The position numbers and the translations under genes were made by a program. From a bacterium (GTDB lineage Bacteria > Bacteroidota > Ignavibacteria > Kapaibacteriales > UBA7675): 64,000 bases of DNA. Below the pieces are notes generated by a model. That model worked only from the letters and a program-made list of their open reading frames with translations, was not told the DNA's origin and did no database searches. Of this stretch, positions 1-64,000 are shown piece by piece. Location of the stretch: positions 1 through 64,000 of the forward strand of contig JAUIKM010000008.1 of NCBI GenBank assembly GCA_030430495.1, read 5' to 3'. Each line of letters starts with the position of its first letter. The first letter of the stretch is position 1.

Positions 1-185
1 GGACTTCGATGAAGGGCATCCCAATTGGAATTGAGAAATCTTACTTCAATTGAGTCAACTGCGATGCCGGCCGATTCTTTTACTCGTACTTCCGCGTTGG
101 CGTTGCAGCTACTGAGATAGCCGATGCTATGCCATACCGTCAGGCTGGCTGCAACAATGAAAAGCGATTTTAGTGTTGGTTTCAT
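1..185 (-). CDS. Exported immunity-like protein, family B (partial, C-terminus beyond window)
   Basis: This is the first part of a gene whose ATG lies at 185-183; the remainder runs off the left edge. The visible 61 residues start with a Sec signal peptide and are almost identical to residues 1-61 of the protein at 4670-5476: the two DNA stretches differ at only five positions, all within the 60 bases nearest the start codon. It is therefore a recent duplicate of that gene. By position at the end of the Rhs tip/immunity array it is inferred to be another exported immunity-like protein. No function is demonstrated by the sequence. Confidence 0.6.
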   Translation of the reverse strand, partial: MKPTLKSLFIVAASLTVWHSIGYLSSCNANAEVRVKESAGIAVDSIEVRFLNSNWDALHRS

Positions 186-251
186 GGTTTAATGCAAGCA
201 TTTTCACGAGCTATAAATCAAACTGATGTAGATTGCACAACCGCAAATCAC

Positions 252-740
252 TTAATCTTTCCAGTACTTTTCGAGTTTGCGCATAGTCAGTACGTGGTCC
301 TGTGGCAGGATATTCATCAGGTTCTCGAGCAGCATGCTGTCCAAAAGGTAATAGTCCGAATTGTATTGGAAAATTTCGAAGTTGTTGAACGACACCGTAT
401 CAGCGTTTTCATGCTCATCAACAAGCAATACAACAGTGCGTGCATCCATCGGGAATTCTGTCCTGCCTTCATACGGTTTTAGAGTTTGGTTCAGCGAATT
501 CACGATTGGACGGAAATATCTTTTACTCCGGATATCCAGTTTAATACCCATCAAGGTTGTATATCCAATCACCTCTTCAACAGTCAGAGGAGAGTTGGTC
601 AATACATCCCATGGGATGGAATATACTTCCATCCGGATAATCTCCGGCTGTACCGCAGATGATTCCGACTGTGAAAAAAGACAGTGGAACCCCAAAAAAA
701 CAGTTAAAAGCGCAAAACCGGCAGAATAGATTATTTTCAT
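252..740 (-). CDS. Small exported protein, immunity-like family B
   Basis: A 162-residue protein starting at the ATG at 740 (an in-frame GTG lies one codon upstream), with an AAAGAG Shine-Dalgarno sequence about 7 bases before it. Residues 1-24 form a signal peptide ending near FSQ. The mature part shares a pattern with the protein at 4670-5476: W-D-x-L-x-x-S-P-L, a helix containing LN, a strand with R-x-V-x-L-x-x, an aromatic N-D-YY/Y motif and a Leu-rich helix. That makes it a diverged family B member, much shorter than its paralog (268 residues). It lies downstream of the M91-like tip and lipoprotein. A role as exported immunity protein is inferred from context only. Confidence 0.55.
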   Translation of the reverse strand: MKIIYSAGFALLTVFLGFHCLFSQSESSAVQPEIIRMEVYSIPWDVLTNSPLTVEEVIGYTTLMGIKLDIRSKRYFRPIVNSLNQTLKPYEGRTEFPMDARTVVLLVDEHENADTVSFNNFEIFQYNSDYYLLDSMLLENLMNILPQDHVLTMRKLEKYWKD

Positions 741-980
741 CACTTTACTCTTTCCCTTTTGTCTGGACCTGCAACCTGAAGATTCTTGAATTCAACATGT
801 CGAGTTCATACTCTATTTGTATGTTTGCTCAGTCCTGAGATGAGGGTAGACGAATATCTTGAAGCTATTCTCCATACAACGGTCCGCCATCGTTGTGATC
901 CGGTATGCAGATGAAGAATAACAGACTCTGCATTAGCGTGTTTCGGGATAGCCGTCATGGCTCAAGTACGAACTGGCAAA

Positions 981-1691
981 TTAATTTCTCATCAGATTCA
1001 GGCAGCCTTTGATTACTCTCATTATCTGTCGTGTTTGATCGTATTCTTCGTCCGACATGAAATCCAGTGCTTCCCGGGAGTATTCCATTGCATTCACTGT
1101 TTCCACGACATATCGATTTACGCCAAGACCGGGCTTCCAAACCGCAATATAAAAACATGCTACGTCGCTTGCATCTCTGAACAAACTGGCGAATTCTGCA
1201 TCACAAGCTAATCGGCAGGATTTAAGCTTACTTTGCGTGCTGAGCGTCCACACGCGTGGTTCGTGTGCCGGAGAACACACAATCACAAACGTGGAGTCGA
1301 TTGAATTGATAATTGACATTGCAAATTGAGGCGTCATAGCGTGATGGTAATCAACTTGTAGGATGTTCACAACGCAATCGATTTCAACCCCTCGATTTCG
1401 TAGTAATAAATCATGAGAAGTAGCAGTTAATTGCGAATCAAGACTGTGTAACCCAGACTGCCTGAAAAGAGCGTGGTGATAGTTGTTGTCTGTGAAATAG
1501 AAAAAGTCTTGTGTCGATTCCAACATCTTGTTCGGAACTTGATACTGAAATGAGTGTATGCGCACTGAATCTCCAAACGCCATATCGGGATAGTCGCGTG
1601 AATCCCCGATGCAAGAAATCAATGCAAATACGCTAATGAAAGTGAATTTTGGAAGGATGTTCATAGCTTTTCGGCGATGTTTAATAAACAT
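981..1691 (-). CDS. Predicted lipoprotein paired with orphan M91-like Rhs tip (immunity candidate)
   Basis: A 236-residue protein whose ATG at 1691 overlaps the stop of the upstream orphan tip by 11 bases, so translation is probably coupled. An alternative ATG at 1664 would give a more compact signal peptide. The hydrophobic segment ends in the lipobox L-I-S-C, followed by IGD, so it is predicted to be a lipoprotein. The rest shows no recognised domain. Overlap with a toxin-like tip is the classic arrangement of polymorphic toxin and immunity genes; lipid anchoring suggests protection on the envelope side rather than in the cytoplasm. Immunity function is inferred. Confidence 0.6.
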   Translation of the reverse strand: MFIKHRRKAMNILPKFTFISVFALISCIGDSRDYPDMAFGDSVRIHSFQYQVPNKMLESTQDFFYFTDNNYHHALFRQSGLHSLDSQLTATSHDLLLRNRGVEIDCVVNILQVDYHHAMTPQFAMSIINSIDSTFVIVCSPAHEPRVWTLSTQSKLKSCRLACDAEFASLFRDASDVACFYIAVWKPGLGVNRYVVETVNAMEYSREALDFMSDEEYDQTRQIMRVIKGCLNLMRN

Positions 1692-2316
1692 AATCAGATG
1701 GTGTTGCTATCGGATATGAAGTTGGGCCCTGAACTGGCTTGACAACACTGGAATTGTTGTAGGTCTCCCGCGGTGGATACCCAAATTCCGCCCGTGTAGG
1801 ATTCTCGAAATTTAATATGACGTTTTGCTCTTCTTTCGGCAAATTTGGATCATGGTCGGCCGAGACGGACCTGGGGGTCGATTTCCCCTGATCCGCCAGA
1901 TACATGTGCCCCATTTCGTGAGACATTATTACGAAAGATGGAGTTTTACTGACATTCCCGTCAGGGGAAACATCCACTCTCGTCACCGGATAAAGGTACA
2001 CTGTTCCTGATCCGACACCCTGACGATATGCATTTTCAGGGCTTTGTTTTACTACCTGGTCGCCACCGCTGGATACAATATGGATTCTGTGAACATGTCT
2101 TGATTGTTCCAAACCTGAAACTGCATCCGACACTGGACCTTCGCTGCTTTTCAATTTTCGGTAATCCTCCTTTGCCAATTCTGTTGATTCCGCCGGCACA
2201 TCATTGGCACGTGTGAACTTCACCGTGTCCCCACTCGGATCCTTCAACCTCAAGGGATCATTCGCCGCATAATGATACGGACTTAAACTCCGATACTTCT
2301 CCCACAAAGCATCCAC
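1681..2316 (-). CDS. Orphan Rhs C-terminal tip with M91-like zinc metallopeptidase domain
   Basis: The frame is open from the Rhs core end (GRFTSVDALWEKYRS) through a 170-residue variable domain. The only start near it is a GTG inside the core fragment, without a Shine-Dalgarno sequence, so the piece may be silent unless recombined into a full rhs gene. Counting from that GTG (211 residues), H133-E-M-G-H137 forms a HExxH zinc site. It is followed by E171-N-P-T-R-A-E-F-G-Y-P-P-R-E-T-Y, a pattern characteristic of peptidase family M91 (NleD-like effector domains, also found as polymorphic toxin tips). The core ends at DPSGD, the usual tip boundary. Target and activity are unknown. Confidence 0.65.
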   Translation of the reverse strand: MDALWEKYRSLSPYHYAANDPLRLKDPSGDTVKFTRANDVPAESTELAKEDYRKLKSSEGPVSDAVSGLEQSRHVHRIHIVSSGGDQVVKQSPENAYRQGVGSGTVYLYPVTRVDVSPDGNVSKTPSFVIMSHEMGHMYLADQGKSTPRSVSADHDPNLPKEEQNVILNFENPTRAEFGYPPRETYNNSSVVKPVQGPTSYPIATPSDYVY

Positions 2317-2354
2317 GCTCGTAAACCGGCCGAGTTCATCGTCGAACTTGCGGC
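2229..2354. repeat. Rhs core-tip junction repeat, copy R1
   Basis: This stretch encodes (minus strand) the end of the Rhs core, RKFDDELGRFTSVDALWEKYRS through DPSGD in two parts. It matches copy R2 at 3343-3445 over about 100 bases with a handful of mismatches, and copy R3 inside the full-length rhs gene at 7164-7262. R1 retains the most core sequence of the two orphan copies, reaching back to the RKFDDEL codons before the similarity to rhs ends near 2354. Such a shared junction would let an orphan tip replace the expressed one by homologous recombination. Confidence 0.8.
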
Positions 2355-2400
2355 CATCGTTGTTGGCAGATGAATATTGACATTGGGTTCCTTGCCGATA

Positions 2401-2787
2401 TCAGGGATGTCTCATCTGTTGCTCAATCTTGCTAAAGACGCTATCTATTTGTGCAGGAGACAAGTAGGATTTTGCAAAGTAAGCATCCTTGAGTTGATGG
2501 CCTGATTTGCGATATTCCGAACTGATTCTTGTACCAACAGCGTAAGTTTTTAGTTCTTCATCCGATAGCAAGAGTTTTATCTGGAACAAGATGGCCGGCA
2601 AGTAATTTTGGCGTTGTGTGAATCTTGGAGGCTTAAATTGATCGTGGCAAGACCCGTTGTAGCGTTCGTACTCAATTTGTACGATCGTTCCCCAGGAAAG
2701 AAAAAGCGCTGAAACAAGCGCAACAATCAATAAAAACGTTCGCTTCAGGAAAGACCTGCTACTATTTGTCTTTTTCATCATTCTCAC
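2401..2787 (-). CDS. Small membrane-anchored protein paired with orphan Rhs tip 2 (immunity candidate)
   Basis: A 128-residue protein. The GTG at 2787 has an AAGGAGG sequence nine bases upstream and overlaps the end of the upstream orphan tip by 26 bases; ATG codons at 2781 and 2778 are alternatives. Residues about 13-35 form one hydrophobic segment after a basic N-terminus (signal anchor or uncleaved signal). The remaining 95 residues are soluble and rich in charged and aromatic residues. No family was recognised. Overlap with the tip suggests an immunity protein acting in the periplasm or at the inner membrane. Confidence 0.5.
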   Translation of the reverse strand: MRMMKKTNSSRSFLKRTFLLIVALVSALFLSWGTIVQIEYERYNGSCHDQFKPPRFTQRQNYLPAILFQIKLLLSDEELKTYAVGTRISSEYRKSGHQLKDAYFAKSYLSPAQIDSVFSKIEQQMRHP

Positions 2788-3430
2788 TGGTTTGTTCCTC
2801 CTTTTCTTCCTCTTCTTTGTTCAGTGTATAGCTGTCAATGAAATAATAACCGTCGTCAGCGGAAAATATCTGTAACCGGATATATCCTCTTTTTGCCAGC
2901 TCTTCGGGGTCGGTTTCGGTTCCTGTTGGCAAGAGTGTGTTTGAAATGATGGAGTTTACTTTTTGCTTGGCTTCATCTTTAGTCAATCCATCTCCAAATT
3001 CAAATGCCTCAACCAGTATGTTGCGGACTTCTTGCGTACAGCATCCGCCGGGCGGTAGAGCTCCTAGTTTAACAATTTCTTCTATTCTGGTAGATAGATA
3101 TTCCTCTGCTTCCGCCGATAAGTTGATCGACATTTTGTATACTTTTCGATCGTTGTCAACGTATTGCTGAATCGTGTGCATTTCACTGACAAGTCCGTCA
3201 TTACTTTTGACAAAATCACCGCCGGCAGGGAAATATTTGAGTTTCGAATTCTCATCAACTTTTACAGAAATTGCATTGTGACCGAAGGCTTCAAATATCC
3301 CATTTGTTGGCGCAGAAGTCATATAGTAAATGTTTACCACATCCCCACTCGGATCCTTCAACCTCAAGGGATCGTTCGCCGCATAGTGATACGGACTTAA
3401 ACTGCGATACTTCTCCCGGAAAGCGTCCAC
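2762..3430 (-). CDS. Orphan Rhs C-terminal tip of unknown fold (possible permuted papain-like)
   Basis: A 222-residue frame that begins (GTG) in the core fragment and continues past DPSGD into a variable domain of about 185 residues. The domain has FGHNAISV near its start and GGCCTQEVRNIL later. A His before a Cys in the chain resembles circularly permuted NlpC/P60- or LRAT-like enzymes, but this is a weak inference from motif order only. The C-terminus is a Glu/Lys-rich tail. There is no Shine-Dalgarno sequence before the GTG, and the core fragment is cut right before RFTSVD, so the gene may be a silent donor cassette. Confidence 0.5.
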   Translation of the reverse strand: MDAFREKYRSLSPYHYAANDPLRLKDPSGDVVNIYYMTSAPTNGIFEAFGHNAISVKVDENSKLKYFPAGGDFVKSNDGLVSEMHTIQQYVDNDRKVYKMSINLSAEAEEYLSTRIEEIVKLGALPPGGCCTQEVRNILVEAFEFGDGLTKDEAKQKVNSIISNTLLPTGTETDPEELAKRGYIRLQIFSADDGYYFIDSYTLNKEEEEKEEQTSENDEKDK

Positions 3431-3445
3431 GCTGGTAAAACGCTC
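3343..3445. repeat. Rhs core-tip junction repeat, copy R2
   Basis: About 100 bases encoding RFTSVDAFREKYRS to DPSGD on the minus strand, nearly identical to R1 (2229-2354). Beyond 3445 the similarity breaks off: the reading frame upstream of RFTSVD contains stop codons, and only a TTCGACGA remnant of the preceding core is visible. The break marks the boundary of the inserted or recombined cassette. Confidence 0.75.
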
Positions 3446-3475
3446 ACAACGTAATCACAGTCGTCGAAACCTGGA

Positions 3476-4327
3476 TCAATCATACCTGTTGGGGTAGTTG
3501 ATTGTGCCGAGTGTGTCGGCGGTGTATTCAAAATCCTGGCCGTGACTGTAGCGGATGTTGTATTTGACGATGGTGGAAGAGACCGGCTCGTTCCAGCCGT
3601 AGATTGCCCGGAACAGATCGCCGTACATCGTCAACTCCAACGAATCGCCATTTCTCACGCAGCTGGTTTCAAGGTCACCGAATTTCTCCGTGATCTGAGG
3701 GTTTTCTCTCTTGTATTCCGGTGTCAGCGCCAGAGAATAGTACTTCGACTTCAGGTGTATTCGCATCAGTTTGGTAAACATCTCTTCATCGAGTGTTTCA
3801 TCCATAAAATTGCGAACCATCGTCTGGGCATCGTTTTCTTCGAAGCCGCGGAGAAAATAGAATCTGCCGAAATTGTCGACGGCGATCATCTTGTATCTCG
3901 GAAGAATGTCGGCATCGATATTCTGTTCGTCGGCTGTGCCCTCGACCAACAGCAGTTGATCCAGGATACTGACAGTTGAATCGACAGAGAACTTCAGCAT
4001 GACAATTCTTTGTGTCGTGTCGCTACCGATCCAGGAATAACGCATGCGGATTCGTGCAACTCTACTTACGGGAGTTGTGCTTTCCAGAATTCCCCCCGGA
4101 AAAAAGTCGCGACGCATAATGCGGTAATCTTCGTGGTAGAACTGGTTGACCAGAACATCGACGCCGATGTTGAACATTCTCTCGTCCGACATCAAATCGG
4201 TCGAGATATCCAGTCCTGTGTCACTGAGACTGTGGGCAGACAGAGAGGAGTTCAGAGCGATGATTGTCAGAGCAGAGAAAAGGAGGAGCTTGAAGAGCCT
4301 TTGGGGATAGTCGACCATACTCTGCAT
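3476..4327 (-). CDS. Exported protein, immunity-like family A
   Basis: A 283-residue protein with ATG at 4327 and a good AAGGTGA Shine-Dalgarno sequence seven bases upstream. Residues 1-31 form a signal peptide (hydrophobic core LLLFSALTIIALNSS, cleavage near SAHS). It is a paralog of the protein at 5825-6589: both contain (V/F)D-(N/D)-x-G-x-x-Y/F-L-x-G-F-E-x-N-D in mid-protein, a following Y-Y/NYY helix, and a C-terminal strand pattern. Because the other copy overlaps the active rhs gene, this one is probably an immunity gene left behind by an earlier tip exchange. No domain of known activity is visible. Confidence 0.55.
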   Translation of the reverse strand: MQSMVDYPQRLFKLLLFSALTIIALNSSLSAHSLSDTGLDISTDLMSDERMFNIGVDVLVNQFYHEDYRIMRRDFFPGGILESTTPVSRVARIRMRYSWIGSDTTQRIVMLKFSVDSTVSILDQLLLVEGTADEQNIDADILPRYKMIAVDNFGRFYFLRGFEENDAQTMVRNFMDETLDEEMFTKLMRIHLKSKYYSLALTPEYKRENPQITEKFGDLETSCVRNGDSLELTMYGDLFRAIYGWNEPVSSTIVKYNIRYSHGQDFEYTADTLGTINYPNRYD

Positions 4328-4669
4328 TTTCAGTCACCTTGTTAATAGTTTGCCCGTGAGTGCGCACTTGCACTGTCAAGATATCCTTGCTTGTTAAAAG
4401 GACGACATATTGATCCTTTCATCTGGTCCTGAAATTAACTGTTTTTTCCATCTTCATGCTGATAATAAGATCGGGAGTATTTATTGTGACACTACTGCAA
4501 TCGACATGTAAAATGCAATTTACCAGCAAGTGCGGTCACAGTCAAATACTCAACTCTTGTCTGAGTGAGTTGACGCGCATCAGTTGACGCACTTCAATTG
4601 TGCTTTCCGCCGGCCCCGCTCAAGATCGAAAACTATGGTTTAGTTGTGCGAAGAATCGCATGTTTGTTT
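4328..4669. other. Gene-free spacer in the immunity array
   Basis: About 340 AT-rich bases between two exported-protein genes. The right part contains repeated GTTGACGC/GAGTTGA words near 4560-4595 but no convincing hairpin, RNA gene or coding frame. It should hold the promoter or leader of the gene at 3476-4327. Nothing else could be supported. Confidence 0.4.
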
Positions 4670-5476
4670 CTACCATCGGCTCTCAACATAGATCATTCGA
4701 GCAGATCTGACATCCGGCTGATTCAACAATACAGGGATCGACAAGCTGTCGGGAAATGTGCGGTCAATTTTCACATGCATAGTATCTCCTGGATCAATAA
4801 ATTCAAAACCCATGACTTTTCCATTCATATCGTAGAGTTTGTTGATCGTCATGTCATCGTTGTGAAAATCGTCAAGGAATTCCGCAAACTCGTCGCCATG
4901 CATGAAGTCCCAGACAGAAACGCGTTTCCGCAATATCGCAATCGTTTGATCCAGTTGCGAAAGGTGCTCGCTGAAAAGTCTCAGACTGGAATCCGTTTTA
5001 TCGGGGTCCCTGATTTTCGACATCTGTCTGAATAATAAATCCAGAACTTCCTTACTGCAGAAGTAGCTCGTATCATTCCAGTACATTTGGCAGTTAAAGC
5101 CATACTTGAACAACTGTTGAGACCCATCGCTACTATGCAGTCTTGCCACGAGCCGTATGTCTTCGAACGCCTGCGTCGTAGTTGAGTCCAGCTCTGTGTT
5201 TAACAAGTTGAGAAACTTACTGATGAACATAGGGTCATGTAACACTCTGTGGGTTGAGGGATTCTCTTCCCATATTGCGTATGCCGGAAGGGGACTTCGA
5301 TGAAGGGCATCCCAATTGGAATTGAGAAATCTTACTTCAATTGAGTCAACTGCGATGCCGGCCGATTCTTTTACTCGTACTTCCGCGTTGGCGTTGCAGC
5401 TACTGAGATAGCCGATGCCTTGCCATACCGTCAGGCTGGCTGCAACAATGAAAAGCGATTGTAGTGTCAGTTTCAT
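4670..5476 (-). CDS. Exported immunity-like protein, family B (full-length)
   Basis: A 268-residue protein. The open frame extends to 5629, but the ATG at 5476 is preferred: it starts a normal signal peptide (MKLTLQSLFIVAASL), has AGGAACG eight bases upstream, and is the point to which the duplicate at 1-185 is conserved. The ATG also overlaps (ATGA) the end of a decayed frame that could be a toxin remnant. The mature protein contains W-D-x-L-x-x-S-P-L and an aromatic Y-W-N-D-x-S-Y motif shared with the 162-residue protein at 252-740. It is inferred to be an orphan immunity protein. Confidence 0.6.
   Translation of the reverse strand: MKLTLQSLFIVAASLTVWQGIGYLSSCNANAEVRVKESAGIAVDSIEVRFLNSNWDALHRSPLPAYAIWEENPSTHRVLHDPMFISKFLNLLNTELDSTTTQAFEDIRLVARLHSSDGSQQLFKYGFNCQMYWNDTSYFCSKEVLDLLFRQMSKIRDPDKTDSSLRLFSEHLSQLDQTIAILRKRVSVWDFMHGDEFAEFLDDFHNDDMTINKLYDMNGKVMGFEFIDPGDTMHVKIDRTFPDSLSIPVLLNQPDVRSARMIYVESRW
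5292..5476. repeat. 185-bp duplication of the family B gene start
   Basis: This segment is repeated at 1-185 with five mismatches, and the part furthest from the start codon is identical for well over 100 bases. The left copy is cut by the window edge, so the true duplication is probably longer. It directly shows recent duplication within the array. Confidence 0.9.
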
Positions 5477-5710
5477 GGTCCAACGTTCCTGGTCAATATA
5501 GTTTGTCTTGGGTTTGTCAAATGTTCCTCCGGCGGTTGGGTGATCCCAGACTGTCGTCGGTCCCTGCGTCCAGAAAAGTATGGTGCCGCGGAAATCTGCG
5601 CTAGTTCCTTGTCCAGACGTTCTACCCATTTTGCATCAGTTCGGGCTTCCGGCCATTTCAGTTTCTTTGTTGATGACTCGTTTCTCTACCTATGTTCTAA
5701 CAAGTTTGAA
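5477..5710 (-). pseudogene. Possible decayed Rhs tip before a family B immunity gene
   Basis: Between two immunity-like genes the minus strand has two overlapping open frames with protein-like composition. One, from just after a TAG near 5700, reads STKKLKWPEARTDAKWVERL and onward and ends in TGA that overlaps the ATG at 5476 by four bases (ATGA), the same coupling seen between rhs and its immunity gene. The other reads ADFRGTILFWTQGPTTVWDH and onward into the signal-peptide frame. Neither has a start site or intact length. A frameshifted toxin remnant is plausible but unproven. The AT-rich rest of the 5477-5824 spacer holds nothing I recognise. Confidence 0.3.
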
Positions 5711-5824
5711 CTACTTGTCTATGTGGCTCTTCAGAGTCATTGGTTTTGCTCGTCGGAGTTGGAAAGCCAGAATTGCATATGTCAATTGCTGAATTGACTG
5801 ATAATATTGTTAAACTCGGCAATG

Positions 5825-6589
5825 CTAAAGTCTCAATTTCTTCATTTGAATCAACTGAGCATCGTTGCCAATAGTAAAGTCGTATCTAAACAGAACCTTG
5901 TCCAGACTCATGCCGTTTTCGAAGTCCACCTCGTGCGAGTATACTGTAACTTTGATGCCATTGGAAACGATTTCAACCTGCGGGGCAAGTTCCGAAACTT
6001 TGTCGTCTGTGTGAATATCCGCACTTTTATAGTAGTTGTAGTCTGCTGTTTCCAGATATAGTATTGCGCATTCTATCGCCTCTTGGTAGGTTAAATCATT
6101 TCCGAACACTCTACGAGCCAGGAACATGAAGTCGTTGGATTCGAACCCATGCAGGAGATAAACGATGCCGGAATCGTCAAACGCCAGGATGTATGGATGA
6201 TTGTCTCTGTGTGCATACACGCGAAAGAAACTTACATTATTTACTTTGACACTTGTCGAATGATCATACGCTCGGACGGTTTTCTCATGCCAAGGAGCAA
6301 TGATATCGTAGTGTTCAATGTCAAAATCGTGTCTTGCCTTTGAAATTTGTTCATGCAGTTCGTTCAATCGGTCCGCCCCGGACTGAATTGTTGCAATGTT
6401 GATTGCAATGTCCTTCATCTCGGACTTGTCCATTGCGTGAGTCGCAGGAGAATACACAATGAACACGGCTAACATAAACGCGGTCAATAATTCATTGCTT
6501 GCCGTGAATGTGCCTGTAAAGCTCCTGCCGCATAGATTTGCCCTTGGTTGTGTGGCGCTAGTAGTTCGTCTCGTTAAATGACGGTTCAT
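5825..6589 (-). CDS. Exported immunity-like protein coupled to the full-length Rhs gene (family A)
   Basis: A 254-residue protein whose ATG at 6589 overlaps the rhs stop (ATGA) and follows a strong GGAGGTGA Shine-Dalgarno sequence located inside the last rhs codons. This is direct evidence of translational coupling. A long basic N-region precedes a hydrophobic segment (about residues 34-46, cleavage near THAMD), so it is predicted to be exported. The mature part shares the G-F-E-x-N-D motif and flanking strands with the protein at 3476-4327. Polymorphic toxin systems place the cognate immunity gene exactly here, so it is the best candidate antidote to the HExxH tip. An exported antidote implies a toxin acting in the periplasm. 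Confidence 0.7.
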   Translation of the reverse strand: MNRHLTRRTTSATQPRANLCGRSFTGTFTASNELLTAFMLAVFIVYSPATHAMDKSEMKDIAINIATIQSGADRLNELHEQISKARHDFDIEHYDIIAPWHEKTVRAYDHSTSVKVNNVSFFRVYAHRDNHPYILAFDDSGIVYLLHGFESNDFMFLARRVFGNDLTYQEAIECAILYLETADYNYYKSADIHTDDKVSELAPQVEIVSNGIKVTVYSHEVDFENGMSLDKVLFRYDFTIGNDAQLIQMKKLRL

Positions 6590-9500
6590 TCGTCACCTCC
6601 ATCTTCATTGTTTTTATCACGTTCGTTGACAATGGTTTTGTGTTGTTCGAATATTTCTGCTTGAGCTTCAAATGCCGGTCCTTCAATTGGATTGTTGGGA
6701 TCATTGTATCCAACCTTGTTTTCTTCGACTGCCTCCCGGTTTTGAATGTATTTATTGGGATCTTCTTGTGCCTGTGTCGCATGAAAAAGCTCATGTCCAA
6801 GTTCGGACACTACTTGAGAAATACTACCATCACCACCGCGAGTTCGGTCGGTGCCAAGTTTCCCTGGATCGAGCTTGATGATTGCTCCCTTGTATTCAGC
6901 GCCTTGAATTTCTCCCGAGCCATTCGGATTAAATCTCCATCCAGTGATATTTGCTTCATGTTCGCCAACATTGTCTTCCAAAGCTGCATATCTGATTTTT
7001 ACAACAAAGCCCTCCTGTTCAAGTGATGTCAGAATTGTTTTTCCTTTTTCCGTCAGTCTCAGTTCTTCCACAAGGGAACTTAACTCTGCCTTCTGTTCTT
7101 CCGTACCAACAAACTTGATTTCTCGCCCACTACGATCCACAATTATCAGAGGGTTGTTGTTGGCATAATGATACGGACTTAAACTCCGATACTCCTCCCA
7201 CAAAACATCCACGCTCGTAAACCGGCCGAGTTCTTCGTCGAACTTGCGCGCCGAGAAGTCGCTCAGATTGTTCTCGACGTCTTGTTCCTTGTCGATGAAA
7301 CCCTTGCGCGGCGCGTTCATCGACGTGCCGTAGTTGGCGACCTGTTCGCCGAAAGGCGCGTATTCAAACTGTGAACGGATGACGCCGTTCTCGTCGATCA
7401 CCATGCGCGTCGAACCCAGGTGATCGGCGATTTTATAGCGTTTGCCGCCGTTCGGTTTAAAGCTCAGCGCATGTGCGTCGCCAAGGCCGTATGTTAAATA
7501 CTCCGTGGCGTAAAGCCAGACTTCGCGGCTGCCGCTGCCGCAACTGGTGTCGTGTGTTTGCAGTCCGTTCCAGACCGCCAGTTGGCGGCTGCCCGCCAGT
7601 TGATAATACACCCAGAGGTAGGCGCGCCCGTTGTTGTCCGGCTGCGGTTCTTCATAAACGCGTTTTTGTTCGCGTTCGCCCGACGGTGAATGCCGATAAC
7701 GCCAGACATGTTCGTTAAACAAAGCCAGGGTCGCGAATTCGGTCAGGTTGCCGTGCATGTCGTAGCCGTATTGTTCGTCGAGATCGACCGGACAAGCCCC
7801 GCAGCCGTTTTGCACCCGATAACGCGTTCGCATCGCGCCGTCCTGGGTGTAGGTGTAGGTCGTGCTGTGCGTAGCGGTCGACCGACCCGAAAGGCGATTC
7901 GGTCCGACCGGGTCCGCAAAACTATAGGTCGTCGAGTCGACGCCGTCGATTTTCAAGGTGCGGTTGCCGACGATGTCGTACTCGTAGTTGCGATTGGCGC
8001 TCAACTGCAGGCTTGTCCAGTTGGTGATGCGCCGCAGGCCATCGTACGAGTAGGAATGTTGATTCGTTGGTCCCAGATTCCACCATGCGCTCGATTGTGA
8101 ATTTATCTGGCCGCTGTTGTCATAGGTCAGTCCCCAGCGCCACAGTTCCTGAGCCGTGTCCTTTACGACAATCGAGTCCGTGCGCAGCCTGGCGTCGTAG
8201 ACGTAGCGCGCGTCGATGCCTATCTGCGGATATTGCATGGAGCTCATTTCACCTCGTTCGGCAAAGTCATATACTATTTCAACCGTGCTCGGTTTGCCGG
8301 GTAATGCCGGAAAGGCCGGCGAGGTCACACCCAGGCCGCTGCCGGGCGCGCCCATGTCCGACCAGACGCTGTCGACGCGTCCGTTCCAGTCGTAGCCGTA
8401 CCAGGTCGAGTGCTGGCGTATCGGGTCGGCGGAGCGGACGGAGATCACCTGGTTCAGTGAATTGTATTCGTAATATACGGCGTCGAAACCGAGATTCTCG
8501 GTGTAGCGCATCAAGGCCTCCATTCTGCCGCGTTCGTCGTAACTCATTACGACATAATGCCAGGGCTGGCCCGAGTGCTGGCGATAAGCCACGGCGGATT
8601 CGCGGCCTTTCAGGTTGCGCACGAGGCCGTGCGGCGCAAGCGCGTTCCATTTCGTGTGAATCGGGAAGTCGCGGAAGGCCGCGCCGTCGACCGCCGGCAG
8701 CGTGTCATAGTGTATTACGGTGCGCAGGAATTCGGGAAACGTCCCGGCGTCCTCGAAGTTGACGGCAGTGACGGTATAAGCCGGTCGCAAGGTGTCCCAG
8801 TGTTGCGCCAGATGCCGCAGATAGGGGCCGTAGGCCTGATCGTCCGGGTGAACGTGCGTACTCGAAGCCGATGTTAAACAGACGCCGCTGTCGAGCGTGC
8901 TCCAGAAAGTCGGAATCGTCCCGAGCGGCGTCCCGCTCAGAGTGGAATTGTAGCCCATCACGCCGTCCCAGGCCGCGCCGTTGTTGATGCGCCGCGGGTC
9001 GAGAACGTCCGTCATGCGGTTCAGGTACGCACCCGACGTCGCCAGCGCGTCCGGGCCTCGGCGCTTGCGAAACTGAATCGGTTCGCCGCCTTCACCCAGT
9101 CCGGTTGTATCCACGTCCAGCAGCTCGGCCTCGCCTACGACGCGCAAACGGCCCAGGTCGTCGTACTGGTAGAATCCGATCCTCGATGTGTCGTTCTGCG
9201 TCTGAGTCTGCGAAAAACGCATGCGCCCCATGTTGTCGTAGGCGTAACTCACCGTGCCGAGATCCGGCTGCGATTTATACCGCACGCGCCCGAACAGGTC
9301 GTAGTCGTATTCCGTGGAATCGCCGGCGGGGTTGATCGCCAGCGTCAGCAGGCCGCGCGCCAACTCATATTCGTAGTAGGTCGTGGCCTGCAAACTGTCG
9401 AGATCGTGGATCTCGCGCCGTACGCGTCCGAACACGTCCTTGAGCGCGGCGTTGCGACGCCCCTCTTCGTCGGTCGTAGTTTCGGCAAACATACAGCCGT

Positions 9501-12500
9501 AGAAATTTTGCCAGCCGGAACTGAATCCGGACGGAGGATTGCCGAAATCGTAGTCTACGTAGCTCGTACTCGAATCCTCGTGGCGCCGCTCCCGAATACG
9601 ACCAAAATAATCAAGGGAATTTTCAGAGGAATTGCCGAGCGGGTCGGTGGAAAAGGTCACCTGGCCAAGGCCCGAATACTGCACCGTCATTGTATCGCGA
9701 CGGGTGGGGGAGTCGGGATTGCCGATAAAACTTTCGGTTTGTACAACGCGATATTCTTCGGCGTGCGTATGCCGCACTTTTGTCCAACGATTGTTGTCGC
9801 CCGCGTGGGAAGCCGAACCGACGTAGCTGTGTGTGTGCAGGCTGTCGTCCACCTTGGCGTAGATATCGGTCGTGCCGCCGAATCCATCCAGTCGGTCGTA
9901 GCGGAGCGTGTAGTCGTTGTAGGGATTGATATAGTCGAACTTGCCTCCGACCTCGTAGTGCGCGGCAAAGTCATCCCCGTTGTTGGCGAATTCGACCGAA
10001 TGTCCATAGGACATGACCTCGAATTCCCAGCGCACCTGTTTGCCTTCGGGCAGCGCAAGAATGCTGTCCAGGGCGGCGCCTTCGATGCGGATGTTTAACC
10101 ATTGCGGTTGAACGCTCTGCTTGCTGTAGGGAATAACATCCGTAAAATTTTGAATGCGGTCCGAGCCGGACTGTTTAACACCGCCCGTACCGAATCCTCC
10201 CGACGTGCTGATGGACCGGCAGTTGAAGGTGTAGTTCTTCAGTATCATGAGCGTGTCGACGTATTGCACAGGATTTGTTCCGGGCAAACGCATCGGCACC
10301 CACATGCGCGCCTGCAGAGTAACACATTTGCCCTCCACGGCGGTAAGGTAGGCCCGGAACTTGCACGAGTCGATCCGCGTGGCGGCGTGCAACAGGTCGT
10401 CATCTTCCGCGGCGGTGACATAGGTGATCGTGTAGTTTTGCGCGCGAGCGTAGGGAATTTTCCAGTCTTCAATCGTCGCCTGAACGGCGTCGTCCCGGCT
10501 TTTGTCGCGTTTGCGGGCCATAGCGGTTCCGGTGCTGTCGTAACAATCGACTTCTTCGTCGAAAGGACGCGCGGCTCGCAGTCGTTCGGCATTGTCGACA
10601 AAACTGCCGGTCGCCTGGGGGGCGTGCGTACGCGTCGAAGACTGTGGTCCGCAGTACAGCGTGTCGATGGTCCTGACGTAATAGCTCAGTCCGATCTGCG
10701 GCTCGGTAAAGACGCCTTCCAGTTCGACAGTGTAGTCCTCGCGGGAGGGGAAGTCGCCGGGAGCCCAGGCGGTGTTCAGGCGTCCGATTTTGTCGTATTC
10801 GTAGCGCGAGTACCAGCCGTTCGGGTCGACGCTGCCGCCGACGAGGCCGTACCATGTGCGTTCGTAGATAGTCGTCAGCCAGTCCGTGTCGGGCGAGCCG
10901 GAGCCCGGTTTGCGTATGCCGCGATCTTCGGCTATCGGCTTTTCAAAGTATTGCCATTTGCGGCTCAGGTCTATTGTGTCGATAGTTTCATCGTCGCGCA
11001 GCAGCCATGCCTGCGGGACTTCCTCAGTGCTCGCCACAATGTGCTCGGGCGCGTCGTCGTAGTGGTAGTGGAGTTTTGTTACGCCGCCATTGGCATCGTA
11101 GACAGCCGCCGGCAGATTGCGATAAATACCGTCGGAATACTCGTAGCGTTTGTTTAAGAGCAGGCTGTCGGAGCTTCCTATCACCGAGTCGGCAAGCAAA
11201 GCCCCGCGATGCAAGATGTTGTTGCCGACAGTATTGAACCAGGTTGAATACGCCGCCGATCGCCCGCCGATAATCGTACCACTGCCGTCGCGTACCGTTT
11301 CGCGCACGGGCAGACCGTAGATGTATGCCGCGCGAACCGTTGTGTTGACTGTTTCTTCTATGTCGAATGTATCGATCTGGTGAAACGATGTATACGGGTT
11401 GTTCCCGCTTGCTTCGAGTTCGCGCCATTTGGCCAGGGCGGCAAATTTGTTCCAGGACTTGAATGTTTGCGTCATTGTCGTGTCGCGCGTCCAGAGAGAG
11501 AGCAGGTCTTTTGTGACGGTGCGCACCGTGTCGTTGTTGTCGGGGCGCAGGACAATTTCCGTCCTCTGAGTTACAAGTTTGCCGTATTCGTTGTTTAACA
11601 GCAAGGTGTCGCCGTCGAAATCGGTCGGAACGCTGTCGCCAACTTCATAGTCGTACAATACTTTGCTGCTGGTCCACGAGCCGCCGCCCATGGTAAGTTT
11701 CTCGCGATGCGTCAGCGTGTGTTTCGGTTTGATTAATCGCGCCGAAAGCTGGACGTGATCGTAGTCCGTCACCGTCAGGACCGTGTCGCGCTCTTCCTCC
11801 ATGCGTTTAAGTTCAGTGTGCGAGAGCCACGGTGCGCGGAAACCATAAGAAAAGGGCTGGGGAATGTCGTCATAGCGCGTATAACTGTAGCGCATCGTCG
11901 CCGTCTTCGATTCGCGGTTGTCGGTCAGCTCGACCTTTGTTAACCAGGAGTCGTGGTTGCTGAGCGAATCCTCCAGATCGTCGAGTTTTGAAGTGACATC
12001 TTCAAAACTGTACTTGGCGGTTGTCAACAGCTCGTCGTCCTGTGTGTATTTTTTCAGTTCGTTTACCCGGTTGTTGAGAGCGTCCTGCACCGTGTGTTCC
12101 GTTTCGTACGATGTTATCGGCGTACCGGCGTTTTGTACGAAGGTCGTGTCCGTCGGTCCGCGATACGAGATTGTATGGTAAGTCGTTGGTTCGTCGACCT
12201 GTTTAAGCCGGTGATGCACAAAGTGAACGGTCACGTCGGGATCGTTCGGGTCCGGTGTGCGCGGGAAACCAAAATTGGTGTAACGACGGACATAGTATTC
12301 ATACTGGAAGGTGGTTCGGCGTTCTTCCGGATCTTCGATCTTCCAGATGTAGCCCAGTTGTGAATCGATCGAATACGGATCGGTCTGGCCGTACAAGCCA
12401 TCTGCATACATCGGCATTCCAGAGGACATGGCGCTGCCGCGTGCGGCTGTGCCGCCGCCCGCGTACTTGTACCAGGCGCGATAGGTACGGCCGAGGGATT

Positions 12501-13581
12501 CGATGGTGACGGCCGTTGGGTGATAACTGAAGTCGTGTCCCCAAAAGCGTCTCACGGTTGTCCTGCCGGCCGCATCGCGATACAAATCGTCCGGCGCGCG
12601 GTCGTATTCGATGTCCGTCACTTTGCCGGCCGTACCATTGATTTCCGTTAAATAGAAGATCGTCGGACCACTCAATTTGTTCCCATACGTTATCAGGCCC
12701 TGGTAGTTGGCCATGCCGAATGGTTTGACATTTTCATAGAAGACATATTCCAGTCCGTCGCCGGGATAATATCGAACGATTCGCGGTGCGTACACCCAAT
12801 CGTCGTCGGCATAACCGTAGTTAGTGTGCAGGAACTGCCAGGCATCCTCGTTGATTTCGACCGTTGCATATCCTTGAGTGTTGACGCCGTGTTCGTAGTA
12901 GTATCCGGTGTAGAGGAACTTTTCCTTGTGCAGATTGGAAGCGGTCGAATGTTTAACCTGACGGGCGTTGCGCAGTGTTAACACGCCGCCGTCGGCGCGT
13001 AGAATGTGGATCACATCCTGATCGTCGTTGTCGTTCAAATCATCCATGCGGTTGCAATAATCGTAGCCGCGGATGTGCCATATGAAATCCGCGTCGTAGT
13101 AATCTTCCTGGGTGCTGCTGCTGCTCATGCCGTCCGGGTCATTGGCAAAGTGCGTGGTTGTAGCCAGTACCTGAACGGCAAACCCGTTCAAGCCTATTAT
13201 CCAGGCGGCTTTGTTTTGTTTGTACTGCGCCCAGGAGGAGCTGTACTGATTGAATGTCGTAAACTCTACGGAGTTGCAGTAGTTGAGCGAGACGTTCAGT
13301 GGATAGCCGTCGCGCGTAAAAGATGAAATCGGATACGAATACGACAGGGCGGCATTTGTGTTGCCCACGACGACTTTGCCGTCGACGCTGATGACGTCGT
13401 TCTGTGCAAATCCGCGTTGGTCGTACTGATCCGACGCTTTGGAAACTTCATATGCCTCCTGGCTGTATTGAGCCGTCAAGTTTGCCGCTGCCGACGGCAG
13501 TAAGACCAACACAAGCAGCAAGCCTGTTACTTTCCGAAGAAATGAAGCTGTAGTCTGCTTTTGTTGTTGTGTGTTAAACAT
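6586..13581 (-). CDS. Full-length Rhs/YD-repeat polymorphic toxin with HExxH metallopeptidase tip
   Basis: A 2331-residue protein starting at ATG 13581 (GGGATC upstream; 31 bases after the preceding stop) with a Sec signal peptide of about 35 residues (LLLVLVLLPSAAANLTAQ). The N-terminal half is a large beta-rich region. From about residue 1290 YD-type repeats appear (YDLFGRVRYKSQPD, YEYDIVGNRTLKIDG). The typical core end follows: DHLGSTRMVIDENG, EYAPFGE, FSARKFDEELGRFTSVD. After about residue 2145 a 185-residue variable tip carries H2263-E-L-F-H2267, a zinc-peptidase site, with acidic candidate third ligands downstream. Rhs shells are known to encapsulate and release such tips. The AT-richer tip after a GC-rich core is usual for Rhs proteins. 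The Sec signal suggests surface delivery rather than T6SS loading. Confidence 0.88.
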   Translation of the reverse strand: MFNTQQQKQTTASFLRKVTGLLLVLVLLPSAAANLTAQYSQEAYEVSKASDQYDQRGFAQNDVISVDGKVVVGNTNAALSYSYPISSFTRDGYPLNVSLNYCNSVEFTTFNQYSSSWAQYKQNKAAWIIGLNGFAVQVLATTTHFANDPDGMSSSSTQEDYYDADFIWHIRGYDYCNRMDDLNDNDDQDVIHILRADGGVLTLRNARQVKHSTASNLHKEKFLYTGYYYEHGVNTQGYATVEINEDAWQFLHTNYGYADDDWVYAPRIVRYYPGDGLEYVFYENVKPFGMANYQGLITYGNKLSGPTIFYLTEINGTAGKVTDIEYDRAPDDLYRDAAGRTTVRRFWGHDFSYHPTAVTIESLGRTYRAWYKYAGGGTAARGSAMSSGMPMYADGLYGQTDPYSIDSQLGYIWKIEDPEERRTTFQYEYYVRRYTNFGFPRTPDPNDPDVTVHFVHHRLKQVDEPTTYHTISYRGPTDTTFVQNAGTPITSYETEHTVQDALNNRVNELKKYTQDDELLTTAKYSFEDVTSKLDDLEDSLSNHDSWLTKVELTDNRESKTATMRYSYTRYDDIPQPFSYGFRAPWLSHTELKRMEEERDTVLTVTDYDHVQLSARLIKPKHTLTHREKLTMGGGSWTSSKVLYDYEVGDSVPTDFDGDTLLLNNEYGKLVTQRTEIVLRPDNNDTVRTVTKDLLSLWTRDTTMTQTFKSWNKFAALAKWRELEASGNNPYTSFHQIDTFDIEETVNTTVRAAYIYGLPVRETVRDGSGTIIGGRSAAYSTWFNTVGNNILHRGALLADSVIGSSDSLLLNKRYEYSDGIYRNLPAAVYDANGGVTKLHYHYDDAPEHIVASTEEVPQAWLLRDDETIDTIDLSRKWQYFEKPIAEDRGIRKPGSGSPDTDWLTTIYERTWYGLVGGSVDPNGWYSRYEYDKIGRLNTAWAPGDFPSREDYTVELEGVFTEPQIGLSYYVRTIDTLYCGPQSSTRTHAPQATGSFVDNAERLRAARPFDEEVDCYDSTGTAMARKRDKSRDDAVQATIEDWKIPYARAQNYTITYVTAAEDDDLLHAATRIDSCKFRAYLTAVEGKCVTLQARMWVPMRLPGTNPVQYVDTLMILKNYTFNCRSISTSGGFGTGGVKQSGSDRIQNFTDVIPYSKQSVQPQWLNIRIEGAALDSILALPEGKQVRWEFEVMSYGHSVEFANNGDDFAAHYEVGGKFDYINPYNDYTLRYDRLDGFGGTTDIYAKVDDSLHTHSYVGSASHAGDNNRWTKVRHTHAEEYRVVQTESFIGNPDSPTRRDTMTVQYSGLGQVTFSTDPLGNSSENSLDYFGRIRERRHEDSSTSYVDYDFGNPPSGFSSGWQNFYGCMFAETTTDEEGRRNAALKDVFGRVRREIHDLDSLQATTYYEYELARGLLTLAINPAGDSTEYDYDLFGRVRYKSQPDLGTVSYAYDNMGRMRFSQTQTQNDTSRIGFYQYDDLGRLRVVGEAELLDVDTTGLGEGGEPIQFRKRRGPDALATSGAYLNRMTDVLDPRRINNGAAWDGVMGYNSTLSGTPLGTIPTFWSTLDSGVCLTSASSTHVHPDDQAYGPYLRHLAQHWDTLRPAYTVTAVNFEDAGTFPEFLRTVIHYDTLPAVDGAAFRDFPIHTKWNALAPHGLVRNLKGRESAVAYRQHSGQPWHYVVMSYDERGRMEALMRYTENLGFDAVYYEYNSLNQVISVRSADPIRQHSTWYGYDWNGRVDSVWSDMGAPGSGLGVTSPAFPALPGKPSTVEIVYDFAERGEMSSMQYPQIGIDARYVYDARLRTDSIVVKDTAQELWRWGLTYDNSGQINSQSSAWWNLGPTNQHSYSYDGLRRITNWTSLQLSANRNYEYDIVGNRTLKIDGVDSTTYSFADPVGPNRLSGRSTATHSTTYTYTQDGAMRTRYRVQNGCGACPVDLDEQYGYDMHGNLTEFATLALFNEHVWRYRHSPSGEREQKRVYEEPQPDNNGRAYLWVYYQLAGSRQLAVWNGLQTHDTSCGSGSREVWLYATEYLTYGLGDAHALSFKPNGGKRYKIADHLGSTRMVIDENGVIRSQFEYAPFGEQVANYGTSMNAPRKGFIDKEQDVENNLSDFSARKFDEELGRFTSVDVLWEEYRSLSPYHYANNNPLIIVDRSGREIKFVGTEEQKAELSSLVEELRLTEKGKTILTSLEQEGFVVKIRYAALEDNVGEHEANITGWRFNPNGSGEIQGAEYKGAIIKLDPGKLGTDRTRGGDGSISQVVSELGHELFHATQAQEDPNKYIQNREAVEENKVGYNDPNNPIEGPAFEAQAEIFEQHKTIVNERDKNNEDGGDE
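7164..7262. repeat. Rhs core-tip junction repeat, copy R3 (in the expressed gene)
   Basis: This part of the full-length rhs gene encodes SARKFDEELGRFTSVDVLWE and onward to the YHYA codons. It matches R1 over about 85 bases and R2 over about 60 with few mismatches. To its left, toward the tip, similarity ends and base composition becomes AT-richer. That is where tip exchange would have occurred. Confidence 0.8.
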
Positions 13582-13612
13582 GAATGTGATCCCGATAAAA
13601 CAGAATGAGATT

Positions 13613-14593
13613 TCAGTGAGCAATCACGAATGGAATGACTTGTTGTATCTTGAGTCCGTCCGTCAGCCGCAGGATGTAATATCCGGTCGCCAGATCTCCC
13701 AGAGGCACTTCGCTACGCAATGCGCGGTCCGCAGAAACCCGGATGTTTTCGCGCCTGAACAATACCTGACCGCTGAGCGCCAACACTTCCAGCGTATACT
13801 CTCCCGGCGGCACCTTGTCCGCCTCAACGCTGGTGATCGTTGATCCCGGATTCGGGAACACATTTAACTGTACCTCTTCGGGCATGGCGGACAGCGCCGG
13901 GTCCGGAAAGTTCTCAGGCGCTGCGACAGTCGCAACCGGCAGGGTGAGCAATTTGATGATCCAGGACGATTTGTCGGAGGCCTCGCGAATCTCTTCATCG
14001 ATGAATTCGGTCGGTTCGCGATACTCCATCGCGTGAAATGGACTGGTCTGCACCAATGTGGAGTCGCCGATGCCGCTCAGGTCGAGGACCGCCATCGTGT
14101 CAAGTCCATGCTGCCCGAAGAGGGCGATGACACGCGAAGTGTCGACTTCGACTGAACTGACAGTGACTGTTCCGCTGCAGTAAAACAGGAGGTCGTGCAG
14201 GCTGTCGCTGACGGGATTGAGTCTTAAACAGGCGACTTCGATTCGCAGGTCGTTCCACGCGGGGAAGTTCAATGTGGAAGTCTGGACTCTCAATGAATCG
14301 GGAATGTAGGGCAGGGTTGAGCCGCTCGTATCACATAGAACGGAATCGCAGACGCCCCAGTGAATGCGTTTCGGCTCGAGATGGTAAGAACTGTCTATTT
14401 CTACAATCAGCGAGTCGATGGTTTTGTCGAAGTTGTAGTAACCCGTGAACACGACTGTCTCATTCCCGGGGCTTTGAACGCTTGCCGCAATAATCAATAG
14501 TGCGACGATCAATACCTTGTTAAACGAAGGCATAGAACTGTACAGATTCCGTTGAGCGGCGTGATCTTCGGCCGCCCTTGAATTGGTTGTCAT
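13613..14593 (-). CDS. Secreted protein with type IX secretion C-terminal sorting domain
   Basis: A 326-residue protein; ATG at 14593 has AGGTGATG five bases upstream, while ATG at 14533 would give a shorter signal peptide (MPSFNKVLIVALLIIAAS). The body is a low-complexity beta-rich domain with no recognised family. The last 80 residues (NVFPNPGS..., VLALSGQVLF, LATGYYILRLTDG) match the T9SS type A sorting domain, which directs outer-membrane translocation and surface attachment in Bacteroidota. It ends 31 bases before the rhs start and is probably the first gene of the rhs operon, so it may be a surface partner of the Rhs protein. That partnership is inferred. Confidence 0.75.
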   Translation of the reverse strand: MTTNSRAAEDHAAQRNLYSSMPSFNKVLIVALLIIAASVQSPGNETVVFTGYYNFDKTIDSLIVEIDSSYHLEPKRIHWGVCDSVLCDTSGSTLPYIPDSLRVQTSTLNFPAWNDLRIEVACLRLNPVSDSLHDLLFYCSGTVTVSSVEVDTSRVIALFGQHGLDTMAVLDLSGIGDSTLVQTSPFHAMEYREPTEFIDEEIREASDKSSWIIKLLTLPVATVAAPENFPDPALSAMPEEVQLNVFPNPGSTITSVEADKVPPGEYTLEVLALSGQVLFRRENIRVSADRALRSEVPLGDLATGYYILRLTDGLKIQQVIPFVIAH

Positions 14594-15173
14594 TTCATCA
14601 CCTGAACATTGGGCAATATTCCGCATGCGGATCCCGACAGAGGGACCGTGCATTCGCGCGGATATAGATGTGAGAAGATTTGCTGTAAGCGGGGAGCCGG
14701 GTACTCGACTTCCTGTTTAATTCCGGGGCGAAAAGTTCTTCAATGGCAAACCAGCGGCGATGGTCCAGTTGATATTTTCACTGAATCTATGAGAACCTCT
14801 ACCTAAAGCCGAATACTCGCGTCGTCTGGGGGGCAACGGACTGTTTCGTCGGATGATCCTGCACGATGAAGCCTGGCTGCGGCGCTCGTGTTTCAGGATG
14901 CGTCGTCAACTTAGTCTTCAATCGAATTAATGTCAAATAATAAAATGGCGGGCGCGGCGAAATACCTGTCGCCGTAGGACGTACTCGGCGTGGCGTGACT
15001 GACGGCGCCCGGTGAAACAGGCTGAACCCATAGCGCGCAATTGTTTCAAACCCGCTGACAAACAACAAGAAAAAACAAGCCGCCCGCTGCAAGCGGAGGC
15101 GAAGTGCTCAGGCGTCAGTTCAAAACAGGGAGCAAAAGTGTATAGCGCGCGTACATGCGTTCGATGCGTTTGT
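14594..15173. other. Gene-free region upstream of the rhs operon
   Basis: This 580-base region separates the rhs operon from glgA; both are transcribed leftward, so it must hold the rhs operon promoter and the glgA terminator. The only structure I can identify is the dispersed repeat copy A (15041-15118). Short open frames across it mostly translate that repeat and are not supported as genes. Confidence 0.5.
15041..15118 (+). repeat. Dispersed intergenic repeat, copy A
   Basis: About 75 bases with the core words GACAAACAA, AAGAAAAAACAAGCCGC, GCAAGCGG and GCGAAGTGCTCAGGC in order. The same order recurs at 40654-40723 (plus strand) and, inverted, at 60578-60640. All three copies are intergenic or at a gene end. 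The GCCGC...GCGG words can pair into a small hairpin. It lies 56 bases from the glgA stop. Origin (REP-like or MITE-like) is unknown. Confidence 0.65.
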
Positions 15174-16643
15174 TTAACGCCCGCGCCTGGCCCATTCAAA
15201 CACTTCCAGGTAGGCCCTGGCCGATTTGCGCGCCGAGTTGTCCGCCGTCATGGCGTTGCGCATGGCCTTTTTCCAGGCGGCTTTGTTGTAGTAGACGTTA
15301 AGTGCGCGGCCGATCACGTCGACCAGCGACTGGACGTTCAGGTCGTCGAACAGGAAGCCGTTGCCCGTGCCGCTCTCAGCGTTGAATTCAAAGACCGTGT
15401 CCGCAAGACCGCCGGTGCGCCGGACAATGGGAATGGCGCCGTATTTCAGGCTGTACATCTGGTTAAGACCGCAGGGCTCAAAACGCGAAGGCATCAGGAA
15501 AATGTCCGCGGCCGCCTCAATGCGGTGTGAAAGCTGCTCGTCATAGCCGATCCGGATGAGCGTGCGCGGGTGCATGCGCAAGTTTAAGTCGCGGAAGTAA
15601 TTCTCGTACTCGCGGCCGCCGCTGCCCAGCAGCGTAAACCGGATCGGGTAAATGTGAAGTAAATACTCGATTGCGTCGCGGACTACGTCAAATCCCTTTT
15701 GATCTGTTAAACGCGAAACCATGCCGATCAGCGGCATGTCCGCGTAGATTTCACTTTCGTGAACGTTGGAGCGACGCAGAAACTCGTATTTATTCTCCCA
15801 CTTCTTTTCGACCGTGTCGGTCGTGTAGTTAACATAAATACTGTCGTCGGTCTCCGGATCCCAGACCTTGTAGTCCACGCCGTTGAGAATGCCGATAAGG
15901 TCGCCGGCGCGTTCCAGCAACACGTTCTGCAGACCGTGGCCCTGGTCCGAGTAGCGGATTTCAAGTGCGTAGGTCGGGCTGACCGTCGTGATTTTATCGG
16001 CGAACATGATGCCGGCTTTTAGCGTGTTTAACGCGCCGTGGAACTCAAACCAGCTCATGGAATAAAACTGGTCCATGCCGATCTGCGCCAGGTAGAGTGT
16101 TTCCTGCGGTTCAAACACACCGTGGAATGCCATGTTGTGGATGCTCTGCACGCCGACCGTGTCGCGAAACAAGTGGTGATCGCGATAGTGAATCTTGAGG
16201 AAAGGCATTGTAAATGCCGTGTGGTAGTCGTTGGCCAGAATCACGTCCGGCTTGAAGTTGAGCGCCGCCGCCAGTTCAAAAACGGCGCGCGAGAGAAAGA
16301 CAAAGCGGCGGTTGTTGTCGGCAAAACCGTCCGGATTGCCGTAAATGCCCTGGCGGTCAAAGTAGTCGGCGGACTCGATAAAGTACACAGGCACAGTCGA
16401 GTCGGGCAGGGTGGCGCTCCAGATCTGAGCGAATTCGGTCCACGAACCCATCGGAACGGCTATCGTCAGGTTCATTGGCTTGAGCTTGAACTTTTCAACG
16501 TCGATGTCGCCGTACTTGGGCATGACGATCAGCGAGCGGTGGCCGAGGGCTTCCCACTCCTTGGGAAGGTAGCCGGATACGTCCGCCAGCCCTCCGGCTT
16601 TGGCAAAGGGAAATACTTCGGCGGAGGCGAGGACGATATTCAT
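15174..16643 (-). CDS. glgA: Glycogen synthase (ADP-glucose type)
   Basis: A GT5 glycosyltransferase of 489 residues, the usual GlgA length. It transfers glucose from ADP-glucose to the non-reducing end of a growing alpha-1,4-glucan in the cytoplasm. The ATG at 16643 gives the canonical start MNIVLASAEVFPFAKAGGLA with the K-x-G-G-L ADP-glucose-binding motif at residues 15-19; the longer frame upstream is not conserved-looking. The C-terminal half has GMVSRLTDQKGFD, LGSGGREYE, the PSRFEPCGLNQMYSL motif and RRTGGLADTV, all typical of the catalytic GT-B domain. It stands alone here, without glgC or glgB nearby; a GH57 alpha-glucan enzyme lies 4.5 kb away. Confidence 0.95.
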   Translation of the reverse strand: MNIVLASAEVFPFAKAGGLADVSGYLPKEWEALGHRSLIVMPKYGDIDVEKFKLKPMNLTIAVPMGSWTEFAQIWSATLPDSTVPVYFIESADYFDRQGIYGNPDGFADNNRRFVFLSRAVFELAAALNFKPDVILANDYHTAFTMPFLKIHYRDHHLFRDTVGVQSIHNMAFHGVFEPQETLYLAQIGMDQFYSMSWFEFHGALNTLKAGIMFADKITTVSPTYALEIRYSDQGHGLQNVLLERAGDLIGILNGVDYKVWDPETDDSIYVNYTTDTVEKKWENKYEFLRRSNVHESEIYADMPLIGMVSRLTDQKGFDVVRDAIEYLLHIYPIRFTLLGSGGREYENYFRDLNLRMHPRTLIRIGYDEQLSHRIEAAADIFLMPSRFEPCGLNQMYSLKYGAIPIVRRTGGLADTVFEFNAESGTGNGFLFDDLNVQSLVDVIGRALNVYYNKAAWKKAMRNAMTADNSARKSARAYLEVFEWARRGR

Positions 16644-16765
16644 ACACGGATGGAATGTTGGATTGAGACTCGGATCACAGCGCAAAAATACGCAAAAATC
16701 GCCGTTTTCCGGTGATGCGCGTCCGCCATATGTGCGCGGGGTTTCGCTGAAGGCGGCCCGCCGGG

Positions 16766-17638
16766 TCAATTGTCCTCAAAAGGAGCGCAGACCTCTGTGA
16801 AGGCTTCGTTCAGCGCTGCCGCGGCGGCATGCGCAGTCTCGGCGTCGCTGAAAAAGCCGAACACGGCCGATCCGCTGCCGCTCATGGCCGCGTAGAGAGC
16901 GCCGCGGGAGTAGAGTCGATCGCGCAGTTCGCGCACATGTGGATGTTCGTTGAATACGACCGACTCAAAGTCGTTGTGCAGTCGGTCGCGCAGGATAGCC
17001 GGGTTGGCGCGCGCTTCCAGCAGGGCGGAACGGAAATCGGTGGGGCCGCGTCCGCTCGCGCCTTCGGGCAGGCCCAGCGCCTTGTAGGCCCGGGGCGTCG
17101 AAATGTGAATGCCGGGATGCGCGATCACCGTCCACCAGGGAATCGGGAAGTCGAAGCGCTCCAGCTGCTCGCCGCGTCCGCTGCCGACGGCCGCCCGCTC
17201 TTCCAGGAAGAAGGGGACGTCGCTGCCTAGACCCGCGGCCACCTTGTGCAGGGTGCACTCGGGCGCTTCCACATCCCACAGGTTCGGCAACTGGCGCAGG
17301 ACGGCTGCCGCGTCGCTGCTGCCGCCGCCCAGCCCGGCGCCGCTCGGAATGTGTTTTTGCAGCTCGATATGCGCACCGGAATTGACGCCAAGCGCCATCT
17401 GCAGGCGTTGCGCCGCCTGATAGGCCAGGTTTTCGTTTGCGGGAATATTCAGGTCGGTGGAACAGGTCAGGGAAATGGTTCCGTCGTCGTCTTCGTCGTT
17501 GCGGCACAAGAGCAACATGTCGGCCAGTCGTACGCGCGCAAACACCGTGTTGATCTCGTGGTAGCCGTCCTCGCGCCGCCGCAGAACTTCGAGACCCAGA
17601 TTCAGTTTTGCAAAGGCCGGCAGGGCTATGTGCCGCAT
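16766..17638 (-). CDS. ispE: 4-diphosphocytidyl-2-C-methyl-D-erythritol kinase
   Basis: A 290-residue GHMP kinase that phosphorylates CDP-methylerythritol in the non-mevalonate (MEP) isoprenoid pathway. The ATG at 17638 gives MRHIALPAFAKLNLGLEVL, the conserved N-terminal strand with the substrate-binding AKLNL motif. The glycine-rich ATP loop P-S-G-A-G-L-G-G-G-S-S-D-A-A lies near residues 100-113, and MSGSGSAVFG near 255 is the third GHMP motif. It is divergently transcribed from the next gene, with 46 bases between the two starts, so their promoters must overlap or be very short. The MEP pathway supplies undecaprenyl precursors for UppS, encoded later in the window. Confidence 0.95.
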   Translation of the reverse strand: MRHIALPAFAKLNLGLEVLRRREDGYHEINTVFARVRLADMLLLCRNDEDDDGTISLTCSTDLNIPANENLAYQAAQRLQMALGVNSGAHIELQKHIPSGAGLGGGSSDAAAVLRQLPNLWDVEAPECTLHKVAAGLGSDVPFFLEERAAVGSGRGEQLERFDFPIPWWTVIAHPGIHISTPRAYKALGLPEGASGRGPTDFRSALLEARANPAILRDRLHNDFESVVFNEHPHVRELRDRLYSRGALYAAMSGSGSAVFGFFSDAETAHAAAAALNEAFTEVCAPFEDN

Positions 17639-17684
17639 AACGCTCGATTTTCTAAGTCGACGATTGTGTGTTAATTTTACAAAT

Positions 17685-18353
17685 ATGCAAAATTCTCCAA
17701 ATATCACTTACGTGCAGGAAATCCAGCGCAAAGGCATCCATCTGGCCATGCTGCTGATGCCGCTGATTTACGTTCACGTCGACCAGCCGACGGCTCTGAT
17801 CATCCTCGGGACGATCCTGGCCATCTCCCTGGCGGTGAATATTGCAATGTACTCCAGCGGCCCGCTTGCCGACTTCGTGTTCCGCCTGTTCGGGCCGATC
17901 ATGCGTCCGCACGAACTCGACAATCGTCGTTTTGTCCTGAACGGCGCCAGCTGGGTTCTGATTTCCGCTTTCATGTGCGTTTTGGTGTTTCCCAAAGTGA
18001 TCACCGTCGTGGCGTTTACCGACCTGATTCTGGCGGACATCGCCGCGGCCCTCATCGGGCGTCGCTTCGGCCGGACGCCCTTTCTCGGCAAAAGCCTGGA
18101 AGGCACCGTGGCGTTCTGGATCACGGCGCAGGTGGTCCTCGCGGTGGTCGGCTGGATCATTCACGCTCCCTGGCAGTTTTACCTCGTCGGCGGCATAGCC
18201 GGAATACTCGGCGGTTTTGCCGAATCGCTGTCCACACGCATGCGCATCGACGACAACTTCGCCATTCCCTTCAGCATCGGATTCAGTCTCTGGGCGCTCT
18301 TATACCTGCTCGACGCTTCCGTGCGCGAGCGCATTCTCTCGGCATTTATGTAA
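17685..18353 (+). CDS. Integral membrane CTP-dependent kinase / phosphatidate cytidylyltransferase-like protein (SEC59/DGK1/VTE5 type)
   Basis: A 222-residue protein starting at ATG 17685, directly after an AT-rich stretch with no clear Shine-Dalgarno sequence. It has about six hydrophobic segments. N-terminal EIQRKGIHL, the motif TDLILADIAAALIGRRFGRTPF and GKSLEGTVAFW are typical of the dolichol kinase/phytol kinase/diacylglycerol kinase family, which uses CTP to phosphorylate lipid alcohols. C-terminal IAGILGGFAESLSTRMRIDDNFAIP fits the same family. The substrate cannot be told from sequence; phytol, farnesol or other polyprenols are options. A long intergenic region with a hairpin follows it. 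Confidence 0.75.
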   Translation: MQNSPNITYVQEIQRKGIHLAMLLMPLIYVHVDQPTALIILGTILAISLAVNIAMYSSGPLADFVFRLFGPIMRPHELDNRRFVLNGASWVLISAFMCVLVFPKVITVVAFTDLILADIAAALIGRRFGRTPFLGKSLEGTVAFWITAQVVLAVVGWIIHAPWQFYLVGGIAGILGGFAESLSTRMRIDDNFAIPFSIGFSLWALLYLLDASVRERILSAFM

Positions 18354-19437
18354 CCGTCTGCGCGGCTGGGGAAAAGTTTTTAAAAAAGCCGGTAACTATT
18401 TTCAAAAACGGGTGTCTTTTCTGCACCACCGGAGATCAGTGGATTTAATTGGTGGAGTGGCCGTACAGGCCCGCCCACTGTGAATATAGATCCTCGATAA
18501 ACGAAGGAATGCTCAACGGCATTCCTTCGTTTGTTTTAAACATCGCCGTCCGCCACGTGTTTTCGCTCCCGCCGTTAAGCGTCTTTCCGGATCTGACCAC
18601 ACGGCATTTCTCACACGCCGACAAACAAGAGCAAGGCAGCAACAGCCCGCCTGGACAACTTTAAAAGGCCGCTTTTGTTTATCACCGCATCTGGAACCTC
18701 GAACCGTCGATTCGGCGCACAACTTTCATGTCCGATACATTGAAGCCTGTCGCAGAATGACCGGGCAAAGTTTAAGTGCGCCCGCAATTCTGTGCAAAGT
18801 GTGTAATCGGCTGACAGGTAAAACTGTCAGGTGTTAAAACTTCCTGACACTTGGAGGGCAGTGGTTTCTGCATTTAAGCAGATTTATTTGTGGCACGGGA
18901 TTTGATACGTTGTGGGTGTGTTTGTCTGAAGCACAAAACTTTCGAAGCGATTGTCGACAAACAATCCTTCATCCGGCAAGTGTCCGAAGAACTGCCGCAT
19001 TGTCGGCGGCGCCGTCGCGAAGCGTCGTCTGTCATGCCGGTGGAAGCCGATCGACACACAGCCAACAAATGACAACTGAAATATTGTGTGAAAAAACGGT
19101 TCCGGATGTGCTTTGTCCGGCGTAACGTTAGATAACAGCAAACCGTGGACGGGCTTGCGTTGCGCCGGGCACATAGTTAACGAGACGGGGGTGGCACGTC
19201 CGGAACCGGATTAAACAGCACACAAACGATGCAGATTGCCAAAGACGATCTTACTGCCTATTCTGAAACAGCAGCAGTATGCATGCTGCGCCCGGAATAC
19301 AGGTCGACGTCGGGAGCACTGTCGTCAGAATGTGAAGAAGGTTGAGGGGACACTTCCGAATTCACATCTGCCGCGCAAGTAATCATTGCTTCGTTTGTGT
19401 GCTGTTTTTTTTTGTTAAAACGCCGGCGACTACCTGT
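18354..19437. other. 1.1-kb gene-free region
   Basis: Between the membrane kinase and the aldehyde dehydrogenase (stop codons facing) there is a long stretch without a supported gene. It contains a strong hairpin (18500-18531), a partial dispersed-repeat match (GCCGACAAACAAGAGCAAGGCAGC near 18617-18640), the word AGGCCGCTTTTGTTTATCACC near 18666 that recurs at 30733, and nested inverted repeats CTGACAG/CTGTCAG/CCTGACA at 18811-18858. Short open frames at 18884-19174 lack start signals and coding character. Confidence 0.5.
18500..18531 (+). terminator. Hairpin terminator after the membrane kinase gene
   Basis: A perfect 12-bp stem AACGAAGGAATG / CATTCCTTCGTT with the 8-base loop CTCAACGG, followed by TGTTTTAAAC. 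It lies about 150 bases after the stop at 18353. The T-rich trailer is interrupted by one G, so termination efficiency is uncertain, but no other role is evident. Confidence 0.6.
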
Positions 19438-20925
19438 TTAATCGTCGTAGTTGTCAATTTGAGCGCGTTGCAGCGTTCCCGAGAAATCGACGTAAACGGA
19501 TTTCCACTCCGTGAAGATTTCAAAGACGGTCCAGCCGCCCTCGCGATGTCCGTTGCCCGTACCTTTGACGCCGCCAAAGGGCATGTGGGCTTCCGCGCCG
19601 ATCGTCGGGCCGTTAACATAGGTAATGCCCGCTTCCAGATCGCGAACAGCCGTAAAGGCCTTGTTGACGTCCTGCGTGTAGATGGATGAGGACAGACCGT
19701 AGGCCGAGTCGTTCAGCGTTTCAACGGCTTCTTCAAAGGACGACACTTTAACCACCGACAGCACCGGCCCGAAGATTTCCTCCTGGAAGATGCGCATGGA
19801 CCGATTGACCTTGCTGAAGATCGTCGGCATGTAAAACAGACCATTGGCCAGCGCCGGATCATCGCTGCGCCGGCCGCCCAGGACACACTCCGCACCTTGT
19901 TCTTTGCCGATCGCAACGTAGGACTCGACTTTGTTGAGTTGTTTTTCGTTGATGACCGGACCCATTTGCGTGCCGTCTTCCAACCCGGGGCCGACCACGA
20001 CGGTTTTGGCGCGTTCGATCAATCTGGCCAGAAAGTCATCGTGAATTTTCTCGTGCAGGATCAGTCGCGACGTCGCCGTACAGCGTTGGCCGGTGGTGCC
20101 GAAAGCGCCCCAGAGCACACCTTCCAGCGCCAGCTCCATGTTGGCGTCGTCCATGACGATTTGTGCATTTTTGCCGCCCATTTCCAGCGAGCACTTTTTG
20201 TTGGCCTGGCCGCTTTTGCCGGCGATGGCCTTGCCGGTTTCCGTCGAGCCGGTAAATCCGACGAGTTTGACGTCGGGGTGTTCGACAATCGCGGATCCGG
20301 CCGCTCCCGCGCCGTGTACGACGTTAAACACACCCGCGGGCAGTCCGGCTTCTTCCAGGATTTCGGCGAAGATGTTGGCGGAGTGCGGCGACTCTTCCGA
20401 AGGTTTAAACACGATGGTGTTGCCGCAAACCAGCGCGGGAATGATTTTCCAGGACGGAACCGCAATCGGGAAATTCCAGGCCGTAATAATGCCGCAGATG
20501 CCGACCGGCATGCGGAAGCTCAGATTCATTTTGTTGGGCATTTCCGAGGGCGCGTTGTAGCCGAAGAGGCGACGTCCTTCGGTGGCGGCGTAGTAACAGG
20601 TGTCGATCGCCTCCTGAATATCGCCGGTCGTTTCAAAGACCGGTTTACCCATTTCGCGCGTCATGATGCGCGCCAGTTCGCCTTTGCGGCGCTGGAAGAT
20701 GTCGCCGGCGCGACGCAAAATATCGCCGCGCGCCGGGGCGGGCATCAGTTTCCATGCGCGTTCCGCCGCTTTGGCGGCTTTGACGGCGGCGTCGACGTCC
20801 GTGGCGTCCGACTGCGGAAAGGCGCCGATCAGATCGTTGCGATCCGCCGGATTGCGATTGTCAAATTGTGCGCCGGCAGCGGCGTCCTGCCATGTACCAT
20901 TGATGTAATTCTTGAAGTCGGCCAT
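19438..20925 (-). CDS. NAD(P)-dependent aldehyde dehydrogenase
   Basis: A 495-residue member of the ALDH superfamily oxidising an aldehyde to the acid. ATG 20925 has AGGACCG upstream. Recognisable parts are ITAWNFPIAVPSWK (coenzyme-binding N169 region), VGFTGSTETG (Rossmann turn), the general base in LEMGGKNAQIV, the catalytic Cys in GTTGQRCTATSR (about residue 290), EEIFGPVLSV and the C-terminal HMPFGGVKGTGNGHREGG. The ending WKSVYVDFSGTLQRAQID resembles a subgroup that includes semialdehyde dehydrogenases of amino-acid and sugar-acid breakdown, but the substrate cannot be assigned. It is monocistronic and divergent from the GH57 gene, 194 bases away. Confidence 0.93.
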   Translation of the reverse strand: MADFKNYINGTWQDAAAGAQFDNRNPADRNDLIGAFPQSDATDVDAAVKAAKAAERAWKLMPAPARGDILRRAGDIFQRRKGELARIMTREMGKPVFETTGDIQEAIDTCYYAATEGRRLFGYNAPSEMPNKMNLSFRMPVGICGIITAWNFPIAVPSWKIIPALVCGNTIVFKPSEESPHSANIFAEILEEAGLPAGVFNVVHGAGAAGSAIVEHPDVKLVGFTGSTETGKAIAGKSGQANKKCSLEMGGKNAQIVMDDANMELALEGVLWGAFGTTGQRCTATSRLILHEKIHDDFLARLIERAKTVVVGPGLEDGTQMGPVINEKQLNKVESYVAIGKEQGAECVLGGRRSDDPALANGLFYMPTIFSKVNRSMRIFQEEIFGPVLSVVKVSSFEEAVETLNDSAYGLSSSIYTQDVNKAFTAVRDLEAGITYVNGPTIGAEAHMPFGGVKGTGNGHREGGWTVFEIFTEWKSVYVDFSGTLQRAQIDNYDD

Positions 20926-21119
20926 AATAATCGGTCCTGTCCTGTACGTGTCCTCAGATCAATTCAGTTCAAATGTAAAACGAGTATTTCGCTTGTTGCA
21001 ATTTATCGCGTAATTTGGCCGCGCGGCTAATCAAAGGCCGCACAGTCGTTTCCACCTTACTCACTCAATTCTGGAGCGCGTTGCGCCCGCTTCGCCGGCG
21101 TTGCTCGTTCCCGCCCGAC

Positions 21120-23180
21120 ATGACGCGTCCCCTCCGACTGGCATTTCTCTGGCACCAGCACCAACCATTTTATCTGAGCGAAGGCGAGTTTTGTCTTCCC
21201 TGGGTTCGCCTTCACGGCGTCAAGGACTACGTGGACCTGCCTTTGCTGCTGCTCGAATTTCCGCAGCTCAAACAGAGTTTTAATCTGGTGCCGTCGCTGT
21301 TGCAGCAGATCGAACAATACGTCGACGGGACGGCGCAGGACGCGGTTCAGCGACTGACGCTGCTGGATGCGGCTACGCTGTCGGAGAGCGACAAACGCGA
21401 GATTCTCGCCCAATTTTTTCTGTGCAATGTCGATCGGATGGTTCTGCCGTATCCGCGCTACAGGGAGTTGTACGCGGGCAGTCGCGACGACGAATCAGCC
21501 CTGCGCGAATTTGGTGCGGCGGAATGGCGCGACCTGCAGGTCTGGTACAACCTGGCCTGGGTCGGTCCGCTGATGCGCCGCCGGCACAAGCTGGAGCGTT
21601 TCTTTAAGCGCGGGCGCGACTTCACCGAAGCGGACAAACGGCAGTTGCTGGACGTGCATGCGCGCATTCTGGCGGACATCATCCCGACCATGAAACAGGC
21701 GGCGGGCCGCGGCCAGGCAGAAATCAGCGTTTCGCCGCTCTACCATCCGATTCTGCCGCTGCTGGCCGATTCCGATTGCACACGCGTCGCCATGCCGCAC
21801 GCCCCGACGCCGCGCCGTTTTCAGTTTGAGGAAGATCTGCATGCACAGGTGCGCCGCGGCCGCGACATGTACAAAGCGACTTTCGGGCACATGCCGCGCG
21901 GAGTCTGGCCCTCGGAAGGTTCCGTCAGCGATGCGACGCTTGACGCCTTCCGCCAGGCCGGTTTCAGCTGGGCGGCTACGGATGAACAAATTCTGCGCCG
22001 CACGCTCGGCGAACAGTGGACCGAAACGGAGAAGTATTTTCCGCAGCGTTTCCGCACGGAGCACGGCGACATGACGCTGTTCTTCCGCGACAACGTGCTT
22101 TCCGACGCGGTGGGATTCCACTACGCGCGGCGTCCGGCCGACGAAGCCGCGGACGACTTTATGGCGCGTCTGGACGGTATACGCGAGGCGATTGTGCGCG
22201 AGCGCGGGGAAGAGGCGCTGGATGACGCGATTGTGCCGGTCATCCTCGACGGCGAAAACTGCTGGGAATACTACGAAGACAACGGGCTGCCTTTTTTGCG
22301 CGCTTTGTATTCGCGCATCGTTGAACACGACGGTTTGCGGACCGTGACCTTCAGCGAGGCGTTAAACGCGCAGCGCCGTCCGGGCGATCGAAGAAACAGT
22401 ATTCACCCCGGCTCGTGGATTAACGCGGACTTCGACATCTGGATTGGCTCGAAGATTGAAAACCTGGCCTGGAATCTGTTAAACAGCGCTCGTTCGGTCT
22501 TTCAGATGATTCGTTCGATGCTGACCCCTGAACAGGCCGATGAAGCTTACACGACGCTGTTGCTGGCCGAAGGCTCGGATTGGTTCTGGTGGTACGGCGA
22601 TGACCACCAGGCGGACAACAAGGAAAAGTTCGACGAACTCTTCCGCGCGCACCTGCGCCATTTCTACAACATCTGTGAACTGGCGCCGCCGCAGGCGCTG
22701 GCGGTTCCGCTGACCAGGACGAGCGATTCTGCGGAGCGCCTGGTTATGCGGCCGCAGCATTTTCACCTGGACCCGGATGCATCCACCCGCCCGACGGAAG
22801 CGCATCCCTGGAGCGGTGCGGGCCGCCTGCTGATAAATTCCGGACCATCATCGGCCATGCACCAGGTGGAGGACAACAGCGATCGACTGCTTTTCGGCAC
22901 CGGCGACGCCCGCTTGCATTTTCGTTTTGACCCGGGCGTTGGTTCAAAGGTTAAACAACTTGAAGTTGTGATAGACGGCGACGTGCATCTGCATTTGAAG
23001 CCTGTGGAAGAACAGAAGTTCTCAGCCTCCGTGCCAGTTCGCAAACTCGCGGCGCGCCGCATCCACGGCGACCGGATGTACGTTAACCTTCAGCTGCTGC
23101 TGGAGGATGACAACGGCCGACGCACGATTCCGGCGCACGACAGCATTGAAATCAATGTGTTGACAGCTTCGCGCGCCTGA
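21120..23180 (+). CDS. Glycoside hydrolase family 57 (alpha-glucan acting)
   Basis: A 686-residue cytoplasmic enzyme (no signal peptide) starting at ATG 21120, with LRLAFLWHQHQPFYL as the first strand with the HQHQP motif of GH57. The nucleophile Glu is expected in PSEGSVSD (about residue 263) and the acid/base Asp in ILDGENCWEYYEDNG (about residue 378). A C-terminal all-beta region of about 140 residues follows. GH57 includes alpha-amylases, amylopullulanases, branching enzymes and 4-alpha-glucanotransferases; the DGENCWEYY pattern is common in amylopullulanase/alpha-amylase-like members. With glgA nearby, glycogen turnover is the likely context. The longer in-frame extension to 21015 lacks a plausible start site. 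Confidence 0.9.
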   Translation: MTRPLRLAFLWHQHQPFYLSEGEFCLPWVRLHGVKDYVDLPLLLLEFPQLKQSFNLVPSLLQQIEQYVDGTAQDAVQRLTLLDAATLSESDKREILAQFFLCNVDRMVLPYPRYRELYAGSRDDESALREFGAAEWRDLQVWYNLAWVGPLMRRRHKLERFFKRGRDFTEADKRQLLDVHARILADIIPTMKQAAGRGQAEISVSPLYHPILPLLADSDCTRVAMPHAPTPRRFQFEEDLHAQVRRGRDMYKATFGHMPRGVWPSEGSVSDATLDAFRQAGFSWAATDEQILRRTLGEQWTETEKYFPQRFRTEHGDMTLFFRDNVLSDAVGFHYARRPADEAADDFMARLDGIREAIVRERGEEALDDAIVPVILDGENCWEYYEDNGLPFLRALYSRIVEHDGLRTVTFSEALNAQRRPGDRRNSIHPGSWINADFDIWIGSKIENLAWNLLNSARSVFQMIRSMLTPEQADEAYTTLLLAEGSDWFWWYGDDHQADNKEKFDELFRAHLRHFYNICELAPPQALAVPLTRTSDSAERLVMRPQHFHLDPDASTRPTEAHPWSGAGRLLINSGPSSAMHQVEDNSDRLLFGTGDARLHFRFDPGVGSKVKQLEVVIDGDVHLHLKPVEEQKFSASVPVRKLAARRIHGDRMYVNLQLLLEDDNGRRTIPAHDSIEINVLTASRA

Positions 23181-23324
23181 CAGCTTTTTAACGGGCAAGC
23201 TCGAATTCCGGCAACAGCCTCTGCGTCTACAATCTTCCGGCACGATGGTTAACAAAAATGTCAGGGAGCCTGAGACCAAAGCGCAGCCGCAGGATGGGGT
23301 GAAGGGCTCAAAGCGGTCCGGGGC

Positions 23325-23873
23325 TTAATCAGGTGAATAGTTGATAAATGCCGGCATGTATGTGAACGTCTGCGTCAACTGCAGCAGCGCGTCCGCATGT
23401 TCCGCGAAGCCCTCTTCTGTGACGGACGAAAAAACGACGTATCCAACCGCTTTGTCCATCTGAAAGTAGGCCACGCGTTCGTAGTTTTCATACGGCCCGT
23501 TGCTGTAGTCCATTACGATATATTCATGAGTGTTAACTTCGCCGCGTTTAAACTCTTTCAAATGGAAGTCTTTGGACTGGGAACGGAATTCCGCAACGGA
23601 ATACTTGATGAATTCCCTGATGTTTTCGTGAGTTGTACTGGCGATCCTGGCGTACATGATGACCGGGGAATCCGTCCAGGTTTCGCCCTCCGGGTAGAGA
23701 ACGCAATGCAATTTCATCGCTGCGCCTGATGTGTTGTCCAGCACCCAACCCTCGGGAGCGTCAATCTTGAAAGCGGCTTTCGGGCCATAGACAATTCCGG
23801 CGCAGTATTCCGTTGAATCCGCCGCGTGCGCCGTGCATGTTAACGCCGCCAGTAGAATGATAAATTTGAACAT
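23325..23873 (-). CDS. Small exported protein of unknown function
   Basis: A 182-residue protein. The ATG at 23873 is preceded by an excellent GGAGGA Shine-Dalgarno sequence and opens a signal peptide (MFKFIILLAALTCTAHAADS, cleavage after AHA). The open frame extends 73 codons upstream but crosses the promoter of the divergent gene. The mature domain (about 160 residues: AAFKIDAPEGWVLDN, YARIASTTHENIREFI, YFQMDKAVGYVVFSS) resembles the PsbP/lipid-binding-type alpha/beta fold that many secreted bacterial proteins share; this is a weak structural guess. It is divergent from the ankyrin protein. Confidence 0.7.
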   Translation of the reverse strand: MFKFIILLAALTCTAHAADSTEYCAGIVYGPKAAFKIDAPEGWVLDNTSGAAMKLHCVLYPEGETWTDSPVIMYARIASTTHENIREFIKYSVAEFRSQSKDFHLKEFKRGEVNTHEYIVMDYSNGPYENYERVAYFQMDKAVGYVVFSSVTEEGFAEHADALLQLTQTFTYMPAFINYSPD

Positions 23874-24077
23874 ATTTAATCCTCCAAAAGAATGTCCGAT
23901 ATGTGGCCAAAGATCGACCGTGGTGGGGAGCGGTCCATCCGAATCCGCTCCGAGATAACGAAATTCCCCCGGAACGGCAAAGAAATTTTTTTGCATCTTG
24001 TCCGCCGGAGCATTTTGGGAGGCCTCCGCCGCGCGTCGGAAGAACTTGTGAACCGCTGTAATACAGGGAAAAACCAC

Positions 24078-24890
24078 ATGACGCTTTGCCATTTTCTCGA
24101 CTGGGACTACGGCCGCGACGGCGACCAGGAGCTGCGCCGGAAACTACAGGCCGGCGGCGATGCCAACGAACGCAGCGAACAAAGCGGCGAGGCCGCCATC
24201 CTCGTGGCTGCACGTCGCCGAAGAGCCAATGCGATAAAAGTTCTGCTGGAGTTCGGCGCGGACATTAACGCTCTCAGTACAGGCGGCAAGACCGCCTACG
24301 CACACTCCATCCGCCGCGGATTTAACGAAATTGCCGATCTTTTGCGCCAACGCGGCGCGGATACGACATTAAACAATGCCGATCGCCTGGCTGTGCTGTT
24401 GACGTCCGGCAAACTCGACGATGCCGCCGAGTTGATAGCCGCCGATCCGGAAATTGTCAGGACGGGGAATCCGGAAGAAGACCGGCTGCCGGCCGACCTC
24501 GCCGGTCGCAAAGCCTCAGAGCCACTGGAGTTGTTGATCGGTGCGGGCGCGGATCCCAACGCGCCGGGACTGGACGGCGGGACACCGCTGCATCAGACCG
24601 CCTGGTTCGGTCAGCCGCACAATGCCGGCCTGTTGTTAAACGCCGGCGCGCGGCTCGACGATTTTAACAATGCACACAATGGCTCGGCGCTGGGTTGGGC
24701 GGCGCATGGCTCGCGTTTTTCCGGCGATGCGGATACTCGCGGCGGCGACTATGTGGCGCTGGTGCAATTGTTTCTGTCGGCCGGCGCTCAGTTGTTTTAT
24801 CCCGGCCGCGAGGGCGACGACGCCTATCTGAAAACTCTTCATGCCGACGCGAGCGAGGCCGTGCGAGCCTTGTTGCCGCCGCTTGTTTAA
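24078..24890 (+). CDS. Ankyrin-repeat protein
   Basis: A 270-residue soluble protein starting at ATG 24078 (AGGGAAAAACC upstream; a longer frame to 23892 is less likely). Ankyrin units are visible: EAAILVAARRRRANAIKVLL with FGADINALS, KTAYAHSIRRGFNEIADLLR with RGADTT, a divergent unit around residues 110-160, PLELLIGAGADPNAPG, TPLHQTAWFGQPHNAGLLL and a last unit LGWAAHG...YVALVQLFLSAGA. Ankyrin repeats mediate protein-protein contacts; partner unknown. No signal peptide is present. The gene ends 8 bases before the convergent lipoprotein gene's stop. Confidence 0.85.
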   Translation: MTLCHFLDWDYGRDGDQELRRKLQAGGDANERSEQSGEAAILVAARRRRANAIKVLLEFGADINALSTGGKTAYAHSIRRGFNEIADLLRQRGADTTLNNADRLAVLLTSGKLDDAAELIAADPEIVRTGNPEEDRLPADLAGRKASEPLELLIGAGADPNAPGLDGGTPLHQTAWFGQPHNAGLLLNAGARLDDFNNAHNGSALGWAAHGSRFSGDADTRGGDYVALVQLFLSAGAQLFYPGREGDDAYLKTLHADASEAVRALLPPLV

Positions 24891-24897
24891 TGTCTGT

Positions 24898-26040
24898 TCA
24901 CATCTCCGGCAATTCGTTCGCCGCGGGGACTTCGGCATTGTATTGCCGTTCCAACAGGTTCAGATAACTCGTGTCATTGGTAGAAGTTTTAAACGCGCCA
25001 TAGAGCGAGTCAAGTACGCGGCGGCGCGGCTCCAGAAAGTCGAGCATGTACAGCGCCGAATCCTGCGAGTTGTTTAAGTAAGCCAGCGTCTTGATTTCGC
25101 TGTGCAGGTAAAGCGCCTTTGCCGCCGCTGCCGTTTCAGGGCTGAAGTGACTCTCAATCAGTTTCAGTCTGTCGGCGGCTTCGTTGATAATGCGTGTGAT
25201 TTCACCCAGGCGGCCCTCATAGGGTTTGGTCGCCGCCAGACTGTCGTAGAGATATTCAGTAAACCCCAGCAGGAAAGCCGCATATTCGTCGCTGTTTAAG
25301 GCCTCGGGGTTGTCCGTGCGCACGCTGTGCAGAAATTCGTAGTACTCGTCTTTCATCGGGCGCAGCAGGTTCTGGTTGACGCGGCTGGTTTTCCAGGCGT
25401 ATTGCAGGCGGTCGTAGGCCCAGCCGTATTCGACTTTGTTCATCATGTAGTGCATGAACAGCGAGTCCGGCGTGTCGGGCGGGTACTCGCGGCGAACCAT
25501 TGCGACCTGGTCCGTCAGGCGTTTATCGACGTAGGAGGCAAACACGGCGGGCTCGAGCGCAAAACGACGGCGGTAGTCCTCCTGAACATCCGCGTCCGTA
25601 AAAAAAGTCCGGTTAAAACGCTGTTGAAACTCGTAGAGCGCAGTGCCGACCGCCACAATTTTATCGCCTTCCTTGCGCAGTGTCAAGGTGTCGCCCGCGC
25701 GCATGTAAACATCGTCCAGGATTGCCTCGCCGCCGTAGTAAACGCTCAGGACGCCTTCACTCGGCCACCAGGCGCGCACTTCAAAGGAGCGATTGGGGTA
25801 GAGCGCGGCTGTGGCGATTGTGCGTCCCGTCTCCCGCATCACGTCGGCGGGATGCATCACAGCGTGCAGCGACACCGAGTCGGCCGCGCCTTCGCGAATT
25901 ACGCCGATGACCGTGACGCTGTCATTGGAATATTCCGACGCGGGCGCTACGTCCGTCCGTTCACCGCAGGACGCGGCAAAAAGGACCGTTAAACACAGGC
26001 AAAACATCAATCCGAATTTTATACATCTCTGACTGCGCAT
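24898..26040 (-). CDS. Lipoprotein, DUF4369/TlpA-like N-terminal domain without thioredoxin domain
   Basis: A 380-residue protein starting at ATG 26040. The signal peptide ends in the lipobox A-A-S-C (MFCLCLTVLFAASCGERTD), so it is a lipoprotein. Residues 40-130 (VTVIGVIREGAADSVSLHAV, GVLSVYYGGEAILDDVYMRAGDTLTL) resemble the beta-sandwich DUF4369 domain that precedes thioredoxin folds in Bacteroidota TlpA-like lipoproteins. The following helical region of about 240 residues is present, but the protein stops where a CxxC thioredoxin domain would normally begin. It might be a degenerate or specialised paralog. The function is unknown. Confidence 0.65.
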   Translation of the reverse strand: MRSQRCIKFGLMFCLCLTVLFAASCGERTDVAPASEYSNDSVTVIGVIREGAADSVSLHAVMHPADVMRETGRTIATAALYPNRSFEVRAWWPSEGVLSVYYGGEAILDDVYMRAGDTLTLRKEGDKIVAVGTALYEFQQRFNRTFFTDADVQEDYRRRFALEPAVFASYVDKRLTDQVAMVRREYPPDTPDSLFMHYMMNKVEYGWAYDRLQYAWKTSRVNQNLLRPMKDEYYEFLHSVRTDNPEALNSDEYAAFLLGFTEYLYDSLAATKPYEGRLGEITRIINEAADRLKLIESHFSPETAAAAKALYLHSEIKTLAYLNNSQDSALYMLDFLEPRRRVLDSLYGAFKTSTNDTSYLNLLERQYNAEVPAANELPEM

Positions 26041-26152
26041 AGGGAATCCCTGGAATGTAGCTTGCGGTTCGGGGTGCAAACGGCGTATAAACAGGTCGTA
26101 AATATCGGAGCAATCGGTTTAACAATCAGCGCACGTGAGAAACAATCAGTCC

Positions 26153-26581
26153 TCACACAACAATTTTCAGTCTTGTTTTGAAGTTCGCCGGCACCGGGCG
26201 CAGCTCGCGTTTGTCGTAGTCGAAAAACACAATGCCCGTCTTGACCAGCGCCACGTCGCGCCCGTCCGCGTGCCGGAAGCGATACACCAGATCACAGCCG
26301 AAGTTGCTGAAGTCGCGGATGCCGAGTTCTGCGTACAGAACGTCGCCGTGAAAAGCTTCGGATCTGTAGCTGATGGCCGCGTCGGCCATGATGATGCCTT
26401 CGCCGCCCGCGTCCATTTCCGTCATGCCGACGTGTTGCAGGAAGCGCAGTCGCACCTCATGCGCGTAGCGCAGAATTGCGTCGTTGCCCATGTGCCCGCC
26501 GTAGTTCACGTCGTCAATCCGCACCACAAGTTCCGTCGTAAACAGCACCTGCTCCGGCGGGTCAATGCGTACTCGCGCCAT
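26153..26581 (-). CDS. Acyl-CoA thioesterase, hotdog fold (4HBT family)
   Basis: A 142-residue single hotdog-fold protein with the motif DVNYGGHMGNDAILRYAHEVR (residues 23 on), typical of 4-hydroxybenzoyl-CoA thioesterase/YbgC-type enzymes that hydrolyse acyl-CoA. DYDKRELRPVP near the end fits the last strand. The ATG at 26581 directly follows the six-T tract of a rho-independent terminator, leaving no Shine-Dalgarno sequence. A GTG at codon 12 preceded by CCGGAGCA is an alternative that would still keep the active-site region. The next gene upstream is the TonB receptor, so expression depends on read-through or on a promoter inside the terminator. Confidence 0.85.
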   Translation of the reverse strand: MARVRIDPPEQVLFTTELVVRIDDVNYGGHMGNDAILRYAHEVRLRFLQHVGMTEMDAGGEGIIMADAAISYRSEAFHGDVLYAELGIRDFSNFGCDLVYRFRHADGRDVALVKTGIVFFDYDKRELRPVPANFKTRLKIVV

Positions 26582-26618
26582 AAAAAAGCCCTTTCATGAA
26601 CGGAATTCACGAAAGGGC
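26582..26618 (-). terminator. Rho-independent terminator of the TonB receptor gene, abutting the thioesterase start
   Basis: Read on the minus strand: 13-bp stem GCCCTTTCGTGAA / TTCATGAAAGGGC with one mismatch, 5-base loop TTCCG, then TTTTTT. It begins 51 bases after the receptor stop codon. The T tract touches the ATG of the next gene. Confidence 0.9.
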
Positions 26619-26669
26619 AATATACAAAATCGATCTGCGGCAGCCGCCTGTGGCCGGTGCGGGGTCAGG

Positions 26670-29003
26670 TCAGAGCTGCATCGAAACGGCAAAGTAGTAG
26701 TTGCGTTCCGCCGCCGGGAAGAACTGCGCGCCGACGCCGCCGGCCGAGTACAGTTCGTTCATCAGGTTGTTGACCTGCAGGCGCAGACGCAGCGTCTGTA
26801 AACCCGCCACATCGTGGATGTCGTACCAGGTGTCGAGATTAAACACCGTCCAGGCGTCGTTGTTGTTTTCTTCGATCTTGAAAATGTCGGTATAAAATTC
26901 GCCGACGTGTTTGCCGAGCACGCTGAAGTTGAAGTCGCCCAGCGTGTACAGCAGGCGCGCGTTGCCGAGCAGATCGGGGAATCCCGCGATCGGATTGTCG
27001 GCCAGGTCGATCGGCGCACCCGAACCGTCGAAGTAGTGGTACTCGACGATGGTGTTCTGCGAGATACTCACATTGGCGCTGAGCTGAAGCGCGCCGGCGC
27101 CGCGGTCGTTAAACAGAATGCCGGCAGCTTCCGCCTCCACGCCGATGTGACGCGTGCGCTCGGCATTGCCGTCGATCGGCGCGCCGAAGACGTCTACCTG
27201 GCCGTTCTGCACCAGCTCGTCGAAAAACTCCATCCAGTACAGATTGACGCCGGCGCTCAGTCCATCAGCTTTGAAGTTGGAACCCAGCTCGAAGTTCAGC
27301 AGTCGCTCGGGTTTAACCAGCGGTTCGTCGAAGTCGTACAGCCGCGCGCCGCCCGCCGTCGTGTCGAAGGCAAAGAGCGGTTGTGCGCCGAATGGACGGT
27401 TCGAAGCCGCGTAGAGGTTGTTCATGCGAGGCTCGCGACTCGTCAGCGCGGCGCTGAAGTACAAATCCACCGAGTTGTTTAAGGTGTAGAGAATTCCGGC
27501 GCGGGGATTAACAAAAAGGTAGTTGATGCTGAAAAGGTCGTCGCCATTCCCCACCGTGCCGCCCTCGACCGTCCCGTATTCCGTGAACGTGCCGAAGGCT
27601 TTCTCGCCGCCGCGCGCGTAGCCGTGGTACACCACCTGCACTTCCGCGTCGAAATTCAGTTTGTCGCTTAACTTTTGCTGTTCGCGCACAAACAGCGAGT
27701 ACACAGTTCGCGTGCCGTCGAATTCGTAAAAACGATAGTCCGGGTCAAAGCCGGCCGGCAGGTTTTCGGCGTAGGCGATCTTGCCCCAGTGCTCGCTCGT
27801 GTTTAATCGCAGCTCCGCACCGATGGTCGTCACGGCCTCTCCGCGGCGCCATTCCATGCGCGGCACCCAGCCGACGTGGCGGTTGCTCACGTCCGCGCGG
27901 ATGATCGCATTGCTCGGCGCCGCATCCGGAAAGCCGTTGTCCGCCGTCAGGCCGAAGGTCTCGGCCGTGGCCCACGAAGCGTCGTAGTCGAAAAAGCCGT
28001 CGCCGGTGTAGTAAAAAAGGACGCTGTTGAATGTTAAGTCCTCGGCCGCATACCAGGTGTTGAGCAGCTCGTAGTGCGGCTGCGAAAAAAGCTCGCGCTC
28101 TTCCCTGCGGCGCACCACGCCCTGGACCGTGCCGTCGTCCAGACGCCACCAGTCGCTGAAGTTAACGCGTCGCAGGCGGAGGTCGTCGACGTATTCCTTC
28201 GGCACGCCCGTGTAAGCCAGGCCGTCGGAAAGCGGTCCGCCGAACACGTTAATCTGTGTCGTGAAGTCTTCGTCGTAACGCGCGCCGCTGAAGAAAAAGC
28301 TGTTTAACTCGGCGTAGGAGAGGTCGCGGTAGCCGTCGGAGTTAATACGCGAAAGGCGTGCGCGGAAGGCGTAGTTGTCGTTCAGTCCCGAGGAATATTC
28401 AATCGAGTGTTTGCTGAGCGTGTGCTGCAGCGCGTCGCCCGAACCGTATTCCTGCAGGCCGACGCCGCTGGAGATGCGGATGGAGCGTTCGTTCTCAAAA
28501 TTGGTGGTGGACATATTGATGCTGCCGCCGATCGAGGCGGGGCCGTAGCCGCCGATGCCCGCGCCGCGCTGCACCTGGATCGATTCCAGATTGGACGCCA
28601 GATCGGGAAAGTCGATCCAGTAGACGTTGTGGTCTTCCGGGTCGTTCTGCGGCACGCCGTTGATTAAAACCGCGATGCGGCGCTGGTCAAAACCGCGGAT
28701 CGACAGGTTGGAATAACCTACGCCGTTGCCGTTCTCGGAGTAAACCAGGGTGGAAGGCAGGTTGCTCAGCAGAATCGGCAGATCCTCATAGCTGTGCGCA
28801 TTGCGCAGTTCCGCGCCGGAGATTTCGGAAAACGTCACCGGGCTGCTGCCGCGTTCGGCGCGATTGGAATTGACGGTCACGCTCGGCAGGCGATAGTTGC
28901 GCAGCGTGTCGCGTGTGTCGGTCGTGTCCTGCTGCGCGCAGAGACTGGAAAGAGATGCCGGCAGCAGCAGAAGCGCCGCCGCAAGTGTAGGGAAGAAGCG
29001 CAT
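26670..29003 (-). CDS. TonB-dependent outer-membrane receptor, predicted thiamine (TPP-regulated) importer
   Basis: A 777-residue receptor starting at ATG 29003 with GAGGTGG upstream. It has a signal peptide (residues 1-23, ending LCAQ), the TonB-box-like region NYRLPSVTVNSNRAER, a plug domain (about residues 40-150: LLSNLPSTLV, LSIRGFDQRRIAVLINGVPQ, IQVQRGAGIGGYGPASIGGS) and a 22-strand-type barrel ending in RNYYFAVSMQL with terminal aromatic-Leu residues. It lacks the carboxypeptidase-like N-terminal domain of SusC proteins. The TPP riboswitch in its leader predicts that it imports thiamine or a precursor and is shut off when TPP is plentiful. Confidence 0.92.
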   Translation of the reverse strand: MRFFPTLAAALLLLPASLSSLCAQQDTTDTRDTLRNYRLPSVTVNSNRAERGSSPVTFSEISGAELRNAHSYEDLPILLSNLPSTLVYSENGNGVGYSNLSIRGFDQRRIAVLINGVPQNDPEDHNVYWIDFPDLASNLESIQVQRGAGIGGYGPASIGGSINMSTTNFENERSIRISSGVGLQEYGSGDALQHTLSKHSIEYSSGLNDNYAFRARLSRINSDGYRDLSYAELNSFFFSGARYDEDFTTQINVFGGPLSDGLAYTGVPKEYVDDLRLRRVNFSDWWRLDDGTVQGVVRRREERELFSQPHYELLNTWYAAEDLTFNSVLFYYTGDGFFDYDASWATAETFGLTADNGFPDAAPSNAIIRADVSNRHVGWVPRMEWRRGEAVTTIGAELRLNTSEHWGKIAYAENLPAGFDPDYRFYEFDGTRTVYSLFVREQQKLSDKLNFDAEVQVVYHGYARGGEKAFGTFTEYGTVEGGTVGNGDDLFSINYLFVNPRAGILYTLNNSVDLYFSAALTSREPRMNNLYAASNRPFGAQPLFAFDTTAGGARLYDFDEPLVKPERLLNFELGSNFKADGLSAGVNLYWMEFFDELVQNGQVDVFGAPIDGNAERTRHIGVEAEAAGILFNDRGAGALQLSANVSISQNTIVEYHYFDGSGAPIDLADNPIAGFPDLLGNARLLYTLGDFNFSVLGKHVGEFYTDIFKIEENNNDAWTVFNLDTWYDIHDVAGLQTLRLRLQVNNLMNELYSAGGVGAQFFPAAERNYYFAVSMQL

Positions 29004-29147
29004 AATTCCACCTCTCAAAGTCGGGTTGTGGAAAAAATACACGTCCGTCCCGCATCGCCGGATGCGGGCTCTTGGTCGAAACCGGAATGGAATGAATGTG
29101 CAGGCGGGATGGAGCGTTGCAACGCTCCCACAGGCAGCTTCATCACC
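29004..29147 (-). promoter_or_regulatory. Expression platform between TPP aptamer and receptor start, with GGAGCG palindrome
   Basis: The 144 bases after the aptamer contain the perfect palindrome GGAGCGTTGCAACGCTCC (29111-29128), which forms a 7-bp stem with loop TGCA, but no T tract follows, so it is not an intrinsic terminator. The GAGGTGG ribosome site lies at 29008-29014. Control is more likely translational or through Rho; the sequence alone cannot decide. Confidence 0.5.
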
Positions 29148-29224
29148 GTTTCCCTCCGCCGGTACTAGCCGGATCAGGTTCGAGGAGTTTTATCTCAGCC
29201 GGCAACTGCCGGCACCTCCAACGG
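29148..29224 (-). ncRNA. TPP riboswitch (THI element)
   Basis: Read on the minus strand, the conserved blocks appear in the canonical order: GGAGGTGCC, then GGCTGAGA, then GAACCTGATCCGGCTAGTACC, then GGCGGAGGGAA. CUGAGA and the CUGAUC / GCGxAGGGAA blocks are the pyrimidine- and pyrophosphate-binding parts of the thiamine pyrophosphate aptamer. A variable P3-type stem (GCCGGCAGTTGCCGGC) sits between the first two. It is 145 bases upstream of the TonB receptor start on the same strand. Confidence 0.95.
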
Positions 29225-29371
29225 ACGAATCATAGATTTGTGGGGCCTAAACGAAGCAGATCGCAAAAAATTATACAGGCCGGAACGTTGACAGATGAGC
29301 GCACATCATGGTTTTCCGCTCGATTTCGACCATATTTGTGCCTTAAACCAATCAATGAATCCGGCTGGACT

Positions 29372-30664
29372 ATGCGATCTGTACTTTTTATCGCCTATTA
29401 TTTTCCACCGATGGGTTTCAGCGGCGTTCAGCGCCCGCTGAAATTTGTCAAGTATCTGCCAGAATTCGGCTGGCGGCCGACGGTGCTGACCATTCATCCG
29501 CACGCGTATTTTGCCTTTGACGATTCGCTGCTGGACGACATGCGCGGGCGCGATTTCGATATCTGGCGCACGCAGCCGGGACGCATTTTTTCGGCGCTCA
29601 AGGCGCGGCGCACGCTTGCATTGGAACGCGAGGGCCTGCGCAAATTCCTCAACCGCGTTTCCCAGTTTTTCTTTGTGCCGGACAACAAAGGCGGCTGGCG
29701 ACGTCGCGCCATGAATTTTCTGGCCGGGCAGGACATGAGTCGGTTCGACGCCGTTTTTGCTACGGCGCCGCCGTTTACGGACCATTTGCTCGCGCTGGAT
29801 ATTAAACAAAAATATGGGCTGCCCGTGGTGGCCGATTTCCGCGACGCCTGGGTGGATTACCCGTATTATCGCTATTGGACCGCCTGGCATCGCCGCCGCA
29901 ATATTCAGCTTGAGCGTCGCGTTGTGCTCGGCGTCGACCGTTTAATCACGACAAACAACTTCGTGCGCAACGGTTTTATTAAACGCCACTCAGAAGCCGA
30001 CTCTACGCTGGCCGGTCGCATCGACGTTATCACGCAGGGTTTTGATCCCGACGATTTTAAACTGGAGCTGTTGAACGGGCCGGAATTTCCCGATGACGGC
30101 ACGGTGCATTTTGTGCATTCCGGCAATTTCTACGAGGATCGCAAGCCGACGGATTTGTTTAAGGCGATCGAATACATCAAGCTGCATTTTCCGGCTGTGT
30201 ATCCGCGTTTGTTGTTTACCATGGTCGGGTATATGCAGGCGGAGTTCCGCCGTCTGGCCGAGCAGATGGGCATCGACGACCGCATGCGTTATTTCGGTTA
30301 TGTCGACCATCCGATTGCGATTCACTGTCTGCAGAAAACCGATGTGGTCTGGTTTAACATCGGCGCGGACGACCCCGGTTTTGAGACGGTGGCGCCCGGC
30401 AAGGTCTTTGAATACATCGGCAGTACCAAGCCGATTATCGCGGTGGTGCCCAAAAATGACATCGGGTCTATTCTCGCAAAACAGCGCCAGGCGCGCATTG
30501 TGGAACCCGGCGATATTCGCGGCTTTGCGCTTGCCATCTGCGACTGTGTTAAACGCAAGGATCTGCGGGCGCTTCCCATTGCCGACCCGGAGGATGTTAA
30601 ACTATTTGATCGTCGTCAACTCACCGGCAGGCTGGCGGATATTCTGACCGCGGCGGCCGGGTAG
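29372..30664 (+). CDS. Glycosyltransferase, GT4-like
   Basis: A 430-residue GT-B glycosyltransferase starting at ATG 29372. The N-terminal domain begins RSVLFIAYYFPPMGFSGVQR, with ATAPPFTDHLLALDI and VADFRDAWVD as acceptor-side motifs. The C-terminal donor domain has VHFVHSGNFYEDRKPTDLFKAI, RMRYFGYVDHP and the PGKVFEYIGSTKPIIAV motif with the conserved Glu of GT4. The sugar and acceptor are unknown; surface polysaccharide or lipopolysaccharide synthesis is likely. The neighbour at 30793-32055 is a clear paralog on the opposite strand. The longer frame upstream runs through the TPP riboswitch and is not used. Confidence 0.85.
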   Translation: MRSVLFIAYYFPPMGFSGVQRPLKFVKYLPEFGWRPTVLTIHPHAYFAFDDSLLDDMRGRDFDIWRTQPGRIFSALKARRTLALEREGLRKFLNRVSQFFFVPDNKGGWRRRAMNFLAGQDMSRFDAVFATAPPFTDHLLALDIKQKYGLPVVADFRDAWVDYPYYRYWTAWHRRRNIQLERRVVLGVDRLITTNNFVRNGFIKRHSEADSTLAGRIDVITQGFDPDDFKLELLNGPEFPDDGTVHFVHSGNFYEDRKPTDLFKAIEYIKLHFPAVYPRLLFTMVGYMQAEFRRLAEQMGIDDRMRYFGYVDHPIAIHCLQKTDVVWFNIGADDPGFETVAPGKVFEYIGSTKPIIAVVPKNDIGSILAKQRQARIVEPGDIRGFALAICDCVKRKDLRALPIADPEDVKLFDRRQLTGRLADILTAAAG

Positions 30665-30792
30665 GGTGTTGATCGCGGTGTTTTATTGCTGCTCTGCATT
30701 CTGATTTCGGCCCCGAAGCGGGTCCTCTTTAAAGCCGCTTTTGTTAATCGCCGGGCTGGAAGGCGCGGGTATTTGGGGCGGCGACAGGTCGC

Positions 30793-32055
30793 TCAGACGC
30801 GCATCGCCATGCCGAGGACGCGCGCCAGGTCGCTGCTCAGCAGTTTGCGGTCGTAACGCTCCACAAAGTCCTCGTTCGGCGTCGGCAGTTTGTTGTTCTG
30901 CCACAGGTTGTAAAACAATTCCAACGCCTGTTTAATCGCATCGACGTCCGCCGGGGCCGTCACCACCGCCGCGCCCGAGTTTTTGGCCGAGGTGCGGATA
31001 TTGCCTTCCGGCGCGCAGACAAGCAAAGGTTTGCGCGCGCCGATGTATTCAAAGAGTTTGCCGGACGAGCGCACGTTAAACCGGCACATCATCCACAGCA
31101 CATCGGATACCATCAACTGGCGGATCGCCTCCGTATGCGGCACGTAGCCCGTGGCCGTGACGTTGCCGGAAACCTTGTACTTGTTGATCAGCTTGCGTTC
31201 ATTTTTACTGAGCGCGCCGATGAAACGCGCGTCGCAGTGATCGCGCCGCGCCGGGTCCGCCCGCAGGAAATCCGCCCAGGCGTGCAGGAAATACTTCGGC
31301 GTGCGGTCTTCCACAAATTTGCCGCTGTGCGTAATCGTAAAACGCGCGGGGTCCGGTTTGACACCTGTCCAGGCCGCAAAATCGGCCGGGTCGTAGCCGT
31401 GCGGAATTATTTCAATGTCGTTGTGGCCCAGGAAAGCGTGGCGCCGCAACAGCGACTCTTTGATGTGCCGCGAGGTGACGAGAATCCTCTCCGTCGTTTT
31501 CAGCACCGCCGTTTCGTGTGCAATATTGCGCGCCTTGTGCATCGGCGAGGCGTGAAAGTGAAAGGGATTGTCGACCCACAAATCCTGATAGTCCACCACG
31601 TGCGGCAGGTTGAATTCTTCCGCCAGCTGGCGCGCCACCAGAAAATCGGTAAAGGGCGGCGCGGTGGCCATGATGACGTCAAAGCGCTCACCGCGCAGCA
31701 GTTCGCGTCCGCGCTGCAGAGCTTCCTTGCTCCAGCGCACGGCGGCCTCCGGCACGGAAACGGCGTCCGACACTTTGCGGCGGAATGCGCTTCGACTGCT
31801 CTGCGGCGGGATAATCTGTTTTTCTTCGGGCGCCTGGAACTCGCCGGTGCGGACGATGCGGATGCCGAGCGATTCGGCGGTGTTCAGCAGGGAAAAGTCC
31901 CACGCTTTGTAGGGCGAGGGCGCTGCACACAGAATCGTTGCGTGCCAGCCGTGCTCGGGCAGGTAGCGCGCAAAGTGCAGAACACGCTGTACAACGCTTG
32001 TGCCGACGGGCGCAAAGTCGTGACTGACAATCAATACTGAACGCGATTCACTCAT
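30793..32055 (-). CDS. Glycosyltransferase, GT4-like (paralog of 29372-30664)
   Basis: A 420-residue GT-B protein with the same layout as the preceding gene: SRSVLIVSHDFAPVGTSVVQR, then MATAPPFTDFLVARQLAEEF, YQDLWVDNPF, ITHSGKFVEDRTPKYFL, VTATGYVPHTEAI and SGKLFEYIGARKPLLVC. The two genes converge, with 128 bases between their stops. That gap carries AAAGCCGCTTTTGTTAATCGCC (30731-30752), similar to a word near 18666. An inverted pair of paralogs is consistent with duplication plus inversion or independent acquisition. Donor and acceptor are unknown. Confidence 0.85.
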   Translation of the reverse strand: MSESRSVLIVSHDFAPVGTSVVQRVLHFARYLPEHGWHATILCAAPSPYKAWDFSLLNTAESLGIRIVRTGEFQAPEEKQIIPPQSSRSAFRRKVSDAVSVPEAAVRWSKEALQRGRELLRGERFDVIMATAPPFTDFLVARQLAEEFNLPHVVDYQDLWVDNPFHFHASPMHKARNIAHETAVLKTTERILVTSRHIKESLLRRHAFLGHNDIEIIPHGYDPADFAAWTGVKPDPARFTITHSGKFVEDRTPKYFLHAWADFLRADPARRDHCDARFIGALSKNERKLINKYKVSGNVTATGYVPHTEAIRQLMVSDVLWMMCRFNVRSSGKLFEYIGARKPLLVCAPEGNIRTSAKNSGAAVVTAPADVDAIKQALELFYNLWQNNKLPTPNEDFVERYDRKLLSSDLARVLGMAMRV

Positions 32056-32119
32056 GGCGGAATGGCGCCGGGCTGCTCGTCCCGTGCTGCCGGCTGGCAG
32101 CCTGACGACGCCGGAGGCG

Positions 32120-33196
32120 TTAAATGCTCAACAACTCTTTGGGTGAATGTGTCAGGTTTTCCAGTGATCCGTTGTTGAGATACACATCGTCTTCAATGCG
32201 AACGCCGAATGTGTCCTGCAGGTAGATGCCAGGCTCCAGCGTGTAGACATTGCCGTCCACCAGTTTGCTGCTCGGCGGCGAGAGGGGGGAGAGTCCCGGT
32301 CCCTCGTGCACGTCGATGCCCAGTCCGTGCCCCAGCGAATGCTGGAACGCGTCGCCGTAACCGCCCGCTTTGATGATGTCGCGCGCCACGGCGTCGAGAT
32401 CGCGCGTGCGCATGCCCACGGCCGACGCTTCAATCGAAGCCGTCAAGGCGTCGTTGACCAGATTGTAAATCTTGCGGAATTCCGGTTTGGGGCGGCCCAT
32501 GACAAAGGTGCGCGTCATGTCGCTGTGCAGGCCGTTGACGCGGAAACCAAAGTCCAGCGTGACGACGTCGCCCTTTTTGATTTTTTTGGCGCCGGCACGT
32601 CCGTGCGGCAGGGCGCTGCGCGCGCCGCTGGCAACAATTATCTCAAAGGCGTCCGCCTCCGCGCCGCGTTTGCGGCCCTGATAGGAAATTTCCGCGGCGA
32701 CCTCGTTTTCCGTCATGCCGGGTTTGACGAAGTTCAGGATGTACTCGTACACCTGGTCCGTAATCTTGCAGGCGGCGCGGATCTGCGCTACTTCCTGTTC
32801 GGTTTTTGCCTGGGTGGTTTTTTCCACGAGTCCCGTCACAGATTTGAAGCGGACGGGTTTGAGGTCTTTTTTGAATTGCTCGAATTGCGCGACGGTCATC
32901 GAATGGCCTTCGATGCCGACTTTGCCGCAGTTGGCGAGCAGTTTGTCTTCCTGAATGCAGGCGCTCACGTTGCGCTTGATATAGGTTTTCAGCCGCGGCA
33001 GGTCGTAGAGTTCCGTTTTGACCTGCTCGGCGTAGCGACCGTCCGTGATAAAACTGAGCGAACGAGGTTTGATGATCAGCGTGGCGTTCGAGCCTGAAAA
33101 ATTGGTGAGGTATTGAATGTTCGTCAGTTTTGTGACAATCAGTGCGTCGAGCCCTTTTCCGGCCAGCTCCTGCCGAATCTGTTTAATGCGATTCAT
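32120..33196 (-). CDS. Xaa-Pro aminopeptidase (peptidase family M24)
   Basis: A 358-residue cytoplasmic metallopeptidase that releases N-terminal residues linked to proline. A creatinase-like N-terminal domain (about 1-125; SFITDGRYAEQ) precedes the pita-bread catalytic domain. All five metal ligands are visible in order: D in VVTLDFGFR, D in LHSDMTRTF, H in QHSLGHGLGIDVHEGP, E in YTLEPGIYL and E in GVRIEDDVYL. The length fits the PepQ/PepP-like bacterial enzymes. It stands between a glycosyltransferase and guaB on the same strand, with a 205-base gap to guaB. Confidence 0.9.
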   Translation of the reverse strand: MNRIKQIRQELAGKGLDALIVTKLTNIQYLTNFSGSNATLIIKPRSLSFITDGRYAEQVKTELYDLPRLKTYIKRNVSACIQEDKLLANCGKVGIEGHSMTVAQFEQFKKDLKPVRFKSVTGLVEKTTQAKTEQEVAQIRAACKITDQVYEYILNFVKPGMTENEVAAEISYQGRKRGAEADAFEIIVASGARSALPHGRAGAKKIKKGDVVTLDFGFRVNGLHSDMTRTFVMGRPKPEFRKIYNLVNDALTASIEASAVGMRTRDLDAVARDIIKAGGYGDAFQHSLGHGLGIDVHEGPGLSPLSPPSSKLVDGNVYTLEPGIYLQDTFGVRIEDDVYLNNGSLENLTHSPKELLSI

Positions 33197-33401
33197 GTTT
33201 TATCCTGAGATGTTGCTTATCTGAATTTGAACCATCAGTGCCGCTGCGGCTCAGGCCGAACACGAGCTGTGTCGGTGCTCCTGTAGCGGTTCAACTTACG
33301 GAAAAGTGCCAGAGAATCAATGCGTGCGCCGCCGATCCGGATGTTGCGAATTCGGCGGCGTCAGCCATTGAATTTTGAAGTTCGTGCCGGAAGTTTTCAG
33401 C

Positions 33402-34889
<1,488 letters not shown>

Positions 34890-34908
34890 TCACCACCACC
34901 TGTTTGGC

Positions 34909-34945
34909 AAAAAAAAAAGCGTGCCCCCCTCTGAGGGCGCGGCAC
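34909..34945 (-). terminator. Terminator or attenuator in the guaB leader
   Basis: On the minus strand: GTGCCGCGCCCTCAGAGG followed by GGGGCACGC and ten T residues. The stem GTGCC...GGCAC with inner CCCT/AGGG pairs is a standard intrinsic terminator. It ends 22 bases before the guaB ATG and lies downstream of a separate terminator for atpC. A second inverted repeat, CTCCG...CGGAG (34947-34969), lies just upstream and could be an alternative fold. Regulation of guaB by attenuation is inferred. Confidence 0.7.
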
Positions 34946-35014
34946 TCTCCGCCACATCGGTTGTCGGAGGGATCGCCGGAAGCGGCGAAGACGGCCAATC
35001 GACATGACCGTGTA

Positions 35015-35061
35015 CAAAAAAGCGAAGCCCGGGTAAGAACGTGACTTCGCTTGTTTTTTTG
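35015..35061 (-). terminator. Terminator after atpC
   Basis: An A-tract, AGCGAAG, 17-base loop, CTTCGCT and a T-tract form a symmetrical terminator that would work on either strand. It starts 18 bases after the atpC stop. Confidence 0.8.
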
Positions 35062-35078
35062 GCCTGAAGAATCAGCGT

Positions 35079-35501
35079 TTACTGCTGATACTCCGTGTAC
35101 TGTGCCGTTTTGAGGCGATTCATCGCACGTACCAGCGCGAATCTGGCGCGATGGTAGTCGACTTCGTCGCGTCTGCGCAGCCGCTCTTCAGCGCGGTTTT
35201 TGGCTTCCAGCGCGCGGTCAATGTCGATGTTGTGAGCGTCTTCAGCCGACTCCACTACAATCGACACCTTGTTGTTGAGCACCTGGACAAAGCCGCCGCC
35301 CGTGGCGTACAGACTGTGTTTGTCGCTCGAATCGTTGAATCGCAGCTGCCCGACTTCCAGTTCGGCGATAATCGGGGCGTGATTAAACAGAATCTGGAAC
35401 GGCCGGTACGCGCCCGGAACTGTTACCGATTCCACTTTGCCTTCGAACGCAATTCGCTCGGGCGTAATAATTTCCAGATCAAAAGGTTTGCCTGTCAGCA
35501 T
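35079..35501 (-). CDS. atpC: F1Fo ATP synthase subunit epsilon
   Basis: A 140-residue epsilon subunit of the F1 central stalk, which couples rotation to catalysis and can inhibit ATP hydrolysis. The N-terminal beta-sandwich is recognisable: FDLEIITPERIAFEGKVESVTVPGAYRPFQILFNHAPIIAELEVG and GGGFVQVLNNKVSIVVE, followed by a C-terminal helical hairpin rich in Arg and Glu. It lies 43 bases after atpD in the same orientation and ends in a terminator. A separate atpD-atpC pair away from the other ATP synthase genes is typical of Bacteroidota and Chlorobiota. Confidence 0.95.
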   Translation of the reverse strand: MLTGKPFDLEIITPERIAFEGKVESVTVPGAYRPFQILFNHAPIIAELEVGQLRFNDSSDKHSLYATGGGFVQVLNNKVSIVVESAEDAHNIDIDRALEAKNRAEERLRRRDEVDYHRARFALVRAMNRLKTAQYTEYQQ

Positions 35502-35544
35502 GCCTAATAATTCCGCTTTTGACGTAAACCGTCATGAAAGATTA

Positions 35545-37345
<1,801 letters not shown>

Positions 37346-38662
37346 ATGCCATCAACCAGGGCCGCCAACGGCGCGGACCACGCGGTGTTTTCGCTGGAAC
37401 AATCCGTCGCCGGAATGCATGCCGCCGCCGATTTTGTCGCCGACCGCGTCATCAACCGCGAAGCCATCATTCACCAGGCATTTCTCGCGCTGCTCACCGG
37501 CGAGCACCTGCTGCTACAGAGTCGCACGGGTGCCGGTAAAACGCTGCTGGCCGAGCAGGTCTTCGCCATGTTCAACGGCGCGAATATCTTTAAGGTCCAG
37601 GCGAGCAAGGAACAGCAGCCCGACACCTATTTTGGCGGTCTCGACGTGGCCATGCTCAAGGAGGGCAAGGTATTCCACAATACCGAAGGCTCCATCGTCG
37701 ACTGCGAATTTGCTTTTATCGATGAAATTTTTGATGCCAACGATTTCACACTGCGTGCGCTGCTCTCCGTGTTAAACGAGCGCGCCCTCGTCCGCGGCGT
37801 ACAGAACCAGCCGGCCAAAACTCATACCGTCATAGCCGCAACCAACTACCTGCGCGTTAACGAAGTCACGGAAGCCATTCTCGATCGATTTATGTTTAAG
37901 GCCGTCATTCTGCCGGATAAAAATCCCTTTCTGCAGTATCGCATTTCGCGCCGTTATCTTAAACACGGCGGCGAAAAAGTGACGCCCCCCAAGGTCATTC
38001 CGTTTGCAACGCTCCAGCGCTTAAACAGGATTGTGACCGGCCGCGATGAACAGTACGCGGTCGGGATCAGCGACGATGTTTTATACTTTATGAATCTGGT
38101 GGTGCGCCACTACGAATATGCGCGCAATCGAATGCTGCGCGAAACGCACGATCGCAGAGCGGTGCGGGAAATGCCGGAGTACTACGTCAGTCCGCGTTCG
38201 CAGGCCAAGGCACTGGATGTGCTGCGCGCCATTGCCGTCTGGAACGGCCGCACTGCGGTAGAGCGCGACGACGTCAAAGCGCTCACTTCGATCTTTGCGA
38301 CTGTTGGGGTGGAGGAGGAGGTTCAGACCTTTAACAAATCCTACACGACACTTGTTAACACTTTGTCGGTTTCCAACGGCTTTGAGCAGCTCAAGGTCCT
38401 GTTGTCTTTTGCCTCAATGTTGTCGGAGTTAAAAGCCGATCCGCGTCTGCTCGGCCATCCGCTGACCGAGCTGGAGCACACGCCCATCCGCCGCACTTTT
38501 TTTGACTGGCTGAAAGACTCACTTTCCGGCGGCGGCAGCGTTGAGGATCAGAACCGCCGCATTCTGCGTCAATTCCTGCAGGAATTCATTCCGGTCTGCG
38601 AAGAGATTCGCGAACTCAAGGCCCAGCTTGAGCAGGAAGTTGTGATCCTGACGCGCAGCTGA
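37346..38662 (+). CDS. MoxR/RavA-type AAA+ ATPase
   Basis: A 438-residue protein. The ATG at 37346 has AGGAG seven bases upstream; an ATG at 37331 is possible. Walker A is SRTGAGKTLLAEQVF (about residues 58-66), Walker B FAFIDEIFDAND (about 120), sensor 1 IAATNYLRVNEVTEAILDRF with the arginine finger region. The long C-terminal part ends in a helical domain (residues about 330-438). This matches MoxR-family AAA+ ATPases, chaperone-like modulators that usually act with a von Willebrand factor A protein. No VWA gene follows; the downstream 2 kb has no genes, so the partner would have to lie elsewhere. Confidence 0.85.
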   Translation: MPSTRAANGADHAVFSLEQSVAGMHAAADFVADRVINREAIIHQAFLALLTGEHLLLQSRTGAGKTLLAEQVFAMFNGANIFKVQASKEQQPDTYFGGLDVAMLKEGKVFHNTEGSIVDCEFAFIDEIFDANDFTLRALLSVLNERALVRGVQNQPAKTHTVIAATNYLRVNEVTEAILDRFMFKAVILPDKNPFLQYRISRRYLKHGGEKVTPPKVIPFATLQRLNRIVTGRDEQYAVGISDDVLYFMNLVVRHYEYARNRMLRETHDRRAVREMPEYYVSPRSQAKALDVLRAIAVWNGRTAVERDDVKALTSIFATVGVEEEVQTFNKSYTTLVNTLSVSNGFEQLKVLLSFASMLSELKADPRLLGHPLTELEHTPIRRTFFDWLKDSLSGGGSVEDQNRRILRQFLQEFIPVCEEIRELKAQLEQEVVILTRS

Positions 38663-38890
38663 TTGTGTTAAGGTCTGGAATATTCTGAGCCGACGTGTTG
38701 AACGCTTTTGTGCGGGCTCAACTGCATCCGGCTGCTGCTGTTATTTGGGGCTGCTTTTCACTCGACTTCCGATCGCTTTGAGCTCCGCGTTGCACTTGTC
38801 GCTAAGGCTCTTCTGACGATACTGTTAATCTTCGGGTTTGAAGACTCTGTGTGTTAAGTCAGTGCCCAGCGTGCAGTCCGGCAGCTTGCC

Positions 38891-38930
38891 GGCACTCCAG
38901 ATTGTTGCCTGGGCAATAATCTGGAGTGCC
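38891..38930. repeat. 19-bp near-perfect palindrome
   Basis: Two 19-base arms, GGCACTCCAGATTGTTGCC and GGCAATAATCTGGAGTGCC, separated by TG. They pair with a single G-T mismatch, which as RNA would be a G-U wobble. There is no T tract after it. It is 228 bases past the AAA+ gene stop. It may be a cruciform or processed hairpin, or a remnant terminal inverted repeat; the role is unknown. Confidence 0.85.
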
Positions 38931-38971
38931 AGGTCATGGAGTAGTCAACGGGCAGAGATCAGAAGAAACAA

Positions 38972-39025
38972 CTTCTGGAGAAGTCAGCCATGCTCACTCT
39001 GGAGTGGCAGCTTCTGGAGAAGTCA
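38972..39025. repeat. Short direct repeat
   Basis: CTTCTGGAGAAGTCA occurs at 38972-38986 and 39011-39025, each followed by RCCATG. Each copy contains the small inverted repeat CTTC/GAAG. The similar phrase GAGATCAAAAGAAACAAC occurs near 60731 and GAGATCAGAAGAAACAAC near 38955, linking this area with the intergenic region at 60 kb. Confidence 0.7.
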
Positions 39026-39182
39026 ACCATGAGCAAACAGGAGAATCAGTTCACCGAGTTCACATCCAGTGAAAAATATTGAGGTCGGGAGCCGGTAAAC
39101 GAGTGCGAAGTGAAAAGGAGTGGTGCGCTAAGTTGTTGGAAATAAACGAGTTGGGGCGTGGTCTTGCGTGCGACGTTGAAAA

Positions 39183-40060
39183 ATGGCCGCACTCTCGGCT
39201 AGATCAGGGGACCACCCCGCCGCCTCCACGGTCGATTCCTCCGCGCACCAGGCACACTCCTCCCACCCTGCATTGTGTGCAGAAATTTTGAGTGAAGGCC
39301 GTCGCGGAATCACGCGCCGCCGGCAGCGCGTTTCATCGTTGGAAGTTTAACAAGAGCGGCGCGATCGCACAAGCGGATAAAACTAAGCGTGGTTGAAAAC
39401 GTGGTTGAACGCGCCGGGGAAGTAGTTAAACGGGACGGTCGAGCCGGAAGTCGGTGGCATTCGCCGAAGAATCGGATCGTGCTCTGAGCTCTTAGTCTGA
39501 AGACGTTGAGTTTGTTTAAAATGGCCGCACTCTCGGCTAGATCAGGGGACCACCCCGCCGCCTCCACGGTCGATTCCTCCGCGCACCAGACACACTCCTC
39601 CCACCCTGCATTGTGTGCAGAAATTTTGAGTGAAGGCCGTCGCGGAATCACGCGCCGCCGGCAGCGCGTTTCATCGTTGGAAGTTTAACAAGAGCGGCGC
39701 GATCGCACAAGCGGATAAAACTAAGCGTGGTTGAAAACGTGGTTGAACGCGCCGGGGAAGTAGTTAAACGGGACGGTCGAGCCGGAAGTCGGTGGCATTC
39801 GCCGAAGAATCGGATCGTGCTCTGAGCTCTTAGTCTGAAGACGTTGAGTTTGTTTAAAATGGCCGCACTCTCGGCTAGATCAGGGGACCACCCCGCCGCC
39901 TCCACGGTCGATTCCTCCGCGCACCAGACACACTCCTCCCACCCTGCATTGTGTGCAGAAATTTTGAGTGAAGGCCGTCGCGGAATCACGCGCCGCATGC
40001 TGCGCGTTTCATCGTGGGAAGTTTAACAAGAGCGGCGCGATCGCACAAGCGGATAAAACT
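39183..40060. repeat. 338-bp tandem repeat, about 2.6 copies
   Basis: Units start at 39183, 39521 and 39859 (ATGGCCGCACTCTCGGCTAG), an exact 338-base period. Units 1 and 2 are complete and nearly identical (for example CACCAGGC against CACCAGAC); unit 3 follows closely to about 40060, where CTAAGCGTGG becomes CTGAACGATG and similarity fades. The period is not a multiple of three, yet the minus strand of each unit carries a frame of about 113-116 residues (ISAHNAGWEECVWCAEEST...), and adjacent frames overlap ATGA. Near-identity of the whole unit suggests recent amplification rather than coding constraint. Confidence 0.95.
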
Positions 40061-40653
40061 GAACGATGCGGAAATCGTAGTTGAACGCGGCTTCAACCCG
40101 TTTGAACGGGAACACCAGGCCGGTAAAATGCTTGCCGCGTTTCTTGTTGGATTTGGTTTCTGCAATCAGTCAGTGCAGGAGGCATTGCACCGTGACGCTG
40201 AACATTGAAATCATGCTTCTGCTGCCTTCGACTGCTGTAGCAGCCAAACCTGCCGGTGCTTGAAAAATGCACCGGGGTGGTCGGGGATGGATCGCGAACC
40301 TTCCAAAGCTGAAAGTTGAAGTGGGGCACGCATCCGGACCGGATGGCATGTGCGCAAATCTGAGAAGACTCAGCCTGCCGGGAAATCTTCGTTGCGGTAC
40401 AGCCAGGAAATGACTTCGCGGAGAATCAATGCCGGAGCTCATGTCCATTTGTGCCGGCAAGGCATGGCTCTGTTGTGTTAATGTCGCAAATGCTTGTTGT
40501 CAACGTGTTGTTAACCAAATCGAGTGCAACACTCAGATATTCGTATTCTTCTGCCGGGGAGTGACTGACCGCAAATTGTGCGCTTGGCGACTGCTCTGCA
40601 ATTAGTGCTGTGCGATCCGGGACGAAGAATACTCCGCACGGGATTGCTGGAGT

Positions 40654-40723
40654 GATTTAAACACTGTGGCGAACAAAAAGAAAAAGCAAGCCACGCGAAG
40701 CGGGGCGAAGCGCTCAGGCAATC
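40654..40723 (+). repeat. Dispersed intergenic repeat, copy B
   Basis: Contains GCGAACAAAAAGAAAAAGCAAGCC, then GCGAAGCGG and GCGAAGCGCTCAGGC, matching copies A (15041-15118) and C (60578-60640). The stop codon of yedK (40714-40716 on the minus strand) lies inside its last ten bases. Confidence 0.65.
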
Positions 40724-41391
40724 TTTTCAATAATCCCGGGCAGGTCGTTGCGGGGACTGTTGACCGCGCGCGAAACCGGCCATGCCTGCAGCAGCTCGTT
40801 GTCAATGTCGTGCGCAAGCAACATCTCCAGATCCCGGACCGGCGTATGGTTGTTTAACCAGGCGTCGATTTCCGCCTCGACCAGAATCAACGGCATGCGG
40901 TCGTGCAGCGCCGTCATGAAGTTGTTGGCTGCGGTTGTGATAATCGTGAAAGTGTTAAGTGCGGAAGTCTTGTCTTCGGCCTCGGGATCGCGCCAGGACT
41001 CGTGCAGGCCGGCGAATGCAAGAACTTTGCCGTCGGCTGCGCTGATGTAGTGCGGTACTTTGCCGTCCTCAGTCTTTTTCCACTCAAAAAAGCCGTTGAC
41101 CGGCACGATGCAGCGGCGTTGTTTAAACGCTGCACGAAAGGAAGGCTTGGATGGGACGGTTTCGGCGCGGGCGTTAATTAAACGGTTGCCGATCGATTTT
41201 TCCTTTGCCCAGAAGGGGATGAGTCCCCAGCGCAACAGCTCAATACGACGATCCGTGCGCTCAGTCACGGCCGCAAAAGTCTGTGTGGGAGCGCCGTTGT
41301 AATGTTGGTCGACCTTGGTCAGCGGGAATTCGGCCGTGAATTGGTTGGCCAGCTCGTCGGCAGTGGTAAATTGAGCGATTCGGCCGCACAT
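40714..41391 (-). CDS. yedK: Abasic-site processing protein, SRAP/HMCES family
   Basis: A 225-residue SRAP-domain protein that crosslinks to abasic sites in single-stranded DNA and shields them. ATG 41391 with a strong AGGAGG sequence gives MCGRIAQFTT; the catalytic Cys is residue 2 after Met removal, as required for the thiazolidine crosslink. Other family marks are YNGAPTQ (active-site Asn), LLRWGLIPFWAK, NARAETVPSKPSFR (with the conserved Glu), RCIVPVNGFFEWKK and the active-site His in LHDRMPLIL. It is unlinked in function to lpxA, whose stop lies 26 bases upstream, but shares its orientation. Confidence 0.93.
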   Translation of the reverse strand: MCGRIAQFTTADELANQFTAEFPLTKVDQHYNGAPTQTFAAVTERTDRRIELLRWGLIPFWAKEKSIGNRLINARAETVPSKPSFRAAFKQRRCIVPVNGFFEWKKTEDGKVPHYISAADGKVLAFAGLHESWRDPEAEDKTSALNTFTIITTAANNFMTALHDRMPLILVEAEIDAWLNNHTPVRDLEMLLAHDIDNELLQAWPVSRAVNSPRNDLPGIIEKIA

Positions 41392-41417
41392 GGCTTTCCT
41401 CCTGTTTAACACATACG

Positions 41418-42200
41418 TCAACCGCGGTAAATGCCGCGCTTGGACGCCCGGATAAAGTCGATGCACTCCTGAGTCTCCGGGACCGCCGCTCCGCGCTCCT
41501 GATATGCCGCAACACCGGCCGAGACGTTTAAACCCGAATGGAAAATCGTGCGATAAAACTCTTCAATTTCCTTCATGATATCCGCGGCAAAACCACGGCG
41601 ACGCAGTCCGATTCTGTTAATTCCGTGCAAAGTCAGATCGTTGCCCTCGGCCAGCAGGTAGTGGCAGATGTCCTTGCTCACGTAGGTGCCCGCGCCGACC
41701 ATGGCGTGTTTGCCGACGTTGCAGAATTGGTGCACCAGCGTGCCGCCGCCCAGAATCGCCCAGTCGTGGATAGTCACGTGACCGGCGAGCTGCGTCGAGT
41801 TGGCCATGATGACATTGTCGCCCAGAACGCAGTCGTGCGCCACGTGGCAGTAGGCCATGATTAAACAATCGCGGCCGACAACGGAGCGCCCGGAAGCGCT
41901 TGTGCCGCGGTTAACAGTTGCGTACTCGCGGATGACGGTCCTGTCGCCGATAATGGCCAGCGAACGTTCGCCGGCAAACTTTAAGTCCTGCGGTTCCGTC
42001 GCGATGACTGCACCACTGTAAATCCGGCAATCGCGACCGATGCGAGCGCCGTCGGCGATGTAAACCCCGTTGCGGATTTCCGTGCCGTCGCCGATTTCAA
42101 CATCGCCGTCGATGACGCTGTGGGGGCCGATGCGCACGCCCTCGCCCAGACGTGCGTCGGGAGAAACTACGGCGCTGGGATGTATTGTACTTGCTTGCAT
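41418..42200 (-). CDS. lpxA: UDP-N-acetylglucosamine O-acyltransferase
   Basis: A 260-residue left-handed beta-helix enzyme that adds the first acyl chain to UDP-GlcNAc in lipid A synthesis. Hexapeptide repeats run through residues 5-190 (IHPSAVVSPDARLGEGVRIG...). The catalytic His is in MAYCHVAHDCVLGDN (about residue 120); GGGTLVHQF and the C-terminal helical region (FYRTIFHSGLN) are typical. The ATG at 42200 has ACAGGTGA eight bases upstream; an alternative GTG at 42209 overlaps the preceding stop. It is translationally linked to the lpxC/fabZ fusion gene. Confidence 0.97.
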   Translation of the reverse strand: MQASTIHPSAVVSPDARLGEGVRIGPHSVIDGDVEIGDGTEIRNGVYIADGARIGRDCRIYSGAVIATEPQDLKFAGERSLAIIGDRTVIREYATVNRGTSASGRSVVGRDCLIMAYCHVAHDCVLGDNVIMANSTQLAGHVTIHDWAILGGGTLVHQFCNVGKHAMVGAGTYVSKDICHYLLAEGNDLTLHGINRIGLRRRGFAADIMKEIEEFYRTIFHSGLNVSAGVAAYQERGAAVPETQECIDFIRASKRGIYRG

Positions 42201-42205
42201 GGCAA

Positions 42206-43612
42206 TCACCTGTCCACCAGCACGGCGCGAAGATTGGCTTCGGCCACCAGCGTGTCGCCCACGTAAGCGCGCGCGGCCAGGGTAAACGCCTGGAACTTGG
42301 TGCCGGTCAGTTTAACATCCAGAATGAGCTGATCGCCCGGAGTAACCGTCTTGCGGAACACCGCGTTTTCAATGCCGCGGAAAAAGACCATCTTTTTCTT
42401 GACGTCGTCCATGCGGTTCAACATCAGGAAGCCGCCGACCTGTGCCATGGCCTCGACGATTAACACGCCCGGCATGATCGGCCGAGAGGGGAAGTGGCCC
42501 TGGAAAAAGGGCTCGTTTACCGTCACGTTTTTTAAACCGATAATGCGCTCATTGTCCACGTCGTGCTCGACGATGCGGTCGACGAGCAGGAAGGGATAGC
42601 GGTGCGGCATGATGTCGATGACCTTGTACACGTCCATCAGCGGCTCCTGCGTCTGGGCCTGACGTACGCGTACCGGTGCGCTGTTGCGCGTCTTGAGGTA
42701 GAGTTTGCGGATTAAACGCGCGAACTCAATATTGCTGGCGTGCCCGGGGCGTGCGGCCAGAATCTGCGCCTGCAACGGAACGCCGGCCAAGGCAAGATCG
42801 CCCAGCATATCGAGCAGTTTGTGACGCGCCGGTTCGTTCTTGAAACGCGGCTCGGTGTTGTTTAACAAACCGCCGTTTTCGCCCAGTACCACCTTGCCCT
42901 TTAAACCGAAATTCCTGGCAAAGGTTAACAACTCTTCGTCGGTCATGTCTTTGTCGACAATAACCACTGCGTTGTCGAGCGTGCCGCCCTGGATAAGACC
43001 GTGCTCGCGCAGCGATTCCACTTCCGTTAAAAAGCAGAATGTGCGCGCAGGAGCGAACTCCGTCAAAAATTCTTTGTCGAGGTCAAACAGGCCGGTGTGC
43101 TGGCTGCCGAGGGCGGGGTTGTGGTAGTCGACCATCACCGTGACGCGGAAGTCGTCGGTCGGCAGAGCTACGATGTCGACGCCTTTGGCTTCGTTTGTGT
43201 AGCGCACCGGTTCGGTGACGGTGAAGTATTTGCGCGGTTTGTCCTGCTCGACGATGCCGGCGCGTTGCAGCGCTTCCACGTATGGCATGGCGCTGCCGTC
43301 GCCGACAGGCGGCTCATTGGCGGTCAGCTCAATCCGACAGTTGTCGATCTGCAGACCCGCGAGCGCCGCGAGCACGTGCTCGACGGTGTGGACCTTGACG
43401 TCGTCGATTGCGAGCGTGGTACCGCGTGAAATATCCACCACGTGATCCACCAACGCCGGAATTTCCGGGGCGTCCGGCAGATCGGCGCGGACAAAGCGAT
43501 AGCCATAGTCGACGGGCGCCGGATGGAAGGTTATCGTTGATTCATTGCCGGTATGGAGACCGACACCCTGAAAAGAAGCCGCATCTTTTATCGTGCGCTG
43601 CTTGGAGTGCAT
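42206..43612 (-). CDS. lpxC/fabZ: Bifunctional LpxC-FabZ: UDP-3-O-acyl-GlcNAc deacetylase / 3-hydroxyacyl-ACP dehydratase
   Basis: A 468-residue fusion. Residues 1-315 are LpxC, the zinc deacetylase committing lipid A synthesis: VGLHTGNE, the zinc His in HTVEHVLAAL, the acidic PVGDGSAMPYVEAL motif and EPARHKLLDMLGDLALAG with the second His and the Asp ligand. From about 325 on is FabZ, the hotdog dehydratase of fatty acid elongation: IDIMPHRYPFLLVDRI, the catalytic His in FFQGHFPSRPIMPGVL (about residue 370) and the Glu in LIVEAMAQVGG. The fusion is a hallmark of Bacteroidota/Chlorobiota. Both activities draw on 3-hydroxyacyl-ACP, so fusion may balance lipid A and phospholipid supply. Confidence 0.97.
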   Translation of the reverse strand: MHSKQRTIKDAASFQGVGLHTGNESTITFHPAPVDYGYRFVRADLPDAPEIPALVDHVVDISRGTTLAIDDVKVHTVEHVLAALAGLQIDNCRIELTANEPPVGDGSAMPYVEALQRAGIVEQDKPRKYFTVTEPVRYTNEAKGVDIVALPTDDFRVTVMVDYHNPALGSQHTGLFDLDKEFLTEFAPARTFCFLTEVESLREHGLIQGGTLDNAVVIVDKDMTDEELLTFARNFGLKGKVVLGENGGLLNNTEPRFKNEPARHKLLDMLGDLALAGVPLQAQILAARPGHASNIEFARLIRKLYLKTRNSAPVRVRQAQTQEPLMDVYKVIDIMPHRYPFLLVDRIVEHDVDNERIIGLKNVTVNEPFFQGHFPSRPIMPGVLIVEAMAQVGGFLMLNRMDDVKKKMVFFRGIENAVFRKTVTPGDQLILDVKLTGTKFQAFTLAARAYVGDTLVAEANLRAVLVDR

Positions 43613-43700
43613 GAGCGAGCCGGAAAGTTGGACATGAACCGCAAAGTTAGGCAACAAAAGCCAATAACGGAGACCTTGCGCTTGAAATTGCAGGAAAAAT

Positions 43701-44768
43701 TCACACTGTGTCGTCGCGATTCAGCGCCGCGCGCAGCGTTTCAAGTTCGCGCTCCAGCGCGCGGACCTGTTTCAATAGGTCGGGCAGATGTTTGAGCGAC
43801 ATCATCTGGCGAACGTGTTCGCGATGATCGATGGCCGGTGAGCCGAAATATTTCCCCTTTTCCGTCAACGTCTTCGCCACGCCGGACTGCGCCTCGATGT
43901 AGACGTCGTCGGCAGTCTGTATATGCCCGACGATACCGACCTGGCCGCCGATGCGATTGCGCTTACCGAGTTTGGTACTGCCGGAAATGCCGGTCTGCGA
44001 GACGATGCCCGAGTTCTCGCCGACTTCGACGTTGTGTGCTATCTGCACGAGGTTGTCGATCTTGACGCCGCGCCCGATGCGCGTCACGCCCAGCGTCGCG
44101 CGGTCGATCGTCGTGTTTGCGCCGATTTCGACGTCGTCTTCCACCAGAACGGAACCCACCTGCGGCACTTTTTCAAAGGACCCGTCGGGGCGCTCGACAA
44201 AGCCAAATCCTTCTGCGCCGAGGATCGCGCCAGGGTTGATGATGCAGCGCGCGCCGATCTGCGTGCCTTCGCGGCAGACCACGTTGGCGTGCAGTACCGT
44301 GTCCGCGCCAATCGAGACATTTGTATAAAGGGTTGTGTTGGCGTGAATGACGCTGTTTTCGCCGATGCGACAGTTGGCTCCGATGACGACGTTGGCTCCG
44401 ATAGCCGCGCTCGCAGCAATCTCGGCGCCTGGATCGATGGAGGCCGAGGGGTGTCGCAGCCCGGCTTCCGGTCTGTCTTCCGGATAGAAGATGCGTGCCA
44501 GCTGCATAAAGGCGCGGTAGGGATCGGCCAGGCGGATGTACGCGGCCGGTGCGCCGCCTTCAATTTCCAGGTCCGGCGTCACCAGCAGACAGTCGGCGCG
44601 GGTGACGTCGAGAAACTTGCGGTAACGCCGGTCGGAGAGGAAGCTGATTTCGCCGGGGCCGGCGGCTTCGATGCGGTTCAGACCGTGCAGCAGCAGGTCG
44701 TCGCGGCCTTCGAGCGTACCGCCCAGGATCGAGCAGATTTCAGCGCTGGTTTTCTGGAGTTTGTACAT
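43701..44768 (-). CDS. lpxD: UDP-3-O-acylglucosamine N-acyltransferase
   Basis: A 355-residue acyltransferase for the third lipid A step, using 3-hydroxyacyl-ACP. The N-terminal uridine-binding domain (about 1-100; IEAAGPGEISFLSDRRYRKFL) precedes a left-handed beta-helix of hexapeptide repeats. The catalytic His is in NLVQIAHNVEVGENS (about 245), followed by GISGSTKLGKRNRIGGQVGIVGH. A C-terminal coiled helix (LKHLPDLLKQVRALERELETL) fits the trimer. It lies 88 bases upstream of lpxC/fabZ in the same orientation. Confidence 0.97.
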   Translation of the reverse strand: MYKLQKTSAEICSILGGTLEGRDDLLLHGLNRIEAAGPGEISFLSDRRYRKFLDVTRADCLLVTPDLEIEGGAPAAYIRLADPYRAFMQLARIFYPEDRPEAGLRHPSASIDPGAEIAASAAIGANVVIGANCRIGENSVIHANTTLYTNVSIGADTVLHANVVCREGTQIGARCIINPGAILGAEGFGFVERPDGSFEKVPQVGSVLVEDDVEIGANTTIDRATLGVTRIGRGVKIDNLVQIAHNVEVGENSGIVSQTGISGSTKLGKRNRIGGQVGIVGHIQTADDVYIEAQSGVAKTLTEKGKYFGSPAIDHREHVRQMMSLKHLPDLLKQVRALERELETLRAALNRDDTV

Positions 44769-44803
44769 GCGCGCTTAAGAACCTTTGCCCGGCAAACAGC
44801 GGG

Positions 44804-45451
44804 TTAGTTGTTGTCTCGGTCGCCTGAGGGCGGTCGGCGGACGCGGCGGCGCGGTTTGTCGCGTTCCTGTTCCGCCGGAGCGTTTTTGAGCAGCTCTTCC
44901 TGCTGGGCCTTGAGGTCTTCCACCGGAATCTCAAGGCGTTCCATCACGGCTACCGTGATGTCGTAGCGCGGATTGACGTACAGCAGGTTGTGCGTGCTTT
45001 TGTCCCAGATAATGTCGTATCCGTCTGCGCGCGAAACAGCTTCCACGGCCGCGGAAATTTTTTCTTCAATCGGGCGATAGATGTCGCGCACCAGGCGGTC
45101 GAACTCACCCTCGGGGCCGAACTTGCCGCGCGAAAACGCGTCGAGTTCGTCGATCTTTTTCTGCAGCGTTTCTTCCTTCTGGCTGCGTTCGTCATCGCTC
45201 CAGATCAGGCGGCGCTTCTGGATCTCGTCGCGCAGATTTTCAATTTCGGCGCGGCGATCCTCAATTTCCTTTTTCCACTCATCCGTCATGGTCTTGATGC
45301 GCTGATCCGCCTGCTGCGCATCCGGATAACGCTCGCGGATCACGTCGGTGGATACATAGCCCACCTTGGTCTGTCCCATCATGGTCGTCACGGAACAGAG
45401 CAGTGCAAAGGCGATCAGTGCGCCGAAGCGGCGCAGTGCGACAGTATTCAT
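44804..45451 (-). CDS. Periplasmic chaperone, OmpH/Skp family (copy 1)
   Basis: A 215-residue exported protein. The ATG at 45451 starts a signal peptide (LRRFGALIAFALLCSVTTMMGQ); earlier in-frame codons are not needed. The mature N-terminus KVGYVSTDVIRERYPDAQQAD is the typical OmpH first strand and helix. A long coiled coil (residues about 45-140, KEIEDRRAEIENLRDEIQKR) forms the tentacle, and IISAAVEAVSR/YDIIWDKSTHNLLYVNPRYDIT the closing strand. The basic C-terminal tail of about 40 residues (KPRRRVRRPPSG) is longer than in Skp. Such chaperones carry unfolded outer-membrane proteins to BamA. Confidence 0.9.
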   Translation of the reverse strand: MNTVALRRFGALIAFALLCSVTTMMGQTKVGYVSTDVIRERYPDAQQADQRIKTMTDEWKKEIEDRRAEIENLRDEIQKRRLIWSDDERSQKEETLQKKIDELDAFSRGKFGPEGEFDRLVRDIYRPIEEKISAAVEAVSRADGYDIIWDKSTHNLLYVNPRYDITVAVMERLEIPVEDLKAQQEELLKNAPAEQERDKPRRRVRRPPSGDRDNN

Positions 45452-45601
45452 ATCGATACCTGTGTATGTCATTGTCCTGAGTACGCGGCGGGCGACGTCA
45501 TTGCGCCGCGGGGCCGAAAAGGGTATCAATAGACCATAGATTGAACGGAATTGTTAGCGGAATTTCGCCGAATCTACACGCGACCGGCCTGGTATAAAAT
45601 G

Positions 45602-45624
45602 CAAAACGGCGCCCTCGGGCGCCG
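45602..45624 (-). terminator. Terminator after the second OmpH-like gene
   Basis: A perfect 8-bp stem CGGCGCCC / GGGCGCCG with a two-base gap, followed on the minus strand by TTTTGC. It lies 21 bases past the stop at 45645. It may reduce read-through into the OmpH copy 1-lpxD-lpxC genes. Confidence 0.75.
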
Positions 45625-45644
45625 ATTGCTCAAAGTCTGTAAAA

Positions 45645-46193
45645 TTATTGACCGTCCTTGGCCTCGCCACGGTTCAGGTGGTCAAGTACTTTCCAGGTGA
45701 TCTCGAGGTTTTTGTCGTTGTAATACACGACGGTCGTCGACTTGTCCAGCACGAGGTTGAGTTTTTCTTCCTGGGCCACGGCTTTTACAGCGGCGTCGAT
45801 CCGTTCGCGCAGCGGCACAAGAACGTTGGCGCGGCGCTGTTCGAGTTCCTGCGATTTTACCTGACGGAACTGCAGCATCTGCTGCTGCATGGCGCGCAGG
45901 TCGTTTTCTTCCTTCGCTTTGGCGTCCGCCGTCATCATTTGTTCTTTTTGCTGGTAACTGGTCAGGCGATCCTGCAGCGATTTTTCCATCGCGGCCAGGC
46001 TGTCCTGGATGCTGCGGGCAAAGTTGGTCAGCGCCTTGTCGGCTTCCTGAGCGGCCGGCAATTCCTTGATGATCGCGTCCGCGTCGATAATCCCGACGCG
46101 CAGGCTGCCGGACTGCGCCGCAGCCGGAGCGGCCATAGCGCCAAACAAGACGAGGATTACTACAGCGCGGAGGGCGCTTAATCCGTGATTCAT
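45645..46193 (-). CDS. Periplasmic chaperone, OmpH/Skp family (copy 2)
   Basis: A 182-residue exported protein with ATG 46193 and GAGGAA upstream. Signal peptide residues 1-27 (VVILVLFGAMAAPAAAQ). The mature part has SLRVGIIDADAIIKELPAAQEADKAL, a coiled coil (SLAAMEKSLQDRLTSYQQKEQ through QQQMLQFRQVKSQEL) and the last strand LNLVLDKSTTVVYYNDKNLEITWKVL. It is 30-40 residues shorter than copy 1, lacking its basic tail. Two consecutive OmpH-like genes between bamA and lpxD are common in Bacteroidota. A terminator separates it from copy 1. Confidence 0.92.
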   Translation of the reverse strand: MNHGLSALRAVVILVLFGAMAAPAAAQSGSLRVGIIDADAIIKELPAAQEADKALTNFARSIQDSLAAMEKSLQDRLTSYQQKEQMMTADAKAKEENDLRAMQQQMLQFRQVKSQELEQRRANVLVPLRERIDAAVKAVAQEEKLNLVLDKSTTVVYYNDKNLEITWKVLDHLNRGEAKDGQ

Positions 46194-46390
46194 TGAAATT
46201 CCTCGGAAATCCATGTTTGAGTAGTTCACTGAGCGTATAATCTTGCAAATATAGGAAAATGACCTGCGACGGCCAATGCGGGAACGGCGCTCCTGCGCTT
46301 CGAGTCAGGAGTCCCGTGTGTACCGCCGACCGCGCGTCTACGCTCAATGTGCCGGGCTGTGCTGTGGGCGTGCGCGATTGCGCTTCCTGA

Positions 46391-48922
46391 TTAACGTCCG
46401 AACTGGAAGTGAAATTGCCAGCCCGAGCGGTCGCCGATCTCACCGACCGGCGGATCGAAGCCGTAGCCGTAGTCGAAGCCCAGCAGTCCCAACGGCTGCA
46501 ACAGAATGCGCAGGCCCAGACCGGCCGAGCGTTTCAGCTGGAAGGGATCGCTCTCGCTGACGCCGTTCCAGACGTTGCCCGCTTCCGCAAAAGCCAGCAG
46601 GTAGATGGGCATCGGGTCCAGCGAGAGCGCAAAGCGCATTTCGGCGATGTGCCGCAGCATGAACTTGCCGCCCGTGATCTGGCCGCGTTCGTTGCGCGGA
46701 CCAATCTGTTCGTCTTCGTAGCCGCGCAGCGGCGTCACCGAAAAACCGCCGAGGCCGTTGCCGCCCATGCGGTAAAACTGGTTCGGCGGGATCGTTGTGT
46801 CGTTGTTGATGCCCGCGATGTAGCCGGCATTTGAACTCAGGTAGAGCACCAGACGATTCTGCCCGCCGATCTGCATCAGCGGATTGTACATTTCATAGGT
46901 CACGTCCGTGCGCAGGTAGTCCGTCGTCCCGATGTTCAGCGCGCCCAGCGCCAGCGTGTTTGAAAAGCTGAAACGCGAGCCCTCGCTCGGGAAGATCAGG
47001 TTGTCCAGGTTCGTGCGGGAGATCGACTGGCGGAGGCTGAACTCCGTGTCCGTGCCCAGGTCGTTGCCCAGACCGTCGTCAAAAACTTCGTTTTGCAGGA
47101 AACGGAACTGATAATCCAGACGGAAGAAGTCGTCGGGCCAGAAGACGCGGCGGCCGGCGTTGATCGAGATACCCGTCTGCCGGATGTCGAAAGTAGCCCG
47201 TTGCCGCGTGCGGAACAGGTTGAAACCCACCGTCGTCGGATCGTCGAACAGCCAGGGCTCCGTGAATCCCAGCGTAAAAGTCTGCAAACTGTTGGAGCCG
47301 CCGAACTGGTACTCAAAGCGGAATTGCTGCCCCGCGCCGCCTGTCAGCGGTTCGGTGATCGAGAAGTTGTTCAGCGTGATGCCGATCGATCCCGTAAGAC
47401 CAAACGAACCGGCAAAACCGACCGAAGCGTTGAACGTGTCGCTCGATCGCTCTTCCACCGTGTAGGTGATGTCGACCTGATCGTTGTTGACGCGGTCAAA
47501 TCGCGGTTGCAGCGCCTCGGGGTTGAAGTAACTCAGCACGCCCAGCGCGCGGATGCTGCGGATAATCGCCGAGCGGCTGAAGTACTCGCCCGGGCGGGTG
47601 AACAGCTCGCGGCGTATAACTTTGTCGTGCGTCTTCGTGTTGCCCTGGATGTTCACCCGGCGCACCTTGAAGCGGTTGCGCTCGATGATTTTGATCGTGA
47701 TGTCCATCGAGTCCGGCCCGAAGCGACGCAGCTCAGGCGTCGGCTCCACCGTCAGATACCCGTTGTCCAGATAAAGCGAAGCCACGTCCGTCTGGTTTTC
47801 GTTGCCCGTCAGGTTCTGCGTGAAACGCTCCTCGTCGAATACGTCGCCCTTCTGGAAATCCAGGCGGCGGTAGAGCAGGTCGTCCGGATAGGCCAGGTTG
47901 CCCTCAAACTGAATCTCGCGCACGTAGACCTGACCGCCCTCACTGACCTCGATATTGATGTCCACCGCCTCATCCAACTCGTCATAGCCGACGGAGTCGT
48001 TGACGATGGCCGCATCGACGAAGCCGTTGCGACGGTAAAAAGTCAGCAGGTTGTCCCTGGCGGCGGCGTATTCTTCCAGATCGAATTTGTCGGAGCGCCA
48101 GATCTGCCACCAGCTCTTGGTGCGTACGTCATCCAGCGCGGCTTCCAGCTCGCTGTCGGGGAAGGACTCGTTGCCGCTGAAATCGATGCTGCGCACGTAG
48201 AAGTCGGCGCCTTCCTCGACGGTCAGAAAGAGCGAAGCAAAACTGCTGCTGTCGGTTTCGCCGACTTCGGCACGCACCTTCGTAAAGGGGCGGCCGTCTT
48301 CGACGTAGAGTTTGCGCACCTTTTCAGCCGCGTCGAAGGCGTCCTTGTCGCGCAAAATGTCGCCGCGGAACTTGCCGATTTCCTCGCGGATCTCGCGGTC
48401 GTCAAAATCCTCGTTACCCTCGATGACGATTTCATCGAGGCGAGGAAATTCCTTCACGCGGATTTTGATGAAGATGCCGAGCGGCGTGATTTTGTCGGGG
48501 AGGATTTCGACCGAGCTGAATTGCTTGCGGCCCCACAGGCTGCGGATGGCGTCCTGCAGCGCGTCGGTCTGCATGATATTGTCATCGCCCAGCACAATCT
48601 CATCGCCTTTGCGCAGGCCTGAGATAGCGATGATCGTGGCGCGCTCCACGTAGAGATTGCCCTCGACGAGGATGTCGAGAATCTTGTAGGATTTGCCCTG
48701 TTGGGCCGTCGCGGAGGCGGAGAACACCACACCCAACAACAAACAAGAAATCAGAAGCAGTACCGCAGGTACGGCGGGTTTGCCGGGGTTTCGGTGTGCG
48801 TCAGAACTTGAACTTATCGAGGATGCGCCCGACGATGCCGCTGTTAGCGGAGTCCTGGGCGATTTGCTGCGAAGTTTTGCCAAACCTTCTCTCACGCTTT
48901 TGATAATCCCTGATCGCATCAT
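46391..48922 (-). CDS. bamA: Outer-membrane protein assembly factor BamA
   Basis: An 843-residue Omp85 protein that inserts beta-barrel proteins into the outer membrane. Five POTRA domains span about residues 75-470 (YKILDILVEGNLYVERATI; PRLDEIVIEGNEDFDDREI; ADFYVRSIDFSGNESFPDSEL; VYVREIQFEGNLAYPDDLL; FKVRRVNIQGNTKTHDKVI), then the 16-strand barrel. The barrel includes the FGLTGSIGITLNNFSITE start, the loop-6 motif GGNGLGGFSVTPLRGYEDE (V/IRGF-like RGYED) and the C-terminal FQFGR. The hydrophobic signal lies at residues 52-72. The only ATG codons (48922, 48919) overlap uppS by about 120 bases in another frame, giving an unusually long N-region before the signal. Confidence 0.93.
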   Translation of the reverse strand: MMRSGIIKSVREGLAKLRSKSPRTPLTAASSGASSISSSSDAHRNPGKPAVPAVLLLISCLLLGVVFSASATAQQGKSYKILDILVEGNLYVERATIIAISGLRKGDEIVLGDDNIMQTDALQDAIRSLWGRKQFSSVEILPDKITPLGIFIKIRVKEFPRLDEIVIEGNEDFDDREIREEIGKFRGDILRDKDAFDAAEKVRKLYVEDGRPFTKVRAEVGETDSSSFASLFLTVEEGADFYVRSIDFSGNESFPDSELEAALDDVRTKSWWQIWRSDKFDLEEYAAARDNLLTFYRRNGFVDAAIVNDSVGYDELDEAVDINIEVSEGGQVYVREIQFEGNLAYPDDLLYRRLDFQKGDVFDEERFTQNLTGNENQTDVASLYLDNGYLTVEPTPELRRFGPDSMDITIKIIERNRFKVRRVNIQGNTKTHDKVIRRELFTRPGEYFSRSAIIRSIRALGVLSYFNPEALQPRFDRVNNDQVDITYTVEERSSDTFNASVGFAGSFGLTGSIGITLNNFSITEPLTGGAGQQFRFEYQFGGSNSLQTFTLGFTEPWLFDDPTTVGFNLFRTRQRATFDIRQTGISINAGRRVFWPDDFFRLDYQFRFLQNEVFDDGLGNDLGTDTEFSLRQSISRTNLDNLIFPSEGSRFSFSNTLALGALNIGTTDYLRTDVTYEMYNPLMQIGGQNRLVLYLSSNAGYIAGINNDTTIPPNQFYRMGGNGLGGFSVTPLRGYEDEQIGPRNERGQITGGKFMLRHIAEMRFALSLDPMPIYLLAFAEAGNVWNGVSESDPFQLKRSAGLGLRILLQPLGLLGFDYGYGFDPPVGEIGDRSGWQFHFQFGR

Positions 48923-49631
48923 AAAGTTCTTGCCGACGAAAATCGGGCCAATATTTGTCCGTGATGTAAATCTCGGAATAAGCCGACTCCCACAGGAGGA
49001 AGTTGCTCAGGCGCATCTCGCCGCTGGAGCGGACGATCAGATCGGGGTCGGGATGTTCGGACGTCAACAGATAGGAAGAAACGAGGTCTTCCGTGATGTC
49101 CTCCGGCGACACCTTGCCGCGGCGCACGTCCAGCGCAATTGTCTGCACCGCGCGTACGATATCCCAACGGCCGCTGTACGACAATGCCAGCGTCAGGTTC
49201 AGGCCGGTATTGTCTTTCATTATGTCGATACACTCGAACAGTTTTCGTTGCACGCGTTTCGGCAATGCGTTCAATTTTCCGATTGCCAGCATGCGGACGT
49301 TGTTCTCGTGCAGTTCGTCCAGTTCGGATTTGAGGTAGCGAACCAGCAGGTCCATCAGGACGTTGACTTCGGCCTGCGGACGCCGCCAGTTCTCCATTGA
49401 AAATGCGTAAAGCGTGATATACCCGATCCCCAGCGAGGAAGCGGCCTTGACGATGTCCCGGACGCTCTCAATGCCCTCGCGATGCCCCTCGACCCGCATT
49501 TTGCCGCGTTCCTGCGCCCAGCGCCCGTTGCCGTCCATAATAAAGCCGATGTGCTTCGGGATCGGACCGGCAGCCTGGATTTCAGCCTGCAATGCGGAAT
49601 CTTCGACAGTGCGTTCTCTGTCCCAGTTCAC
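48801..49631 (-). CDS. uppS: Isoprenyl (undecaprenyl) diphosphate synthase
   Basis: A 276-residue cis-prenyltransferase making the C55 lipid carrier from farnesyl and isopentenyl diphosphate. The signature PKHIGFIMDGNGRWAQERG holds the catalytic Asp; ITLYAFSMENWRRP, LALSYSGRWDI and DPDLIVRSSGEMRLSNFLLWESAYSEIY follow. There is no in-frame ATG near the expected start: a GTG at 49631 is chosen, a TTG at 49685 is possible, and neither has a good ribosome site. The 3' end overlaps bamA. Together with ispE (MEP pathway) it supplies the carrier for cell-wall and surface-sugar synthesis. Confidence 0.93.
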   Translation of the reverse strand: MNWDRERTVEDSALQAEIQAAGPIPKHIGFIMDGNGRWAQERGKMRVEGHREGIESVRDIVKAASSLGIGYITLYAFSMENWRRPQAEVNVLMDLLVRYLKSELDELHENNVRMLAIGKLNALPKRVQRKLFECIDIMKDNTGLNLTLALSYSGRWDIVRAVQTIALDVRRGKVSPEDITEDLVSSYLLTSEHPDPDLIVRSSGEMRLSNFLLWESAYSEIYITDKYWPDFRRQELYDAIRDYQKRERRFGKTSQQIAQDSANSGIVGRILDKFKF

Positions 49632-49995
49632 GTGTTGGAATCCATGGAATTTTTGAGAAATTCGGAGATAGGCAAAGACTTGCAAAGCTACGGCGACATT
49701 CGCTTATTCGCAAGTCACGTTGCAGTGCACTCAATGTCCGCGCCCCTCCGCACTTTGACAGCCCGTACCCGTTCGGGAGCCGTGAGTTCACGTTGACGGC
49801 CTTTTATCGTTCTTTTGGCGCCTGAATAGCGCCGCGACCGCTTTTTTTTCTTTGCCGACCCCCGCATGATTTTTTTGTTTGTCACGGGGTTGGACGCGTC
49901 AGGTCGCCGCGAAGACGTCGCCGCCTGCAATAAGAATCGCGTCCGTGCGAAACTGGCATGGAAACACAGAGGACAACAGGGAAAAATTGACGCCT
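49632..49995. other. Divergent intergenic region uppS / SDR gene
   Basis: A 364-base region between divergent genes. It contains a weak GGCGCCTGAATAGCGCC hairpin (49817-49833) followed after seven bases by TTTTTTTT on the plus strand, which resembles a terminator although no plus-strand gene precedes it. Promoters for both genes must lie here. Confidence 0.4.
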
Positions 49996-50712
49996 ATGAA
50001 AACCGACAATCGCGATGTTGTGTGGATAACCGGCGCTCGCCGCGGAATCGGCGCCGCCGTGGCGCGCGAATTGGCAGAAGCCGGCAAACGCCTGGCGCTG
50101 AGTGCGCGCAGAGCTGAAGATGTCAAGGAACTGCAGACCGAGCTGCGCGAGCATACGGACGTTGGAATCTTTTCCTGCGACGTCGCCGACCGCGCTTCGG
50201 TTACAGACTGCGCGCAAGCGATCGCAGACGAATTCGGCCGGATTGACGTGTTGATCAACAACGCCGGCGTGGGTGTTTTTAAACCCATGCTTGAACTGAG
50301 CCCGGAAGAATTCGACGCGATGATCGACGTAAACCTGCGCGGCGTCTACAATTGCACGCGCGCCGTGCTGCCCGACATGATCGAACGCGGCCGCGGCGAC
50401 ATCCTGACGATCAACTCAATCGCGGTGCAGGCCTCGTTCGCCAATTGCACGGCCTACGGCGCGTCCAAGGCCGGTGCGCTGGCGTTTAACCGCTCGCTGC
50501 GCGCCGAGGTGCGCGAGCAGGGCGTGCGCATCATGGACATTTTCCCCGGCGCTACGGCCACGGCGATCTGGTCGGACGACATGCTCGAAGAATTCGGCGA
50601 GCGCATGATGGAGCCGCGCGACGTGGCGCAGGCCGTGCGCGAGATGCTGGAAACCTCGCGGCGCGCCGTCGTCGAAGAGCTTGTTCTGCGCCCGCGCCGC
50701 GGCGACCTGTAG
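49996..50712 (+). CDS. Short-chain dehydrogenase/reductase
   Basis: A 238-residue classical SDR. ATG 49996 starts MKTDNRDVVWITGARRGIG with the TGxxxGxG cofactor motif at residues 12-18; the longer frame upstream is non-coding in character. NNAGVGVF (about 85), the catalytic Ser in ILTINSIAVQ (about 140) and Tyr/Lys in AYGASKAG (about 153-157) are all present. Arg-rich residues after the second strand (ALSARRAEDV) suggest NADP. The substrate is unknown. The uvrC start is 37 bases downstream, so the two are probably co-transcribed. Confidence 0.92.
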   Translation: MKTDNRDVVWITGARRGIGAAVARELAEAGKRLALSARRAEDVKELQTELREHTDVGIFSCDVADRASVTDCAQAIADEFGRIDVLINNAGVGVFKPMLELSPEEFDAMIDVNLRGVYNCTRAVLPDMIERGRGDILTINSIAVQASFANCTAYGASKAGALAFNRSLRAEVREQGVRIMDIFPGATATAIWSDDMLEEFGERMMEPRDVAQAVREMLETSRRAVVEELVLRPRRGDL

Positions 50713-50749
50713 GTGAACAGAAATAATCATACGAAACGACAGCCAGAAT

Positions 50750-52756
50750 ATGTCGCAGAGCGAAACAAACAACGAACAGGAAGAACAGCGGCCGCGGGAA
50801 GAATCTGCGCCCGGGGGAAGCGCGGAATCCGCGGGCGGGCTCAGTCTGAACGACAAACTCGACTCGTTGCCGCGCAAGAGCGGCGTGTACATGTATCGCA
50901 ACGACAAGGGCGAGATCATTTACGTCGGCAAAGCCAAGAGTCTGCGCAGCCGCGTGCGTTCCTATTTCAACGCCGGTCGCGGCGGCGACGCCAAGACGCT
51001 TGCGCTGGTTAAACGCATCCGCGACCTCGAGATCATCGTTACCGACTCCGAGATGGAAGCGCTGATACTTGAAAATACGCTGATCAAGGAACACAAACCC
51101 AAGTACAACATCCGTCTGCGCGACGACAAGAGTTATCCGTACATCCGCATCACCAAAGAACCCTTTCCGCGCATTTTCCCGACGCGCAAACTGATCCGCG
51201 ACGGCAGCACCTACCTGGGGCCGTACACCGATGTTAAAACGATGAAGTACGTGCTGCGCACGATCAAATCGCTCTTTCCGATCCGCTCCTGCGATCTGGA
51301 CCTGACCGATGAGAAAATTGCTCAGGGCAAATTCCGCGTCTGTCTCGACTTTCAGATTAAACGCTGCGAAGGTCCGTGTGAAGGTTACGTGAGCCGCGAG
51401 CACTACAACATCATGATAAAAAACGCGGTGCAGGTGCTCAAGGGCAAGACCAAAGCCGTCGAGCACGAGTTAACCGAAATGATGGGGCGTCTGGCCGCCG
51501 AGTTTAAATTTGAGGAGGCCGCCGTCGTGCGCGACCGCCTGGAGCGACTGCGCGAGTATTCGGCCAAACAGAAAGTCGTCAGCACCGACCCGATTGACCG
51601 CGACGTGCTCTCGTATGCGCGCAACGAAAAAGATGCCTGCGCCGTGGTGTTTAAGGTGCGTGACGGCAAGCTGATCGGCAAGCAGCATTTTCATGTGCTT
51701 AACCACAAAGACAAAACGCCGGTGGAGCTGCTGCAGTCCGTCTTTGAGCGTTTTTACCTGAACAACGAAGAAATCCCCGAAGAAATCATCCTGCCGCATC
51801 TGCTGGACGAAGTTGAGATGCTGGAGAAGTGGCTGCGCGAGCAGCGCGGCGGCAAGGTGCAGTTAACTGTTCCAAAGATCGGCGAGAAACTGAGCCTGGT
51901 GCGCATGGTCGAGTCCAATGCGCGCTTTCTGCTGGGCGAGCTGGAGTTGCAGCGGCTTAAACGCGATCAGGCTGTGCCGCGCCCGGTCATGTCGCTGCAA
52001 CGCGACCTGCGCTTAAACAAAACGCCGCGGCGCATCGAGTGTTTTGACAACTCGCATTTTCAGGGTTCGGAGACGGTTTCGTCGATGGTGGTATTTATCG
52101 ACGGCAAGCCGCGCAAGTCCGAGTACCGCAAGTTTAAAATCCGCTCGTTTGAAGGCATCGACGACTTTGAGGCGATGCGCGAGGTGGTGCGCAGACGCTA
52201 CACGCGCATGGTCAACGAAGCGACGGAAGCGCCGGACCTGATCATTGTCGACGGCGGCAAAGGGCAGCTTTCGAGCGCCGTCGGCGTGCTGCAGGACCTG
52301 GGGCTGTACGGCAAGATCCCGATCATCGGTCTGGCCAAGCGCCTGGAAGAAGTTTTTCTGCCCGGCGAATCCGAAGCGCTGATGTTGCCGCGAACATCTT
52401 CGAGTTTAAAACTGATCCAACAACTGCGCGATGAAGCGCACCGCTTTGCGATTACATTTCACCGTTCGCTGCGCAGCAAACGCACGCTTAAAACGATGCT
52501 GACGGACATCGAAGGCGTCGGCCCCAAAACGGCGCAGAAACTGCTGACTGAATTCGGCTCGGTGCAGGGGCTGAAAGAGGCCGACCCTGTCGCGATCGAG
52601 TCGCTGGTTGGCCGCAGAACGGCGGAGCGTCTTAAACAGTGGTTCGCCGCTGAGAGCGAGGCGGCTGAAGATGGCCTGGCCGCCGAGGATCACGAGACGT
52701 CGGTGGGCGATGCCGACCGCACCCACGGCGGAGATCAGATGAATCCCGACGAGTAA
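50750..52756 (+). CDS. uvrC: Excinuclease ABC subunit C
   Basis: A 668-residue nuclease that makes both incisions in nucleotide excision repair. After an acidic, poorly conserved N-terminal stretch (about 40 residues) comes the GIY-YIG domain (LPRKSGVYMYRNDKGEIIYVGKAK; here GVY-YVG), then a Cys-rich segment (CDLDLT, CLDFQIKRCEGPCEGY) typical of iron-sulfur UvrC proteins, the UVR domain (EFKFEEAAVVRDRLERL), the RNase H-like endonuclease domain (RIECFDNSHFQGSETVSSMVVFIDGKP; LIIVDGGKGQLSSA) and tandem helix-hairpin-helix motifs (TDIEGVGPKTAQKLLTEFGSVQGL). A Glu/Asp-rich tail of about 30 residues ends the protein. Confidence 0.97.
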   Translation: MSQSETNNEQEEQRPREESAPGGSAESAGGLSLNDKLDSLPRKSGVYMYRNDKGEIIYVGKAKSLRSRVRSYFNAGRGGDAKTLALVKRIRDLEIIVTDSEMEALILENTLIKEHKPKYNIRLRDDKSYPYIRITKEPFPRIFPTRKLIRDGSTYLGPYTDVKTMKYVLRTIKSLFPIRSCDLDLTDEKIAQGKFRVCLDFQIKRCEGPCEGYVSREHYNIMIKNAVQVLKGKTKAVEHELTEMMGRLAAEFKFEEAAVVRDRLERLREYSAKQKVVSTDPIDRDVLSYARNEKDACAVVFKVRDGKLIGKQHFHVLNHKDKTPVELLQSVFERFYLNNEEIPEEIILPHLLDEVEMLEKWLREQRGGKVQLTVPKIGEKLSLVRMVESNARFLLGELELQRLKRDQAVPRPVMSLQRDLRLNKTPRRIECFDNSHFQGSETVSSMVVFIDGKPRKSEYRKFKIRSFEGIDDFEAMREVVRRRYTRMVNEATEAPDLIIVDGGKGQLSSAVGVLQDLGLYGKIPIIGLAKRLEEVFLPGESEALMLPRTSSSLKLIQQLRDEAHRFAITFHRSLRSKRTLKTMLTDIEGVGPKTAQKLLTEFGSVQGLKEADPVAIESLVGRRTAERLKQWFAAESEAAEDGLAAEDHETSVGDADRTHGGDQMNPDE

Positions 52757-52912
52757 GACCGCAACCGAGCGCCGTACGTCTGGTCGTGCTTGAACAGCCG
52801 CCAGTGCACGTCAACTCCATCTTTTATCTTGTTCCGACAGAATGTCTATCTTGCGACTGCAAGAGAACACGTTCGGCAGTAATTGCCGCAAAAAAAAACA
52901 GTCAGGTGAGTT

Positions 52913-53614
52913 ATGAAACAGGATCAATTGTTTGTGCTGTTGTCGATCGTCATAGCCATGACAGGGATTCTGCTCATCGTCGACGTACTGCCGCAGTTTT
53001 TTGTCGTGCCGCTGTTTGTTCTGGAGTACGGAGGGGCAATGGGCGGTTCATTTGGCGGCTTTTTTCTGAGCATCGCCCTGCCGCTCGCAACTGTTCTGGT
53101 CGGTTCAATCCTCATTCTTCGGCGGTTTAACATCGCCGAAAAGCTGGCCTATGTGGAGTTTGTCAATATTGCGGCGGGGGACGGGACTGAGCAATCAACG
53201 GAAGTTGAAGGTCAGGTCGACGTTCAGAATGATGTCGAAGCGGCAGAGGCTTCCGAGGAACTCGTTGCAGGTCCGGCGGCGGATGATCATATCTCAGATA
53301 TGGATGACGAAGTTTTTCGGTCGGATGGCACGATGCGCACGTTGTGGGGCAGTACGGCGCCGAAGGTCGCAATCGCCGTTCTGGGGTTTTATCTGGCGGC
53401 GGGTGGCCTGGTGTCGGTGATCAGCGTTCTTGCCAAGGTTCTGCTGGTACGAGACGCCGGCTCGCTGGAACCGTCGCTGTCCCTGGTCGGGCCGGAATTT
53501 ACAACGGGCCTGGAGGGCGTCGTCAAACTACTTGTCGCCTTCCTGTTAATTACCCGGTATTCCGGCATAATAAAGGCATGGAATAGAGTATGGGGCGATT
53601 CCAGCCTGCGCTGA
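52913..53614 (+). CDS. Four-helix membrane protein, paralog 1
   Basis: A 233-residue protein with four hydrophobic helices (about residues 6-28, 46-68, 150-172, 203-222) and an acidic cytosolic or periplasmic loop of about 75 residues between helices 2 and 3 (TEQSTEVEGQVDVQNDVEAAEASEE). ATG 52913 follows CAGGTGAGTT. It is a paralog of the next gene: K-Q-(D)-Q-LF at the N-terminus, helix 1 with AMTG(I/V)(L/F)LIV, RRFNIAEKL / RNRIAEYL after helix 2, and helix 4 ending in R-x-S-(G/V)-I-I/V. I recognise no named family. Confidence 0.75.
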   Translation: MKQDQLFVLLSIVIAMTGILLIVDVLPQFFVVPLFVLEYGGAMGGSFGGFFLSIALPLATVLVGSILILRRFNIAEKLAYVEFVNIAAGDGTEQSTEVEGQVDVQNDVEAAEASEELVAGPAADDHISDMDDEVFRSDGTMRTLWGSTAPKVAIAVLGFYLAAGGLVSVISVLAKVLLVRDAGSLEPSLSLVGPEFTTGLEGVVKLLVAFLLITRYSGIIKAWNRVWGDSSLR

Positions 53615-53691
53615 ATTGATGCATCGAAAGTCATTGCGACGGCGGCAAAAAGACAACATTTCGTTACGGTAATTACTACGGCGAATCCAAT

Positions 53692-54312
53692 ATGGAAATC
53701 AAACAGACTCAACTGTTTATTACCGTGGCGACGTTATTCGCAATGACAGGCGTATTTCTGATAGTCTCTGAATTCAAAGAAGTCCTTGTGCTGCTGTTTC
53801 ATTTCGGGGACTTTGCCGGACTGGGTGAGTTCGGACCCTCCGGGTTTGACATAGGGCGATTTCCATTGGGGTTTAACGCATTGGTGAAAGTCGCGGCCGG
53901 TGTGGTGTTTGTCGTGGCGCGCAATCGCATTGCGGAGTATCTGGTTTTTTCACACGAGATGTTCAAACCGGCAATTGGCCATAAAGGCGGCGTACGACTC
54001 GAAGGGATGAGCGGTGACTCCGGCGCTCCGGCCGCGCCGCGTAGCTTGTGGCGCGAAATCATGCCGATGCTGGCTCTGGCGTTCATTGGATATTTGTTTG
54101 TTGTTGACGCCGCCGCCAGTCTGGTGCAAACTCTGGTTGCATACGGCGAGAATGCGGCCCAGCAAGCGCAGGCAATCCTGGGTGGTCGCAATGTTCTGCT
54201 GTTCCCATTTTTGCTGGCCATATTCAGACTTCTGATCGGAATATTCCTGATTAGCAAACGCAGTGTCATCGTGGATATGTGGCAGCGCCACCATCCACTT
54301 TCCAATGTTTAA
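53692..54312 (+). CDS. Four-helix membrane protein, paralog 2
   Basis: A 206-residue paralog of the preceding gene, with helices at about residues 8-26, 62-78, 125-150 and 170-190. The loop between helices 2 and 3 is shorter and less acidic than in paralog 1. The genes are 77 bases apart and probably one transcript. The pair sits downstream of uvrC and converges on the large secreted protein at 54323-57631 (ten bases between stops). Function unknown; the matched helices suggest a heteromeric membrane complex, which is inference. Confidence 0.75.
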   Translation: MEIKQTQLFITVATLFAMTGVFLIVSEFKEVLVLLFHFGDFAGLGEFGPSGFDIGRFPLGFNALVKVAAGVVFVVARNRIAEYLVFSHEMFKPAIGHKGGVRLEGMSGDSGAPAAPRSLWREIMPMLALAFIGYLFVVDAAASLVQTLVAYGENAAQQAQAILGGRNVLLFPFLLAIFRLLIGIFLISKRSVIVDMWQRHHPLSNV

Positions 54313-54322
54313 GTCCCTGGTA

Positions 54323-57300
54323 TTACTCCCCTACAAGCACACTTCGACTCGCACTATACGGCCCGGCGCGCATCACAATCTGATACACGCCCGCCGCCAG
54401 ATTCGACACGCGGCGCACGTATTCACCGGCCGTCAGCGGCCCGTCCGCCACAACGGCGACGCGTGAGCCGAGCGTGTTGTAAATCTCGATGGTCGTGTTA
54501 ACCTCAAAACCGGTTGAAAACTCAATGTCAAAACTGCCGGAAGCCGGATTGGGGCTCGGCGTGCGCAGTCCAAAGCCGATGCCCGTCAGTCCGATGTTGC
54601 GCGACTGACTTAAACAAACCGGACTGAGCGGGATGCCGCCGGGAATAAATCGAACATCAATACACGCGCCGCTCAGCGAACTCGCCGCAATTTCGATGTG
54701 CGCAAACAGCGAGTCGTAGGGAAATTGAAAAACCGTCAGCGGTAGTTGGAACAGGGCGCCGCTTGTTAATGGCGTCGTCCCGCTTCCGTTAAACTCAATC
54801 GTGTTGGCCGCAAGATCCGGGTTTGCCGTCCAGGTCCAGCCCGGCAGCACATCTTCGTGGCCGCGGCGCAGGACGAGGCCGTTAAGCGGATATTCGAGCG
54901 AAAGCGACAGTTCATTAATGTTTAATTCTTCAATGTCGTTTGCGTCGCCGCTTAAACGGATCTGCACGAGGCGTTCTTCACCCGGCGTGGCCGGTCGGTC
55001 GTTGAGTCGTACAACTTCAAACTCCAGTTCGGCGGCGGGGCGCACGTTGACCGTCACGGAAGCCTGCGACTCACAGCCATTGTTGTCGGTTCCGTTCACG
55101 GTGTACACCGTTGTTTTATCCGGGTTTGCTGTCGGCGTCGCCGAGTTGACATTGTCGAGGCCGTCGGCCGGTTCCCAGCGAAATGTCGCCGCGCCCGAGG
55201 CTTGCAGTTCTACGCTCTCGCCCGCGCAGATCTCGGTTATGGGTTCGATGTTAATCACCGGTTCGGGCAGGACTTCGAGTTCGACGTCAACGGTCGCTTC
55301 GCAGCCGCCACTGCGGCCGGTCACACTGACGGTGATATTGTCATTCAATGTTAAACGCGGCGTTGGTGAATTTGCATCGTCGAACAAACCTTCGGGCTCC
55401 CAGCTGTACGTCTGCGCGCCGGAGGCTGTGAGTTGGACGACAGACCTGCGGCATGCGGGCTCGGGGACTTCGACCTGAACGTCGAGTTCGTTAACAACAT
55501 TAACCGTCACAAAGGCGCTGTCGACGCAGCCGGAGTCGTTGAATCCAAACACACGGTAGGTTTGTGTTTCTGTCGGTGCGGCATTCGGCGTCGCCGAGTT
55601 AACATCGTCGAGTCCGTCGGCGGGCGACCATTCGTAGCGCTGCGCGCCGCTTGCCGTTAACTGAGCCGACTCGCCGGGGCAGATCGTCTGATCCGGTCCG
55701 GCGTTTACATCCGGAACATCCAGGACTTCAACAAGCACGGAGTCGACGGCCTGGCACGCTCCGCTGCCGACGCGCAGGCGGTACAGCGTCGTCTGCTGCG
55801 GATTGGCCGTTGGATTTGCAACCCGGTTGTCGTCGAGTCCGGCGGCGGGCGTCCACAGATATTCCGCGCCGCCGCTCCCGTTTAACACAACGGACGCGCC
55901 GCGGCAGATCTGCACGTCGTCGCCCGCTTCGGCTGTTAACACGTCCGCCACGGTGACGAGCACGGTGTCGCAGTCCATGCAGTCAAACTCATTCCAGCCG
56001 CAGACGACGTACTCGCCGTTTGCGTCGGGCGTGAAGATCTGCTGCGGGTTGTTGACATCTCCAATCCCGGCATCGGCGCGCCATTCGTAGCGCTCCGCCC
56101 CCGTCGCGAGCAGCTGCACGCTCTCGCCGCGGCAGACGGTCAGATCGGGTCCGGCGTCGAGGGCCGGTTTGGGGTTGACGCGCACGACGACTTCGCCGCT
56201 GTCGGCGCCGTTGTCGTTTTCGGCTATGAGCTTGATGGCAAACAGCCCGGGATTGCGATAGAGGATTTCGGGCGGCTCGGGTCCGTCAAAAGATGCGGGT
56301 TCGCCGCCTTCAAAGGTCCATGACCAGTTAGCCGGATTGCGGCGCGTTAAGTCATTGAGTTTAAGGTACTCACCGGCACAGAGAACCGTGTCGGCTTCGA
56401 ACTTGACGTGTGGTTTGGCGCATTCAAGCCCGGCGTCCGGCGGCTGTGAGAGCCAGGAGCTGACAAAGGCGGGGAGGGAGGCCAACGCATCTCGTCCCAT
56501 CAAATCAACGGCGCTGTCCTGATAGTTGCAAGCTTTGCCCGGCAGATTTGGATTGTTTATCACATCCAGATGAAAGTCGTTGTCGGTAATATAGATTTTT
56601 CCATCCAATCCAAGTTGGGCAGCTTGCATCCCAGGTCTGGATTGACCAATCGGTCTTGGTAGACTGATTATACTCTCGGAGTCGTTCACAGAAAGTTCAT
56701 CAAATGAACTCAAGTCGTATTGAAATACGCTTTCGGCACGGACATCCATCGTCAAATATAGTTTCTTGCTGTCTGGTGAAAATGCACAGGTATAGAACCG
56801 AAATGTTGGATCATCTCGTCTAATTTGAATCGGATTGCTCAAGGTGCCTGTTTTGTTGTCAAACTGAAAGACTTCTGCATAGTGTTTATCACCAGACACA
56901 AGACACAGAGATTTTCCATCTGGAGAGAATTTCATTCCTCCAATGTCAAAATGCCAATTAATCCTGCCGTCAATTGAAGGGACATCCGCGGGCTGAAACC
57001 CAATGTTTTGTTGTTGAACAATGTCTGCATACTTCTCGCGCTCATCTAGCCGAATAATATAGAATTTGTTTAGCCGAATGTGATGAGTCGCAATCCAGTA
57101 ACCTTCTCCATCACAAGTAAATGTGGCCGTCAATTTTTCCGCCACTGAATCCTGAACAAACTTGTTCTTGATCCACACACGCCAATTTCCATCCGTCCCT
57201 CTCTTATCCAAAATGGATACAAAGAAACGTGGATCATTTTCATTAAAAGCTGCCGTTGAAGGCCCGCACTTGTAAAGGTAAAGTCGGTCAGGTTCTGATG

Positions 57301-57631
57301 GCGATGGTAATATTAATACTCCCTGAGTGGTGGTGGAAGATCCCAACAGACCTTGCCCGTTTTCAATAAATTCGTGATCGGCACCCCAAATCGATTCCCC
57401 ATTTGAATAGGCTAACAACTCGCCGGTGCAGGGGTCAGAATAAGCAGTACAGTTTTCGGTGGAAACGAGGGCGCCGTCAGTGGCAACGTGAGTGCCATCT
57501 TGTTCAAAGACAATGCCGGCATTCTTGCCGAAGTACCAGTGTTTGCTCTCCAATTGTCCGTAAGCAGTTTGAGTGATCGTGCTGCAATAGGTTAAAAGGA
57601 GAATGCTGAAAAAGGTTTTTACTCGGACCAT
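54323..57631 (-). CDS. Large secreted protein: beta-propeller-like N-terminus, PKD/Ig-like repeats, T9SS sorting domain
   Basis: A 1102-residue protein. ATG 57631 has TTGGAGAC upstream and a signal peptide (FFSILLLTYCSTITQTAYGQ). Residues about 30-390 form a WYFGKNAGIVFEQDG-type propeller found in Bacteroidota PKD proteins (KFSPDGKSLCLVSG, AFSPDSKKLYLTMD). A PKD domain follows (NWSWTFEGGEPASFDG), then about five Ig-like repeats of roughly 85 residues with the pattern C-x-G-E-S-x-x-L-x-A-(T/S)-G-A-x-x-(Y/F)-x-W. A cohesin-like beta domain and the T9SS type A sorting domain (TPSPNPASGSFDIEFSTG to SVLVGE) end it. The N-terminal third is clearly more AT-rich than the rest. Confidence 0.88.
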   Translation of the reverse strand: MVRVKTFFSILLLTYCSTITQTAYGQLESKHWYFGKNAGIVFEQDGTHVATDGALVSTENCTAYSDPCTGELLAYSNGESIWGADHEFIENGQGLLGSSTTTQGVLILPSPSEPDRLYLYKCGPSTAAFNENDPRFFVSILDKRGTDGNWRVWIKNKFVQDSVAEKLTATFTCDGEGYWIATHHIRLNKFYIIRLDEREKYADIVQQQNIGFQPADVPSIDGRINWHFDIGGMKFSPDGKSLCLVSGDKHYAEVFQFDNKTGTLSNPIQIRRDDPTFRFYTCAFSPDSKKLYLTMDVRAESVFQYDLSSFDELSVNDSESIISLPRPIGQSRPGMQAAQLGLDGKIYITDNDFHLDVINNPNLPGKACNYQDSAVDLMGRDALASLPAFVSSWLSQPPDAGLECAKPHVKFEADTVLCAGEYLKLNDLTRRNPANWSWTFEGGEPASFDGPEPPEILYRNPGLFAIKLIAENDNGADSGEVVVRVNPKPALDAGPDLTVCRGESVQLLATGAERYEWRADAGIGDVNNPQQIFTPDANGEYVVCGWNEFDCMDCDTVLVTVADVLTAEAGDDVQICRGASVVLNGSGGAEYLWTPAAGLDDNRVANPTANPQQTTLYRLRVGSGACQAVDSVLVEVLDVPDVNAGPDQTICPGESAQLTASGAQRYEWSPADGLDDVNSATPNAAPTETQTYRVFGFNDSGCVDSAFVTVNVVNELDVQVEVPEPACRRSVVQLTASGAQTYSWEPEGLFDDANSPTPRLTLNDNITVSVTGRSGGCEATVDVELEVLPEPVINIEPITEICAGESVELQASGAATFRWEPADGLDNVNSATPTANPDKTTVYTVNGTDNNGCESQASVTVNVRPAAELEFEVVRLNDRPATPGEERLVQIRLSGDANDIEELNINELSLSLEYPLNGLVLRRGHEDVLPGWTWTANPDLAANTIEFNGSGTTPLTSGALFQLPLTVFQFPYDSLFAHIEIAASSLSGACIDVRFIPGGIPLSPVCLSQSRNIGLTGIGFGLRTPSPNPASGSFDIEFSTGFEVNTTIEIYNTLGSRVAVVADGPLTAGEYVRRVSNLAAGVYQIVMRAGPYSASRSVLVGE

Positions 57632-57754
57632 TTCATTAGTCTCCAACTGTAGTCTGTCTTTTTGCTTTGGCGGCGTGGAGGAATATAACGATCGACCGGC
57701 TTTATTGAAAGCCGGTCGACCGTGTTTATTGATGCAGGTCAATTACATGAGTTT

Positions 57755-58366
57755 TCAATTGCAGATGTCTCGGCACCCGCCGCCCATGCTCGAGCAATCG
57801 TACGGTCCAAGCGGATCTGTTGTACGACTGGTTTCCACCAATCCTACATTCAGCCCACCACTTTCAATAATAGTATAAGTCACTATGCAGCATGGAACCG
57901 GTCCGCATGCCCCCATATTGGTCCATCCGCCTCCGGTGCCGGAGCCTGAATTCTGTTTCCAGCAGGCAGGCATACGAACTTTCAGGCTGCCTTCAGGCTT
58001 CAATCCGCATGGCCCGAAATACATTCCATGCAGTACTATCTGGCGAACGATGGCGTCAATGTTTGCCTGCGTCAGATCATGAATGCAGTTGGAACAATCA
58101 CCAGCATAGGTCGGATACACAAGGCTGTCAATAATTAGGTGACAATCCTCATTGCACTTTACTATGCGATAGTAAACCCTGACATGGCAGTTTGCCGCGG
58201 CGATATCGCGGATTCGAGCTTCTGCGATATGGGGATTACATGGTCCCGCCGGCTCACACTGCGCCATGGCTGTGTTCTGGTCCGCAATAATGCCGATAGC
58301 CGCTACGGCCAGCAGCATGCACGCAAAGCGCCACGCGCCCGCGCATTGTTTGAATATTGATGTCAT
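57755..58366 (-). CDS. Cys-rich exported protein, paralog 2
   Basis: A 203-residue protein with ATG 58366 and GGAG eight bases upstream. Signal peptide to about residue 36 (ACMLLAVAAIGIIADQNTAMAQ). The mature part has more than ten Cys residues. It aligns with the protein at 59203-59760: C-x-V-x-(V/I)-x-YR-x-x-x-C, H-x-x-I-(D/E)-S-(L/V), C-(S/N)-x-C, a long helix, P-x-C-W-(K/Q), C-C. The even Cys spacing suggests disulfide-stabilised secreted modules. No known family recognised. Its 5' gene neighbour and the downstream large protein belong to one transcription unit. Confidence 0.7.
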   Translation of the reverse strand: MTSIFKQCAGAWRFACMLLAVAAIGIIADQNTAMAQCEPAGPCNPHIAEARIRDIAAANCHVRVYYRIVKCNEDCHLIIDSLVYPTYAGDCSNCIHDLTQANIDAIVRQIVLHGMYFGPCGLKPEGSLKVRMPACWKQNSGSGTGGGWTNMGACGPVPCCIVTYTIIESGGLNVGLVETSRTTDPLGPYDCSSMGGGCRDICN

Positions 58367-58437
58367 TGTATTCTCCAAAATTGATATTCACTTGTTTTAA
58401 ATGGTAGAGCTGAATGCGTACCTGTACGCATTCAAGG

Positions 58438-59166
58438 TCAGCGCGCCACAGTTACCGCGCCCTGTTCGTAGGTGTCGCCCACCTGCAGGCTGTAGCTGTA
58501 AACGCCGCGCTGCAGCGCCGAAGTCTCGATCGGAAAGCGGTACTCGCCGGCGGCGAAAATGCCCTCGGCCAGCACGGCCACCTTGCGGCCGTTGAAGTCG
58601 TACAGCGTCAGCGCCACCAGGTTCTCTTCCCGCACCGCCAGGATGGCCGCCGCGTTGCCTTCCAGCGGATGCGGTTGAAATCGCAACATCGTACTGCCGT
58701 CCGCCGGGATTTCGGGCGTCGCAGTACTGTGACCCTGGCGGTCCATCGTCTCGTCGCGGAACCATTCGTAGCCGCCGTCGAGCGAAACCCATGCGGAGCC
58801 GTCGCCGGTGATGTGCAGAAACAGCGGATAATCCTTCCTGGTTTTTTCGATCGGCATGGACATCACCTCGGCCGCTTCCAGCTCCGGGCGGCTCCGGACA
58901 GTTTCGTCCAGAATGTACCAGCTGAATCCGGCGTCGGTGGAATAGTGCAGTCTGCTTTGGCTGTCAAGATGGTAGCGCAGGTCGGTTGTGTTTTCCACAT
59001 TCAGGTACTCGTTGAGCCCAGTCCATGTGAAACCCGCGTCCGTCGAAACCTGCACCTGGGCTTTGCTGTTAACGTGAAACCGCAGCTCGTCCGCTGCAAG
59101 TCCCGTAGCTTGCGTTGCCGCCGGCAGCAGACAGGTCAGTACACTGAGAATAATTGTGTTCTTCAT
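58438..59166 (-). CDS. BNR/sortilin-like repeat protein with T9SS sorting domain
   Basis: A 242-residue secreted protein starting at ATG 59166 (GGAG upstream) with signal peptide MKNTIILSVLTCLLPAATQA. Three S-T/L-D-A/G-G-(F/Y)-x-W units (VSTDAGFTW, YSTDAGFSW, VSLDGGYEW; residues about 40-130) are Asp-box/BNR motifs as in sialidase- and sortilin-type propellers, though too few for a full propeller. The last 80 residues (LTLYDFNGRKVAVLAEG, FAAGEYRFPIETS, GVYSYSLQVGD) match a T9SS type A sorting domain. It lies between the two Cys-rich paralogs in the same operon. Confidence 0.8.
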   Translation of the reverse strand: MKNTIILSVLTCLLPAATQATGLAADELRFHVNSKAQVQVSTDAGFTWTGLNEYLNVENTTDLRYHLDSQSRLHYSTDAGFSWYILDETVRSRPELEAAEVMSMPIEKTRKDYPLFLHITGDGSAWVSLDGGYEWFRDETMDRQGHSTATPEIPADGSTMLRFQPHPLEGNAAAILAVREENLVALTLYDFNGRKVAVLAEGIFAAGEYRFPIETSALQRGVYSYSLQVGDTYEQGAVTVAR

Positions 59167-59202
59167 CTGTATCTCCATTGTAAATCGTTCCAGAGGTTGC
59201 GT

Positions 59203-59760
59203 TTACGGGCAGGTGTCCACGCAGGGCGGCGTGCAGGTTCCGGGATCGGAAGTTGTGGTCGTGCCGTTGTTGCCCGGCGTCCAGGCCGTGATAACTCGCT
59301 CGCAGCAAGTCGCGTCGCTGCAACCGGCCCACGAGTAACCGGTCTTTTGCCAGCACTTGGGCCACGCAATCGTCAGGTCGCCGGGATCAAGGTCCAGGGC
59401 GTCGGTCGCGCTGCTGACCGCCTCGCGCGCAATTCGAATCCATCCCGAAATTCCCATGGCATCGAAGGCCGTCCGGCACTCGTTGCACTCGGTTGCGAGT
59501 TCTACCGATTCGATGTAGACCTCGTGATCGAAATCCGGGACCTGTGTGCAGGTCCGCCAACGGTAGGCGATGTCGACCCAGCAGCCCGGTGAAAATTCGT
59601 ATTTGAACACGCTCGTAACCCAGGGGGCTCCCGGGCAAACGTTTGTACATCCCTGCGCGCTCGCATCCGGCGCACAACGCAAAACCACGAGCAGCGCCGC
59701 GGCAATTCCAATGAACCGCTGCAGCAGCGATCCGTTAAGCGAAACAATTGATGTTCGCAT
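59203..59760 (-). CDS. Cys-rich exported protein, paralog 1
   Basis: A 185-residue protein, ATG 59760 with GGAG upstream; it is the first gene of a four-gene minus-strand unit. Signal peptide residues 1-35 (IGIAAALLVVLRCAPDASAQ). The mature part shares with the paralog at 57755-58366 the GCWVDIAYRWRTC block, HEVYIESVELATECNEC, an amphipathic helix (GISGWIRIAREAV), WPKCWQK, WAGCSDATCCERVI and a Cys-containing Pro/Thr tail (PGTCTPPCVDTCP). Function unknown. Consistent GGAG ribosome sites throughout the operon suggest coordinated, strong translation of the secreted set. Confidence 0.7.
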   Translation of the reverse strand: MRTSIVSLNGSLLQRFIGIAAALLVVLRCAPDASAQGCTNVCPGAPWVTSVFKYEFSPGCWVDIAYRWRTCTQVPDFDHEVYIESVELATECNECRTAFDAMGISGWIRIAREAVSSATDALDLDPGDLTIAWPKCWQKTGYSWAGCSDATCCERVITAWTPGNNGTTTTSDPGTCTPPCVDTCP

Positions 59761-61011
59761 GTTTTCTCCATTTTTGATGAAGTTTAAGTGTATTGATCCT
59801 TTGCTTTGCCCGATTCGGGATACATCATTCACCGCCGCGTTTAACTGCGCGACCGGCAAATTGGTACCGTGATCCACCCGCGGTTTCGGGCGGGTAAAGG
59901 TTTGGCTGTTCGGTTTGCGCCTCGGCAAACCAAATCAGTGTCCAAGCGTGAATTTTATGCCCTGACTAAATATTCAGCCAGAGGGGACCATGCGCGCCGG
60001 TTTCACAGCGCGCAGAAATGTTAAGTCGCTATTTAAACAGCAAGTGCGGTGCCGTGCCAGGGGGGTAGCGTCCGGTTAACGGTCGTTGCCGGGCCTGCAT
60101 GCTGCTTTTGTGTTGAGTTTTACACCGCAGTCGAAATGGTAATTTCGGCTGTGATTGACGGCTCCTAACCCCGTCCGTGACGGACATGATTGTGACTAAA
60201 GTGAGGGCGTTTAACCCTGTGGCCGACTAAAACTTTGTAGCTCGGGAATCTCTGCTGCCGGGATCAGGCGCATTGGCCGCCAAAGTGAATTGCCTGGTTG
60301 TACAGATTTGGCATCTTGCATGATCCAAACAGTCGATGATTCCACCAGGTGTGCAACATAATTCAGCACGTAGTTCTTTGCAAATATTTTTGTGTGGCTT
60401 CCCGGGGTAAAATTCTGGTGTGTAGTTTTCAGGCTGGGTCTGATTCCGAACCAACCCAGTGCGTATTCTCCGATATTGGCCGGAAATCCGGGTTTTTATC
60501 CCAGATTGATCCGCACTTTCACACTGTCTGTCCAATCCGGATTGTTTTCCGGTTCACAGAACTACTGACCTTCCCGATATGAGCGCTTCGCCGCTTGCCG
60601 CTGCGCTCTGCGGCTTGCTGTTTCCTCTTGTTTGTCACTGAGAACAAAGCGCGAAGTCTGGCCGCATGTTTTGCCGCGCCGAGCCGAAGACTGCGTGTCC
60701 ATTGTGTTGTGCAGCGGCATGCAGATGAGTGGAGATCAAAAGAAACAACCTGAATTTCAGGGCATAAATTTGCCCTGTTTTTGCACCAGGTGCGCAAGTC
60801 ACTGAAGAGGAGTTGCAAGTGACAAGCCCGCGTTTGACCAGAAAGTCGTAGCGCATTAATGCCGCTGTTGAACTTCCGGCCGCGTTTAATCGAGACCGGC
60901 GCGCAGTTGTAAACTCATAGGCCGCCAGACGGCTGCACAGATGTAAACTTCTCGCACGGTGGCAAACAAAAAAGTCATGTCAGAGAAATATCCAGGTGCG
61001 GGAATAACGCG
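59761..61011. other. 1.25-kb gene-free region upstream of the secretome operon
   Basis: Between the Cys-rich operon start and the MATE gene stop there is no supported gene. It holds dispersed repeat copy C (60578-60640), a GAGATCAAAAGAAACAAC word like that near 38955, and an 18-base GCGGTGGCAAACAAAAAA-like partial repeat near 60955. The promoter of the operon should be within 59761-60000, but no clear consensus was seen. Open frames here lack coding character. Confidence 0.5.
60578..60640 (-). repeat. Dispersed intergenic repeat, copy C
   Basis: On the minus strand: GTGACAAACAAGAGGAAACA, then GCAAGCCGC, GCGGCAAGCGGCGAAGCGCTC. The order and words match copies A and B. Inner GCCGC and GCGGC can pair. 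This copy has a GCAGAGCGCA insertion relative to B. Confidence 0.65.
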
Positions 61012-62475
61012 CTACACCCGACCGCGATACCAGGGACTTAACTTGACAGCCGTAAAACCAAGCGCAGCCATAATGATATAGGCAGTTAATATTCCGTACC
61101 ACACGCCCTGCTGCGCGAGCTCCATGGGAAATGCGAGAAACAACGCGAGCGGTATCTGTACCACGGCCAGCGAACCGGCGACCAACCACATGCTGAGAAT
61201 GACAAATCCCGCGCCGGAAAGTAAACGGGAAGAAATAATCGCCATCAGGAAGAAGGGATAGGAGAACGTGGTTATGCGTAGGTAGCGAACGCTCTCTTCA
61301 ATCACCAGGTGATCCTGTGAAAACAGGCTGCTGATCGGCTCGGCAAAGATGTAAACAAGTATGCTCAGACCGCCGATTAACATAAGATTCTGCATCGACA
61401 TCGTCCGGAAATACTGCCAGATGCGTTTAACCTGTCCGGCCCCGAGATTCTGGCTGGTGACGGTCTGCATCGTGACGCCCATCGCGAAAATGGGCATGAA
61501 GACAAAAAAGTCGATCGTCATGCCGATGGTGAATGCAGCCGAGACGTCGGCGCCAAAGTTGCCGGCAATGTTAAAAATGACCATGCGGGAAATACTGACG
61601 GCGGTCATCTGCAAAGTCGCCGGCACGCCGATGCGCGATACCGCGGCGAGTATGTCGGTTTTGATGCGCGGAAATCGGAAAGGCAGACGCACTTCGCCGT
61701 TCATTAAAAACAAAGCGCTCAGACCGAGCAGCGCAGACGTGAATTGCGCCGTTAATGTGCTGATGCCCGCGCCCGTGATGCCAAGCTCCGGAAATGGTCC
61801 CCAACCGAAAATTAAAAATGGATCCAGCGCCGCATTCATGGCGGCGGCAATGATTAACAAAACCATCGGGAAAACCGAATTGCCGATGGAACGATAAATA
61901 CTGCCGATCTGAAAAAAGATGAAGTTAAACGGAGAAGCCAGGATAATTACTCCCAGGTAACTGCGGGTAAGCTCAAGCACGTGTTTGTCGGCGGTAAATG
62001 CCAGAAGCAGTGCGTCCAGGCTGAGGTAGAGAAGCAGGGCGACGGCAAAGGCGAGCAGTCCAAAGTATACCACCGACTGCAACGCCGTCTCGCGCGCCTG
62101 CTCCATCTGCCGCGCTCCGAAGCGACGCGCCACAATAATTCCCGTGCCGTTGGCAAAACCGCTGATCAGCGTAAAAAGCAGGAAGTAGGTCGTGTTGCCG
62201 AAACCGAGCGCCGCCGAGGCGTCCGTGCCAAGCTGCGAGACAAAGTACAGATCGACGAAGCCGTAGAGACTGTTAATCATGAACGAAAAAATCATCGGCA
62301 TGGCGAACATCCACAGGCTGGACGTGATGTTGCCGCCCAGCAGGTCGACCGATCCGCTGAATTGTCGTTTCGGCACAGCCGCAGCACCGGAAGGCGCTGT
62401 CTTGATCATTTCTCCGCCGCTATGTGCAGTGCGTTCATCAGGGTCTGTGGAGGCGTCGCTGTCGTCGGAATTCAT
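61012..62475 (-). CDS. MATE family efflux transporter
   Basis: A 487-residue inner-membrane transporter with twelve predicted helices in two bundles of six, exporting drugs or metabolites against Na+ or H+. The start is placed at ATG 62475 (MNSDDSDASTDPDERTAHSGG), since the frame further upstream is antisense to the neighbouring glycosyltransferase. A hydrophilic N-region of about 45 residues precedes SLWMFAMPMIFSFMINSLYGFVDLYFVSQLG, the typical first helix. GFANGTGIIVARRFGARQ and the matching second-half segment MGVTMQTVTSQNLGAGQVKRI are family hallmarks. The substrate is unknown. It diverges from the GT2 gene. Confidence 0.92.
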   Translation of the reverse strand: MNSDDSDASTDPDERTAHSGGEMIKTAPSGAAAVPKRQFSGSVDLLGGNITSSLWMFAMPMIFSFMINSLYGFVDLYFVSQLGTDASAALGFGNTTYFLLFTLISGFANGTGIIVARRFGARQMEQARETALQSVVYFGLLAFAVALLLYLSLDALLLAFTADKHVLELTRSYLGVIILASPFNFIFFQIGSIYRSIGNSVFPMVLLIIAAAMNAALDPFLIFGWGPFPELGITGAGISTLTAQFTSALLGLSALFLMNGEVRLPFRFPRIKTDILAAVSRIGVPATLQMTAVSISRMVIFNIAGNFGADVSAAFTIGMTIDFFVFMPIFAMGVTMQTVTSQNLGAGQVKRIWQYFRTMSMQNLMLIGGLSILVYIFAEPISSLFSQDHLVIEESVRYLRITTFSYPFFLMAIISSRLLSGAGFVILSMWLVAGSLAVVQIPLALFLAFPMELAQQGVWYGILTAYIIMAALGFTAVKLSPWYRGRV

Positions 62476-62640
62476 GGCTCTTGTGCACCGGGTATATGAT
62501 AAAAGGACGAGGGCCGAGACGATCGCCGCGGGCAAATGTTTGAGCCGACATGCCTGCGCCCGACCCAATGGAATGCGCCTTGGGATGTTGATGAATGCGG
62601 CGTAAATTTGCGTCGCACTATCAAACGCCGACCAGCAAAG

Positions 62641-63774
62641 GTGAGTATCGTGTCCTTCGCACTCTGGGCAATGGTTTGTGGAATTGGGGTGTACATGTTG
62701 CGGGTAGTCGTTTCCTCCATCGGCGCCATCATCGAGCGGCACCGCAAAATGGATGAGCACGGCCCGGATGCGCGCATTGCCGTTTCCGTTATTGTGCCGG
62801 CGCGCAACGAAGAACACAACATAGAAGAGTGTGTCCGTTCTGTTTTTGCGTGCAACTACACCCGCGGCGATTTTCAGCTGATCGTCGTCAACGACCGCTC
62901 CAGCGACGGCACCGGCGTTGTTCTGGCGCGATTGCAGCGGGAGTTTCCGCAGCTGCTCGTGCACGACACGGCGGAAAGCGAGCATGAGATTCCCGGCCTG
63001 CACGGCAAAGCGCGCGCGGTGCACCAGGGCATCCTCGTTTCCAGCGGCGAACTTGTATTAATGACCGATGCCGACTGCCGTGTGGCCCGTGGCTGGATCG
63101 ACGGCGTGGTCGACTACTTTGCGGCGCAAAGCGTCGGCTTGGTGGCCTCCTTTACCGTCATCGATGCGCGCACGCCCTTTACGATGCTGCAGGCCCTGGA
63201 ATGGTCGCTCAACCACACGCTGGCAATGGCGGGCGTCGGGCTGAATCATCCGGTTGGATGTTTCGGCAACAATCTTTCGATCCGGCGGGCGACCTATGAC
63301 GAGATCGGCGGATATGCCAACATACCGTTTTCCGTCACCGAGGATCTGGCGCTGATGCAGGCCGTGGAGCGCAGTTCCTGGGGCATTCGCTACGCCTGCC
63401 GCAGCGACATGGCCGTAACCACGAATCCGGCAGCGGACTGGGGCGAATTTTTCCGGCAGCACATCCGCTGGGCCAACGGCGGCCGTGCACTCGGCTGGCG
63501 CGCCACCTTTTTTGTGCTTTCCTCGACGGCTCTGTGGCTGGCCTTTATTTCGTCCTTTTTTGTCGACTTCTGGCCGGCGCCGCTGCTGGTGGTCGGTCTG
63601 CGTCTGGCCGGCGATGCGTTGGTCTTGCTGCCGTCATTGCGACTTTTAGAGCGACTGCGGCTTGCCGCGGCGCTGCCTCTGGCTGTGCCGTTTTTCATGC
63701 TGCTGGAGCTCGTGATTCCATTTTTACTCCTGGCCCGCAACGTTCACTGGAAAGGCCAGGTTTTCCGCACCTGA
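62641..63774 (+). CDS. Membrane-bound family 2 glycosyltransferase
   Basis: A GT2 enzyme of about 377 residues. The start is uncertain: GTG 62641 is chosen because it opens the first membrane helix (VSIVSFALWAMVCGIGVYML); ATG 62671 or an upstream ATG at 62536 are alternatives. The cytosolic domain has SVIVPARNEEHNIEECV, VVNDRSSDGTG, the DxD motif LMTDADC, a TEDLALMQAV acid and QHIRW (the Q-x-x-R-W motif of processive GT2 enzymes). Two or three helices follow (VLSSTALWLAFISSFFVDFW, FFMLLELVIPFLLL). Product unknown; polysaccharide or glycolipid synthesis. Confidence 0.85.
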   Translation: MSIVSFALWAMVCGIGVYMLRVVVSSIGAIIERHRKMDEHGPDARIAVSVIVPARNEEHNIEECVRSVFACNYTRGDFQLIVVNDRSSDGTGVVLARLQREFPQLLVHDTAESEHEIPGLHGKARAVHQGILVSSGELVLMTDADCRVARGWIDGVVDYFAAQSVGLVASFTVIDARTPFTMLQALEWSLNHTLAMAGVGLNHPVGCFGNNLSIRRATYDEIGGYANIPFSVTEDLALMQAVERSSWGIRYACRSDMAVTTNPAADWGEFFRQHIRWANGGRALGWRATFFVLSSTALWLAFISSFFVDFWPAPLLVVGLRLAGDALVLLPSLRLLERLRLAAALPLAVPFFMLLELVIPFLLLARNVHWKGQVFRT

Positions 63775-63937
63775 TGATTTCTCGGTTTTTGTCGCCGTTT
63801 GCAGACAATTCACTTCAATACAGCTACGGCAAGTGATTTATTCTTTTGCTTTTTGCGCGTGATTCGACTAATTGCCGGACTGTGATCTGTCTGGTCTGCC
63901 GACAGTCCATCCAACGGCCACAAACTACCTGGTGTTC

Positions 63938-64000
63938 ATGCACGATTCAGACTTACTGAATTTTATGTTGGTATTCGGCGGTATCATCGTCGCCGGATTC
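63938..64000 (+). CDS. Start of a membrane protein (partial)
   Basis: The ATG at 63938 opens a frame to the window edge: MHDSDLLNFMLVFGGIIVAGF, 21 residues with one hydrophobic helix. It resembles the first helix of cation:proton antiporter-like proteins, but too little is visible to assign it. GGTG lies five bases upstream. Confidence 0.4.
   Translation, partial: MHDSDLLNFMLVFGGIIVAGF

What the first reader, a model, noticed from the sequence alone, without database searches (positions are those of the whole stretch)
1681..2316. M91-like (NleD-type) metallopeptidase as Rhs tip
The orphan tip has HEMGH and, about 35 residues later, ENPTRAEFGYPPRETY, which fits the M91 signature. M91 peptidases are known as type III effectors and polymorphic toxin tips. 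A lipoprotein partner would be a new kind of immunity for it.
Basis: partly seen in the sequence, partly recalled or inferred. Interest (0 to 1): 0.55.

Follow-up and report, generated by a model that had tools for sequence, protein, structure and literature searches.

The report
Orphan Rhs metalloprotease toxin, lipoprotein partner
A spare toxin tip of a bacterial Rhs weapon looks like a protein-cutting zinc enzyme of the M91 kind, stored next to a likely protective lipoprotein; it is a new example of a known arrangement, and its relatives elsewhere suggest that such tips attack the envelope of rival bacteria rather than host cells.

Summary
Window 1681-2316 (minus strand) is an orphan Rhs C-terminal cassette carrying HEMGH and, 34 residues on, ENPTR...PPRETY. 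PF14891 (Peptidase_M91) matches at E 6e-5, but at 23.9 bits against a cut-off of 25. Relatives with the same motifs score up to 65.9 bits. A model of the catalytic core (pLDDT 69) aligns best with solved zincins (Z 4.5-8.6; unrelated folds 3.2 or less). The M91 reading is well supported.

The partner at 981-1691 is a lipoprotein by sequence. Lipoprotein immunity is not a new kind: the VgrG2b metallopeptidase family has it in Enterobacteriaceae (PMC6899460), and an M91-tipped Rhs of Salmonella Dublin has a membrane immunity protein supported by competition (PMC8867033).

What I add: beside 17 of 18 M91 Rhs tips with a separate downstream gene, that gene has an N-terminal export signal, against 31 of 53 beside non-zincin Rhs tips (threshold-dependent). 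One of 9 scanned M91 tips ends in LysM. The best reading is an antibacterial protease acting in the prey's periplasm, held as a silent or weakly expressed cassette, not an NleD-like cytosolic effector. New member of a known kind.

The parts
1681..2316 (-). Orphan Rhs tip, ORF from an internal GTG (211 aa); no ribosome-binding site seen before the GTG (by eye)
1684..2241 (-). M91-like metallopeptidase domain (186 aa)
   Evidence: PF14891 E 6.1e-5, 23.9 bits; relatives; core model
1906..1920 (-). HEMGH, zinc-binding and catalytic motif (tip residues 108-112)
   Evidence: H, E, H invariant in 11 of 11 rows and 9 of 9 rows
1759..1806 (-). E146-N147-x2-R150 ... P-x-R158-x2-Y161: likely third zinc ligand (E146) and RxxY
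   Evidence: roles by analogy with PMC6367388 (passages)
2230..2400 (-). Remnant of the Rhs core tail; a 123-nt stretch of it is 84% identical to the end of the main Rhs core and 77% to the second orphan
   Evidence: repeat family D1; TIGR03696
981..1691 (-). Putative immunity lipoprotein; likely start 1664, lipobox LISC at 1611-1622; the first possible start overlaps the tip by 11 nt
   Evidence: no family in Pfam at E 10, or in NCBIfam, PHROGs and PADLOC at E 0.1
252..743 (-). Orphan protein with a hydrophobic N-terminus, relative of the putative immunity protein beside the M91-type tip L010, whose family also sits beside L014, L012 and, weakly, L007
   Evidence: phmmer E 5.7e-7 to L010, for a set of 26 sequences
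2762..3430 (-). Second orphan Rhs tip, a different toxin, weak likeness to Lnb/DUF4105
2401..2787 (-). Its putative immunity protein, one hydrophobic N-terminal segment
   Evidence: by eye
6586..13623 (-). Full-length Rhs; from the ATG at 13581 it starts with a Sec-type signal (by eye); its tip (about 6589-7125) is a second, divergent M91-like domain
   Evidence: 24.9 bits; 19.9 bits, below the cut-off
5825..6589 (-). Putative immunity protein of the main Rhs tip; hydrophobic segment near residue 40, not called by my signal rule

Best explanation
It is a toxin cassette: a displaced C-terminal tip of a secreted Rhs protein, kept downstream of the intact Rhs gene with its own immunity gene. The tip is a zinc metallopeptidase of the M91 kind (His108, His112 and probably Glu146 bind zinc, Glu109 activates water, Arg158 and Tyr161 of RxxY help). 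Once it replaces the tip of the main Rhs through the shared core-tail repeat, or if it is translated on its own, it would be delivered to a neighbouring Gram-negative cell and cut a protein in the periplasm. The lipoprotein made from the next gene, anchored in the membrane and facing the periplasm, would bind it and protect the producer and its kin. Shown here: motifs, family match, zincin-like core model, orphan architecture, lipoprotein signal, recurrence of exported partners. Inferred: catalysis, compartment, target, neutralisation, delivery, cassette exchange.
For: Family: PF14891 E 6.1e-5; 9 of 9 aligned relatives match PF14891 at E 1 or better, best 2.9e-18. Fold: the first 17 rows of the aligner's list (Z 4.5-8.6) are zincin-type proteins by title; row 18 is a Certhrax entry at 4.3 and the next row, unrelated, is 3.2; the active-site helix (core residues 87-102) carries HEMGH and the next helix (121-137) carries both Glu, Asn132 and Arg135. 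Compartment: a signal on the downstream gene in 17 of 18 M91 pairs against 31 of 53 non-zincin Rhs tips (one-sided p 0.003); lipobox 6 of 18 against 4 of 53 (p 0.014). Four of the 18 (L122, L124, L127, L128) are new loci from a search made after the prediction was written down and 4 of 4 fit; they were kept from 8 new loci because they sit on Rhs proteins. LysM at the end of one of 9 M91 tips. Cassette logic: shared 123-nt core tail, no ribosome-binding site of its own, a second orphan tip and an orphan immunity relative alongside. Delivery: SprA of the type IX system present, VipB/TssC of the type VI system not found.
Against: The profile score is just under Pfam's cut-off. Foldseek alone gives nothing significant (best E 0.35), and a first model of the whole tip failed (pLDDT 44.5). 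Putative partners with an export signal are common beside all Rhs tips of this class (31 of 53), so export alone is weak. The contrast depends on threshold: at the strictest one it is 10 of 18 against 22 of 53 (p 0.22), and with M91 loci of the class only, as the controls are, it is 10 of 11 (p 0.04) falling to 4 of 11 (p 0.74); lipobox 3 of 11 against 4 of 53 is p 0.09. An earlier version of the laxer rule gave 16 of 18 against 35 of 53, two-sided p 0.075; on the final set it gives 17 of 18, p 0.028. The partner of the main Rhs tip in this very window is the one miss. One relative (L025) has no partner gene within 350 nt, and one (L027) has it fused in frame. The lipoprotein's best match other than itself in 391 genomes is E 0.004, so its link to this tip rests on adjacency alone. 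Recent work files Tox-HopH1 of Salmonella as anti-eukaryotic (PMC12994826, passages).
Confidence: 0.6

Rival explanations
1. NleD-like anti-eukaryotic effector: the tip cuts a protein in the cytosol of a eukaryotic grazer or host, and the lipoprotein is not its immunity protein.
For: Known members include type III effectors (NleD, HopH1; PMC3482391 passages); Tpe2 of P. aeruginosa, an M91 protein, was predicted to have no immunity protein and to be anti-eukaryotic (PMC9846239 passages); Salmonella Tox-HopH1 is filed as anti-eukaryotic (PMC12994826). One M91 locus that is not Rhs-linked, L121, has no downstream partner.
Against: An overlapping or adjacent partner gene is present here, and beside 17 of 18 Rhs-linked M91 tips with a separate partner that partner has an export signal; the array layout is that of antibacterial polymorphic toxins; S. 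Dublin's M91-tipped Rhs behaves as an antibacterial pair.
Confidence: 0.12
2. Cytosol-acting antibacterial protease; the lipoprotein binds it only in transit or is unrelated to immunity.
For: 31 of 53 non-zincin Rhs tips of the class also have a partner with an export signal, so an exported partner does not prove a periplasmic target.
Against: Signal more frequent beside M91 tips at two of four thresholds clearly and a third weakly; LysM in one tip; the studied zincin toxin VgrG2b is harmless in the cytoplasm, toxic in the periplasm, and its immunity protein needs its signal peptide (PMC6899460).
Confidence: 0.15
3. Dead cassette: a displaced relic that is neither expressed nor recombined.
For: No ribosome-binding site at the GTG; remnant core only; frame-broken M91 cassettes exist in relatives (L017; L013).
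Against: The frame is open over 239 codons with the motif residues kept, and the lipoprotein frame is intact.
Confidence: 0.13

Closest known systems
Peptidase M91 / Tox-HopH1 (PF14891; NleD, HopH1)
   Same: HExxH, [DE]N, RxxY; occurs as a tip of Rhs polymorphic toxins (PMC3482391, PMC6367388, passages)
   Different: Orphan tip with an exported lipoprotein partner; Zhang et al. list no immunity protein for Tox-HopH1; just below the Pfam cut-off on its own
S. Dublin PAAR-Rhs-M91 SED_RS06335 and immunity SED_RS06340 (PMC8867033, passages)
   Same: M91 tip on an Rhs protein, membrane immunity protein encoded next door, contributes to competition between bacteria
   Different: PAAR domain and type VI context; immunity protein of 110 aa with one transmembrane segment, not called a lipoprotein; I did not compare the sequences
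VgrG2b C-terminal metallopeptidase and PA0261 family, Tpe-Tpi (PMC6899460, passages)
   Same: Zincin toxin, periplasmic action, immunity proteins that are periplasmic, lipoprotein or membrane-anchored
   Different: DUF4157 family, not matched here at E 10 or better; fused to VgrG, type VI delivery
Orphan rhs tips of Salmonella (PMC3967940, PMC7043789; search listing only)
   Same: Displaced Rhs tip; in PMC7043789 adjacent to a full-length rhs gene
   Different: Salmonella, not this lineage; their toxin and immunity families were not compared

Membership tests
Peptidase M91 (PF14891) | HExxH | tested here: met
Peptidase M91 (PF14891) | [DE]N beside HExxH (Tox-HopH1 signature of PMC3482391) | tested here: met
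   E146-N147; 9 of 9 rows
Peptidase M91 (PF14891) | RxxY, named for M91 and BoNT light chains in PMC6367388 | tested here: met
   R158-E-T-Y161 in the window tip; R/K-x-x-Y/F in 9 of 9 rows, Arg in 8 of 9 (by eye); the role is by analogy
Peptidase M91 (PF14891) | Score over Pfam's curated cut-off (25 bits) | tested here: inconclusive
   23.9, 24.8, 25.2 with neighbours; relatives up to 65.9
Peptidase M91 (PF14891) | Zincin fold | tested here: met
   Core model pLDDT 69.1, pTM 0.70; zincin-type rows at Z 4.5-8.6, Certhrax 4.3, unrelated rows 3.2 or less; no significant Foldseek E-value, so support is moderate
Peptidase M91 (PF14891) | Zinc-dependent proteolysis | not testable with these tools
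   none
Orphan Rhs toxin cassette | Rhs core-tail remnant fused to a tip, with an adjacent downstream partner gene | tested here: met
Orphan Rhs toxin cassette | Partner neutralises the tip | not testable with these tools
   none
VgrG2b-type (DUF4157) toxin | DUF4157 profile match | tested here: not met
   only PF14891 matched at E 10 or better
Type VI effector | Type VI machinery in the genome (VipB/TssC) | tested here: not met
   no match in the window's own genome, 95.6% complete; one component sought

The most novel reading that the evidence does not exclude
Zincin-tipped Rhs toxins of Bacteroidota form a broad class of envelope proteases that attack membrane-anchored lipoproteins, and their immunity proteins are often lipoproteins themselves because protection is needed at the membrane anchor. 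Post hoc, all zincin tips together have a lipobox partner in 12 of 25 cases against 4 of 53 beside other tips (one-sided p 0.0001), and VgrG2b, another zincin toxin, reduced membrane-bound lipoproteins in lysates at non-physiological levels (PMC6899460).
Probability: 0.12. Interest if true: 0.6.

Novelty: new member of a known kind. Interest (0 to 1): 0.35.

Why it matters
Papers differ on whether M91 (Tox-HopH1) tips are antibacterial or anti-eukaryotic: antibacterial in S. Dublin (PMC8867033), filed as anti-eukaryotic in a 2026 Salmonella survey (PMC12994826). The recurrence of exported partners beside M91 Rhs tips in Bacteroidota argues for antibacterial, periplasmic use there and gives a set of candidate toxin-immunity pairs to test.

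Tried and rejected
A model of the whole 186-aa tip with 5 sequences failed (pLDDT 44.5); a trimmed core with 6 sequences worked better. Foldseek alone gave no significant match in the PDB (best E 0.35) or among viral models (0.27). A profile search of PDB sequences gave 27 weak hits, zincins mixed with chance ones (best E 0.05). The viral collection held no relative; the plasmid collection one partial match in Aureibacter, whose surroundings (L130) were listed but not analysed. Relatives of the lipoprotein: nothing convincing. My first control script missed the core in many loci and was replaced.

Counts. One search gave 14 of 15 for an early set; one search printed 18 of 19, a slip (one locus counted twice); one search gave 17 of 18 with L013 in and L012 out. 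On checking, L013 proved frame-broken between core and tip and L012 proved a proper Rhs M91-type tip with a partner, so they were exchanged; the total stayed 17 of 18 and lipobox rose from 5 to 6.

Rows dropped before the count of 18. Of 15 matches: L011 and L015 (not Rhs, by eye), L013 and L017 (frame-broken). Of 4 loci: L019 (near copy of L018), L020 and L021 (same places again). Of 8: L022-L024 (repeats), L025 (no partner gene within 350 nt), L027 (partner fused in frame, lipobox TQGC), L029 (fragment). Of 8 new loci: L121, L125, L126, L129, judged not Rhs-linked (L121 also by NCBIfam; the others by eye); of these L129 has a downstream gene with a signal, L125 one without, L121 and L126 none. 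Counting L025 as a miss gives 17 of 19, one-sided p 0.012. Controls: 79 loci, 3 removed as M91 or window copies, 1 near-identical, 15 without a close downstream ORF, 7 zincin-like set apart, 53 left. The controls come from the class only; 7 of the 18 M91 loci come from elsewhere in the phylum. The signal rule is my own, not SignalP; on shuffled N-termini a laxer form of it fires in 21-25%; it fired on 0 of 12 other frames of the window. The lipobox calls in L010 and L012 may be spurious. The loci are not phylogenetically independent.

Rejected: DUF4157/VgrG2b membership; type VI delivery; lipoprotein immunity as a new kind.

Papers: passages only of PMC3482391, PMC8867033, PMC6899460, PMC9846239, PMC6367388, PMC7073777, PMC12994826; PMC3967940 and PMC7043789 from a search listing. 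That I found no lipoprotein partner described for an M91 tip rests on searches in an open-access library.

Full report
The observation. The ORF at 1681-2316 lies on the minus strand. Its frame is open back to 2400 and starts with a remnant of the Rhs core (TIGR03696, 34.9 bits), so it is an orphan C-terminal tip. HEMGH is at tip residues 108-112, and ENPTR...PPRETY begins 34 residues after the second His. The motif claim is exact.

Family. Pfam gives one match, PF14891 Peptidase_M91, E 6.1e-5, 23.9 bits against a cut-off of 25, over the C-terminal part of the profile. Relatives found by protein, profile and family searches share HExxH, a Glu upstream of EN (eight residues in the window tip), EN, Arg150 and, in 9 of 9 aligned rows, R/K-x-x-Y/F. 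All 9 match PF14891 at E 1 or better and the best reaches 2.9e-18. Two more loci are from one Muribaculaceae MAG. Matches to the M91 profile are rare: 12 of 391 genomes of the class at E 0.01 and 15 of 395 of the phylum at E 0.001, and not all of these are Rhs tips.

Fold. A model of the whole tip failed (pLDDT 44.5). A trimmed core with 6 sequences reached pLDDT 69.1 and pTM 0.70. Foldseek found nothing significant. The second aligner ranks 17 rows of zincin-type proteins first (clostridial neurotoxin catalytic domains, a Weissella relative, GtgA, lethal factor, PPEP-1, NleC, YbeY; Z 4.5-8.6), then a Certhrax entry at 4.3, then unrelated folds from 3.2 down. The tool warns that Z under 8 may mean only a common arrangement, so I take this as support for a zincin fold and no more. 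A remote likeness of M91 to BoNT light chains is already in print (PMC6367388, passages). Which Glu is the third zinc ligand, 146 or 138, I could not test; I favour 146 by spacing.

Surroundings. The full-length Rhs at 6586-13623 (with a Sec-type signal from the ATG at 13581, by eye) ends in another M91-like tip (24.9 bits; 19.9 in the whole protein) followed by a putative immunity gene at 5825-6589. Downstream lie more genes that look like immunity genes, a second orphan tip with its partner, this tip with its partner, and a protein at 252-743 whose family sits beside the M91-type tips L010, L014, L012 and, weakly, L007 in other genomes. The three core tails are direct repeats of 123 nt, 77% and 84% identical to the copy of this orphan. 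A piece of 188 nt at the very start of the contig repeats 5292-5479 at 97%, so the array probably runs on beyond the assembly. I saw no ribosome-binding site at the tip's GTG.

Partner. The gene at 981-1691 overlaps the tip's end by 11 nt from its first start, or begins 16 nt after the stop codon at the second. Its N-terminus, MNILPKFTFISVFALISC, is a lipoprotein signal by eye and by my rule. It matches no family and has no clear relative.

Is an exported partner telling? I compared the first downstream gene of M91 Rhs tips with that of other Rhs tips taken by search rank from the same class. With a uniform rule, 17 of 18 M91 pairs and 31 of 53 non-zincin controls have an N-terminal signal (one-sided p 0.003); lipobox 6 of 18 against 4 of 53 (p 0.014). 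Limits: at the strictest threshold 10 of 18 against 22 of 53 (p 0.22); M91 loci of the class alone 10 of 11 (p 0.04), 4 of 11 at the strictest threshold; the miss is the partner of the main Rhs tip of this window. Four pairs are new loci found after the prediction was noted; all four fit, and each sits on an Rhs protein. Post hoc, 7 of 7 control tips with other zincin motifs also have partners with a signal, 6 with a lipobox. So exported partners are common in this class and look more common beside metallopeptidase tips. One of 9 M91 tips scanned carries a C-terminal LysM domain, which fits action at the cell wall.

Delivery. The genome has SprA of the type IX system and no VipB/TssC; the gene before the Rhs has a weak type IX sorting tail (20.1 bits, cut-off 27). 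Sec plus type IX export is possible but untested; a type IX link was hypothesised for another polymorphic toxin class of Bacteroidetes (PMC7073777, passages).

What is known. M91 (Tox-HopH1) toxins, with RHS repeats among their contexts, were described in 2012 (PMC3482391). S. Dublin's M91-tipped Rhs and its membrane immunity protein act in competition (PMC8867033). Lipoprotein immunity to a zincin toxin family in Enterobacteriaceae is known from VgrG2b (PMC6899460). The window's cassette combines these known parts.

Verdict. M91-like: about 0.9. Antibacterial with the lipoprotein as immunity protein, acting in the periplasm: about 0.6. New member of a known kind; interest 0.35. The recount did not require a change of odds.

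Noticed in passing
window 2762-3430 (-) and 2401-2787 (-): Second orphan Rhs tip with a weak likeness to Lnb/DUF4105 (NF051878 E 0.0045, Lnb_N E 0.066; GHNAIS and GGCC motifs) and a one-TM partner; it may be a permuted NlpC/P60 toxin like Tox-Act1 (PMC12994826, passages).
   Followed up: no
window 6589-7125 (-): The intact Rhs gene ends in a different M91-like tip (PF14891 19.9-24.9 bits), so two M91-like tips share one array.
   Followed up: partly
window 1-188 and 5292-5479: 97% identical direct repeat; copy 1 is at the contig end, so the array is probably cut by the assembly.
   Followed up: no
L021 2803-3504 and L016: M91 tip with a C-terminal LysM domain (Pfam E 2.8e-11), followed by a gene with a hydrophobic N-terminus ending in LLIMC.
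   Followed up: partly
L027 1441-2604: M91 tip and lipoprotein immunity-like protein in one open frame without a stop between them; real fusion or assembly error.
   Followed up: no
L088, L093, L098, L099: Rhs tips with HEVSH, HELFGH or HELYGH motifs, each followed by a gene whose product has a lipobox; another metallopeptidase-lipoprotein pairing.
   Followed up: partly
L017 and L013: Frame-broken M91 cassettes whose exported partner genes are still open.
   Followed up: no
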